Source: a virus
Length of the DNA stretch: 39,330 nt
Strand: one strand, 5' to 3'
IMG/VR virus record: IMGVR_UViG_3300028843_000062
Location: 1 to 39,330 of that record
The notes below the pieces were generated by a model. That model worked only from the letters and a program-made list of their open reading frames with translations. It had not been told where the DNA came from and searched no databases. Within the stretch, counting starts at the first letter, position 1, and each line of letters opens with the position of its first letter. Shown here piece after piece: positions 1-39,330 of this stretch. A program made the translations under genes and the position numbers.

Positions 1-380
1 TAGGACTCACCGTTGTACGCCACTACGTCTTTAGGCACATACGCCACCCCAGTTACCCAGCTTGGGAAGTTATCCACCCACGGCTTACCAGAGGCTGTTT
101 GTGGAGCCTGCTGTATTTCAAGCTGTGCATCGAGTTGGGATTCGAGTGCGTCTGTATCAAGTATCCTGTTGAGGGCGTCCAGTGTGTCCTGCTCAGTGAT
201 ATCACCATAGGGTTGCGTGTACATCACATCCGTATCAGGGATTGAGTCAGCGCCGTAGGAGGAGGCTGTGAGGGATTGATCCACCTTCGTTACCGTCCAG
301 TGGATAGTACGGGCAAACTCAGCCACACCTGTCTGATCGTTAACAGTGTGATCTATTTGATTAATGGTAAACTCAAGCAT
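1..380 (-). CDS. Fibre-associated protein with possible carbohydrate-binding module (3' end outside window)
   Basis: Reading leftwards from an ATG at 380, an open frame of 126 codons runs off the window edge. The start overlaps the last 8 bases of the tail fibre gene (ATGCTTGA), so the two are translationally coupled. The N-terminal part (MLEFTINQIDHTV..., then FARTIHWTVTKVD) resembles small beta-rich proteins often found next to phage fibre genes. The last visible stretch (WVDNFPSWVTGVAYVPKDVV, then AYNGES) has the spacing of aromatic residues seen in chitin/carbohydrate-binding modules of the CBM5/12 type (W..G..Y..gd.V.YNG). The role is inferred to be receptor or polysaccharide binding at the tail tip; the missing C-terminus prevents a firm call. 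Confidence 0.6.
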   Translation of the reverse strand, partial: MLEFTINQIDHTVNDQTGVAEFARTIHWTVTKVDQSLTASSYGADSIPDTDVMYTQPYGDITEQDTLDALNRILDTDALESQLDAQLEIQQAPQTASGKPWVDNFPSWVTGVAYVPKDVVAYNGES

Positions 381-3300
381 TCTCCAACTCCTCAATTCGT
401 TGTGTCAATTCTTGTACTGATTTAACCAGCAACGCGATTAGTGGGAGGCTCCGCATACCATATCTATCCTCCTCCTTATTATGCACAACAGCTTTCGGGA
501 ACACTTGTACTAGTTGCTGTGCGTTAAAACTAACATCCTCAGTGCCATCACAGCAGGCTCCGGGTATGTCCCAAGTGAAGTCAATGATGTCTATGCTGTT
601 TAAATCAGCAAGTCCATAGCTTGTTGGACGGATATCTTTTTTAAGTCTGATGTCAGAGCCGGGCGTTGCTATCACCCCAGCTATTGTCCCTACAAGATCA
701 GCACCATTATCTACTGGATAGCTACCTATAGATATTGTCTTATTTAGCATCAATGCGACGTCAAGTGCGTTGTTTGTTGTACCTATAAACACCTTACCAG
801 CGTTGTATATACCACCCGTGATGTTTGACCACTTACTATCGGGGACTAATTTAACTCCATTCTCATAGAATCCATTCAGTGCGTTTACTGTGCCTGCACC
901 AGTGGAGGTTGTGAGGCCTACTTCTAGGCAACCATCGGTAACCATCCGCATGCGTAGCGTGTTATTGGGGTAAAAATCTATAGCGGTAGCTGTTGTCTGT
1001 ACCCGCATAGCACCAGCTACCGTCCCAACGTAGGACAATCTTCCTGTACTGCCGTGGAACTCCGTTAGCACTGTTGGCGTGGGGCTACCTGCCGCCTCTA
1101 TCTTAATTCGCGCATCTGCTGCATCAGTCCGTATATGAAGCGGGTAATCAGGACTTGTAGTGCCTATCCCTACATTACCTGCACTATCTATACGCATACT
1201 CTCTGCGCCATCCACGCTAAATTTAATAACCCCCGCCCCAACCTTAAAAATGCTTAACGCAGAAGCCCCTTCTGAGTATATATAATCCGTAGCAAGATCC
1301 TGAATAAGCAGGAGTCGCCCTTCAGGATTGTCGGTGTGTTTCACTGCCATAGCAGCCCAACTGCCGCCAGAAGATTCCACATATAATGCCGGAATGTATG
1401 TGCCTTTGTTATATAGAGTTAATACTGAATTTGGCGCTGGAGTAGTCCCGTTTATAATGACACTTCCAGCACTGTCTATACGCATACGCTCAGAGCCTGC
1501 GTTATTCTGGAATAGCATAGTCTGCCCACGTAGCGTTAAATCAACAGTGCTTGCAGGCTTAAACACCCCAACCTGAAAGTCATTAACCCCGTTGAGCCAG
1601 ACACCGCCATCACTTATCCATGTGCCGTTGTTTATTATTGCTTGGCCACTAACGTGTAGCGAGACACTGGGGGTTGTAATACCTATCCCTACATTACCAG
1701 CACTGTTTATACGCATACGCTCTGGCGGGAAAGACGTACTTGCTGGCCCTGTGAGGAAGCTCATAACACCATCTTGAAAATGTAGAGCCGTGGCCCCTAG
1801 TGTCGGATCTTCAACTGTAATCACGTCTAAAGGATCTCTGTACACGTTATGCGTTATATACATGCGTGCAGTATCGAGTGAGGTTATAGGCGTTATGTGT
1901 AATCTTGGGATAGCATTAGAGCCGAAAGTTGCAAAACTACCTGCTCCATCTCTCTTTACTACCAACTTTCCATCTTCGGGACTTGAAGTACCTATCCCTA
2001 CATTACCCCCCGAGTAATTAATACCTCCAGTAGCGTCATCCCACTTACCGCCTGTAACTTTAACCCCGTTTTCATAGAAACCATTAAGTGCGTTTACAGT
2101 GCCTGCACCTGAAGATATGGTTGTGCCTACCTCTAGGCAACCGTTGGCGGCTAGGCGCATGTACTCGGTAGCACCAGCAGTACCCGTTAAATTACTATCT
2201 GCACCAAACATCCACCTGTAGTATCCGCCGGTGGTCGTCAGCACTGACGAGAGTGAAGATTCGCCTGAAAATACTGCGTTTGCTGAGAGTGCGAGATCGC
2301 TGGCCACAGCAGCTGAGTGGGTGGCTATAAGGACTCCAGCAGAGCCATCTGAGTGCTTGCCAACGTACAGCGAGGCAGAGAGATTATCAACCCCAATACC
2401 CACTCTGCCACCGCTATAGTTAATGCCCTCAGTAGCGTCGTCCCACTTACTGCTAGCTAACTTTACACCATTCTCGTAGAATCCATTCAGTGCGTTTACA
2501 GTGCCTGCACCAGTGGAGGTAGTTAGGCCTACTGCGAGACAACTATCACTAGTGTTTCGCATGGTTTCTGCACTGTTGCTAAAAAACTGCATCGCGTCTA
2601 ACGAATGGCTGTATTGGACGCGCCCTACAGACTTACTATCTCTGTCTGCAAAATACAGCGAGCCAGAGCCTGCGCTAGACGAAGCAATAATAACCTGAGA
2701 ACCACCCGTACTGCCGTTATCCCGCTCAAACAGAGCCACGTCTGCTGGGCCCTGCGTCCATGCGGGGGTATCCGTCCTCTCTAACCTAACGTCCAGCTTT
2801 GCGAATGGATCGGTTGCACCAACCCCAACATCGCCACCCGAATAATTAATACCACCCGTGGCATCGTCCCACTTGCTACCACCCGCACTAAACGCTTTGT
2901 TAATCCAGTCAGCACCGTCATAGGTTAGAACATCGTCCAGTACGGGACCAGCAATGATTACGTCACTGTGGCTCGGGAGTGTATGACTTTCGGCATGGTG
3001 TTGATCTGGGGTTACGTCTACAAGACCATCATGTGAAAGTGTAGAAGTGTAGCGTATAAATAAAGTAACTCTCTGGTTGTTGGATAGTGGTGGCCCAACT
3101 TCATCAAAGAACACCACAGGAACATGCCAGACGTCAGCTACTAATGTAGGAACACCTGTAACATCGTAACTGCGGTGTGTTGTAGTCGCATCTGGGTCAT
3201 GTATATTTAGCCAATCGCCTTTATCTAGATTCTCAAGGAATAGTGTCTTATCGTCCCCATGGTTATCCTCTTCATTTATGTACACTATAGTAACAAGTGA

Positions 3301-4416
3301 CGCATCAGCATCATTACCTGCTAGTCTACCTGGTGCTGGAGTAGCTGTAGGATTAACTATGCGATAGTCAAAGGCTACAATACCTAAAGCCGAAGCTGAC
3401 TGCTTGGGCACCCACTTTAATAATGTAGCGTCCCAGCCTAATCTGTCATTGTTTAATGGCAATTCTGTCGTAGTATCAACATCAGTGTGGCTATCAATAT
3501 TGTGTAACTGAGGGTGGTGGTCATCCGCAGTCTGGCCTGTAGTATCTGCATGAGCATGAGTATGAGCACTTGGCGGAAATGTAGGTGGTATATTTAGATG
3601 ATCAGGGCCGTCCCATTCGTGGGCCTGATTGTGGTGCTGATCTGGGGTTACGCCTAGTAAATCATCGTGCTCAGACGCACCATCTGCTGGCTTATCTAGT
3701 AAATCGTTATAACTAACTTGCCCACTACCGTCTACACCGTCATGAGCGTGTGAATTAGGTGGAAATGTAGGCGGTATATTTAAGTGATCGGGACCATCCC
3801 ATTCGTGGGCCTGATTGTGGTGCTGATCTGGGGTTACATCCACAAGAGCTTCATGTTGCGTAGTAGACAGAGGTAAGTAGTCTTCTGCTTTTGTTTGATA
3901 CGTACCATTAAGCCCGATTAATACAGGCTTAGGGCCAGACCATAAATACGTCTTACCATCTTGGTTGTCAAAGATAACTATATGATTCTGTAGCACACTT
4001 AACGTAGACCCAATAGCATATGGATGGCCAGACCAATCCATTGCATTAACGTCTTGTTCTATTGTATTACCTGGAGTGTTAGTGGCTGAAGCAGAATACT
4101 CAACTATGATTTCAACTAACAGCCAACGCCCAGCATCGGTTATTGAGATATTATTAGGCTTAATAACTGAGATGTCGTCTGGTGTAGCTAGGGACAATTC
4201 GTCATACCAGTACTCAGAGGCATCACCTGGCTGGTGCAACTGAATTCTAAGGTACCTAGTGATGTCTAAATCTTTTATCTCATCAACAGTTCTAAATATA
4301 AAAGCTAATTCTATCTTGTGCTCTTCGCCAACAAATAGCCCTCTTTGTTGTACAACTGTGCCTTTACCTAATGCTAGGTCGCGGTGTACAGCTAATACTT
4401 TATGTATTAATAGCAT
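373..4416 (-). CDS. Tail fibre/tail spike with C-terminal S74 intramolecular chaperone
   Basis: A 1347-residue fibre protein. Residues about 1-110 match the upstream 127-residue protein (FIFRTVDEI, then AGRWLLVE), so this is probably the particle-binding base. Residues about 190-360 are His-rich with HxH clusters and a duplicated block (TPDQHHNQAHEWDGPDHL). The middle is built of modules ending in GNVGIGTTSP-like and KWDDATGGINYSGG motifs, the usual pattern in S74 fibres. The C-terminal 95 residues begin with GSDIRLKKDI, the signature of a Peptidase_S74 domain, and end in a coiled coil (VKSVQELTQRIEELE). In that family the domain guides trimerisation and then cuts itself off just before the Ser. 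The start at 4416 has a weak AGAG site 7 bases upstream and lies inside the previous gene's 3' end. Confidence 0.9.
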   Translation of the reverse strand: MLLIHKVLAVHRDLALGKGTVVQQRGLFVGEEHKIELAFIFRTVDEIKDLDITRYLRIQLHQPGDASEYWYDELSLATPDDISVIKPNNISITDAGRWLLVEIIVEYSASATNTPGNTIEQDVNAMDWSGHPYAIGSTLSVLQNHIVIFDNQDGKTYLWSGPKPVLIGLNGTYQTKAEDYLPLSTTQHEALVDVTPDQHHNQAHEWDGPDHLNIPPTFPPNSHAHDGVDGSGQVSYNDLLDKPADGASEHDDLLGVTPDQHHNQAHEWDGPDHLNIPPTFPPSAHTHAHADTTGQTADDHHPQLHNIDSHTDVDTTTELPLNNDRLGWDATLLKWVPKQSASALGIVAFDYRIVNPTATPAPGRLAGNDADASLVTIVYINEEDNHGDDKTLFLENLDKGDWLNIHDPDATTTHRSYDVTGVPTLVADVWHVPVVFFDEVGPPLSNNQRVTLFIRYTSTLSHDGLVDVTPDQHHAESHTLPSHSDVIIAGPVLDDVLTYDGADWINKAFSAGGSKWDDATGGINYSGGDVGVGATDPFAKLDVRLERTDTPAWTQGPADVALFERDNGSTGGSQVIIASSSAGSGSLYFADRDSKSVGRVQYSHSLDAMQFFSNSAETMRNTSDSCLAVGLTTSTGAGTVNALNGFYENGVKLASSKWDDATEGINYSGGRVGIGVDNLSASLYVGKHSDGSAGVLIATHSAAVASDLALSANAVFSGESSLSSVLTTTGGYYRWMFGADSNLTGTAGATEYMRLAANGCLEVGTTISSGAGTVNALNGFYENGVKVTGGKWDDATGGINYSGGNVGIGTSSPEDGKLVVKRDGAGSFATFGSNAIPRLHITPITSLDTARMYITHNVYRDPLDVITVEDPTLGATALHFQDGVMSFLTGPASTSFPPERMRINSAGNVGIGITTPSVSLHVSGQAIINNGTWISDGGVWLNGVNDFQVGVFKPASTVDLTLRGQTMLFQNNAGSERMRIDSAGSVIINGTTPAPNSVLTLYNKGTYIPALYVESSGGSWAAMAVKHTDNPEGRLLLIQDLATDYIYSEGASALSIFKVGAGVIKFSVDGAESMRIDSAGNVGIGTTSPDYPLHIRTDAADARIKIEAAGSPTPTVLTEFHGSTGRLSYVGTVAGAMRVQTTATAIDFYPNNTLRMRMVTDGCLEVGLTTSTGAGTVNALNGFYENGVKLVPDSKWSNITGGIYNAGKVFIGTTNNALDVALMLNKTISIGSYPVDNGADLVGTIAGVIATPGSDIRLKKDIRPTSYGLADLNSIDIIDFTWDIPGACCDGTEDVSFNAQQLVQVFPKAVVHNKEEDRYGMRSLPLIALLVKSVQELTQRIEELENA
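849..2545 (-). repeat. Three diverged 83-bp repeats inside the tail fibre gene
   Basis: Three copies, near 849-931, 2061-2143 and 2461-2545, encode the same module: TSTGAGTVNALNGFYENGVK and close variants. Shorter repeats encoding KWDDATGGINYSGG lie next to them near 2009, 2411 and 2837. They are recognisable at the DNA level but have diverged by scattered substitutions. Such repeats are typical substrates for module gain, loss or exchange in fibre genes. Confidence 0.75.
3572..3837 (-). repeat. Direct repeat of about 80 bp encoding a His-rich fibre block
   Basis: The segments 3572-3651 and 3758-3837 are about 80 bp each and match at nearly all positions. Both encode TPDQHHNQAHEWDGPDHL followed by NIPPTFPP. 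A shorter third echo of the same unit, ending in DVTPDQHH, is near 2990-3025. The repeat gives the fibre two copies of a His-rich segment. Confidence 0.8.
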
Positions 4417-4783
4417 CCTGCAACTCTTTAATTAGTTTACGAGCTTCATGATCTACGTGCTCAACTAGCAACCACCTACCTGCTCTTGTAACTGTATAAG
4501 GTTTTAATACTGTATTATTGTTGGGCACTGCCTCTGACGTCTCATTATACCAGTACTCACGTAATGGGCCTTCTTGGTGTAACCCGACTCTAGCATAACG
4601 GGCTGTATCTAAGTGCTGAATCTCATCTACAGTCCTAAAGATAAACATTAGCTCGATAGACTGCTCAGTACGTATAGAGTTACCTCTGTACTGCTCTACA
4701 GTACCACGACCTAACTGTAGATCGTTATGTACGATGCGCGAGCTAGTAACAACACGCGTAACTAATGGACTATCCGATTGCAT
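4400..4783 (-). CDS. Fibre-base paralogue (short tail structural protein)
   Basis: A 127-residue protein aligning with the first 110 residues of the long fibre: GRGTVEQYRGN..., FIFRTVDEIQHLDTARYARV, REYWYNE and AGRWLLVEHVDHEARK all have counterparts there. It therefore looks like a free-standing copy of the fibre's attachment domain that arose by tandem duplication. The start chosen (ATG at 4783, MQSDSPLV) overlaps the adaptor gene by 14 bases; a longer reading from 4831 would run deep into that gene. Its own 3' end overlaps the fibre start by 17 bases. It probably sits at the tail base or joins the fibre to the adaptor. No enzymatic motif is visible. Confidence 0.65.
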   Translation of the reverse strand: MQSDSPLVTRVVTSSRIVHNDLQLGRGTVEQYRGNSIRTEQSIELMFIFRTVDEIQHLDTARYARVGLHQEGPLREYWYNETSEAVPNNNTVLKPYTVTRAGRWLLVEHVDHEARKLIKELQDAINT

Positions 4784-5585
4784 TGTAGTGAGACTCAAAG
4801 TTAGGGGCAGACACACTGTCAGTAGAAGCAAGTCTGACTATCTCATCTAGGTCACGCTGATACAAGACTAGCTCTTCATTAGCCATGCTTCTGTTTTGGG
4901 CGTCTACGTCATTACGTAAGGCCATAGCCACTACGTAATACTTTAGTGCAGTGTCAAAGCATATATCTAAGGGAGGATCTTGATCTATAGCTGTAGGTAA
5001 TGGTGGGCATTCTGTATAGTAGATAATAATAGCCTGGGCTACAGTCATGCCAGCTAACACACCGTATAGGTTATCTTTGGACTCAGCATTGATATCTGGG
5101 TCAACTATATTACCTATAACACCATACGGTTGATCTATGTCGTAACCGTCAATAGCTACTACAACACCATACGGACTATCCATTAATTCGTACATGGCAT
5201 CGTAGTCGCCAAAAGGTCTAGGGTATACCCTTAGCTCTCTGCGCTTAATCTCGTCAAAAACAACATGCGTTATATCATCTTCACTAACTGTAAACCGCCA
5301 ATCGGTCTCGCGGTTATGGTCCATCCACCCTGAGCTACGTAGTGGCAGTGGCTTCCAGTCATACGTGCAATGGCTAAGCCGTAGTATGGTGTCTGGGAGA
5401 GTGTATATCTCCTGGCCATTCTTTAACGCTATAGCTGAGCTATTCTTAAACAGTCCAGATTGAATAGCTATATCGGTTATACCCTGATTCAGGTTTCTCA
5501 ATAGCGTAGCGTCAGACCACCGCTGTTTCTCGTGATCATTAAGTGTGTCGCGAGCCCGTAAAAATATCTCAGTAATTCGACTCAT
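4770..5585 (-). CDS. Head-tail adaptor/connector protein (DUF6682-like)
   Basis: A 271-residue protein starting MSRITEIFLRARDTLND, followed by RWSDATLLRNLNQGITDIA, GQEIYTLPDTILRL and an R(E)LRVYPRP segment. This layout is typical of phage adaptor proteins that join the portal ring to a short tail (annotated DUF6682 or gp11-like adaptor). An AAAGGT site lies 6 bases before the ATG. The gene stands between the capsid genes and the fibre genes, as expected for a connector. The family assignment rests on remembered patterns, not a search. Confidence 0.65.
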   Translation of the reverse strand: MSRITEIFLRARDTLNDHEKQRWSDATLLRNLNQGITDIAIQSGLFKNSSAIALKNGQEIYTLPDTILRLSHCTYDWKPLPLRSSGWMDHNRETDWRFTVSEDDITHVVFDEIKRRELRVYPRPFGDYDAMYELMDSPYGVVVAIDGYDIDQPYGVIGNIVDPDINAESKDNLYGVLAGMTVAQAIIIYYTECPPLPTAIDQDPPLDICFDTALKYYVVAMALRNDVDAQNRSMANEELVLYQRDLDEIVRLASTDSVSAPNFESHYNAIG

Positions 5586-5601
5586 ACAAATACCTTTACG
5601 G

Positions 5602-5679
5602 CTAACGCCCTCTATGAATATCGCGAGGTGATTTTACTACTGGTGGGGCAACAGGTTTTTCTTCTTTCTTCTTTTTCAT
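5602..5679 (-). CDS. 25-residue Lys-rich small protein
   Basis: A very short gene, MKKKKEEKPVAPPVVK then SPRDIHRGR. It is supported mainly by its leader: TAGGAGATTGACATGA is identical to the leader of the neighbouring 47-residue gene, with AGGAG correctly spaced from the ATG. It begins 10 bases after that gene's stop codon begins and lies just upstream of the adaptor gene. The basic N-terminus suggests nucleic acid contact or a minor head component, but the function is unknown. Confidence 0.5.
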   Translation of the reverse strand: MKKKKEEKPVAPPVVKSPRDIHRGR

Positions 5680-5688
5680 GTCAATCTC

Positions 5689-5832
5689 CTACATGTCTGT
5701 TCGACGGCATATCTGACCACCATCTTTAGTTTTGCGACAAATCGTGCCTTCCTGCTTCTTAGCTACTTTCTTCTTGGCTTTCTTCTTGCGTGTTGCTATA
5801 GCTTCTGCTGTTGCTTTTGCAATTCCTGTCAT
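5689..5832 (-). CDS. 47-residue Lys/Ala-rich basic protein
   Basis: Starts MTGIAKATAEAIATRKKKAK, has a run of KKKVAKK, and ends GGQICRRTDM with two Cys. The ATG follows AGGAGATTGAC directly downstream of an intrinsic terminator, so translation depends on read-through or an unseen promoter. The Ala/Lys composition resembles histone-like or DNA-packing tails. It could be a minor capsid or DNA-condensing protein, but no family is recognised. Confidence 0.55.
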   Translation of the reverse strand: MTGIAKATAEAIATRKKKAKKKVAKKQEGTICRKTKDGGQICRRTDM

Positions 5833-5843
5833 GTCAATCTCCT

Positions 5844-5872
5844 AAAAAGCCTACCCTATTGCTAGGGTAGGC
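5844..5872 (-). terminator. Intrinsic terminator after the capsid genes
   Basis: On the minus strand the perfect 10-bp stem GCCTACCCTA/TAGGGTAGGC (5849-5872, loop of 4) is followed by five T's (5844-5848). It lies between the decoration-type gene and the adaptor/fibre genes. It would let capsid genes be expressed more highly than tail genes, which depend on read-through. Confidence 0.85.
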
Positions 5873-5924
5873 ATTCATTCACCAACGTTGCTATGGAGTA
5901 GCGAAGTTAGTCAAAATTTCATCC

Positions 5925-6338
5925 CTAAGGTGCAGGGACGAAATTAGTGAGTTCCCCAGTGCATTGCTCATACTCGATATATTCAATCGTGAACATTGCT
6001 ATGCCAACTGTTGATGTACCGAGTTTATCCATTGTAATAACTGGACCTGTCTGCTGGGAAATGTCGCCATTTCCTGCAACAACAGTATCAGCAGCAGAAT
6101 CAATTGCGGTAAGGGCTAGTAGCTCTGTACCACCATTGAAACCAACAGTAATAGTTGGGGTTGCGCCATCGAACGGAACGATCGTAACTAATGAACTAGC
6201 TGTAATCAGTACATTCATTGGCAGGACTGCAAGCTCGTATGCGCCAGCTGCAGCCATGTCACTCGCATTAATCTCGAGTGCCATGACGCTAACGTCACGC
6301 TTCTTGTGCTTACCTAGAGTGCGAGAAATATCAGTCAT
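5925..6338 (-). CDS. Putative capsid decoration/minor head protein
   Basis: A 137-residue protein (MTDISRTLGKHKKRD..., then ASDMAAAGAYELAVLPMNVL). It is encoded one base after the major capsid gene, with its GTAGGAG ribosome site inside the capsid stop region. The sequence is rich in Val, Thr, Ala and Gly (PFDGATPTITVGFNGG) and looks beta-stranded. A gene of this size directly downstream of an N4-gp56-like capsid gene is often a head-stabilising protein. No specific family is recognised, so the role rests on position and composition. Confidence 0.5.
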   Translation of the reverse strand: MTDISRTLGKHKKRDVSVMALEINASDMAAAGAYELAVLPMNVLITASSLVTIVPFDGATPTITVGFNGGTELLALTAIDSAADTVVAGNGDISQQTGPVITMDKLGTSTVGIAMFTIEYIEYEQCTGELTNFVPAP

Positions 6339-6339
6339 A

Positions 6340-7476
6340 TTACACTCCTACCTTGACGTCAACAACAACTACGCCGTAGTCAAGATCACTGATCTTGGCC
6401 TGCTTGTAGCTTTCGTTTTCTGCCAATAGGTTCGTTTTCTTAGTCTCCATCCAAAACTCAACAGCACTTTCGCTGGTAATGGAGAAGTCTTCAGAAGGTT
6501 GCCATTTATAGTCAGGGTGCTTACCAAACGCACATTGGACAGCACCAGAACCCATGATCACACCACGAGAGTGTAATTCAGAAGAGCCATAGTCGAAGCC
6601 TTCCTGGCCAGTCCATACAGCTGTAGTAGGATCATTGCCGGCATACTGGCGGAGCCCACACATCTCAATCTCAGAATCGTTCAGACCCCAACCTAATTGG
6701 GTACCTGCAGTGCTCCCGAAGAAGTGATCTGCTTGAACGATGAGCAAAGAGCCCAGCTTACCAATAACACCTTTTATGTTACGGTTGTTTGCACCACGAA
6801 CATCACCAGACCGGACAATAGTCTGATAGCCTGCAGTATCCTTACGGATCATAGCAGCCATAGTCGCGTCAACTACGAAAAGCCATACAGGCTCACCATT
6901 TTCCAGGCGGTAAGGGTCCAAAGGACGGCGAATGCCACCTGCGGAGAATCCCTGGCTGGTTTTGATGGTCGTTTCAATGTCGGTCAACACATCAAAGGTT
7001 AGGGTACTACCCAAGTCGATAATGTGTGATGGTGCCTGACCTAAGCCACCTTGGACGGAGTCAAAAATCGACTGGTCCTTGAAGCGGATAAAGAGGTCTG
7101 ACAACTTTGACCGTGAATCGGAGTGTTGACTGATCTGTAGATCACCAATGTCGACGGCATCAAACTCGTCTCCATTATCTACTACCAACCGGTAGCGGTC
7201 AACTGTGATTTTGTCTGAGAACTTACGCTTGGACTCACCTTCGCCATAGGCAGTTTCTTTGCCTTTCTTTGCTTTCCCAGAAATATTGCCTGAGAAGTCA
7301 AATACGACTGTGTGGCCCTCTTTCGCACTGGTGTTATTGACCTGATAAACAACTGAGTCTTTGGTCGAACCGGTCATTGGAGACCAGAATGATTTAGAAG
7401 CAGCTTGTACCAAGCCTTCACGCATCCAGCGCTTGCGTTTAAGGTCAGACGATAAGGCTACAACACCTGTAGTCAT
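6340..7476 (-). CDS. Major capsid protein, N4-gp56/DUF4043-like
   Basis: A 378-residue protein. The ATG at 7476 (MTTGVVALSSDLKRKRWMRE) is chosen over one six codons upstream because AAAGGT lies 7 bases before it. The early WMREGLVQAASKSFWSP, the segment DRYRLVVDNGDEFDAVDIGD, the later LEFD-like stretches and the C-terminal PDYKWQPSEDFSITSESAVE region fit the HK97-fold capsid families annotated N4-gp56 or DUF4043. It assembles the icosahedral head with the scaffold encoded upstream. It has its own promoter at 7540-7569 and is followed by the decoration-type gene and a terminator, consistent with high late expression. Confidence 0.85.
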   Translation of the reverse strand: MTTGVVALSSDLKRKRWMREGLVQAASKSFWSPMTGSTKDSVVYQVNNTSAKEGHTVVFDFSGNISGKAKKGKETAYGEGESKRKFSDKITVDRYRLVVDNGDEFDAVDIGDLQISQHSDSRSKLSDLFIRFKDQSIFDSVQGGLGQAPSHIIDLGSTLTFDVLTDIETTIKTSQGFSAGGIRRPLDPYRLENGEPVWLFVVDATMAAMIRKDTAGYQTIVRSGDVRGANNRNIKGVIGKLGSLLIVQADHFFGSTAGTQLGWGLNDSEIEMCGLRQYAGNDPTTAVWTGQEGFDYGSSELHSRGVIMGSGAVQCAFGKHPDYKWQPSEDFSITSESAVEFWMETKKTNLLAENESYKQAKISDLDYGVVVVDVKVGV

Positions 7477-7519
7477 GATAATTACCTTTAGCAATGTGTA
7501 TGAAGGGTTAGTTGCTTAG

Positions 7520-7553
7520 GTAATCGCGGAGTACTTAACAGTATAGCGATTAC
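7520..7553 (-). promoter_or_regulatory. Leader inverted repeat upstream of the capsid gene
   Basis: GTAATCGC (7520-7527) and GCGATTAC (7546-7553) form a perfect 8-bp inverted repeat. One arm overlaps the end of the capsid promoter spacer next to the -10 box. It may be an operator, or a 5' leader hairpin if transcription starts upstream of it. Confidence 0.45.
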
Positions 7554-7569
7554 GTCTGCTACCTGTCCA
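7540..7569 (-). promoter_or_regulatory. Sigma-70-like promoter for the major capsid gene
   Basis: On the minus strand TGGACA (7564-7569) and TATACT (7540-7545) are separated by 18 bp. Each matches the consensus at five of six positions. Transcription would begin near 7533, about 57 bases before the capsid start codon, giving the capsid gene a promoter separate from the scaffold operon. Confidence 0.6.
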
Positions 7570-7708
7570 GTATCTCATAGAGGAATACTAACAAGGTAAT
7601 TTTGGCTCATATATATAGAAATCTCTATATTTTTACCTAAATTACTTCGTAATTTTAACCTAATTAGACTGAAAAAGATACACATATTTGTCATTGATAT
7701 CAATTATG
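7570..7708. other. AT-rich intergenic segment with two small stem-loops
   Basis: Between the sponge gene and the capsid promoter lie ATATAGA/TCTATAT (7613-7630, followed by T's on the plus strand) and AAATTAC/GTAATTT (7639-7655). Both are short and AT-rich. They could weakly attenuate transcription arriving from the scaffold operon, but neither is a convincing terminator for the minus strand. No gene is seen here. Confidence 0.4.
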
Positions 7709-7933
7709 TTAAAACGACTCTGGTTGAGCTACGGCGCGTACTAGCTCCATAATACCAACTTGTAGATTAGTATTACCTATAGCAACCCAACGTTGATCAA
7801 TCGCCGCTTCTAGCTTCAACTTGCGCACAAGCTCTTTCAGTTGCTCGCCTGTGTTCTTAATTTCATTCATAAGGTCTATCTCCTGTTGTGACAGGTCACG
7901 ATAGCCCTTAATCTTCTTATGTTGATTATCCAT
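7709..7933 (-). CDS. Acb2/Tad1-type cyclic-nucleotide sponge (anti-CBASS/anti-Thoeris candidate)
   Basis: A 74-residue helical protein: KKIKGYRDLSQQEIDLMNEI near the N-terminus, then DQRWVAIGNTNLQVGIMELV and RAVAQPESF at the end. This is the pattern of the small Acb2/Tad1 hairpin-domain family (T4 Vs.4 and Pseudomonas phage Acb2). Members form oligomers that bind immune cyclic nucleotides, so CBASS effectors, and in some cases Thoeris, are not activated. Tyr11 and Lys26 fall at positions that I recall as ligand contacts in Acb2. The ATG at 7933 overlaps the stop of the Tad2-like gene (ATGGATAA), so the two are coupled. The ligand cannot be read from the sequence. Confidence 0.75.
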   Translation of the reverse strand: MDNQHKKIKGYRDLSQQEIDLMNEIKNTGEQLKELVRKLKLEAAIDQRWVAIGNTNLQVGIMELVRAVAQPESF

Positions 7934-8150
7934 AGACAATTACCCAATCCTCTGCTAGTAAGTCAGTCTGGCTACAGAGCCAAGGAACAAATTGATCGTC
8001 CACTGTCTTCATATAAATATATGGTAGTGTCATCTTACTATGCTCATCCGGCACTTGTAACTCCAGATACATGTCTTTGCCATTCCAGCCTAAACGCTGT
8101 ACCCGAGTACCTGGTGAGCTCATTACTGCTATTGCTGCTCCAATATCCAT
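7926..8150 (-). CDS. Tad2-type sponge, DUF2829 family (anti-Thoeris/anti-CBASS candidate)
   Basis: A 74-residue protein with the DUF2829 layout: N-terminal MDIGAAIAVMSSPGTRVQRL, the GWNGKDMYLELQ strand, PYIYMKTVDD, and the C-terminal PWLCSQTDLLAEDWVIV. DUF2829 proteins include Tad2, a tetrameric sponge that binds the gcADPR signal made by Thoeris TIR proteins. Homologues have also been reported to bind CBASS dinucleotides. The start has AGGGG 5 bases upstream, eight bases after the scaffold stop. The gene is embedded between scaffold and capsid genes and coupled to a second sponge gene. The fold call is strong; the ligand is inferred. Confidence 0.85.
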   Translation of the reverse strand: MDIGAAIAVMSSPGTRVQRLGWNGKDMYLELQVPDEHSKMTLPYIYMKTVDDQFVPWLCSQTDLLAEDWVIVYG

Positions 8151-8158
8151 ACTAACCC

Positions 8159-8860
8159 CTAAAATATAGTCTTTTTGTAGGTCTCTTCAAAGTCACCAGT
8201 CTGAGCCTCTACCGACGGCTCTCTACCACCTGCCACCTTACCTAAGTTGAGAGTATCGTCGTCGGTAGAATCTGTGGAGCCTTGTATAACTTTATCGGCC
8301 TTCAGGAACTCTCCTGCTTCAGCCAGGAACTCTTCAAATGTAATATCTCCGGCCTCAAGCTTACGCTTGAATCTTGGTGGGAGGTCATTTTCAACTACCT
8401 CATCTGTTAGTGTGATACCTGTAGACTCGGACCATACAGCCATCTGTTCATTGCGAATCTCAAGCTCAGACTTGTTAGCCGATTTCGTAGCTATTTCTTC
8501 TAGCTCAGTCTCCAGAGCTGTTGTAGCCTCTTGCTCGTAGTCGTTCAGTTTTTCTCTCCAGGCGTCTGGATTCTCTTTCTTAAGCCTGTGTAATTCAGCT
8601 GCCTGAACCGCAGAGAGTTTACCACCTTGCGTTAGAGCGTGCTCCTGAAGACCCTCAGCTATAGCTTTCTGGCGTTTAGCTTCTTGCTGCGCCTTAGTAT
8701 AGCCAGCTTGTGTATCACGATAGCGCCGCTCTGATGTAACAGCGAATAACGTAGGCTCATCTAGATCTTGAGCTACGTCTTCTGGTAGAGTCCATTTGCC
8801 GTCTTCAGCCTTCGTCATCTGACTTACTAGTGTGTCTACCTTTTCTTTAAACTCGGACAT
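8159..8860 (-). CDS. Capsid scaffold protein
   Basis: A 233-residue, highly charged, mostly helical protein (long E/K/A/Q-rich stretch around residues 50-140, including LKKENPDAWREKLNDYEQEA), with an acidic C-terminal region and a short basic end (ETYKKTIF). Position and composition fit a scaffold that templates head assembly and binds the coat protein through its tail. It starts with a strong GGAGG site 7 bases before the ATG. It is the first gene of the leftward late operon, driven by the divergent promoter region at 8903-8939. No protease motif is seen within it. Confidence 0.75.
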   Translation of the reverse strand: MSEFKEKVDTLVSQMTKAEDGKWTLPEDVAQDLDEPTLFAVTSERRYRDTQAGYTKAQQEAKRQKAIAEGLQEHALTQGGKLSAVQAAELHRLKKENPDAWREKLNDYEQEATTALETELEEIATKSANKSELEIRNEQMAVWSESTGITLTDEVVENDLPPRFKRKLEAGDITFEEFLAEAGEFLKADKVIQGSTDSTDDDTLNLGKVAGGREPSVEAQTGDFEETYKKTIF

Positions 8861-8902
8861 GCGAATCCCTCCGTAGGGGTGCTGAGAATAATTGATTTTC
8901 TT

Positions 8903-8939
8903 ATTTACAATATAACTATATCATGATATTCTTGTAAAT
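8903..8939. promoter_or_regulatory. Symmetric divergent promoter/operator between late and packaging genes
   Basis: ATTTACAA (8903-8910) and TTGTAAAT (8932-8939) are perfect inverted repeats around ATATCATGATAT (8918-8929), itself a 12-bp palindrome. On the minus strand TTTACA (8933-8938) and TATATT (8909-8914) sit 18 bp apart. On the plus strand TTTACA (8904-8909) and TATTCT (8927-8932) sit 17 bp apart. Each -35 thus overlaps or abuts the other's -10, so polymerase could occupy only one orientation at a time. The rightward -10 is weak. Confidence 0.5.
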
Positions 8940-8994
8940 GGAATTAATTATTTTATTTATTTTCTATCTACTTATTAACTAGTGAGGTCATAGC

Positions 8995-9174
8995 ATGGCA
9001 GCAAAGACACACAGCTTCTGTACTAAGAATGATGCTGATACAATGTTCGTGGATGCTTTGCGCATTAGTGAGCGACGTGAAGGACGTGTCAACTTTTCAT
9101 GGGTAGTTATTCAGGCGCTCAAAGAGTACTCAGACAAGAGACTACAGGAGACTAAAAGTGGATCACCAAAGTAG
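8995..9174 (+). CDS. Small putative DNA-binding protein before terminase
   Basis: A 59-residue protein starting MAAKTHSFCTKNDADTMFVD, preceded by GAGGT eight bases before the ATG. The segment VNFSWVVIQALKEYSDKRLQ resembles the second half of ribbon-helix-helix repressors (a strand-turn followed by two helices), but the match is only suggestive. It overlaps the terminase small subunit by 17 bases and is first in the rightward packaging operon. It could regulate the divergent promoter at 8903-8939 or assist DNA recognition in packaging. Confidence 0.6.
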   Translation: MAAKTHSFCTKNDADTMFVDALRISERREGRVNFSWVVIQALKEYSDKRLQETKSGSPK

Positions 9175-9679
9175 ATTACTTTGTCTAGCTCATCTGAAGA
9201 ATGGAGAAACTCCCGCCAAAGCAGCTGAAAAGGTAGGTCTTAGTTACGCTACAGCGCTTAAGCTTCGGAAACAGCTCCATGAGGCAGAGAGCAGTGATGC
9301 AATTCTAGAGTTGTTCGATTTACCTGAAGCTGCACTCGAGATACTCCTAAACGCGGTAACTAATGAGCTTACTCCAGCCATCGAGGCATTCGGTGTAGGG
9401 GAACTAGTTGAAGAACAGGTGCATGAACTAAGTATGTCCGTAGCCGGTGGCAAGTTACTGGATCAGCAGATGCAAGCTGCTGCTATTGCCCTGACAGACA
9501 AGATTGCACAGGTAGCAGTTATAGCGAACAACGCTGAGACTGTCCTAATTCTTGCCAAAAGTCTGAGTGAACTGCATGTGAGTTTCTTTGGCGCAGGCGG
9601 TGGTATTAGTAGAGGTGGCAGTAGTAATGAACTGGGGCTACCTGCTCCTGGGTCTTTTGAGAGACACTTACGGTCATAG
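9158..9679 (+). CDS. terS: Terminase small subunit (putative)
   Basis: A 173-residue protein with an N-terminal helix-turn-helix (GETPAKAAEKVGLSYATALK, residues about 15-35) followed by helical oligomerisation segments and a flexible Gly/Ser-rich tail (GAGGGISRGGSSNE). The start is GTG at 9158, fixed by AGGAG seven bases upstream. DNA recognition by an N-terminal HTH plus the position before the large terminase supports a packaging-initiation role. The gap of 117 bp to the large subunit is unusual and holds the 27-bp element at 9690. Confidence 0.7.
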   Translation: MDHQSRLLCLAHLKNGETPAKAAEKVGLSYATALKLRKQLHEAESSDAILELFDLPEAALEILLNAVTNELTPAIEAFGVGELVEEQVHELSMSVAGGKLLDQQMQAAAIALTDKIAQVAVIANNAETVLILAKSLSELHVSFFGAGGGISRGGSSNELGLPAPGSFERHLRS

Positions 9680-9689
9680 TGGAGCTCCT

Positions 9690-9716
9690 GTATCGCGTTT
9701 TAAGACGTTTTATTTT
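9690..9716 (+). repeat. 27-bp inverted repeat, left copy
   Basis: These 27 bases, beginning GTATCGCGTTTTAAGACG, recur exactly as the reverse complement at 28995-29021. The element contains CGTTTTA twice (9696-9702 and 9706-9712), one helical turn apart, and a near-palindrome CGTTTTAAGACG. It lies in the gap between the two terminase genes, 80 bases before the large subunit. The role is unknown: protein-binding site, recombination site or packaging signal are possible. Confidence 0.9.
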
Positions 9717-9796
9717 GGGCCGTACGGATTATCATATATTTAGATAAAACTTGGCCACGGATCGTTATGGAGACCGTGGGCTGAATTGGAGATAGT

Positions 9797-11389
9797 ATGT
9801 TATGTAATATCGCGCGTGACGATTTTGTCGCTTTGTATAGCGAGGAGCTATGGAAGACCCTAACTACTCAACCAGAAGATTTCAATACCCTTGTACAGGA
9901 CTATTTGCCCTCAAAACTGTGGCGCTTAAACAACTTGTACTCTATTATTGACAAAGCTGGTGACCCCATACCGTTTGTCATGAATCGAGCTCAACTAATT
10001 GTATATGCTGCGAGTCTCGAGCACTCACGGCTTATAATACTTAAGAGTAGGCAACAGGGGATTTCGACTTTCTGGCTTATATCATACTTCGATGACCTGA
10101 TTACCAAGAGTAATACCAACTGCGGGCTTATGGCACAGGGCAAGGACGAAGCAGGGACTTTGTTAGAACGGCTGAAGCATGTGTGGAATACTCTTGATCC
10201 ATGGGTAAAAGAACTCTTTGAGCTACGAGTGCTCAAAGACAACTCCGCAGAGTTCAAGCTGTCTAATAATTCAACCATGTTCATACGTACCTCATTCCGT
10301 TCTGCGACCTTACAGAGGTTACATATCAGTGAGTTAGGCAAGATAGCTAACAAATACCCAGAACGAGCTAAGGAAACCAAGACTGGCACATTGCAAGCAC
10401 TGGCTCCAGGTAATACAGGGGTCATTGAGTCTACTGCAGAAGGTGTTAACATGTTTAAGTACATGTGGGATGCTAGCATTAAACAAGATGGGGCAGGGGT
10501 GCTAGCAGGTAAAGATTTCAAGCCTGTATTCCTATCATGGCTAGACGATCCTGATTGTGTCGAATTCGAGACCCAGTATCCTGATCAAGAAGAGCTAGAT
10601 TACTTTGCACGGCTAGAACTAGAGTTAGGGCGTGTTATATCAGTAGAGCAACGTAACTTCTGGATTGCCCAACATCGAGAACTAGAAGGTGACATACACC
10701 AGGAATATCCAGCTACTCCCGAAGAAGCCTTCACTGCAGCGCAGGACGGCACTTACTGGGCTAAGCGCTATCTTGAGTGTGTAGTTCGCGTAGGGCATAA
10801 GAAGCCGTATTCTGAATTGTATGACACTAACTTAGATGTTTATGTAGTGCTAGATGCCGGTCGTAGTGATTATATGGTGCTAGTGTTTTTTCAAGTGTGG
10901 AGAGGACAGATTCGAATCATCTACGAATACTACAATACTGGAGAATGGTTAGGGCACTATGTAACTAAGGCCGCTGAACTAAAGGATGAGTTTGGGTGGG
11001 ATATAGTACATTGGTATCTTCCTCATGATATGGGTGTGATTGATCTAACCCAGGAAGAAAACAAAACTAGGGAGGAGATACTTCACGACCTCGGAGTGTA
11101 CAATACTACCATCTTAGCCAAGAATTCAAGGTCGGCAGGTATAGAAGAAGTCAGACAAGCCTTTTCTAATATCTGGATTAGTTCTGACTGTGTGTATATC
11201 GAGCAGTGTTGCCTTAACTATACTAAAGACTGGAATCCGCTACTTGAAGTATGGCGCGATGAACCTAAGCGTAACCGCTGGTGCCATGGCGCGGATACTG
11301 TTAGGTACATGATACAGACTGTAGCGTATCATTTGAGTGACGGCGAGAGCGACGATTATAATCCAGTTGTTAGTGGTATGGCACTATAA
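9797..11389 (+). CDS. terL: Terminase large subunit
   Basis: A 530-residue ATPase-nuclease that pumps DNA into the prohead. The ATPase half has a Walker A-like motif KSRQQGIST (residues 83-91), the usual phage form with K-S-R-Q-Q-G, and a Walker B ending LHISE (175-179). The nuclease half starts with VYVVLDAGRSD (acidic Asp353), followed by LPHDMGV and a late GADTVRYM motif, giving the metal-binding acidic set of an RNase H-like nuclease. GGAG lies six bases before the ATG. It is transcribed with the early-block strand, opposite to portal and capsid genes, which is less common. Confidence 0.95.
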   Translation: MLCNIARDDFVALYSEELWKTLTTQPEDFNTLVQDYLPSKLWRLNNLYSIIDKAGDPIPFVMNRAQLIVYAASLEHSRLIILKSRQQGISTFWLISYFDDLITKSNTNCGLMAQGKDEAGTLLERLKHVWNTLDPWVKELFELRVLKDNSAEFKLSNNSTMFIRTSFRSATLQRLHISELGKIANKYPERAKETKTGTLQALAPGNTGVIESTAEGVNMFKYMWDASIKQDGAGVLAGKDFKPVFLSWLDDPDCVEFETQYPDQEELDYFARLELELGRVISVEQRNFWIAQHRELEGDIHQEYPATPEEAFTAAQDGTYWAKRYLECVVRVGHKKPYSELYDTNLDVYVVLDAGRSDYMVLVFFQVWRGQIRIIYEYYNTGEWLGHYVTKAAELKDEFGWDIVHWYLPHDMGVIDLTQEENKTREEILHDLGVYNTTILAKNSRSAGIEEVRQAFSNIWISSDCVYIEQCCLNYTKDWNPLLEVWRDEPKRNRWCHGADTVRYMIQTVAYHLSDGESDDYNPVVSGMAL

Positions 11390-11551
11390 CGTCATGTGCG
11401 TCATGTGATTACTATTTGATATTGTGTATGTTAGGGGTATGTATACACATATAATAATATTAATAATTCTATAGATATTATTACATTTAATAGTGTGAAT
11501 AGTCATTACATGTCGTACATAGATACTTCAGATAGCACTCAGTCGATACTC

Positions 11552-11628
11552 TATAGCTACCAACTACTAACTCTACTAGTTATTATTGATATCATTGACA
11601 TAAAAAGCATATAACTACCAACTACTAA
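11552..11628 (+). repeat. Two 19-bp direct repeats
   Basis: TATAGCTACCAACTACTAA (11552-11570) and TATAACTACCAACTACTAA (11610-11628) differ at one position and lie 58 bp apart. They flank an AT-rich segment containing ATTGATATCAT. They could be initiator-type or regulator binding sites; nothing in the sequence decides this. Confidence 0.75.
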
Positions 11629-11791
11629 ATGTTGTGAACTTTCACGCCGCCGTAACCTCCCCTGGGGGCACCAGCGAGGAGAATACTGACTAGTATATTA
11701 GTATGTTAGAATATGCTGACATTCCAATGTTATCACATACCTATGTGTTAATATCATGACATGCGTGCATGCCTATACAGTAAAATAGTAA

Positions 11792-11835
11792 TATTCGTCA
11801 CATGAATAGTGGACATAGGTATAAATGATTGTACA
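11792..11835 (+). promoter_or_regulatory. Composite 44-bp element, copy 1
   Basis: The dyad TATTCGTCACATGAATA (11792-11808) is followed after 20 bp by TTGTAC (11829-11834). The last 15 bases read TATAAATGATTGTACA (from 11820), as in copy 3. The expected -10 position (near 11852) is poor, so the promoter would be weak or activator-dependent. The region just downstream carries the long palindrome at 11879 rather than a gene. Confidence 0.6.
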
Positions 11836-11878
11836 CCAGGCTCTAGTCTACTTATCTCCCATGAGTCTATCAATACTG

Positions 11879-11916
11879 TAGGTATAACAAACTCGCGAGC
11901 GAGTTTGTTATACCTA
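11879..11916. repeat. Perfect 18-bp inverted repeat with 2-base spacer
   Basis: TAGGTATAACAAACTCGC (11879-11896), spacer GA, then the exact reverse complement (11899-11916). It has no T-run on either side, so it is not an ordinary terminator. It could extrude as a cruciform, act as a large operator, or form a very stable RNA hairpin if transcribed. Confidence 0.9.
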
Positions 11917-11955
11917 AAGCAATGAAAGCCTTATGTAAGCTACGTGATAGTCGAG

Positions 11956-12021
11956 TATTCACCAAATGAATACAGTGTATAAGCACAAAGAATTGTACAA
12001 CAGTAGTGGATGTGATATTAT
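11956..12021 (+). promoter_or_regulatory. Composite element copy 2 with sigma-70-like promoter
   Basis: The dyad TATTCACCAAATGAATA (11956-11972) is followed after 20 bp by TTGTAC (11993-11998), a 17-bp spacer and TATTAT (12016-12021). Transcription would start near 12028. The dyad is centred about 64 bp upstream of the start, a position used by activators that contact RNA polymerase from upstream. It drives the 148-residue gene at 12128. Confidence 0.65.
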
Positions 12022-12025
12022 GTAC

Positions 12026-12052
12026 ACATGAATTGATTAACTCAATTCATGT
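12026..12052 (+). promoter_or_regulatory. 5' leader stem-loop
   Basis: ACATGAATTGA (12026-12036) and TCAATTCATGT (12042-12052) form a perfect 11-bp stem with loop TTAAC. It sits at the predicted transcription start, so the mRNA would begin with a hairpin, which commonly protects against 5'-end-dependent decay. A similar arrangement is at 18707-18726. Confidence 0.6.
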
Positions 12053-12127
12053 TGTTTAACAATCTAGCCTGTCAGACCACTATTGTCACATGTGTGGCAA
12101 TATTCAACCTAACTAAAGGTATATATT

Positions 12128-12574
12128 ATGTCAGTTCTTAAAGTAAATTTTGAATCAATCTACTCTGTGTTAGAGGCAAACCAAGACAAGAAAGTCAAGG
12201 ATATCATGAACTTACTGATACCTTTGATGGTGTCGAAACAGAGAGACTCGAATAGTAGAACTAATGATGATGGTGAACTAGAGATATTCTGTTATTATCA
12301 CAAAGAGTGGGAACTTACTACTCAGGTGGAATACGGAGCAAAATCTGGCTCAAAAACAGGCTTGAATTCAATGTGTAAGGTTGGTGTGAATGCATGGACC
12401 AAGCAGCAACGTGATTTCAAGACTAACAAGGCTGAATTACTTCAAAAAGTAATTGATGAAGACTTGTCAGTAGAAGACCTAAAAGATGAGATTCTCAAAC
12501 TTGAGGATATCAAGGATTCGGTCATACCACTGATTGACTATCATCATGATCTAGCTCTAGTAGAGAATGTCTAG
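12128..12574 (+). CDS. Unknown phage protein, copy A of a paralogous pair
   Basis: A 148-residue protein (MSVLKVNFESIYSVLEANQD). Its central part, GLNSMCKVGVNAWTKQQRDF, is nearly the same as GLNTMCKAGTSLWTKQQRDF in the minus-strand gene at 14882-15409. Both have a shared N-terminal helix, an internal beta-like YYHKEW/YYFKKW segment and a charged helical C-terminus. I recognise the shared motif as recurring in phage proteins of unknown function. It has its own promoter and 5' stem-loop and is followed by a tiny membrane peptide and a terminator. The basic conserved core suggests nucleic acid binding, which is inference. Confidence 0.75.
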   Translation: MSVLKVNFESIYSVLEANQDKKVKDIMNLLIPLMVSKQRDSNSRTNDDGELEIFCYYHKEWELTTQVEYGAKSGSKTGLNSMCKVGVNAWTKQQRDFKTNKAELLQKVIDEDLSVEDLKDEILKLEDIKDSVIPLIDYHHDLALVENV

Positions 12575-12659
12575 ACTGGTATTCTACGGACTGGTGGTGT
12601 GTTTGTGCATCACCTTTCCACCGTTGATTTTAGTCATACTCTTTTTGAGATTAATCTAG
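12567..12659 (+). CDS. 30-residue single-span membrane peptide
   Basis: Starts at an ATG overlapping the previous stop (ATGTCTAG) and encodes MSRLVFYGLVVCL, then CITFPPLILVILFLRLI, almost entirely hydrophobic with Arg near both ends. The stop codon lies within the first arm of the terminator. The fit between gene, overlap and terminator supports reality, but there is no strong ribosome site, so it would depend on coupling. A role in membrane perturbation or holin-like activity is possible but unproven. Confidence 0.5.
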   Translation: MSRLVFYGLVVCLCITFPPLILVILFLRLI

Positions 12660-12682
12660 GACCCCTCGTGGGTCCTTTTTTT
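12658..12682 (+). terminator. Intrinsic terminator
   Basis: AGGACCC (12658-12664), loop CTCGT, GGGTCCT (12670-12676), followed by a run of seven T's. It ends the short transcription unit that starts near 12028. Confidence 0.9.
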
Positions 12683-12768
12683 ATACTCAAAATCTAAGGG
12701 TAATACTACTGAGCATGAATTATAATTGGCCCTGGTTAACTAAGAGAGGGCGGACATCTGCTACTGTT

Positions 12769-12884
12769 TCCATGTACACCATGTATTTACTATTTAAATT
12801 TATAATATGTATTCTTTAATATTAAATATATCATAAATATAGCCTATATATACAGACCCAGAATCTCGACATGGTGTACATGGA
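12769..12884. repeat. 16-bp inverted repeats flanking an 84-bp AT-rich core
   Basis: TCCATGTACACCATGT (12769-12784) and ACATGGTGTACATGGA (12869-12884) are exact reverse complements. The 84 bases between them are strongly AT-rich, with runs such as TATTTACTATTTAAATTTAT. Each arm contains TGTACA. The layout resembles an easily melted segment bounded by protein sites. Confidence 0.85.
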
Positions 12885-12957
12885 CCTTTTTTGGCCTAAC
12901 TCCTTGATTTTTAACGCTTTTTTCCTATCTGCCACCCTCACTATGCCTAAAAAAGTC

Positions 12958-13057
12958 CGCTATTTAAGAAGATCAAATTCTAGGCTATCCTAACCAATCC
13001 GGTCTAATTTAGACCTTCTTCTATCGTAGTGTAAAGAAATCATCTACTTAAATAGCG
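12958..13057. repeat. 11-bp inverted repeats CGCTATTTAAG/CTTAAATAGCG
   Basis: The arms at 12958-12968 and 13047-13057 are exact reverse complements, and the palindrome at 13001-13015 lies almost at their centre. They are part of the dyad-rich control region upstream of 13176. Confidence 0.65.
13001..13015. promoter_or_regulatory. 15-bp operator-like palindrome
   Basis: GGTCTAATTTAGACC is a perfect dyad with a single central base. It lies about 110 bp upstream of the -35 box at 13123. It has no T-run; a regulator site is more likely than a terminator. Confidence 0.5.
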
Positions 13058-13122
13058 CCGAACCTCTTTCATCAGCTATATCCAAAAGTTATAACTATCT
13101 CCATAAAAAATACAAAAAGTTA

Positions 13123-13152
13123 TTATACTTTTACTTTTGACTGTGCTATAAT
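13123..13152 (+). promoter_or_regulatory. Strong extended -10 sigma-70 promoter
   Basis: TGCTATAAT gives a perfect -10 (13147-13152) with the TGn extension. TTATAC (13123-13128) lies 18 bp upstream as a weak -35. It serves the small-gene operon 13176-14188. Confidence 0.75.
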
Positions 13153-13175
13153 ATGCTTACAAAATAGGAAATCTT

Positions 13176-13532
13176 ATGAAATATCATGTAACAATGCTAG
13201 CACTAAATACCGTCACAGTAGAAGGCGCCACCATCGACAAGGTAACCGACAAACTCAATAATCTCACATTAGTTATTGAGGCTAACACTAGAAAAGGCGC
13301 CATATTAAAGGTACAAACTATGACACCAGCACCACCATATACCTACTTAGTTTACCTGCATGACAATAGGACAAAAGCATTCAGGATAACTATTGCAGTA
13401 CCACAAGAATCGTATAGACGGTATAGGCTAACAGTTCTTGCAGACTCGCAAGCACAGGCCCTGCGTCAATTGGCAGTAATCATCCCTAAGACAACATATG
13501 AACTAAGACACATAGGAGAAGTAAATGTTTAA
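13176..13532 (+). CDS. Unknown 118-residue early protein
   Basis: First gene after a strong promoter, with AGGA nine bases before the ATG. It is basic and beta-rich (MKYHVTMLALNTVTVEGATI). Its C-terminal 45 residues (RRYRLTVLADSQAQALRQLA, then TTYELRHIGEVN) resemble the 53-residue product encoded immediately downstream (YKITIRASSISSAIKTIEKA, then TTYQLRSI). It seems to hold two degenerate copies of one small alpha-beta domain. Early position and small basic size suggest a host-takeover or regulatory protein; no family is recognised. Confidence 0.65.
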   Translation: MKYHVTMLALNTVTVEGATIDKVTDKLNNLTLVIEANTRKGAILKVQTMTPAPPYTYLVYLHDNRTKAFRITIAVPQESYRRYRLTVLADSQAQALRQLAVIIPKTTYELRHIGEVNV

Positions 13533-13686
13533 ATACACTGCACTACTACACTCAACTAGGCCCTATAAAATAACTATAAGGGCCAGCTCTATTAGTTCTG
13601 CAATAAAGACTATAGAAAAGGCGTTAGCCACTACAGCCACAACAACATACCAATTAAGGAGCATCACACGTGACAATACTCAATAA
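13525..13686 (+). CDS. 53-residue paralogue of the preceding protein's C-terminal domain
   Basis: The ATG at 13525 overlaps the previous stop (ATGTTTAA) and follows AGGAG with good spacing. The product, starting MFKYTALLHSTRPYKITIRA, aligns with residues about 70-118 of the upstream protein, including the final TTY(Q/E)LR(S/H)I motif. It ends inside the protease gene start, overlapping by 17 bases. The tandem arrangement points to local duplication. Function unknown. Confidence 0.6.
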   Translation: MFKYTALLHSTRPYKITIRASSISSAIKTIEKALATTATTTYQLRSITRDNTQ

Positions 13687-14188
13687 ACAATTGATACAGG
13701 AAATGTACGCCGTAGAGCTGCACTGTGCGCAAAAGGTATTTCCACTACAAACCTGGGGACACACTGCCCCACACTTGAGTTTCTTCACCTCGAAGACAAC
13801 ATTCGGGCAGGCACATTCGTCAGGTAAGTTAGAAATCTCGACTGTTTATATTGGCACAACTAACTACACTGATCTGAGAGATACAATACGGCATGAACTA
13901 GCACACCTTATAGCCGGTATTCGTCAAGGCCATAACAGTAACTGGAAGCGGATAATCTCACATTTAGGGGGTAAACCTGAGCGACTAAGTACTCCGACAG
14001 GTAAATTAGCTAGTAACATGAAGCGAAAATGGCGATTGCACGGTACAACAGTAGACGGTGCAACCGTCGCATTCCATACATCTCATACCAAGCAATCTAA
14101 GTACCTATCCTACACCCCGACCGAACATCGTCAGTACAAGCACAATGGTGTAGTGATAGCCAAGTTTACTTACAAGCGATCAGTGTAA
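13670..14188 (+). CDS. SprT-like zinc metallopeptidase
   Basis: A 172-residue protein starting with GTG, supported by AAGGAG eight bases upstream. It carries HELAH (residues 75-79) within DTIRHELAHLIAG, followed by GHNSNWKRI, where His88 would complete the zinc site. This is the SprT/SprT-like arrangement. Relatives cleave proteins, including DNA-protein crosslinks (Spartan), but phage versions are uncharacterised. The C-terminus is basic (YKHNGVVIAKFTYKRSV) and could bind nucleic acid. It ends in a 9-base convergent overlap with the dUTPase gene. Confidence 0.8.
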   Translation: MTILNKQLIQEMYAVELHCAQKVFPLQTWGHTAPHLSFFTSKTTFGQAHSSGKLEISTVYIGTTNYTDLRDTIRHELAHLIAGIRQGHNSNWKRIISHLGGKPERLSTPTGKLASNMKRKWRLHGTTVDGATVAFHTSHTKQSKYLSYTPTEHRQYKHNGVVIAKFTYKRSV

Positions 14189-14818
14189 CATCTCACGATA
14201 AGCAGTATCTAGTAAATTATACAGCTGGGTACTGCTTACGTCACTACCAGCCTCTAGACTAATCTCCATCAACCGGTCGTTATCTTCGACCCCACCCCAT
14301 AACTTTGCATACAACCCTTCGGCATACCCGCGGTCCTGACGGAATCGATTAAGTACATTCTTACAGCAATACAACCGATACAGTTCATCACCACTTAACC
14401 CACTCAACCCACACAAGCCAATGAAATTGCCGAGTGCAAAGTGCTCGTGAGTCATTAACCCTTGAGCTAGCATAATAAAATCAGGTGTAGGCACGTCGTC
14501 TAATAAACCACACATCTCCACAATCGTCTCATGCATATCACTACTTAGTTCTGCTAGCGACCCATAATAAGTATCGCTTAACGCGCTAGCAAGAGCAAAG
14601 TGCCATATATCCACAAGTTCCATACCTATAGCGGCCCAATTAGGTTCATCGCACTGTTTCCACCACTTCCAACCGTGCCACTCTAGTAACTCAGCGCATT
14701 CCATGGATACAGCAAGCGCATAGTTATGCTTCTGATCTTGCCACCCCTCACCAGAAATACGAATCTCTAGCGCCTCTTGCTGCTCTAGCATGTCAAGTAT
14801 TTGTTTCTGTGTAAGCAT
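14180..14818 (-). CDS. Dimeric all-alpha dUTPase/dCTPase-like nucleotidohydrolase
   Basis: A 212-residue protein. The start at 14818 follows GGAG correctly; a longer reading would start within the upstream terminator. It has the motif pattern of the MazG-related dimeric dUTPases: E40xxE43 in SMECAELLEWHGW and E67xxD70 in GMELVDIWHF, which bind the magnesium ions. These enzymes hydrolyse dUTP, and in T4-type relatives also dCTP, to monophosphates, supplying dUMP/dCMP. This fits with the thymidylate-synthase-fold enzyme and dCMP deaminase encoded at 21339-22802. It is separated from the gene upstream by a terminator. Confidence 0.85.
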   Translation of the reverse strand: MLTQKQILDMLEQQEALEIRISGEGWQDQKHNYALAVSMECAELLEWHGWKWWKQCDEPNWAAIGMELVDIWHFALASALSDTYYGSLAELSSDMHETIVEMCGLLDDVPTPDFIMLAQGLMTHEHFALGNFIGLCGLSGLSGDELYRLYCCKNVLNRFRQDRGYAEGLYAKLWGGVEDNDRLMEISLEAGSDVSSTQLYNLLDTAYREMLH

Positions 14819-14832
14819 TGTATTCTCCAGAT

Positions 14833-14871
14833 AAAAAAAACCCCACCACGCATGCATCACGCGCAGTAGGG
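14833..14871 (-). terminator. Intrinsic terminator between copy B gene and dUTPase
   Basis: On the minus strand a long stem (14841-14871, about 14 pairs including G-U pairs) is followed by eight T's (14833-14840). It ends most transcription from the 175-residue gene, so dUTPase would be expressed by read-through. Confidence 0.8.
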
Positions 14872-14881
14872 CTAGAGTAGG

Positions 14882-15409
14882 CTAAGCAGCTTCGTCTTCG
14901 TCCAAAGCAATATATGCCTCAAGTGCTGCACTCATCACCACAGGGTCAGCAGCTAGCAGCGCCTCGGCACTTTCAAAGGCCAGCTCAGAAACAGGAAAGG
15001 CTTCAACCACTCCACGTGCAGCTTCTAGTTCATCTAGCTTAGCCTGAATATCACCAGGCAGCACGTCCCCATTAGATACTGCATCGAGCAGCGCTTCTTT
15101 ACCTTTCTTAAAGTCACGTTGCTGTTTAGTCCACAAAGAGGTGCCAGCTTTGCACATGGTATTCAGTCCAGAAGCTGAATTAGCTTTGCGACCGAATTCA
15201 ACGAACTCGACAGGTAACCACTTCTTGAAGTAATAGTCAAGCACACCTACTACATCACCGTTCTCGCCACGTACTACGCTTGTAGCAGAACCACCAGCGC
15301 CCTTAGCAGAGCACAGTTCGGTAACTTGCTCCATAATAGTTGAAACTTTCTTTCCTTCGTTTGCAGCCAGGAAGGCATGCAACTCTAGGAATGCTTTTTT
15401 TACAGTCAT
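14882..15409 (-). CDS. Unknown phage protein, copy B of a paralogous pair
   Basis: A 175-residue protein starting MTVKKAFLELHAFLAANEGK, with GGAG six bases before the ATG at 15409. It shares GLNTMCKAGTSLWTKQQRDF and the following KKGKEALLDAV segment with the plus-strand gene at 12128, but has an extra acidic, Ala-rich C-terminus (ALEAYIALDEDEAA). The two copies face each other across the SprT/dUTPase genes. Strong translation signals and its own upstream region suggest an abundant early protein. Function unknown. Confidence 0.75.
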   Translation of the reverse strand: MTVKKAFLELHAFLAANEGKKVSTIMEQVTELCSAKGAGGSATSVVRGENGDVVGVLDYYFKKWLPVEFVEFGRKANSASGLNTMCKAGTSLWTKQQRDFKKGKEALLDAVSNGDVLPGDIQAKLDELEAARGVVEAFPVSELAFESAEALLAADPVVMSAALEAYIALDEDEAA

Positions 15410-15556
15410 ATTGTTCTCCATAGACATCTACTAAAGCAAAATGCTCAAGCAGACAGTTATAGTACCACAACTAAAAACAAAAGTATATAATTATTTTGGT
15501 ATAAAAAACTCAACCATTATTCCAAAATAATATTTTACAAAATTAAAAAAGTGTGC

Positions 15557-15580
15557 TATACGCGCCCACGCGCGCGTATA
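15557..15580 (-). terminator. GC-rich stem-loop, possible leftward terminator
   Basis: TATACGCGC (15557-15565) and GCGCGTATA (15572-15580) form a perfect 9-bp stem with loop CCACGC. On the minus strand the stem is followed by six T's after a short gap (GCACACTTTTTT). No minus-strand gene lies upstream, so it would block antisense or wandering transcripts, or act as an operator. Confidence 0.45.
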
Positions 15581-15617
15581 TATAATAGGCGCCCTCCCCC
15601 AACACAACACAACAGTA

Positions 15618-15684
15618 TATTCACCACACGAATAGTGATTATTCATATAAATGATTTTACAATTCGTAAATAGTAGCCTATAAT
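15618..15684 (+). promoter_or_regulatory. Composite element copy 3 with strong promoter for the replication operon
   Basis: The dyad TATTCACCACACGAATA (15618-15634) is followed after 20 bp by TTTTAC (15655-15660). Shifted by one base, TTTACA (15656-15661) gives a 17-bp spacer to a perfect TATAAT (15679-15684). The transcript would start near 15691, just before the gene at 15707. It shares the TATAAATGATT segment with copy 1. Confidence 0.75.
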
Positions 15685-15706
15685 AACGCACCAAAGAGGA
15701 AAAACA

Positions 15707-16075
15707 ATGAGACAGAATCCTAGAGTAATACGAACAAGCGCCATCCGTGCCTTACTAAGTGAGCCGCTATTAAACTTAATACTATGGAGAGTAGACCAGG
15801 GCACCAAGCTCAATACAGCAGTAAAGCTGACGGCCCCACACGTCTCCTCAGTTACAGCTATCAAATTAGTTCATGCATACAGGGAGCTACAAGAGGCACT
15901 AGACCGCGAAGATATATTATTAGCTAGCACTATAAGAGACTCGCTATTCCCTGCCTGGGTGCAACAAGATACACCGCAACCCAAGGCTGCAGTATATTAT
16001 GGCCGCTTCCCCTATGGATACTGGCTTGACGACTACGACTATGACCAGGAGATAACTAATAATGACAATAGCTAA
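15707..16075 (+). CDS. Unknown early protein preceding the primase-helicase
   Basis: A 122-residue protein (MRQNPRVIRTSAIRALLSEP) with AGAGG before the ATG, first in the replication operon. The N-terminal two-thirds are helical and basic (LNTAVKLTAPHVSSVTAIKL suggests a winged or helix-turn-helix-like fold). The C-terminus is acidic and Tyr-rich (YGYWLDDYDYDQE). It overlaps the primase-helicase by 14 bases, so the two are coupled. It may be an autoregulator or a helicase loader; neither can be shown from the sequence. Confidence 0.6.
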   Translation: MRQNPRVIRTSAIRALLSEPLLNLILWRVDQGTKLNTAVKLTAPHVSSVTAIKLVHAYRELQEALDREDILLASTIRDSLFPAWVQQDTPQPKAAVYYGRFPYGYWLDDYDYDQEITNNDNS

Positions 16076-18308
16076 CACCCTACCCTTTATTGAGTTAGGT
16101 TGGCACACTATCCCACTCAGTGGTGAACTCAAGCGCCTTCCTAATGGCAAGAAGACCATACCGATATTTGGGAAGGACTGGCTGCAACGAGCTCTGACCG
16201 TAAAGAATGCTACGCCTACACCATTAGGTGGTGCGATTACAGGAAAAGAGTCTGGTATAATAGCAATAGACTGTGATAACACCATAACGTACAATATGTT
16301 TAAGGCACTAGACCCGACATACACCTTCCACTTTATATCTAAAGGCAAGCAGGACTCCGAAGGCAACATACAGGCTTGCGGCACTATAGTTTATCAGTAT
16401 GTGGACGAGCTGCATGACAGCTTTAAGATAACGTCGAACTCACTAGCTCTTGACTTTCTGTCTAACGGTAGAATGACATACCTGCCCACTCAAGACAACA
16501 CAACCAAGGAACCGCTACACGACATACCTGAACTAAAGCCACCGCCACCTGAAATTACAGCTCTACTGCGCTCTATAAACGCACCGCCCGCACTCAAGCA
16601 ACACACCAGCTCTGTCTCACTTCATAAGTTCAACTTAGCTCCGCAAGTAGAGATGTTCACACACACAGGTAAAGTCACCAAGGCTCTATTTAGGCTACTA
16701 ACGCCTAAATCCTTTAGGTCACAGGAAGAGTACAAGACTAAGGGCTACTTGCATCCCAATGATATAGCAGAAGGTGATGGCAGTACATATCTATCTAAAG
16801 TGAGTGCTATACTAGGAGCTGATGTTAGTGTAGATGTCACACTATATTGCGAAGCTATGGTAGAAATCAACAATTGCTTTACATACCCCATGCCACAGTC
16901 TAGACTACACTCTACAGTAATAGAGCCAATGTGTGAAGGCAGGGCTACAGTTAGTTCAGGAGAACCGATCTGGCAAGAAGACCCTGACTGGAATAAGAGT
17001 GTCATGACCTTCCTAACTAAATACAATACAGTAGTTCATGTCTTCTATGACTACAACCGTAGACAATACTATGTAATAGATCTAGCAGAAGAAAGAATAC
17101 AACACTTTGGTGTAGTGCAGCATCTAGTAAACCACATAGATTCTATCTGTATAGAATCCATGCCTACTAAAGAATTGAAGGCAGCTATGCCGACAGTTAC
17201 AGCCTCAGCCTCACCAGAGAAGCTCTTTGGTTTCTATGAAGAAGACTCTCGAGAACACTTCAACACATTTATAAGTTCAACCCCTTACAAGATCTTTAAG
17301 ACCCCTAGCGACTACGATGCGTATAAGCCACCTGAAATAACCCTGAAGTTCCTAGAGACCTTAGTGCCTGACCCTCACATGAGACTATACCTATTAGGTT
17401 TCTTACGCCGTAAGCTTGACACATTTGACTATTCACCTGTCGTACTCTTCTTCTTGGGCGTCCCAGGCTCAGGTAAGGACACCTTAGTTAGCCTGATAGA
17501 AACTATAATAGGTGAGTCTAGTATAGAGCGGCCGAGTGCTAAGATGTTCTTGGAAAAGAATAACGCCTGGATGTTAGATAAACTATTCATACAACTAGAT
17601 GAGTACGGGGATCAACTAACGACGTATACAGAAAAAAGAGAGGCACTGGGCCTGTTGAAGCAGTATACTGGTAAGCCCAGGATATCCATAAGAGTTATGC
17701 GAGAGGACGTGTATTCGTATGACCACAAGGTTACCTTTATAATGACGGCTAACCAGAACCCACTGATGCTTGAGGCTGACGACCGCAGGATTGCTCTATT
17801 CGATTGTCCTAATACATTAACTGATGCAGACTGGATATACGCGGCTGGAGGTATAGAATCTGTTATACGTAGGCTACATGAAGAGGCATGCGACTTTTGT
17901 TACTACTTAGCTACTGAGGTAACTAACCTAGATTCGTCAGCGTACACCTCACCCCCTAAGACAGCCAATAAGGAAGAACTAGTTGCTAGGTCTATGCCTA
18001 TAGCTAAGCGGATAGCCTATCTGATACAGACTAAGAACTGGAAAGCCTTCAAGACTATGTGCGAGTTGTACGGCCCTGATAGCATACTAGATAAAGCCAA
18101 GAGTAACACTATAGCAGAATTAGACCTAGTTGATATGTATGAGGAACTCAAGGGTACTGGTGATCCACGATCGCAACAGACCGTAAGGAATGCCATGAAA
18201 GAAGCCGATATATCCGTTACTCGTACTACTCTATCTGGTAACAGACATGGGTTTAAGTATATAATACCTGACCTATATAAGGTTAATCATGTACAAACGG
18301 AGATATAA
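16062..18308 (+). CDS. Primase-polymerase/SF3 helicase fusion
   Basis: A 748-residue replication protein. The N-terminal prim-pol domain has the AEP metal motif IAIDCDN (Asp70, Asp72), YTFHFISKG around residue 90, and the later acidic residue in LALDFLSNGRMTYLP (Asp131). The C-terminal helicase has Walker A GVPGSGKDT (466-474), Walker B FIQLDEYG (Asp513), sensor FIMTANQN and an arginine motif DDRRI, all typical of superfamily 3 (DUF5906-type). It would prime and unwind DNA at the origin. AGGAG lies ten bases upstream of the start. Fusion of both activities is common in phages and plasmids. Confidence 0.9.
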   Translation: MTIANTLPFIELGWHTIPLSGELKRLPNGKKTIPIFGKDWLQRALTVKNATPTPLGGAITGKESGIIAIDCDNTITYNMFKALDPTYTFHFISKGKQDSEGNIQACGTIVYQYVDELHDSFKITSNSLALDFLSNGRMTYLPTQDNTTKEPLHDIPELKPPPPEITALLRSINAPPALKQHTSSVSLHKFNLAPQVEMFTHTGKVTKALFRLLTPKSFRSQEEYKTKGYLHPNDIAEGDGSTYLSKVSAILGADVSVDVTLYCEAMVEINNCFTYPMPQSRLHSTVIEPMCEGRATVSSGEPIWQEDPDWNKSVMTFLTKYNTVVHVFYDYNRRQYYVIDLAEERIQHFGVVQHLVNHIDSICIESMPTKELKAAMPTVTASASPEKLFGFYEEDSREHFNTFISSTPYKIFKTPSDYDAYKPPEITLKFLETLVPDPHMRLYLLGFLRRKLDTFDYSPVVLFFLGVPGSGKDTLVSLIETIIGESSIERPSAKMFLEKNNAWMLDKLFIQLDEYGDQLTTYTEKREALGLLKQYTGKPRISIRVMREDVYSYDHKVTFIMTANQNPLMLEADDRRIALFDCPNTLTDADWIYAAGGIESVIRRLHEEACDFCYYLATEVTNLDSSAYTSPPKTANKEELVARSMPIAKRIAYLIQTKNWKAFKTMCELYGPDSILDKAKSNTIAELDLVDMYEELKGTGDPRSQQTVRNAMKEADISVTRTTLSGNRHGFKYIIPDLYKVNHVQTEI

Positions 18309-18463
18309 TGTTAATATGCACTTGTTGTAATAGAGAATGCACCTCACACGAAGTGGACGAGGGTGGCATAGAAGAATTCTGGGGAGCCCCAGTTTGGCAC
18401 GCTCAAATAACTGACGTGTCTGATTGTTGTAATGAAGAGGTAGAAGAAGATGGTACAGAGTAA
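18308..18463 (+). CDS. 51-residue Cys-rich acidic protein
   Basis: Starts in a TAATG overlap with the helicase stop. The sequence begins MLICTCCNRECTSHEVDEGG and later has SDCCNEEVEEDGTE. Cysteines in CxCC and CC pairs with a His between them suggest a small zinc-binding knuckle. It lies among replication genes; the function is unknown. Confidence 0.6.
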   Translation: MLICTCCNRECTSHEVDEGGIEEFWGAPVWHAQITDVSDCCNEEVEEDGTE

Positions 18464-18629
18464 CAGCCAAGTAATAGCCTTATCAGCTATAGTAGCACAC
18501 TATGCTAACTCTATAGAGTTATCTGAAGGTACTACGTTAGTTAGTCACGATGCTGTGATAGATCCTGTGGCAGATAAAGTCTTATTGACTATCGTTATAG
18601 ACGCACCAGAAGAAGTTACTGGTACATAA
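18450..18629 (+). CDS. 59-residue unknown protein
   Basis: The ATG at 18450 lies 14 bases inside the preceding gene and follows a purine-rich GAGGTAGAAG site. The product (MVQSNSQVIALSAIVAHYAN, ending APEEVTGT) has one amphipathic helix and a beta-like segment (KVLLTIVIDAP). It is the last gene before the SSB promoter. No family recognised. Confidence 0.55.
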   Translation: MVQSNSQVIALSAIVAHYANSIELSEGTTLVSHDAVIDPVADKVLLTIVIDAPEEVTGT

Positions 18630-18670
18630 CTTTTAGTTATATTAAATATCACACTTAGGTCAAATGGTTA

Positions 18671-18700
18671 TTGTATTTTTGGATTTAGGTGTGGTATAAT
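18671..18700 (+). promoter_or_regulatory. Extended -10 promoter for SSB
   Basis: TTGTAT (18671-18676) and a perfect TATAAT (18695-18700) preceded by TGG are 18 bp apart. Transcription would begin near 18707, at the first base of the stem-loop that follows. Confidence 0.75.
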
Positions 18701-18706
18701 ATCTCT

Positions 18707-18726
18707 ACAGTGTGAAAATACACTGT
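18707..18726 (+). promoter_or_regulatory. 5' leader stem-loop of the SSB transcript
   Basis: ACAGTGT (18707-18713) and ACACTGT (18720-18726) pair perfectly around GAAAAT. The stem begins at the predicted transcription start. This would stabilise an abundant mRNA, as expected for an SSB needed in quantity. Confidence 0.6.
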
Positions 18727-18753
18727 TCAACTTAACTGATTAGGAACTGAAAA

Positions 18754-19374
18754 ATGACCAACCAAAGAATAGATTCACCAGTAGGAAACCTTGAGTGGGT
18801 CTTCATAGACGGCGAAGGTAAGGCCGACTTGCAAGGAAACATGAAGTACAGTGTCAACCTTGTATTAACCGAAGAAGATGGCGAGCAGTTCAAAGCTGTT
18901 GTAAACCAATTCTGGGAAGACAACAAACCCAAGGGAGCTAAAGCAGCTAAGTCTCTAGGCCTCTACCCGCATAAGACTAAAGATGAAGCCGCTTCGAAAG
19001 AAGCAGGTGAGAACATCTACGCTGAAACGGGTAAGCTGATTGTTACATTCAAGACTGGTACTACCTACCAGAGCGGCGACCAGAAGATCATCAAAATCTT
19101 TAACTCTAAAGGCAATGAAGTTAGCTTGATGGGAAAGAAGATTGGTAATGGCTCTAGGGGTCGTGTGAGTGGCATCATGGCCATATACAACATTAATAAG
19201 GCAACAAGTGGTGTTACCTTTTACTTAGATGCGATTCAGTTGTCTAAGTTTGTTGAGTTCACAGGTGGTACTGACTTTGGTGCTATCGATGATGATGGCG
19301 AAGGCTTTGAAGGTGTGCCAGGTGAAATGCCTGGTGCTATTGAAGACGAGCAACAAGATCGCCCACGCCTTTAA
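18754..19374 (+). CDS. Single-stranded DNA-binding protein (DUF2815/Enc34-like)
   Basis: A 206-residue protein starting MTNQRIDSPVGNLEWVFIDG. A beta-rich OB-like core includes GNMKYSVNLVLTEEDGEQF, the QFWEDNKPKGAK region, GKLIVTFKTGTTY and RGRVSGIMAIYNINKATSGV. A strongly acidic C-terminal tail (AIDDDGEGFEG to IEDEQQD) would contact polymerase and helicase, as in phage SSBs. Its layout fits the DUF2815 SSB family. It has its own promoter and leader hairpin and ends in a terminator, so it is expressed as a nearly separate unit just before the polymerase. Confidence 0.8.
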   Translation: MTNQRIDSPVGNLEWVFIDGEGKADLQGNMKYSVNLVLTEEDGEQFKAVVNQFWEDNKPKGAKAAKSLGLYPHKTKDEAASKEAGENIYAETGKLIVTFKTGTTYQSGDQKIIKIFNSKGNEVSLMGKKIGNGSRGRVSGIMAIYNINKATSGVTFYLDAIQLSKFVEFTGGTDFGAIDDDGEGFEGVPGEMPGAIEDEQQDRPRL

Positions 19375-19386
19375 CAGCCAGGAGAC

Positions 19387-19417
19387 GCCTCGCAGCTAAT
19401 AACTGCGGGGCTTTTTT
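19387..19417 (+). terminator. Intrinsic terminator overlapping the polymerase ribosome site
   Basis: GCCTCGCAG (19387-19395), loop CTAATAA, CTGCGGGGC (19403-19411), then six T's that end directly at the polymerase ATG (19418). All nine stem positions pair, one as G-U. The only Shine-Dalgarno-like bases for the polymerase (GGGG, 19407-19410) are inside the 3' arm. Confidence 0.85.
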
Positions 19418-21067
19418 ATGCAATACAAACTAATAAAATTAGATGAGTTATTTGACCACATCGATCAGACACAGGCACTAGCCTTTGACACTGAGACTGA
19501 TGGTAAGTATGGAAAGATATGCCTAGCTCAGTTCTATCAGAGACACTGGACTGAGGTTCTGATGATCCACAATCCTGAGCCTATTCATTTAATGGCTACC
19601 CTTATACACGTAGACAGTTCTATTGTTATGCAGAATGCTAGCTACGATATATCTACAATACAGAGACAGACAGGCTCTAGGTTTATACCTAAGAAGTTTG
19701 ACGACACACTGCTCTTAGCTAGGGTACACTGGCCTTCACTAGATAATTACTCATTAGATAACCTATTAGCTAAGGCTCTTGGGTTTGATCCATACAGAGA
19801 GTTAGGTATAGATAAGAAAACCATGCAGAAAGCTAAGTGGACTGTACCTGTCATACCTCCTAAACAACTAGAGTATGCGGCTATTGATGTATGGTATCTA
19901 CTAGACCTGTATGAAAGTATTAAGGATGCTACTCTATCCTTTAGTTATCAGTTAGACATGGCTTCTCTGAGAGAGGCTCTAGACTGGCAGAATAATGGAA
20001 TGGTCGTTGATAAAGACGCTTTACAAGAGATGTATAGTAAGAACCTAGCAAGGCTTGCGGTCATGAATATGCCTATTAATGTTAACTCATACCAACAAGT
20101 CAGGCCATACATTGGCTCTGAAATGTCAGATGGTATGGGGTTAGCAACCTTAGAGCTAAAAGGTAATGTGCAAGCTGCTGAAGTAAGAGAGGCCAGGAAG
20201 CTGCTTAAACAGAACTCTTTCTTAAATAAGTTCGACACCCAAGAGGGTAAAATCTACGGCATCTTCGGTCCTTACGCTAGATCAGGCAGGTATACGTGTT
20301 CAACACAGAACCTGCAGCAACTACCTAGAGCAACTAAAGGTTTATTTAGGTGTGAGCATGATCGATATATGTTATACTCTGACTTCTCTCAACTAGAATT
20401 ACGGTCTATCACCGCTATTACTGGTGACCAAAGAATGGTTGATACATACAGAGAAGGTGGTGACATACATAACTTAGTTAGGGATATGCTTGGTATCAGC
20501 AGACAGATTGCTAAGACTATCAACTTCAACGGCTTATACGGTGGCGGAGCTGGTATGATGAGAGGCATCCTGATTAAAGAAGCAGGCCTGCTAATGACTC
20601 ATGATGCGGTAGCCAAGGAACTAAGGAAGTGGAAGAACCTCTTTAGAGGTGTAGCAGCTTGGCAAGCAAGAGGCATCAGAGACTTCAATGCTGGCCGATT
20701 AGGCGTCACTGCTTGTGGTAGGCAGTACCGTGGTCGCATGATGACTGACCAACTCAATATCGAGAACCAGGGTACTGGTGCTGAGGTAGCTAAGTTAGCT
20801 ATGCACTATATGTATCCTGACCTGCTGGCTAATGACTGCCGGCTACAGAATTTCGTCCACGACTCTTATATTGTAGACTCACCTAACGATGAAGAGATTA
20901 TCTGTATAGTCTCACAACGTATGGCTGAAGCAATGCAAGAGGCTTGGTTTGAAGTAAGCCAGCAACTGTTAGTTAAAGATCTTCCTATGCCTGTATCTAT
21001 CTATGGTGGTTACAATTGGCATGATATAGAAGCTGGCTCTTATTCATATAAGTACGAGGTTAACTGA
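19418..21067 (+). CDS. Family A DNA polymerase with 3'-5' exonuclease
   Basis: A compact 549-residue replicative polymerase. The proofreading domain has Exo I DTETDG (Asp24, Glu26), Exo II NASYD (Asn73, Asp77) and Exo III YAAID (Tyr153, Asp157). The polymerase domain has motif A YSDFSQLELR (Asp322), motif B from Arg362 to Tyr374 (RQIAKTINFNGLYG, Phe370 in the position governing dideoxy discrimination), and motif C VHDSY (Asp482). Motif C has Ser where Pol I enzymes have the second acidic residue (HDE). No 5'-nuclease domain is present. It is shorter than T7 polymerase (about 700 residues), chiefly in the thumb and linker. Expression is limited by the terminator in front. Confidence 0.93.
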   Translation: MQYKLIKLDELFDHIDQTQALAFDTETDGKYGKICLAQFYQRHWTEVLMIHNPEPIHLMATLIHVDSSIVMQNASYDISTIQRQTGSRFIPKKFDDTLLLARVHWPSLDNYSLDNLLAKALGFDPYRELGIDKKTMQKAKWTVPVIPPKQLEYAAIDVWYLLDLYESIKDATLSFSYQLDMASLREALDWQNNGMVVDKDALQEMYSKNLARLAVMNMPINVNSYQQVRPYIGSEMSDGMGLATLELKGNVQAAEVREARKLLKQNSFLNKFDTQEGKIYGIFGPYARSGRYTCSTQNLQQLPRATKGLFRCEHDRYMLYSDFSQLELRSITAITGDQRMVDTYREGGDIHNLVRDMLGISRQIAKTINFNGLYGGGAGMMRGILIKEAGLLMTHDAVAKELRKWKNLFRGVAAWQARGIRDFNAGRLGVTACGRQYRGRMMTDQLNIENQGTGAEVAKLAMHYMYPDLLANDCRLQNFVHDSYIVDSPNDEEIICIVSQRMAEAMQEAWFEVSQQLLVKDLPMPVSIYGGYNWHDIEAGSYSYKYEVN

Positions 21068-21339
21068 TGAAGACTATAGGCGTACACTACTTAGGTAGTT
21101 TAATGAGTTACACATTTATGTGTGACGACAATGATGTAGCAGAAGGACAGTTCTACATTGTTAAAACTAACGGGCAATTCAGTGTAGTAAAGGTTGATGA
21201 GGTCCATGAAAAACCACAACTGAAAGGCCCATACACATACACTTGGGTCGTACAAAGAATTGATGATACTAGGTACAAAGAACTGTGCTTAGCCGATCAT
21301 ACTGACGAAAATCCACCAATAGCTAATGGGAGGTTATAA
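21067..21339 (+). CDS. Unknown 90-residue protein
   Basis: Starts in a TGATG overlap with the polymerase and ends in a TAATG overlap with the next gene. The sequence (MKTIGVHYLGSLMSYTFMCD, then GQFYIVKTNGQFSVVKVDEV) looks like a small beta-barrel. It is tightly coupled to polymerase and nucleotide genes, but no family is recognised. Confidence 0.7.
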   Translation: MKTIGVHYLGSLMSYTFMCDDNDVAEGQFYIVKTNGQFSVVKVDEVHEKPQLKGPYTYTWVVQRIDDTRYKELCLADHTDENPPIANGRL

Positions 21340-22136
21340 TGCCAACAGCATATGAAGAGTCATACTGCAATCTAGTGCGCGACGTACTAGCCGGAGGTGA
21401 TTCTAGACATACTAGGAACGCTCCGACTACTGCTCTGTTTGGTCAAGTGATGACTGTACACGAGCTAGTATGGGGCCAGTTTCCTATTCTAAGCGGTCGC
21501 AAACTGTACTACAAGGGCGTGATGGGTGAGCTCGCAGCTTTCCTTAAAGGCCCGAAAACTATAGCAGACTTCACTAATGAAGGCTGTAACTATTGGGATA
21601 AATGGGGTAATGAAGATGGAACTATCAATGTTGATTATGGTAATTCTTGGCTTGACTATAATGGTGTTAATCAGCTTGAAGCTGTCCTTGATTCTCTCGC
21701 CACTGATCCGACCGGCCGTCGTCATATTATTTCTGGCTGGAGACCTGACAATCTACCTAATCTTAATCTTCCTTGCTGCCATCTCTTATATCAGTGGTAT
21801 GTGAATGACGACCACCTAGAGATGATCTGGTATCAGCGTAGTGTAGACGTTATGATCGGCTTGCCGTCAGACGTTATCTTAGCTGCCTGCTGGAACATCT
21901 TAATGGCGGAGCAGCTTGGGTTACAACCAGGTAAGCTAGTGTTTATGTTAGGTGACACACATATCTATGAGTCGCATGAAGAGCAAGCGTACAACTACTT
22001 GAGTAGTGCATTAGCTACACCGGATGCACCAGTCTCGTACTTTAATGAAGGCTCAATCTACAACTATAACAAAGACTCCATTAGTTTAATGGATTACAAC
22101 CCAAACGACCCAATCAAATTTGAGGTGCATGCATGA
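21339..22136 (+). CDS. Thymidylate-synthase-fold enzyme, probable dCMP (hydroxy)methylase
   Basis: A 265-residue enzyme. It has the paired Arg127-Arg128 (TGRRHIISGW), catalytic Cys147 in LNLPCCHLLYQW, QRSVDVMIGLP with the phosphate-binding Arg167, and GDTHIYESHEEQ near 205-216. All of these belong to the thymidylate synthase superfamily using methylene-tetrahydrofolate. The residue after GLPS is Asp178. True thymidylate synthases have Asn there (E. coli Asn177, GLPFN), which selects dUMP; T4 dCMP hydroxymethylase has Asp179. A dCMP substrate, giving 5-hydroxymethyl- or 5-methyl-dCMP, is therefore more likely than dUMP. It overlaps the next gene by 4 bases. Confidence 0.85.
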   Translation: MPTAYEESYCNLVRDVLAGGDSRHTRNAPTTALFGQVMTVHELVWGQFPILSGRKLYYKGVMGELAAFLKGPKTIADFTNEGCNYWDKWGNEDGTINVDYGNSWLDYNGVNQLEAVLDSLATDPTGRRHIISGWRPDNLPNLNLPCCHLLYQWYVNDDHLEMIWYQRSVDVMIGLPSDVILAACWNILMAEQLGLQPGKLVFMLGDTHIYESHEEQAYNYLSSALATPDAPVSYFNEGSIYNYNKDSISLMDYNPNDPIKFEVHA

Positions 22137-22405
22137 GTAAGACAGTAGCAGAAACACTAGTGGAACGTGAGGAACAACACGGACCATTCAAGACTCACGC
22201 CACAATAGAGAACCACCTACAAGTAACAATTAGGCTGTATGGTGGGGCTCTCTCAGATGTTCAGAGAATAGGGCTTAGCATGGTATTGCATAAAGCAGCG
22301 CGCATCTTGAATAACGGCCACAACCATATAGACTCTTGGCATGATATACAAGGTTACGCTAGGCTTGTTGAACTGGACATGCTAGATGAACAAGTGGACT
22401 CTTAG
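22133..22405 (+). CDS. DUF6378-like small nucleotide-metabolism protein
   Basis: A 90-residue helical protein beginning MSKTVAETLVEREEQHGPFK, with KAARILNNGHNHIDSWHDIQ and GYARLVELD at the end. The ER..HG start and DxW.DI.GYA ending are the hallmarks of the DUF6378 phage family, which is often encoded beside thymidylate synthase or deaminase genes and resembles a minimal MazG helical bundle. It may hydrolyse a nucleotide or bind its enzyme neighbours. ATGA overlap upstream and a 20-base overlap downstream show coupling. Confidence 0.7.
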   Translation: MSKTVAETLVEREEQHGPFKTHATIENHLQVTIRLYGGALSDVQRIGLSMVLHKAARILNNGHNHIDSWHDIQGYARLVELDMLDEQVDS

Positions 22406-22802
22406 GTACTTCTCTTTGGCCTTAGAGGTAGCATCTTGGTCTAAGGATAGCAGTAAAGTTGGTGCTGTCTGTGTGTCACCTGATAAACGTAGGTTGATAA
22501 CAGGCTTTAATGGCTTTCCTAAGTCTATACCTGATGATCCAGAGAAGCTAGCTAATAAAGAGCTGAAGAACCAATTAATGGTTCACGCCGAAGCTAACTG
22601 TATTGTTAATTCAACAACACAGTTAGTTGGCTGGACCATGCATGTAACTAAGGCGCCATGCCTTGAGTGTGCTAAGCTAATCATCAACTCAGGTATTGCA
22701 AAAGTAGTCTGTCCTAGCCCAGGTGGGTCGTGGGAAGATAATCAGTTATTCGGCATAAGCCTTATGACAACAGCAGGTATAATAGTGGAGTTTTACCAAT
22801 GA
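22386..22802 (+). CDS. Deoxycytidylate deaminase-like enzyme
   Basis: A 138-residue cytidine-deaminase-fold protein with the zinc-binding HAE motif (His67, Glu69, in MVHAEANCI) and PCLEC (Cys92, Cys95). The GFNGFPKSIPDDPE loop is typical of dCMP deaminases. It converts dCMP to dUMP for thymidylate synthesis. In this phage it would compete with, or balance, an enzyme that probably uses dCMP directly. The start lies within the preceding gene and the end overlaps the nuclease gene by 4 bases. Confidence 0.88.
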   Translation: MNKWTLRYFSLALEVASWSKDSSKVGAVCVSPDKRRLITGFNGFPKSIPDDPEKLANKELKNQLMVHAEANCIVNSTTQLVGWTMHVTKAPCLECAKLIINSGIAKVVCPSPGGSWEDNQLFGISLMTTAGIIVEFYQ

Positions 22803-23593
22803 GAGAAGAAGAAGATAAGTTAGTTTTACGGCCATCTAGTCTAGATGGGTTCTATCAATGTGCGCAACAGTGGTATCGTGTCTTTATTCTAGGCGGCAAC
22901 AGTATACCTAGTAGCCGAGCTGCTATAGGTACCGCCATACACGCAGGTGTAGAAGAGATGTGGCAGGACTCTATGAAAGCCAGAACTAAAGTTATTTCAA
23001 TGGGCTCTATGGCTGATGCAGCAATGGAAGCCTGGGGTGAAGAAGAACAGAAAGGGATGAGTTACAATGCAGGAGAGACGGAAGGCTCATGTGCCAAGGA
23101 AATTATTACTGGGTTGGATACATACGTGGACGACATCGTACCGTGGGTTGGGATACCGACAGCTGTTGAACAAAGGTATACAGTTGCTATCGATAATCAC
23201 CCTATTGTTCGTGCTGTCTCTGGTACTCTCGATTATGTTGATACCAACTTAGGTCTTATCTCTGATGTTAAGACAGGTAAAAGAAAGCACGTTACTGCTA
23301 ACTCAAGCACCCAACAGTCTATCTATAAATACTTAGTAGAAGAGAATGGCATTAAGGTTAACTCGAGCACTATACAATGTGTAGTGCTTAAAGCTAAGCC
23401 AGAAGGCCATGTCATGGATGCCGACATTAACGTTGGTAAAGCTAAGGCTCTCGTTAATACTCTACTGGATACGCTTGAAGTGTATGACCAAGACGTAGTC
23501 GACCCTGACATACTATTCCGTGGCAACACTAAGTATTATCTGTGTAGCCCTAAGTACTGTGGTTTCTATAACGACTGTAAGTTCGTTAAGTGA
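22799..23593 (+). CDS. PD-(D/E)XK exonuclease, Cas4/RecB-like with Fe-S cysteines
   Basis: A 264-residue nuclease. RPSSLDGFYQC near the start, GTAIHAGVEE, VSGTLDYVD (Asp145), ISDVKTGKRK (Asp156, Lys158) and QQSIYKY form the RecB-family nuclease motifs. Cys21 with Cys249, Cys254 and Cys260 at the C-terminus form the four-cysteine arrangement of Cas4/AddB iron-sulphur nucleases. It probably processes DNA ends during replication or recombination, alongside the SF2 helicase encoded two genes later. It starts in an ATGA overlap. Confidence 0.85.
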   Translation: MREEEDKLVLRPSSLDGFYQCAQQWYRVFILGGNSIPSSRAAIGTAIHAGVEEMWQDSMKARTKVISMGSMADAAMEAWGEEEQKGMSYNAGETEGSCAKEIITGLDTYVDDIVPWVGIPTAVEQRYTVAIDNHPIVRAVSGTLDYVDTNLGLISDVKTGKRKHVTANSSTQQSIYKYLVEENGIKVNSSTIQCVVLKAKPEGHVMDADINVGKAKALVNTLLDTLEVYDQDVVDPDILFRGNTKYYLCSPKYCGFYNDCKFVK

Positions 23594-24069
23594 AGCCTTT
23601 AACTCAGGAGCTCCTACGGGAGCTATTTACTTACGAGCCTGATACTGGATTGCTAGTGCGTCACTCTACTAATCGCCCTACAGGGTCTCCACATCCACGA
23701 GGGCATTTACTAACAACTATACAGTCTAAGCAGTACTATGTGCATAGACTTATATGGTGTTGGCTATACGGGTATTACCCAGTTCAGATAGACCACGAAG
23801 ATGGTAATCCAGGTAATAACAAACTAAGCAACCTAAGGGCAACTAATAACATAGGCAATAGTCAAAACTCTGCTGTATACAATACGAGTAAGACTAAAAT
23901 ATCTGGTGTAGTGTGGACACCTAATATGCAGGCTTGGCAAGCTAGAATTTGTGTAAATTATGAGCAGATTAATCTGGGGTTTACCAAAGATTTCTTTGCT
24001 GCTTGTTGTTTGCGTAAGTCTGCCGAGCTGCGCTATGGGTTTCACAAAAATCATGGGAGACAAAAATGA
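23590..24069 (+). CDS. HNH endonuclease with AP2-like domain (homing-type)
   Basis: A 159-residue protein starting with GTG in a GTGA overlap. VHRLIWCWLYGYYPVQIDHE (His52, Asp68, His69), then DGNPGNNKLSNLRATNN form the HNH nuclease; the C-terminal SGVVWTPNMQAWQARI to AACCLRKSAEL region resembles an AP2 DNA-binding domain. Such genes are usually selfish homing endonucleases. Unlike many, this one is fitted tightly between nuclease and helicase genes by overlapping starts and stops, so it may have been domesticated or simply inserted cleanly. Confidence 0.88.
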   Translation: MKPLTQELLRELFTYEPDTGLLVRHSTNRPTGSPHPRGHLLTTIQSKQYYVHRLIWCWLYGYYPVQIDHEDGNPGNNKLSNLRATNNIGNSQNSAVYNTSKTKISGVVWTPNMQAWQARICVNYEQINLGFTKDFFAACCLRKSAELRYGFHKNHGRQK

Positions 24070-25253
24070 TACCGTACGACTATCAAATAGACTTAGCTGA
24101 TAAGGGCTATGAGATTCTCAAGAAACACATGCTTGTCTACTTAGCAGTAGAAGAGCGCGTAGGCAAAACACTAGCGAGTATTCTTATTTGTGAAAAGTGC
24201 GAGTCTGTAAAGACAGTATTAGTTGTAACTAAGAAGAAAGCTTTAGATGGATGGCATGAGACATTAGACACTTATCCGCATAGTAAAAAGTACACAGTAA
24301 CTAATTACCATCAGGTAAAGAAATTCGGTAGGCACGATCTTATTATACTCGATGAGGCACAGAATTATATCTCTGGATACCCTAGGCAACCCGCGATACA
24401 CAAAGCTATAAAGAATATAAGTAGTGGAGTGCCAATTATATATCTGTCCGCTACGCCGCACGCACAGGGCTACTCAATGCTATATCATCAACTTAGTTTG
24501 AGTACGTGGTCCCCGTGGGCTTCATACAAGAGCTTTCATGACTGGTTTAGAGTATACGGCATACCTAGTTCTGCTTGGTTCAATGGCCGTCAGGTTCCTC
24601 TATTTCATGATACTAAGGAAGCTCTGATTAAGTCTTGTGTAGACCACTTGTTTATAACTAAAACAAGGCGAGAGTTGGGCTTTGCGCACGAGCCTAAAGA
24701 TAAGCTACACTATATATCCTTACTACCTGCCACTCGTGATACCTACAATGAAATCATGAAAGACAAGTACTACTTAATTAATGGGTTCGAGCTGATCTGC
24801 GACACTTCTATGAAGCTAAGAACTTCGCTACACATGCTAGAGGGCGGATGCTTGAAGGTAGGCGAAGACTATATAGTTCTTAAGAATAATGAGAAGATAC
24901 AGTATATCTTAGAGCACTGGGGTGATACTAAAGAGTTAGTTATTTACTACCACTATATAGCAGAGGGTAGGAAGTTACGTGAGGTCTTTAAGAATGCTAC
25001 GGTGCTACAAGGCTCGTCATTTGCAGAGGGTATTGACTTAGCTCACAAAGAAACTATAGTGATATACAGTCAAGACTTTAGCACCGCACGGCACACACAA
25101 CGCAGAGCACGTCAGGCTGCTAAACATAGAGACAAACCAATAGTCGTGCACTTTCTATTAGTTGAGAAAGGTTTGAGTGAGCAGGTATATAACACTGTCT
25201 CAGTAAACAAAACTAATTTCATTGACTCATTATTCCAAAAGGACTACTTATGA
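24066..25253 (+). CDS. SF2 (SNF2-like) DNA helicase
   Basis: A 395-residue helicase. Motif I is EERVGKTLAS (Lys34), motif II LIILDEAQN (96-99), motif III YLSATPH (128-131), and motif VI TQRRARQAAKH near residue 350; GSSFAEGIDLAHKE fits motif V. The DEAQ box and the E-R-V-G-K-T Walker A are typical of phage SNF2-type helicases. It may remodel forks or support recombination with the RecB-like nuclease. It overlaps genes on both sides by 4 bases. Confidence 0.88.
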   Translation: MIPYDYQIDLADKGYEILKKHMLVYLAVEERVGKTLASILICEKCESVKTVLVVTKKKALDGWHETLDTYPHSKKYTVTNYHQVKKFGRHDLIILDEAQNYISGYPRQPAIHKAIKNISSGVPIIYLSATPHAQGYSMLYHQLSLSTWSPWASYKSFHDWFRVYGIPSSAWFNGRQVPLFHDTKEALIKSCVDHLFITKTRRELGFAHEPKDKLHYISLLPATRDTYNEIMKDKYYLINGFELICDTSMKLRTSLHMLEGGCLKVGEDYIVLKNNEKIQYILEHWGDTKELVIYYHYIAEGRKLREVFKNATVLQGSSFAEGIDLAHKETIVIYSQDFSTARHTQRRARQAAKHRDKPIVVHFLLVEKGLSEQVYNTVSVNKTNFIDSLFQKDYL

Positions 25254-25723
25254 AAACCAAAGAATATTTCGAGAAGATAAGAGCAGAGGCACAGGCTGGT
25301 ATTGACGCACTGGTTAGTGATGAGATTGTGGACAGGTATTGGTTTCTTAGTGACCTCGGTAGGGTGATTGCTGGCAGTCGTATGCTAGACCCCAAGGCTT
25401 ATGAAGCGCGACTATCGATGGGCAACGTCTACACCACATCTGAGCTTGCAGTGGAAGCACGTGTAAGGCAGAAGGCCAAAACTAAAGTGTATGCCCGCAT
25501 CAAAGAGCTTAACAAGCTGGAGGGTAGAGAGCCGGGGTTTATTGCTGGTAGGGACAACTACACATTTATACTTGCTCGCTACACCGACTCTGTGGAGAGA
25601 ACCGCTTGGTGCAGGTCTGCGCAGGCACATGGACACGAACGTTACGCCAGTGCTGAAACCATAGACACAGTGGTAGCTGAATTAGAGCCAGCGATTAGGC
25701 TCATGCTGGGAGGTGACGAGTGA
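25250..25723 (+). CDS. Unknown 157-residue accessory protein
   Basis: Starts in an ATGA overlap with the helicase, with AAGGA upstream. The sequence is charged and helical (MKTKEYFEKIRAEAQAGIDA, then ARVRQKAKTKVYARIKELNK). It is the first of a run of small genes with higher apparent GC content than the replication genes. No family is recognised. Confidence 0.65.
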   Translation: MKTKEYFEKIRAEAQAGIDALVSDEIVDRYWFLSDLGRVIAGSRMLDPKAYEARLSMGNVYTTSELAVEARVRQKAKTKVYARIKELNKLEGREPGFIAGRDNYTFILARYTDSVERTAWCRSAQAHGHERYASAETIDTVVAELEPAIRLMLGGDE

Positions 25724-26007
25724 TGATTGATGTAGATTTCAACGGCTTGAAAACTATTTGTAGCCACGCACATTCTGATGCAGCCGCCCTGGAGTTTGCG
25801 CTTGAATGGGCGGAGAGCGCGGAACAACTAGCTCTCAAACTACAAGCAGAGCGGGATGCTATGAAGTCGGCACTACAAGCTGCTGTTGACTGCGGAATGG
25901 TTCCAACCTCAACTGCGAAAAACGGTGGGGCTAGTAAGCACAGCAGGCAGGTACAGGTTGCCGACCAGATACGGGCCGCACTACTACCAAATACCGGAGA
26001 TGAGTAA
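25723..26007 (+). CDS. Small accessory protein with coiled-coil segment
   Basis: The ATG at 25723 (MIDVDFNGLKTICS) overlaps the previous TGA; the GTG three bases earlier is less likely. Residues about 28-48 (LALKLQAERDAMKSALQA) are a coiled coil sharing AERDA(L/M)K with the proteins at 26256 and 26517. The C-terminus (RAALLPNTGDE) resembles that of the 26517 product (HAALLSNTGGE). It belongs to a family of shuffled small phage proteins; function unknown. Confidence 0.65.
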   Translation: MIDVDFNGLKTICSHAHSDAAALEFALEWAESAEQLALKLQAERDAMKSALQAAVDCGMVPTSTAKNGGASKHSRQVQVADQIRAALLPNTGDE

Positions 26008-26256
26008 ATGAAGCCAGTAACTGAAACTATGCCGGATAACCTACCAGACTGGGCAGAAGTTGCGTTTAAGAATGGTACGTTTTTTAAAGAGGCTCTACAC
26101 CGAGACAGCATTATGGAAGCGGCATTGGAGGAAATAGTAAGCCTCCATTCTTTTCCGGCCACAATGACTACTTTCGAGCGTGAAGCGTTTTGCCCGCACT
26201 GGGCGATTGCTAATAAAGCATTGATTTATATCATATTAAATACAGGAGGTGGGTGA
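26008..26256 (+). CDS. Small accessory protein, paralogue of the 26781 product
   Basis: An 82-residue protein. Its first 36 residues (VTETMPDNLPDWAEVAF, KNGTFFKEALHR) align with the protein encoded at 26781 (ITEILPDDMPEWADEGI, ASGQFFRVCLSR). It follows a repeated ribosome-site junction (CCGGAGATGAGTAAATG) and ends NTGGG in the next one. Function unknown. Confidence 0.65.
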   Translation: MKPVTETMPDNLPDWAEVAFKNGTFFKEALHRDSIMEAALEEIVSLHSFPATMTTFEREAFCPHWAIANKALIYIILNTGGG

Positions 26257-26495
26257 TGGATAGCAGAGAAAACGACTGGAAGATGCGCTGGGCGCAGGAG
26301 AGAATAGAAAAGCTGGAAGCAGAGCGGGATGCACTGAAGGCCAGAGTAGCAGATGTTGAGGCACTGAAGGCCAGAGTAGCAGAGCTGGAGCGCGGGAGAG
26401 CTAGGGTTTGCAAAAGGTGTAACGGCACTGGCTACGAGGGCGGCAATGTCGATTGCGGATATTATTGCGATGCTTGCAAAGGTAAAGGCTATTAA
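26256..26495 (+). CDS. Small coiled-coil protein with DnaJ-like zinc motif
   Basis: A 79-residue protein starting at ATG 26256 in a TGATG overlap. Residues about 15-45 form a coiled coil with a repeated ALKARVA(D/E) unit. The C-terminus has CKRCNGTGYEGG and CDACKGKGY, two CxxCxGxG knuckles as in the DnaJ zinc domain. It may bind zinc and dimerise; a chaperone-mimic role is conceivable but unsupported. Confidence 0.7.
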   Translation: MDSRENDWKMRWAQERIEKLEAERDALKARVADVEALKARVAELERGRARVCKRCNGTGYEGGNVDCGYYCDACKGKGY

Positions 26496-26516
26496 CCCAA
26501 TACAGGAGAGGACTAA

Positions 26517-26780
26517 ATGAGCAAAGAAGCGTTTTACGCCGAAGTACGAGAAATGCGGAAACTTGAGGCAGTCGGTAAAACTTACTCAAGTGGCAGAGGT
26601 GTTTCATGGGCTAATAGGGAAATAGACGATCTAACCGCAGAGCGCGATGCTCTGAAATTGTGGGTTGAGGAGGGGATAAAAATTATACGCTCATACCAAG
26701 AGTTTGATTGTCCTGCTGGCTGTCAGTTGTGGGCTGAGAGGGCGCACGCCGCACTACTATCTAATACAGGAGGCGAATAA
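26517..26780 (+). CDS. Small accessory protein with shared AERDALK helix
   Basis: An 87-residue protein (MSKEAFYAEVREMRKLEAVG) with a central TAERDALKLWVEEGIK helix matching its neighbours, and an end (AERAHAALLSNTGGE) like that of the 25723 product. It is preceded by the junction AATACAGGAGAGGACTAA. Function unknown. Confidence 0.65.
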   Translation: MSKEAFYAEVREMRKLEAVGKTYSSGRGVSWANREIDDLTAERDALKLWVEEGIKIIRSYQEFDCPAGCQLWAERAHAALLSNTGGE

Positions 26781-27086
26781 ATGAGTAGCCGTATAACCGA
26801 AATACTACCTGATGATATGCCCGAGTGGGCAGACGAGGGTATCGCATCCGGACAGTTTTTCCGTGTGTGCCTATCCCGTGTAGCCAAGCTTGAAGATGAT
26901 TTATCTATAGCAACTACTGAGGCTGTTGAAAAGCAGGAAGGGATGGTGGAGCGAGGAAGGGAAATTTTGAAACTAACAGCAGAGCTTTCTGTCGCTATAG
27001 GTATTATAGAAGATTGCGGGATTGATTACGATGAGATCGTATCTCTCCAGCCAATACAGGAGGTGAGTGATGGACTACTGGAATGA
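26781..27086 (+). CDS. Small accessory protein, paralogue of the 26008 product
   Basis: A 101-residue protein whose N-terminus matches the 26008 product, followed by a longer helical part (KLEDDLSIATTEAVEKQEGM). It follows the junction AATACAGGAGGCGAATAA and runs 17 bases into the next gene. The paralogy argues for duplication within the cassette. Function unknown. Confidence 0.65.
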   Translation: MSSRITEILPDDMPEWADEGIASGQFFRVCLSRVAKLEDDLSIATTEAVEKQEGMVERGREILKLTAELSVAIGIIEDCGIDYDEIVSLQPIQEVSDGLLE

Positions 27087-27378
27087 ATGTATAGCAGAAG
27101 CAATGGAAGATGCTGGAATAGTTGCTACGCAAGAGCAAATAGATAAAGTTGCCGCATGGGCTGAGGGCGCGCACGAAAACTACGGAATGGCTATGGGACA
27201 CAACTGCATACCAAACCCTCTGGAATTTGAAATCAAAGAGATAAAAAAAGAACACAAAAAAGAAATAGAAGATGCTGAGGAACGAGAACATTGCTATAGA
27301 GATAGTGTTGCTAGGCGGCGAAGGGTTCCTATTTCTTCCGTGGGCTTAGTAAATGGCGAGGTCTTTTATGATCTCTAA
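27070..27378 (+). CDS. Small accessory protein of a common phage family
   Basis: A 102-residue protein starting at ATG 27070, not the GTG before it. AGIVATQEQIDKVAAWAEGA and HENYGMAMGH are a pattern I recognise from many phage hypothetical proteins (ends of the form AHENYG). A basic coiled coil follows (EIKEIKKEHKKEIEDAEERE). Function unknown. Confidence 0.65.
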   Translation: MDYWNECIAEAMEDAGIVATQEQIDKVAAWAEGAHENYGMAMGHNCIPNPLEFEIKEIKKEHKKEIEDAEEREHCYRDSVARRRRVPISSVGLVNGEVFYDL

Positions 27379-27408
27379 ATCCATACTGCCTAATGCAGGA
27401 GGTGAGTG

Positions 27409-27717
27409 ATGAGTAAATATCCGCTGCTTAGATACCTGCGCCACGAGTATCTGGATCGAGACTACCCGAATGACTGCCAATCAAAAGGCGGGAAAGGTAT
27501 TTATTTCAACGTGTGCGCGTCTTGTGACAAGGATTTCTTAGGGCATAAAGGGAGACTCACATGCCGCACCTGCAAGATAGATTATCGGAAGTTTAGAAGT
27601 ACACTGACTGAGGCGGAGCTTAAAAAGCATGATGATGAAAAGCTGTTGGAATTTATAGAGAAAGCCGAAGAGCTTGGGATTATTACCCCCACACCCAATA
27701 CAGGAGAAAAACTATGA
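27409..27717 (+). CDS. Small zinc-ribbon protein
   Basis: A 102-residue protein starting at ATG 27409 after the junction AATGCAGGAGGTGAGTG. CASCDKDFLGHKGRLTCRTC has two CxxC pairs 12 residues apart, a zinc ribbon. The rest is charged and helical. It ends NTGEKL in an ATGA overlap with the ligase gene. A nucleic-acid or protein-binding adaptor is likely. Confidence 0.7.
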   Translation: MSKYPLLRYLRHEYLDRDYPNDCQSKGGKGIYFNVCASCDKDFLGHKGRLTCRTCKIDYRKFRSTLTEAELKKHDDEKLLEFIEKAEELGIITPTPNTGEKL

Positions 27718-28934
27718 TAGGTCCAATGCTCAAAGAACTAATTACAACACCTGGTGCGATAGCTAAGAAGCGCATCCTTATTAAATACGACTCAGCTGAC
27801 ATAAGGGAGATACTCAAATATACTTATGACACAGGTATTACATACGGCGTGCGTGCTAACCCAACATCACCACTTAGTTTAACAGACAGACTAGAGCCAC
27901 TGTCTACTGACGAGATAAGCTTGCTAGAAGCTCTGCGGATACGCAAGTTATCTGGGCACGCCGCTCAAGACGCTGTTAACCAGTCCACTAAACTAGTTAA
28001 GCTAATATTAGCTAGGGACTTACAGTGTGGCGTTGCTGCTACTACAATCAACAAAGCTATACCTGGTTGTATACCGCAATTTAAAGTCCAGTTAGCTAAG
28101 GAAGTCCCGTTAAGTAAAATAACGTTCCCTATGTGGGCTCAGCTAAAGTATGACGGAGTGCGGCTTATTACTATTGTGGATAATAAGAATGTTACCTTTA
28201 AGACTCGCAATGGAAAAGTAGTGCACCTGCCTAGGTTACAGCAACACATACAGTCTAAGCTACTAAAAGACTGCGTTTTAGATGGTGAGATTATTGTTGG
28301 TGGTGGTAGTATGTTAGATAGGACATCAGTATCCGGTCTCATCAATAGCGCTATGCATGGGGGCCGTATAGACGAGAGCAAGTTGTCTTACATCTTATTT
28401 GACCGCCTGCCTCTCTATGAGTTCTACTCTGGTGTGTGTAATGAACCATACTCAGTTAGGTACAAGCAGGTATCTAGGACTGTAGAATTATTTAACTCTA
28501 CTATAACTTGTGCGCAGCATGAATTAGTTAAGTCTGCAATAGAAGTCAATGAGATGGCTAGTGTGCTATACAAAGCTGGATTAGAAGGTCTAATACTAAA
28601 AGACCCTAACCACTACTACAGCTATAAGCGGTCTGCTGATTGGATTAAGATTAAAGAAACTAAGACGGCAGACCTAAAAGTGTATACCTGGCAAGAAGGT
28701 ACTGGCAAGTACGAAGGTATGATAGGCGCTTTGTATTGCAAAGGTATAGTAGAAGGTAAAGAGATAGGCGTCTTCGTTGGCACAGGTCTGACAGACGAAG
28801 ATAGAGCGCTACCACCAAGCTACTATATGGATGAGACAGTAGAGGTAAAGTACAACAGCATAATACGAGATAGTAAGACAGGATCGTATTCGCTATTCTT
28901 ACCACGGTTCGTGACCATCCGCCTTGATAAATGA
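27714..28934 (+). CDS. ATP-dependent DNA ligase
   Basis: A 406-residue ligase. Motif I is QLKYDGVR with the adenylated Lys145; VTFKTRNGK, VLDGEIIV (motif III/IIIa region), GLEGLILKDP (motif IV), and ADWIKIKETKTADLK (motif V) follow, with a C-terminal OB domain (FVGTGLTDEDR to VEVKYNSI). It seals nicks in lagging-strand DNA. AGGAG lies 7 bases before the ATG, which overlaps the preceding stop. It is the last gene of the long operon before the right-hand 27-bp repeat. Confidence 0.93.
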   Translation: MIGPMLKELITTPGAIAKKRILIKYDSADIREILKYTYDTGITYGVRANPTSPLSLTDRLEPLSTDEISLLEALRIRKLSGHAAQDAVNQSTKLVKLILARDLQCGVAATTINKAIPGCIPQFKVQLAKEVPLSKITFPMWAQLKYDGVRLITIVDNKNVTFKTRNGKVVHLPRLQQHIQSKLLKDCVLDGEIIVGGGSMLDRTSVSGLINSAMHGGRIDESKLSYILFDRLPLYEFYSGVCNEPYSVRYKQVSRTVELFNSTITCAQHELVKSAIEVNEMASVLYKAGLEGLILKDPNHYYSYKRSADWIKIKETKTADLKVYTWQEGTGKYEGMIGALYCKGIVEGKEIGVFVGTGLTDEDRALPPSYYMDETVEVKYNSIIRDSKTGSYSLFLPRFVTIRLDK

Positions 28935-28966
28935 GGTCTCACACGGCGCGCGACACCAAGTTTTAA

Positions 28967-28976
28967 GGCCTAGGCC
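28967..28976. repeat. GC-rich palindrome GGCCTAGGCC
   Basis: A perfect 10-bp palindrome in the ligase-nuclease gap, followed by CCTAT/ATAGG arms. It has no T-run. It may be part of the same control site as the 27-bp repeat. Confidence 0.4.
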
Positions 28977-28994
28977 CTATGCTTAGTATAGGTT

Positions 28995-29021
28995 AAAATA
29001 AAACGTCTTAAAACGCGATAC
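28995..29021 (-). repeat. 27-bp inverted repeat, right copy
   Basis: Exact reverse complement of 9690-9716; on the minus strand it begins GTATCGCGTTTTAAGACG at 29021. It lies 61 bases after the ligase stop and 47 bases before the VRR-NUC start. Together the two copies bracket 19.3 kb of plus-strand genes. Confidence 0.9.
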
Positions 29022-29068
29022 GGTCGGCCAAAAATCCCTTTAAAATCAAGGACTTAGGAGAAAAGTAG

Positions 29069-29362
29069 ATGAATGAACAAGCTATACAGAAGAAGATTAT
29101 AACCCACTTAGAAGCTAATGGGTTTGTTGTCGTTAAAATTATAACAGCTAATAGAGCTGGTATACCTGATATAATAGCTTGCAGCCCTGAAGGACAATCG
29201 TGGGCTGTAGAAGTAAAGCAAGAGAAGGGGCGCTTAAGTAAGCTACAGCAAGTCTGGCTTGACCGATTCAAGCGAAACAATGCTGTAGCTTTTTGTTGCT
29301 ACGGCTGGCAAGACTACCTAAGGCAATTTAGTCAAGCACAAGCAGGGTACCATCCTCTTTAG
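29069..29362 (+). CDS. VRR-NUC domain nuclease
   Basis: A 97-residue nuclease. AGIPDIIACSPEGQSWAVEV then KQEKGRLSKLQ gives the PD-(D/E)XK core: Asp34, Glu48, Lys50 and Gln60. Small stand-alone VRR-NUC proteins are common in phages and are thought to resolve branched DNA. AGGAG lies eight bases before the ATG. The 3' end overlaps the convergent virion gene by 35 bases. Confidence 0.9.
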   Translation: MNEQAIQKKIITHLEANGFVVVKIITANRAGIPDIIACSPEGQSWAVEVKQEKGRLSKLQQVWLDRFKRNNAVAFCCYGWQDYLRQFSQAQAGYHPL

Positions 29363-32300
29363 CTATAGCTTTAAACCCAGAGTTGTACAGCATACGTTTG
29401 TCTATCTTAGACAAGTTATCAGGATCAATCCCTAGCTTCTCTCTTACCACCTCGTCAGTCGTTATGCGATGGCGAGGTATCCCTTCTGCAGGTACAGAAC
29501 CCTCTACAGGTGTAGTGTGATAGCCACCTGCCTTATCTTTGTAGGTCTGAATCTTAATAGTGCCAGTACCTGCCGCTTTCTCTGCAGCTGCTGCTCTCTG
29601 TAATGTCTCCATAGCTTTAAGTAACTCAGCATCATCCTTAGCTACAGCCATTGCTTTCTTTACAGTAGCTTGATCTAATGGAGTCTCTAAGAACTCTGCG
29701 ACCTTGTGAACTAGTGCAGCACTATTAGCATTCTTAGTTCCTATATACCGACTTACGTAGTTCCATACTTTAGCCATAGTTGAGTACTGTGCTTTCTCTA
29801 CGAGATTCTTGGATAGCCCTTGTGATGGCGAAGTAAGCTTAATACCACCAGACACGTATGACAAGTTAACGTCATTAGTATACACCTCACTCAAGCGGGC
29901 TATAGCCTGCTGCAGCTCTTTGCCGTCCTTAGTTAAGAACTCATAGTTACTTAGTTCCTTATCTAGCTCAGGAAACTGTATAGCCCTAAAGCCACCCTCT
30001 GCTCCAGCTGTGTGCTTGTTAACTAAGGCATCGACTATATTAGTTTCTATAGCCTGCCAGGTATTATGATCTAGCTGCTTCATTAGCTCAGTGTAAGTGC
30101 CGTCACTAGCAACGCCATACTTAACGAAAGCTTTAGCCAGTAAAGTAGGGTTAAGACCTTCTTTACGTATGTACTTAGCTAAGACAGTATTTGTTGTCTG
30201 CTTCATAGTAGTATAGCGGACTCTAGCTTCAGCCCACTGGCGTAGCCATTCCTGGCCACCCTCAGTACGAGACATAACAGACTCTATCTCATTATCTATG
30301 GTCGCCAACGTCTCACTGAAGGCATCCATAGCTGACCTATTAAGCTTACCTACAGAACCTAACTTATTAATAGTCTGACGCAACTCTATTAAGTCATCAA
30401 ATGTACGTGACTTAGCTAACTTACCTATCTTTTCAATAAGTGCAGCAGCCCTAGCAATCTTATTAGGGTCGTCTAGTGTTCGGCCAATACTATCTAGTAG
30501 CGGATTAAGCGCAGTGGTCTGTAGGTTGAATTGGTAACCTTGCCCAACTAAGTCGCTACCTGAAGTTCTAGTGACATCGTAGAAAGTTTTCTCTGTCGCT
30601 ATATACTCATCTACATTATTACGCACAGTTAACACTAGGTCATCAGAGCTAAGCTTGGAAGCTACCTCTTCTAGCACGTCATCAGCGCGCTTGCCTACTT
30701 GACGTGCAGTAATCACAGATGCTCTAGCGTCAATGGCACCTGCAGCTGCTACTATATTTTCACCTCCTGCTTTAGTGATAGGTATAATAGCTAAGGCTTC
30801 TTCTTTAGGTGATAGGACTTGCTGCCCCTCAACTTGTATTGGGCCTATGCCAGTTTTCTTCGGTATTACTACTTGACCCTCTATCCCATTAAGACGTTTC
30901 CACCTAGCTACGATTTCTTCGACTTGATCATCAGTTAGGCCTGTAGTGTCCTTCAGCATCTCATACGCTGCATCAAGGTTACCATCTTTGAATTGCTTAT
31001 ATGCGTGAGATATTTTCTTCCATCCTGCTTTAGCTATAAAGCCAACGGGTACCATAGCTACATCAGCTACGACACTCATTTCTGCCGCGCCAATAGCTTT
31101 ATCAGCGGCCATTTGCCAGGTTACTGTTTCATCCTGCCGTATAGCAGCTGAGGCGTAGTCTATCTCATCGCCGAACATGGCACCAGCTGCTGTATAAGCG
31201 GTTATAACACCGAACTTAGCTAAAGTAGAGAAAGCTCGACCACCAGGATACGGCAGTATTAGAGGGTCTACTACAGCACCAAGTTTACCAGCAGTAGCTA
31301 CACCTGCAGCTGTACCCGCAGCACCACCTATGCCTTCGCCAGCATACCTAGATAAGGTGGTTAAGAATCGTGGAGTAGCATTAACTAGATTGCCTTGACC
31401 GTCACGTACATACCACTCATCAGCAGGCACACCATCCTCTCCTGTACCATAAACTAAGTCGTAGCCTTTTTCTTGTCCAAGGGCTATAACTTTAGCCGCT
31501 GCCTCTTCTTGTAGCTTCTCATACGTAGCTGTAGCGCCTGCTACACCAAATTTAGACTTAGCCCAGAGCCAAGGCCTATCGACATCATAGAGCTCTACCA
31601 TATCTGCTACATCTTGCCTAATGAGCTCTGGATCACGTCCATAAGCCTTATCATAGGCCGCAGGGTTCGCATCTTCTAAAGCTTTAGCATATATAGCATC
31701 CATGCCACTTGGAGTGACAGGGTTAACCTGGAGCTCCTCTGCATATCTCTTAACGGTCTCTTCATCTAGCTCTGTATAACTAGTAGTACCGTCCATGGTT
31801 GGCACATCCGACTCTATCTGAATACTAGACTCAGCGAAGCGATCACCACTTAGTTCTTTAAGCCACTCCTCATATTGATACTTAGTAACAGCTTCTTGGG
31901 TTATACCCTGGTTATAGGCTTGCTCAGCCCACAGAGGCTCTTCATGCTCTTCTATAGGATTGTCTTTTAGGTATGAGTCAACTTCACCAGGCCGGAACCC
32001 TTTCTCGAATGCATCAACCCTAAAGTCTTGCGTATTAGGATCAGCGTAAGCTGGAATAGACAGTGTACCTATAACAGCTGCAGCAGGCAAGATAAGCTTA
32101 AGATAACCGTCTTCTTCTTTAATCGTACCCTTGAACCGACTAGCTAAAGACCTAAACTGCTTATTAGTCTTACCTCCTGTAGAATAAGCAGCTTGTGGTC
32201 CCGCTCCTCTATATAGCTGATCGACACCACTTGGCTTAACTGTAAGCCAGACCTCACGTTTACCTTCATTGATTGCCTTGATTATCTCTAGCTGCATACC

Positions 32301-35057
32301 TTGTTTCTGAAATGGTACAGCTAATTTGTAATCGTCGTGAGCAGGAAATCTCTTAAGAGGTGGTAAGTCTTTAGCCATCTCTCTAACTATAGTACTTAGC
32401 TTAACACCAGACATGTCTGCTGGACTCAAGTGAGCATTCACCCGCCGCTCTTCTTCTACAGCTCTTGCATATACTTCTCGTTCAGCAGGTATGTGACTAC
32501 CACTAACTATGCGATCAATACGTTGAGCCTCAGTGACATGCGTATCTTTAGCTATTGCTCTAGTAGCATCAACAACGTTATTGGCTACAGACTTATAGGC
32601 CTCCTTTAGCATGTACACAGTGTCTGCTAACTCAGCTACTACATCCTTAGGCTTATCTGGATTTACTGCCTCTAATGCCCTAAGTAATTCAGTTGACGGA
32701 GTGTCACTATTGTGAGCAATACCCGAACGGTACTCTTGCCTAAGTGCAGGTGGCAAGTCCGTTACATTTAGTTGTTCAGCTAACACAGCCGCAGCACGCC
32801 CTGCGTTTGCACTCGCAGGTACGCTGTAGCCCTCAGGCATATAGAGGTCACTAAAGTGGGCATTAACTTCAGCTCTGAGTTCAATGTTGTGGCCATACAC
32901 ATCACTTATGTTAGCTAGGTTCGTACTTGATATAGTAGCGCCACCTTGCCATTGGTCTATTGCGTCAGCTTTTTCTTTCGTCATCTCATTCTGAATATCT
33001 GACTGTATCTCTTGAATGCGATGAACGTCAGGCCTAGGCGAATCTGTTCTAGTGTGGAACACATAGTCTTCAGCCTCAGGTCTAGTGCTCCAATGTGTAT
33101 TGTCAGAGTTAAACTCTTTAGTGTCTACTGCGCTATTCTTATAGATATTCACTGCATACGTAGCATCATCAGTATCAGGGAGAGAGTAATTTCTATACGT
33201 ATCTGGCTCAAATGAATACGTCTGACCTTGTGGCGCTAGCCTAACATTACTATTAGGTATAGCTATTTCAGTATTGCCTTCATCTGCATGTTGCCGTACT
33301 CTGTAATAACCTTGTGCTGTACGAGCTGCTCTATCAGTATCTGCCTGCGATACAGCATTAGCATTATATGAACTAAAGAAATCTATCATCTCACTATGGT
33401 TATTGGCATTAGGTGGCGGTATATTTGCGTTAGACGCTAGGCTATTGACTTCGCCTTGAACTTCTCGCATTAGCTCATCTATAGTAGCTATAGTATCACC
33501 AACAGGCTCCATAGTAGGTACTTGTATGGGCGTCTCGCTAGAGCCAGACAGTAAATCATGTAAGTCACCAATAAAGGTCTCTGGGCTATCCATTAGGTCA
33601 TCTAAGCGCCCGTCAGCATGCGCTAGTTCAACGCGCTCGATATACTCAGGTAAATCTTCTAGTGTCATGTCTTCCATGTCATCACCAACTGACTCACCTA
33701 ATTCTTTAAACCTAGCTAACTGCACATTACCCGCTGCATTGCCGTTACGCAACTGCCTAAGAGCACTGGCATAAGCTGTATTACCACGGTCAGTCGCGAT
33801 AGTTATCATATGTTGTATATTACTATCAGTATTAGCTAAGCGCCTATTACCAGGCTGATTGAGCCCAAGGCCATCTGCTATAGTATTAAAATCGGCATCC
33901 ATAGCTCTATCAAGGTTGTCTAGCGCTACATTGGCTTCTTGCTGTACAGCGTCCATCAACCTGTTAGCTTCTTGTAATAAGCCAGGTGGGTGGTTGGCTG
34001 TATCTAGGCGTATAGCGTCAATTACATCATCTAGTTCACCAACATCCATCGGCCCCTCTATATCAAACCTGCCCATGAACTCATCATACTCTTCTTGTAC
34101 ACTAGCCGTCTGCATTTCTTGCTGCGTTAGCTGTTGCGTAACAGGTGTGGTTGGCTCGCCTCTGTTTATACGGTTAGCTAAGTCCTGTAACTCACGGATA
34201 GTTGAATCAGGCATATCACCATTGTCTATCCCAGCGCGTATAACACCTTCTAATTCAGTAATACCAGGAATTGGTACAGTCGGATCATAAGCCTGTATGA
34301 TGTTACCAAACTCAATTTGCGCCTGATCTAGATTTACCTGATTGTCTATGTTATTCAATCCACCAGGCCATAGGTCTTCTATAGCTCCCTCGAAGTCATC
34401 AGCTACATCAGCTCCCTCAGAGGCCCTTAGGTTTCCCGCCATGGTTTCTACACCTAAGCGAGTGTAGTTGTCTGTGTCAATACCATAACGACTAGCATAG
34501 TCTGAGACTACATCAGCAGCTGCTTCTGGCATGGTCGCAGAATACCTAGTGTTTATACGAGCATATTCATCAGCGAATGCTCCAGCTACTTCGTGACCTT
34601 CATTATAGTCTAGCTCACCAACAACTGCGTCTAAATCCAACTCCTGGCCAGGCGCTGGAGCTACATCGTAGTTACCATATAATGTACGTAACTCAGTCTC
34701 TCTTGGAGTCGCAGCTGGTGTGACTGGTGGAGTAAACACATTCTGTACTGGCAAGTCAGGCTGGCCTTTTATCTGCACTTGTTCATAGCTATCAGCTCTA
34801 GGGTTGTTAGCTAAGAATTCTTCTAGGTCAGCTTTATTAATCTTCGCATCAGGTGACTGCTCCAACAAAGGCCCTACGCCAGACTGCTTAAGCTCAAGAG
34901 TCTGTACATTCTTGCCTTTAATGTTATTAAGCATGTCACTCTGAGTCATGTCTTGCTTAGGTAGCTTACCCATAGCGATGTCTAACTGAGACTCAACTTT
35001 AACTTCTTGCTCAATAATGCCAGCGCCAAGGTCCAATAGTTTAGGTAGTAAAGCCAT
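29328..35057 (-). CDS. Very large (1909-residue) internal virion/polyvalent protein
   Basis: A giant protein encoded right after portal (TAATG overlap). The N-terminal 600 residues are acidic and helical. Around residues 660-690 STRPEAEDYVFHTRTDSPRP and HRIQEIQSDIQ recall the EIQSD domain of phage polyvalent proteins, and residues about 900-980 (FPAHDDYKLAVPFQKQGMQL) fit its continuation. A hydrophobic stretch (LILPAAAVIGTLSIPAYA) lies near 984-1003 and a Gly/Ala-rich segment (GEGIGGAAGTAAGVATAGKL) near 1230-1306, candidates for membrane passage. The last 500 residues are helical. It is most likely ejected with the DNA. No lysozyme or polymerase motif was recognised. Confidence 0.75.
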   Translation of the reverse strand: MALLPKLLDLGAGIIEQEVKVESQLDIAMGKLPKQDMTQSDMLNNIKGKNVQTLELKQSGVGPLLEQSPDAKINKADLEEFLANNPRADSYEQVQIKGQPDLPVQNVFTPPVTPAATPRETELRTLYGNYDVAPAPGQELDLDAVVGELDYNEGHEVAGAFADEYARINTRYSATMPEAAADVVSDYASRYGIDTDNYTRLGVETMAGNLRASEGADVADDFEGAIEDLWPGGLNNIDNQVNLDQAQIEFGNIIQAYDPTVPIPGITELEGVIRAGIDNGDMPDSTIRELQDLANRINRGEPTTPVTQQLTQQEMQTASVQEEYDEFMGRFDIEGPMDVGELDDVIDAIRLDTANHPPGLLQEANRLMDAVQQEANVALDNLDRAMDADFNTIADGLGLNQPGNRRLANTDSNIQHMITIATDRGNTAYASALRQLRNGNAAGNVQLARFKELGESVGDDMEDMTLEDLPEYIERVELAHADGRLDDLMDSPETFIGDLHDLLSGSSETPIQVPTMEPVGDTIATIDELMREVQGEVNSLASNANIPPPNANNHSEMIDFFSSYNANAVSQADTDRAARTAQGYYRVRQHADEGNTEIAIPNSNVRLAPQGQTYSFEPDTYRNYSLPDTDDATYAVNIYKNSAVDTKEFNSDNTHWSTRPEAEDYVFHTRTDSPRPDVHRIQEIQSDIQNEMTKEKADAIDQWQGGATISSTNLANISDVYGHNIELRAEVNAHFSDLYMPEGYSVPASANAGRAAAVLAEQLNVTDLPPALRQEYRSGIAHNSDTPSTELLRALEAVNPDKPKDVVAELADTVYMLKEAYKSVANNVVDATRAIAKDTHVTEAQRIDRIVSGSHIPAEREVYARAVEEERRVNAHLSPADMSGVKLSTIVREMAKDLPPLKRFPAHDDYKLAVPFQKQGMQLEIIKAINEGKREVWLTVKPSGVDQLYRGAGPQAAYSTGGKTNKQFRSLASRFKGTIKEEDGYLKLILPAAAVIGTLSIPAYADPNTQDFRVDAFEKGFRPGEVDSYLKDNPIEEHEEPLWAEQAYNQGITQEAVTKYQYEEWLKELSGDRFAESSIQIESDVPTMDGTTSYTELDEETVKRYAEELQVNPVTPSGMDAIYAKALEDANPAAYDKAYGRDPELIRQDVADMVELYDVDRPWLWAKSKFGVAGATATYEKLQEEAAAKVIALGQEKGYDLVYGTGEDGVPADEWYVRDGQGNLVNATPRFLTTLSRYAGEGIGGAAGTAAGVATAGKLGAVVDPLILPYPGGRAFSTLAKFGVITAYTAAGAMFGDEIDYASAAIRQDETVTWQMAADKAIGAAEMSVVADVAMVPVGFIAKAGWKKISHAYKQFKDGNLDAAYEMLKDTTGLTDDQVEEIVARWKRLNGIEGQVVIPKKTGIGPIQVEGQQVLSPKEEALAIIPITKAGGENIVAAAGAIDARASVITARQVGKRADDVLEEVASKLSSDDLVLTVRNNVDEYIATEKTFYDVTRTSGSDLVGQGYQFNLQTTALNPLLDSIGRTLDDPNKIARAAALIEKIGKLAKSRTFDDLIELRQTINKLGSVGKLNRSAMDAFSETLATIDNEIESVMSRTEGGQEWLRQWAEARVRYTTMKQTTNTVLAKYIRKEGLNPTLLAKAFVKYGVASDGTYTELMKQLDHNTWQAIETNIVDALVNKHTAGAEGGFRAIQFPELDKELSNYEFLTKDGKELQQAIARLSEVYTNDVNLSYVSGGIKLTSPSQGLSKNLVEKAQYSTMAKVWNYVSRYIGTKNANSAALVHKVAEFLETPLDQATVKKAMAVAKDDAELLKAMETLQRAAAAEKAAGTGTIKIQTYKDKAGGYHTTPVEGSVPAEGIPRHRITTDEVVREKLGIDPDNLSKIDKRMLYNSGFKAIAKEDGTLLVLD

Positions 35058-36916
35058 TAGAATGCCTCATTAGTATTGGTTGGAAGTTTGTTTTGTGCAC
35101 TCATATTCTTACTACTATCACCACCTGACGGCATAGCATTCTGCCCTGCAAGCATAGCTGCTGCTTCTTCATCCTCAGGGTTACCAGATAGCATCTCAGA
35201 AGTTTGCTCAAAGATAGCACTAATCTCTGGTGCGTACTTAGTCTTCATAGTACGCAGAGTAAGGCCAGCTATCTGGAAGAAGCCTGCTGGATTAACCTGA
35301 GCCATCAGTTGACCCATCTGACCAGACATAACAGTCTCTAGCATAAGCTGCGTACGCTCATCTTCGTCATTATAGTTAACAGCTTCAATACGAATATCAT
35401 GCTTCTTAAATGTTAGCTCAGTACCCTCTTCTGGTATAGGAGCGAATACTAAAGCACCATCTTCAGTAACTAACGGGGTGTCGTCTTCAGGGTCGTATAC
35501 CTGCTCGAAAATAGGTTGCATAATAGGCTCACCAGTGTTAGGGTCCATATCACCGGAGAACTCTAACATAGGCCTATTGAGCTCTATAAAGCGTTGCCCA
35601 ACTAACTCATCTGATACACGTAGCACTTGCTCTGCTGTAAAGTACTGTTTGATAAGTGCAGCAACGTCTTGGCCAAGCAGCTGGTAGAATGACTCAATGC
35701 GTACAGTTAGATACCGTAACGCCATAATTGTCGCATTCTGTTGCAGCTTAACCTTACGGCCAGAATCAGAAGCAAAAGCCATACCCAAGAAACTATCATT
35801 AATGTTAAGTACACGCTGTATGCGGTCAAAAGCGTTATTGATAATCTCATACTGTTCGATAGCATCAGCACCGAGGTTCTCAACCTTAAGACCTTTTAGT
35901 GATTTAACAGGTATAACACCATTCACTCTATTAACAGCATCAGTGAACTTTGCTATGTCTTCTATAGAATTAGTTTCTACAAAGACTTTCTGTGAGTTAG
36001 CCATTAGTTGTAGCTTAACCAGGGCCTGATTAATAGCCTTCTGCGTTTCTAGCACCTCATGAAATACACCGTAGTATTCTTTATACGTAGAGGCTTGCAA
36101 TTTAGTTACGCGATAGTCCCACTTAACTTCTTTAAAGGTTATCTCTTTACGAGCTAACTCTACTTCACTAGACCAGTATATAGACCAGCGCTTACCGTCA
36201 TCGTCTTCTACAACAGTATGAGTGATCAAGAAATTGTCAAACACTTTATAACGTCCGTAGTAACCTCTATGACCTAAGCCGTTGTAGTCATAGTCTGCTT
36301 CTGGTATTGATAGGTGGTTATGATTTGACTCTAGCTCTGCAACCTTAGCTTTGCCAAACATCTTGACCACAGACTCCTTAGGAAGCCATTTAAAGCGATG
36401 TAAGAATCTTGCATCTGAATAATCAACCTCAGTGCTTAACGGGTCCATAATGAGCTCATAATCGGGCACGTAGTCGATTTTAATCCCGTATATAGGCCTA
36501 CCAAATTGATCACGTTCTCCAGTCTTATATGGCTGTTGCATCGTGCACATAAGGCCAGATATGATACCGCCTAACTTAATGCTATCACCTTGTACTTCCA
36601 TGTTATTAGCATTAAAGATAGACGCAATAGAATCAGTAACTAATGTTGCTGTTGTTATATCTGCTTGTTGTACAGGATCAGCTACAGCAGTATTAACTGT
36701 AGTAGAGTAGTACCCAACAAGCATGCGTGCGAACAGCTTGATAACATTAAAAGTTTCTAGCGGTTGGCCACGAGCTGCTAGCACAGCTGCCTGATCTGCA
36801 GTCCACTGACGGTTATGGTAGAAGTTCCATGCTTCTTCGGCTTCTTCTCTAGAGTCAACAAACTCGTCATAACCTAACCAAAAACTATCGCGTAGTGTTT
36901 CTATATCAGTCTTCAT
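35057..36916 (-). CDS. Portal protein
   Basis: A 619-residue protein. The start at 36916 (MKTDIETLRDSFWLGYDEFV) is set by GGAGGT seven bases upstream, not the upstream ATG at 36949. Early WNFYHNRQWTADQAAVLAAR followed by GQPLETFNVIKLFARMLVGY is typical of portals of short-tailed phages, as are DYVPDYELIMDP, KLQLMANSQKVFVETNSIED and the long helical region with FLGMAFASDSGRK. It forms the dodecameric DNA gate. The C-terminus is flexible and Met/Ser/Asn-rich. Confidence 0.88.
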   Translation of the reverse strand: MKTDIETLRDSFWLGYDEFVDSREEAEEAWNFYHNRQWTADQAAVLAARGQPLETFNVIKLFARMLVGYYSTTVNTAVADPVQQADITTATLVTDSIASIFNANNMEVQGDSIKLGGIISGLMCTMQQPYKTGERDQFGRPIYGIKIDYVPDYELIMDPLSTEVDYSDARFLHRFKWLPKESVVKMFGKAKVAELESNHNHLSIPEADYDYNGLGHRGYYGRYKVFDNFLITHTVVEDDDGKRWSIYWSSEVELARKEITFKEVKWDYRVTKLQASTYKEYYGVFHEVLETQKAINQALVKLQLMANSQKVFVETNSIEDIAKFTDAVNRVNGVIPVKSLKGLKVENLGADAIEQYEIINNAFDRIQRVLNINDSFLGMAFASDSGRKVKLQQNATIMALRYLTVRIESFYQLLGQDVAALIKQYFTAEQVLRVSDELVGQRFIELNRPMLEFSGDMDPNTGEPIMQPIFEQVYDPEDDTPLVTEDGALVFAPIPEEGTELTFKKHDIRIEAVNYNDEDERTQLMLETVMSGQMGQLMAQVNPAGFFQIAGLTLRTMKTKYAPEISAIFEQTSEMLSGNPEDEEAAAMLAGQNAMPSGGDSSKNMSAQNKLPTNTNEAF

Positions 36917-36917
36917 G

Positions 36918-38564
36918 TTACTTACCTCCAGTAGACGCACGTAGAGCATCTAACTGATTACGCACGTCATCAGTTAACACAGTATCAGCAGCTTGTTGTT
37001 GTGTTGCTGCTTGTGTCGGCCTATTAGCTCGTGGGTCAGCAATAGTTCTGCCTGACATAGTATTATCAACTAACTCAATGCGTTCATCTAGTGCGTCTAG
37101 AACATCTTGCAACTCATTAGAAGTCATGCCAGTACGGTAGGCTATAATGTACGGGTCATTAGTTTGTACGAGTGTTTCGTATTGACTCCTAACCTGCTCT
37201 AGGCTAGTACGTAGCTGAGCTAGTATAGGACCACGCTGCTGACCTAATGAACCAAACTGTTGTACGAAAGACCGCTCTTCGTTTGCTGGCAGTGTAGCAC
37301 CAAATAGTGCGTTACGAGTTAGGTTGCGATAAGCCGCGTAAGCTGCCTCTTGCTCTACGCCTTCAGTGTTATTAGATATGTACTTAGCTACACCCCTAAA
37401 CACTCTATCTATTATACCAGTTTGATCATCAGTTAGCTCACTAGACGCATCCCCTAAGGCAGTCAATTCGTTTATTCGCTGTAGCGTAGCCTTATCTGCT
37501 GTTGTTAATTTAGCGTCAGAGAAGTCTTCTAGCTTAGATATCAGCGGCTCTACCTTAGCTCGCTCTTTGAGATTCATCTCAGTGTATGGCTTACCTAATA
37601 TGTCTAGCTCATTAAGCTGTTCGCGTACTACATCTGCCGCTTCCTGTTTACGTATATCTGAAGGCCGGCTAAACTTAGTATTGTACTCATCCATAGCTTC
37701 ATTGAATGCTGCATTATAGCCAGGAGAACCTGGCTGTATGCCCTGATCTGCAATAGTACGTTTAGCGTAAGCTTCAGCTTGAGTGAGACCATCAGACAGT
37801 GAACCACGACGACCTGCTAACTTCTTATCTGTAGCTTCGTCATAATACTTATCATAAGCGGCCTGGAACTCTGGTGACTTAGGATCAACGTCACGACCCA
37901 CTTCATTTCTAGCCCTACGGAATGCATCGCGTCCAGCTGGATTAGAGTCGTAACCTAAAGAATCAAGCATCAGCACTTCTTGTGCAGTTTTCTGTCGCGT
38001 CAACTCTTTAGTACTAGCATACGCTTTATAGTCAGTACCACCTTTCCACTTATCTAAGTTAACAACTATAGTACTACCATCCGCCTTGGTAGCTTTCATA
38101 AAACTAGTAGAGGCTGGGCCGTCACCAGTAAGTATGTCTTGATCAACTTGACCTGACTGTTCTATCAGCTCAGCGTCGTCTTGTGTGAGCCTGTCAAGCC
38201 TAATTACATCCTTGTACAGTGTGCTACCGTTCTTTTTAAAGTCACTCAGCATTGTATTGATATACCGGATTTCACCAGTAGCATCAAATCGCTCAAAAGC
38301 TGTATATGTGGCTTTAGCATTGTTAGCTCTTAATAGCTGTTGCTGCTGAGCTTTCAGATTCTCTAACTCTAACGACTGGATATCGGCCTTGTTAGACAGG
38401 TCTTTATCCGTAAGTTTAGTGGCACGCAACCTAGCTAACTTCTGGTCCCCTTCTTCTTTACGTGCCCTAGCATCAGCTCTATCTGCTTGCTGTGAAGACC
38501 TAACAGAAGCAGAGCCTTGAGCTAAGCCTAATCCAGTTGATGCTTGCGCTAATAGATTAGCCAT
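36918..38564 (-). CDS. Internal virion protein, large helical
   Basis: A 548-residue protein starting MANLLAQASTGLGLAQGSAS, then Gln/Lys/Arg-rich coiled-coil segments (ELENLKAQQQQLLRANN). It has repeated YDKYYDEATDKKL- and YNAAFNEAMDEYNTKF-like units and a Gln/Ala-rich tail. It lies between a second virion-type gene and portal, with GGAGAG before the ATG and a one-base gap to portal. The composition and place match ejected core proteins of podoviruses; there is no enzymatic motif. Confidence 0.65.
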   Translation of the reverse strand: MANLLAQASTGLGLAQGSASVRSSQQADRADARARKEEGDQKLARLRATKLTDKDLSNKADIQSLELENLKAQQQQLLRANNAKATYTAFERFDATGEIRYINTMLSDFKKNGSTLYKDVIRLDRLTQDDAELIEQSGQVDQDILTGDGPASTSFMKATKADGSTIVVNLDKWKGGTDYKAYASTKELTRQKTAQEVLMLDSLGYDSNPAGRDAFRRARNEVGRDVDPKSPEFQAAYDKYYDEATDKKLAGRRGSLSDGLTQAEAYAKRTIADQGIQPGSPGYNAAFNEAMDEYNTKFSRPSDIRKQEAADVVREQLNELDILGKPYTEMNLKERAKVEPLISKLEDFSDAKLTTADKATLQRINELTALGDASSELTDDQTGIIDRVFRGVAKYISNNTEGVEQEAAYAAYRNLTRNALFGATLPANEERSFVQQFGSLGQQRGPILAQLRTSLEQVRSQYETLVQTNDPYIIAYRTGMTSNELQDVLDALDERIELVDNTMSGRTIADPRANRPTQAATQQQAADTVLTDDVRNQLDALRASTGGK

Positions 38565-38566
38565 TA

Positions 38567-39178
38567 TTACTCTCCGTCTTTCTTGTTGAATACATCGTAT
38601 AGCTGCTCAGCTACATCGACTGTAGTTGTAACGGCTTCCCTTAGTGCTGGCCCAGCTGCTGAAGCAGTAGCTGATGCTACTCTACCAGCTTCAGTAGACC
38701 TGTCTGCAAGAACACCACTAACATTAGATGGGTTATTACCTAGCCCTATATTCAGGAAGCTGGCTTTTTCTTTAGCTACTTCCATTGGAGCATCTGCGCG
38801 TATCTGAGCTCGTGCAGCTGCAGACTCTAGAGCTACACTAGTTTCTGTCTGCGCAGCTATGCCACTAGTCGCTATACCTCGTTGAGCTAGATTCTCACGT
38901 AAGCTAGTCATAGCCACATTCTTTTCTTTCTCAAAAGCTTGCAAGCCTTGCATAGTCCGAAGAGTAGGAGTGAGGTTATTATAGTACTCAGCTAAGTTAT
39001 CTTCAAGAGGCCCATAGGTCTCTTTCCACTCAGCGTACTGTTCCTTTTCCCATGCTAACTGCTCTGCGTTAGCTTTCTCTTGTGCTTTAGCTGCATCGTC
39101 TGCAGCACCACTAGCCGAGACAGCACCGTATATAGCTGTACCAGCACCGATTACTGCAGCTGCTGTTGTGACACTCAT
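38567..39178 (-). CDS. Internal virion protein, Ala-rich
   Basis: A 203-residue protein whose N-terminus (MSVTTAAAVIGAGTAIYGAV) is a Gly/Ala-rich hydrophobic segment, followed by AADDAAKAQEKANAEQLAWE. This is the usual pattern of small internal virion proteins analogous to T7 gp14, which enter the host outer membrane during ejection. A GGAGGT site lies six bases before the ATG, which overlaps the upstream gene's stop (TCATGA). Confidence 0.7.
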   Translation of the reverse strand: MSVTTAAAVIGAGTAIYGAVSASGAADDAAKAQEKANAEQLAWEKEQYAEWKETYGPLEDNLAEYYNNLTPTLRTMQGLQAFEKEKNVAMTSLRENLAQRGIATSGIAAQTETSVALESAAARAQIRADAPMEVAKEKASFLNIGLGNNPSNVSGVLADRSTEAGRVASATASAAGPALREAVTTTVDVAEQLYDVFNKKDGE

Positions 39179-39330
39179 GATACTACCTCCAGAGCAGGAT
39201 ACTCAGTTAAAGTTATACGTTTCTCAATTTCTTCTATGTCTGTTAGGTTATCTGGGTTTGGCAGCACATTAATGAATATAGCATTCTCTATAACGTACCC
39301 TACTTTCTTACCAGGCTCAGCAGTAAAAAC
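39175..39330 (-). CDS. C-terminal end of an unknown virion-operon protein (5' end outside window)
   Basis: An open frame enters from the right edge and ends at the TGA at 39175-39177. The visible 51 residues include KKVGYVIENAIFINVLPNP and DNLTDIEEIEKRITLTEYPA. The stop overlaps the next start, so it belongs to the same late operon. No family recognised. Confidence 0.7.
   Translation of the reverse strand, partial: VFTAEPGKKVGYVIENAIFINVLPNPDNLTDIEEIEKRITLTEYPALEVVS

Follow-up and report, generated by a model that had tools for sequence, protein, structure and literature searches.

The longest open reading frame (ORF) of the window, by which we mean the whole stretch of 39,330 nucleotides analysed here (virus record IMGVR_UViG_3300028843_000062), encodes a 1909-aa protein that is probably the largest protein shot into the bacterium together with the DNA. 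Its N-terminal half carries a widespread and unnamed domain, referred to below by its EIQSD motif. The reading that we favour, with modest confidence, is that of an ejection protein from a short-tailed phage of the KF-1/VPMS1/PH1 type, which would deliver as cargo a GNAT-fold domain, likely a group-transfer enzyme.

Gene context

The initial annotation had described this gene as by far the largest and as coupled to the portal gene, and both statements hold. The ORF begins with ATG on the minus strand, the next longest having 1347 aa, and its start lies in the portal stop codon (TAATG junction). The core of the protein matched phrog_21759 (E = 1.5e-104) and, in tblastn, 12 phage records. The gene order in the window is 203 aa, 548 aa, portal and 1909-aa gene, and the same order of ORF sizes was found in all six phage records compared (H3, H5-H8 and H10 having been left out). 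The 203-aa protein matched two families labelled 'DNA ejection', phrog_21132 (E = 2.3e-53) and phrog_598 (6.5e-4), and the gene of about 200 aa in VPMS1 carries the annotation 'DNA injection protein'. A terminase large subunit is encoded at 9797-11389 (phrog_2, E = 1.1e-17); together with the portal, portal-terminase packaging is present. We designate the 1909-aa protein gp16-like; its gene clusters with a gp14/gp7-like gene and with the 548-aa gp15-like gene. Coordinates of all features are collected in Table 1.

Table 1. Features of the ejection region and of the 1909-aa protein
Feature	Position	Strand	Basis or remark
gp16-like ejection protein (putative), EIQSD domain in N-terminal half	29328..35057	-	1909 aa; ORF and core homology
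Portal protein	35057..36949	-	upstream gene; phrog_156 portal, E = 2.9e-79
Second ejection protein candidate, 548 aa	36918..38564	-	gp15/gp20-like by position; phrog_21081 (function unknown); synteny; no cysteine
First ejection protein candidate, 203 aa, gp7/gp14-like	38567..39178	-	no cysteine
N-terminal module, residues 22-61	34875..34994	-	common to some other EIQSD proteins
Acidic linker, residues 62-603	33249..34874	-	net charge -67; variable among relatives
EIQSD domain, first part, residues 604-691	32985..33248	-	strands in AlphaFold2 model; conserved residues
EIQSD motif, residues 683-687	32997..33011	-	sequence
Insert within EIQSD domain, residues ~692-898	32364..32984	-	mostly helix (AlphaFold2)
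EIQSD domain, second part, residues ~899-1000	32058..32363	-	conserved G932, Y958
Short hydrophobic stretch after domain, residues 984-1003	32049..32108	-	comparable stretch in L128-L130
Gly/Ala-rich hydrophobic segment, residues 1230-1345	31023..31370	-	position conserved in family
Conserved ejection-protein core, residues 1078-1908	29334..31826	-	family matches

In the available part of a review of ejection proteins (PMC8954989), the size classes of the published trios match those of the window, although 1909 aa exceeds the range of 609-1337 aa given there for such proteins. Like the gp16-type proteins of T7 and P22 and the N4 virion RNA polymerase, the 1909-aa protein is the largest of its trio and contains no cysteine. 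It differs from the T7, P22 and N4 proteins in that no match to them was obtained in the searches made, and in its cargo; enzymatic cargo is represented in the available parts of the published accounts by the T7 transglycosylase and the N4 RNA polymerase (PMC8954989, PMC12633501).

Layout of the 1909-aa protein

An HMM of the first 61 residues, built on the window protein and on L128-L130, which are closest to it, found L136 (2.5e-6) and L143 (8.7e-5), as well as the canonical members L065 (2.2e-6) and L030 (6.8e-5), all remaining matches being weaker than 1e-3. Neither the length nor the sequence of the linker is kept in L128-L130. The EIQSD domain spans residues ~604-1000 and is interrupted by a mostly helical insert of ~205 residues, which is longer in these three relatives; in the AlphaFold2 (AF2) model it consists of helices, with a pLDDT of 37-48 over roughly the first 80 residues and higher values beyond.

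Two 19-residue stretches have a mean hydropathy that is borderline for a membrane helix, namely residues 985-1003 (1.57) and 1324-1342 (1.65). The Gly/Ala-rich stretch singled out earlier near residues 1230-1306 is part of a conserved segment: the 90 residues richest in these amino acids are 1236-1325 (40% G+A), and their counterpart lies 627-882 residues from the C-end in all rows of the family (32 of 32, including three duplicates). Matches to Pfam Tle3_C (E = 0.051) and NCBIfam BamB (E = 0.044) that overlap this segment fell far below the cut-off and were taken as compositional. No Pfam domain scored above the cut-off in the 1909-aa protein.

A divergent EIQSD domain in two pieces

A segment near residues 660-690 and its continuation near 900-980 had been said in the initial annotation to recall a domain of phage polyvalent proteins. 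Both the continuity and the likeness are borne out. A profile of 10 PH1-type rows, built without the window protein and L128-L130, found window residues 619-691 and 917-960 as colinear pieces of one domain (E = 3e-8), the second segment being recognisable near residues 915-960. With this profile, the four window-type proteins were outranked by none of the 328 decoys, which were shuffled or reversed sequences. Profile-profile comparison related the window type to the PH1-type group (E = 1e-8) and to the canonical group (E = 2.8e-6), and these two groups to each other (E = 2.3e-22); reversed and unrelated controls reached a probability of at most 0.6.

The canonical ORFs were gathered from viral contigs with a strict 24-base pattern (at least 120 stretches), and 101 of the 120 entered the canonical profile, nine having too little sequence past the motif and ten being redundant. 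Used alone, this profile gave the window an E value of only 0.006 or 0.044 and did not place it in the top eight rows when decoys were present; it is too distant from the window to be convincing by itself. No relative emerged when viral contigs were scanned with residues 620-1019, and tblastn with residues 620-1006 against phage records returned chance-level matches only (E of 6 or worse). For three canonical pieces the label 'endolysin' (phrog_7348) was considered and rejected, as that family covers 2564 positions and its name is not evidence for lysis activity.

Conserved residues of the first part are H655, R670, E683, Q685, S686 and D687, and also Y634 and H668. The former six, together with Y958, sit in columns invariant across 49 canonical rows (49 of 57 trimmed candidates, seven being wrongly or incompletely trimmed and one a duplicate), and H, R, ExQSD and Y are common to canonical, PH1-type and window-type rows. 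Since these seven residues are kept in all three groups, a putative group-transfer enzyme appears most likely. The window keeps eight of the 18 invariant columns, including G753, for which the alignment is doubtful; the W and H that come after QSD are missing, and the absence of about ten canonical residues means that activity may be altered or lost. Among the matches listed, 102 of 120 canonical ORFs have WHQxG[RKQ]xxGY after QSD, where the window reads IQNEM. Lacking this full signature and keeping eight of 18 columns, the window protein is a divergent member of the domain and not a canonical one.

Predicted fold

One canonical member was modelled by AF2 as a mixed alpha/beta domain (pLDDT 88.5, pTM 0.82), in which the order of strands and helices agrees with GNAT; the window model was only moderate (pLDDT 70.5, pTM 0.55). 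Structure prediction, proposed earlier as a check, gave this alpha/beta domain and not only a passive coiled core. After VIA re-alignment, 50 of 50 among the matches listed were GNAT-fold for the canonical model (Z up to 8.5) and likewise for the window model (Z up to 8.2), where according to the tool notes a Z near 8 can reflect merely a common arrangement. Foldseek matched neither model to a PDB entry at E <= 0.001. With the canonical model its best E was 0.057 and TM-scores by query length were 0.10-0.27 among 50 rows, 49 of which were GNAT-fold, many repeating ICL2 and SSAT; for this model, the VIA and Foldseek rows were classed as GNAT-fold by us, in part by title. The window model gave a mixed list of Smr, SepF-like, EPSP synthase, MurA and ribosomal proteins, with some GNATs.

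The models predict a GNAT-like fold for the EIQSD domain, resembling acetyltransferase enzymes, with a strand order like that of the ICL2 C-terminal domain, AtaT, TacT, GCN5 and NatD. Unlike in those proteins, the cofactor loop is not conserved and no sequence similarity was detected: searching solved structures by sequence yielded no usable match and no link to solved GNATs. The acyl-CoA pyrophosphate loop of GNATs has the signature [QR]xxGx[GA], which was found after the motif in 20 of 120 canonical ORFs, 3 of 11 PH1-type and 1 of 4 window-type proteins (shuffled rate 0.07). No Pfam GNAT family was found in the window protein at E <= 1, nor in the 49 canonical members among the matches listed (25 of 47 families); the only acetyltransferase-named match listed was a maltose acetyltransferase capping motif in one of the 49 (E = 0.032), which is not a GNAT.

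The domain within and outside the ejection-protein family

The gp16-like core, which forms the C-terminal half, was found in 29 distinct phages (omitting L131, L134 and L145, which repeat VPMS1, KF-1 and PH1). By our manual classification, the EIQSD motif is intact in 15 of these, a shrunken copy without the motif is present in six, nothing in six, and two are truncated. Pseudoalteromonas phage PH1 (ANY29564.1, 1299 aa) has the same core and, at the corresponding position, an intact EIQSD domain (HMM 1.6e-26), differing from the window in having no long linker, a shorter insert and the H after QSD. The large proteins downstream of the portal gene in KF-1 (Edwardsiella), VPMS1 (Vibrio) and Amaethon (Dickeya) share the homologous C-terminal core, at 29-31% identity, and the order of ORF sizes, but have 961-1010 aa and a shrunken EIQSD remnant without the motif at the N-terminus. 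Such a remnant, of ~110 residues, adjoins the core in the six relatives that lost EIQSD. It aligns with the second half of the domain in the PH1-type profile (hhalign E = 2e-9 over 53 columns) and weakly with the window type (E = 3.2e-4, probability 39); no similarity to the canonical type was seen (E = 0.13). In three Campylobacterota genomes (L193-L195) the same core has EIQSD at its C-end (E = 5.6e-56 to 8e-79), and no match to the core was obtained for the other 197 EIQSD ORFs compared. The domain has been gained, lost and relocated as a module.

Elsewhere, EIQSD occurs in large phage proteins, some of which are annotated with LPD, ART-PolyVal or LT_GEWL domains; LPD39 follows it in one of six canonical pieces scanned, and two of five plasmid matches are in proteins annotated LPD23. 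Occurrence in such large proteins is a trait in common with the polyvalent proteins in the available part of Iyer et al. 2017 (PMC5512222), where GNATs are described as RimI-like. The window protein differs in having a single enzyme-like domain beside the ejection core; no second enzyme-like activity domain was found. Neither GNAT nor LPD23 families were among the Pfam matches listed for EIQSD members. The domain is also present in solo chromosomal proteins. Comparison of 14 such loci revealed, the Thiodiazotropha ones aside, no flanking gene with a fixed position, although two families of neighbours are found repeatedly at L209, L212 and L216.

Cysteine content

The ejection trio of the window (203, 548 and 1909 aa) contains no cysteine in 2660 residues. 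The big protein of the family has none in 28 of 32 rows and one in the other four. Canonical EIQSD ORFs have 28 cysteines in 135,183 residues, whereas the remaining ORFs of those loci have 1136 in 172,205; nine ejection proteins of T7, N4 and P22 have one in 7,864, compared to 65 in 9,817 for 21 other proteins of the same regions, hand-picked by us from the annotated regions. Absence of cysteine is not specific to ejection proteins, as 5 of these 21 proteins and 11 of 33 other ORFs of at least 800 aa are also free of it. Within the portion of the open-licence literature searched, no statement of an EIQSD fold or of a cysteine signature of ejection proteins was found: the word 'cysteine' does not occur in the available text of the N4 preprint (PMC12633501), the ejection-protein review (PMC8954989) or Iyer et al. 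(PMC5512222), and in that of the SU10 paper (PMC9509320) it occurs once, in the methods.

Interpretation

Among the ejection proteins of this short-tailed phage, which is of the KF-1/VPMS1/PH1 type, the 1909-aa protein would be the third and the largest. We infer that its core (~1078-1908), with the Gly/Ala segment, leaves the head with the DNA and may form that portion of the DNA-ejection channel which lies in the inner membrane. The delivered cargo would be the N-terminal half, comprising the module, the acidic linker and the EIQSD domain. In the latter, a predicted GNAT-type fold, split by the mostly helical insert, may act early in infection as a putative acyltransferase-like enzyme whose substrate would be a protein or RNA of the host. 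That the 1909-aa protein is instead a plain tail tape measure protein, or a passive core protein, without a domain of interest is very improbable: 'tail tape measure protein' is the annotation of three relatives (H7, H8 and H11), but the gene order beside portal and DNA-ejection genes and an alpha/beta domain homologous to polyvalent-type proteins speak against it.

A more serious possibility, which we nevertheless regard as doubtful, is that the GNAT-like domain is not, or is no longer, an enzyme here and serves as a folding or docking unit binding another ejection protein, the portal or DNA, the conserved polar residues shaping this unit. The gutted copies beside the core in six relatives indicate that the scaffold can persist without the motif, and the missing canonical residues and non-conserved cofactor loop point the same way. 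Such a role agrees poorly, however, with the retention of H, R, E, Q, S, D and Y across very divergent rows, which is typical of catalysis, and with the occurrence of the domain apart from the core, in the 197 other ORFs and in solo chromosomal proteins. It is unlikely that EIQSD has another fold or chemistry, with H, E and D serving for example in a hydrolase or nuclease, and that its GNAT likeness reflects a common alpha/beta arrangement. The near-uniform GNAT-fold lists obtained with the canonical model, as classed by us in part by title, and the agreement in strand and helix order argue against this, although the Foldseek E values and TM-scores are poor, the VIA Z is close to what the tool notes give as background, and a sequence link to solved GNATs is lacking.

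Extending the favoured reading of an injected group-transfer enzyme, we suggest tentatively, as a possibility that may well prove wrong, that EIQSD is an unrecognised, widespread class of GNAT-fold enzymes, injected as part of ejection proteins and fused to one terminus of the core or the other. Some lineages would have lost or gutted the domain; elsewhere it would act within minutes of the start of infection, its targets being those of the host or of its defences. A lack of cysteine would then mark the injected forms as opposed to the solo chromosomal relatives. At least 120 viral stretches carry the domain, but we found no corresponding Pfam family, and the portion of the open-licence literature searched proposes no activity for it. 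The fold proposal and the defined set of residues make a direct test possible, and the series of intact, gutted and absent copies inside one ejection-protein family is a ready-made comparison. The cysteine signature may provide an easy way of recognising, from sequence, the proteins that are injected along with phage DNA.

Gene organization and the C-terminal core

The big protein is encoded by an open frame of 1909 residues, whose ATG overlaps the portal stop codon (TAATG); the coupling to portal proposed in the initial annotation is thus borne out. Other genes of the 39,330-base record include those for terminase, primase/polymerase, DNA polymerase, single-strand binding protein, thymidylate synthase, exonuclease, helicase and ligase.

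Positions and family matches of window features
Feature	Position	Strand	Location	Family match
Big protein, 1909 aa	29328-35057	-		
Portal			upstream of big protein	phrog_156 (E 2.9e-79)
548-aa protein	36918-38564		upstream of big protein	phrog_21081 (function-less family label)
203-aa protein	38567-39178		upstream	DNA-ejection families phrog_21132 (E 2.3e-53), phrog_598 (E 6.5e-4)
233-aa cysteine-free protein	8159-8860	-	structural-gene strand	phrog_24492 (family of unknown function)

Twelve phage records, including those of Edwardsiella KF-1, Vibrio VPMS1, Pseudoalteromonas PH1 and Dickeya Amaethon, encode downstream of portal a large protein that matches the conserved C-terminal half of the big protein (the core, residues ~1078-1908), and 25 IMG/VR loci match it too; after removal of three duplicates, the family set comprised 29 distinct phages, window included. 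The order of ORF sizes was that of the window in all six phage records fetched. In five of these, the first base of the big-protein ORF is also the final one of the portal-position ORF, and in the sixth the two overlap by 4 bases; three of the records label the portal-position ORF 'putative terL'. The Gly/Ala-rich stretch, singled out earlier from the sequence alone, has a conserved counterpart 627 to 882 residues from the C-terminal end in 32 of 32 rows (three duplicates among them), and is therefore part of the core.

Published ejection trios (PMC8954989) consist of an outer-membrane protein (181-240 aa), a tunnel protein (431-982 aa) and an inner-membrane protein (609-1337 aa) with conserved membrane elements. 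The window proteins (203, 548 and 1909 aa) match this size order, although the third exceeds the range given there.

Recognition of a split EIQSD domain

Viral contigs were scanned with a degenerate DNA pattern for EExQSDWH, which gave at least 120 stretches; an open frame surrounded the stretch in 120 of 120. The canonical profile, made from 101 of these 120 ORFs, recovered the PH1 orthologue (E 1.6e-26) and the ctXG1253 orthologue (E 1.1e-11). The same search gave only E 0.044 for the window (0.006 when searched alone); the window is tied to the EIQSD set through intermediates. Three long relatives, L128, L129 and L130 (1907, 1788 and 1634 residues between stops), carry the domain in a similar layout. 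With a profile made from 10 PH1-type rows only, the window scored E 3e-8, matching as two colinear pieces (residues 619-691 and 917-960); of 328 decoys, none outranked the four window-type proteins. In profile-profile comparison, the window type matched the PH1 type at E 1e-8 and the canonical type at 2.8e-6, and the latter two matched each other at 2.3e-22; reversed and unrelated controls had a probability of at most 0.6. We conclude that the two pieces, noticed initially as a segment and its continuation, form one domain, split by about 205 residues that are predicted to be mostly helical. Both the open frame and the profile matches thus confirm the original observation. Pfam had no matching family for the domain in the window or in six canonical pieces, nor, for 49 EIQSD members, among the 25 listed of 47 chance-level families.

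Predicted fold and possible activity

The AlphaFold2 model of a 280-residue canonical member (49 rows; pLDDT 88.5, pTM 0.82) has the predicted order strand, strand, strand (EEIQSD), helices, helix, strand, helices, strand, strand. Foldseek found nothing in the PDB at E<=0.001 with this model, and TM-scores were low. GNAT-fold proteins, recognized by title or by known fold, made up 49 of the 50 rows listed by Foldseek, many being repeats of ICL2 and SSAT, and 50 of 50 listed by VIA-align (Z up to 8.5, 126 aligned, rmsd 3.3). The window domain model had a pLDDT of 70.5 (most core blocks 75-94, some 60-69); its Foldseek list was mixed, and its VIA-align list was GNAT-fold in 50 of 50 rows (Z up to 8.2). 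Both VIA-align lists re-rank Foldseek's own candidates, and a Z of about 8 by itself may reflect a common arrangement; it is the agreement of many GNAT families, not Z alone, that carries weight for a predicted GNAT-like fold. A viral structure library gave 23 matches at E <0.001, the named ones being large phage proteins, mostly uncharacterised, some annotated LPD, ART-PolyVal or LT_GEWL.

Six residues (H655, E683, Q685, S686, D687, G932) are invariant across 23 rows including the window, and four more (Y634, H668, R670, Y958) nearly so. By the stricter test of 18 columns invariant across 49 canonical rows, the window keeps eight: H655, R670, E683, Q685, S686, D687, Y958 and G753, the last doubtfully aligned. 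The W and H after QSD are among the canonical invariant columns lost from the window; this H is retained in 9 of 9 PH1-type rows. The retained residues fit a catalytic site, and those lost leave room for altered or absent activity. As the EIQSD set does not conserve the usual GNAT cofactor loop, the domain may have another cofactor and another reaction than standard GNATs. Because of this and the residue losses, we call the predicted fold GNAT-like and do not file the domain as a GNAT family member; it may work like a group-transfer enzyme.

Gain, loss and relocation of the domain

The EIQSD motif is intact in 15 of the 29 phages. Six (VPMS1, KF-1, Amaethon, L133, L138, L150) keep a remnant of ~110 residues, supported chiefly by the domain's second half (hhalign E 2e-9 against the PH1 type), and all six copies have lost the motif. 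Six others (ct1fd225, L139, L146, L147, L148, L152) had no domain match, and two (L132, L142) end before the motif position. In KF-1/VPMS1-type proteins (L123, L124, L126, L133, L138, L150), the shrunken motif-less remnant lies at the protein start.

In three Campylobacterota genomes (L193-L195), the EIQSD domain comes after the core (found at E 5.6e-56 to 8e-79), with the motif at residues 1381-1426, and so lies C-terminal and not N-terminal to it; the domain has therefore been joined to the core at both ends. The core was found in none of 197 other EIQSD ORFs searched. Some PH1-type and canonical proteins also share with the big protein its short N-terminal module, residues 22-61 (best E 2.2e-6; most matches weak).

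Cysteine depletion and probable ejection

Cysteine content of EIQSD, ejection and comparison proteins
Set	Cysteines	Residues	Cysteine-free
Window trio (1909, 548 and 203 aa)	0	2660	
15 other window proteins (two are the smaller trio members)	57	6979	
Canonical EIQSD ORFs	28	135,183	109/120
Other ORFs on canonical loci	1136	172,205	
EIQSD ORFs, >=800 residues, 64 non-redundant	21	96,414	
Other ORFs, >=800 residues	83	33,012	11/33
T7, N4, P22 ejection proteins	1	7,864	8/9
Other T7, N4, P22-region proteins, hand-picked by the author	65	9,817	5/21
EIQSD proteins of genome contigs	230	136,629	35/79
28 solo EIQSD proteins, 439-587 aa	199 (2-11 each)		

Of 32 rows of the big protein, 28 are cysteine-free and the other four have a single cysteine each. 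Proteins ejected or presumed ejected, namely the window trio, phage EIQSD proteins (L002-L121) and those of T7, N4 and P22 (L233-L235), are nearly cysteine-free. Some non-ejection structural proteins likewise lack cysteine. Because some other proteins are also cysteine-free and EIQSD proteins of genome contigs show weaker depletion, a lack of cysteine is a strong trend and not a proof. We infer that cysteine is selected against in proteins that must traverse a narrow tail and the oxidising periplasm.

Solo EIQSD proteins (L187, L198-L202, L204-L206, L208-L213, L215-L218, L222-L229, L232) come from genome contigs of bacteria, most of them Gammaproteobacteria, with Thiodiazotropha among them; among 14 loci compared, no constant neighbour gene was found outside Thiodiazotropha.

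The initial interpretation of the big protein largely holds. We take it most likely to be a gp16-like ejection protein whose proposed cargo is the predicted GNAT-fold EIQSD domain.
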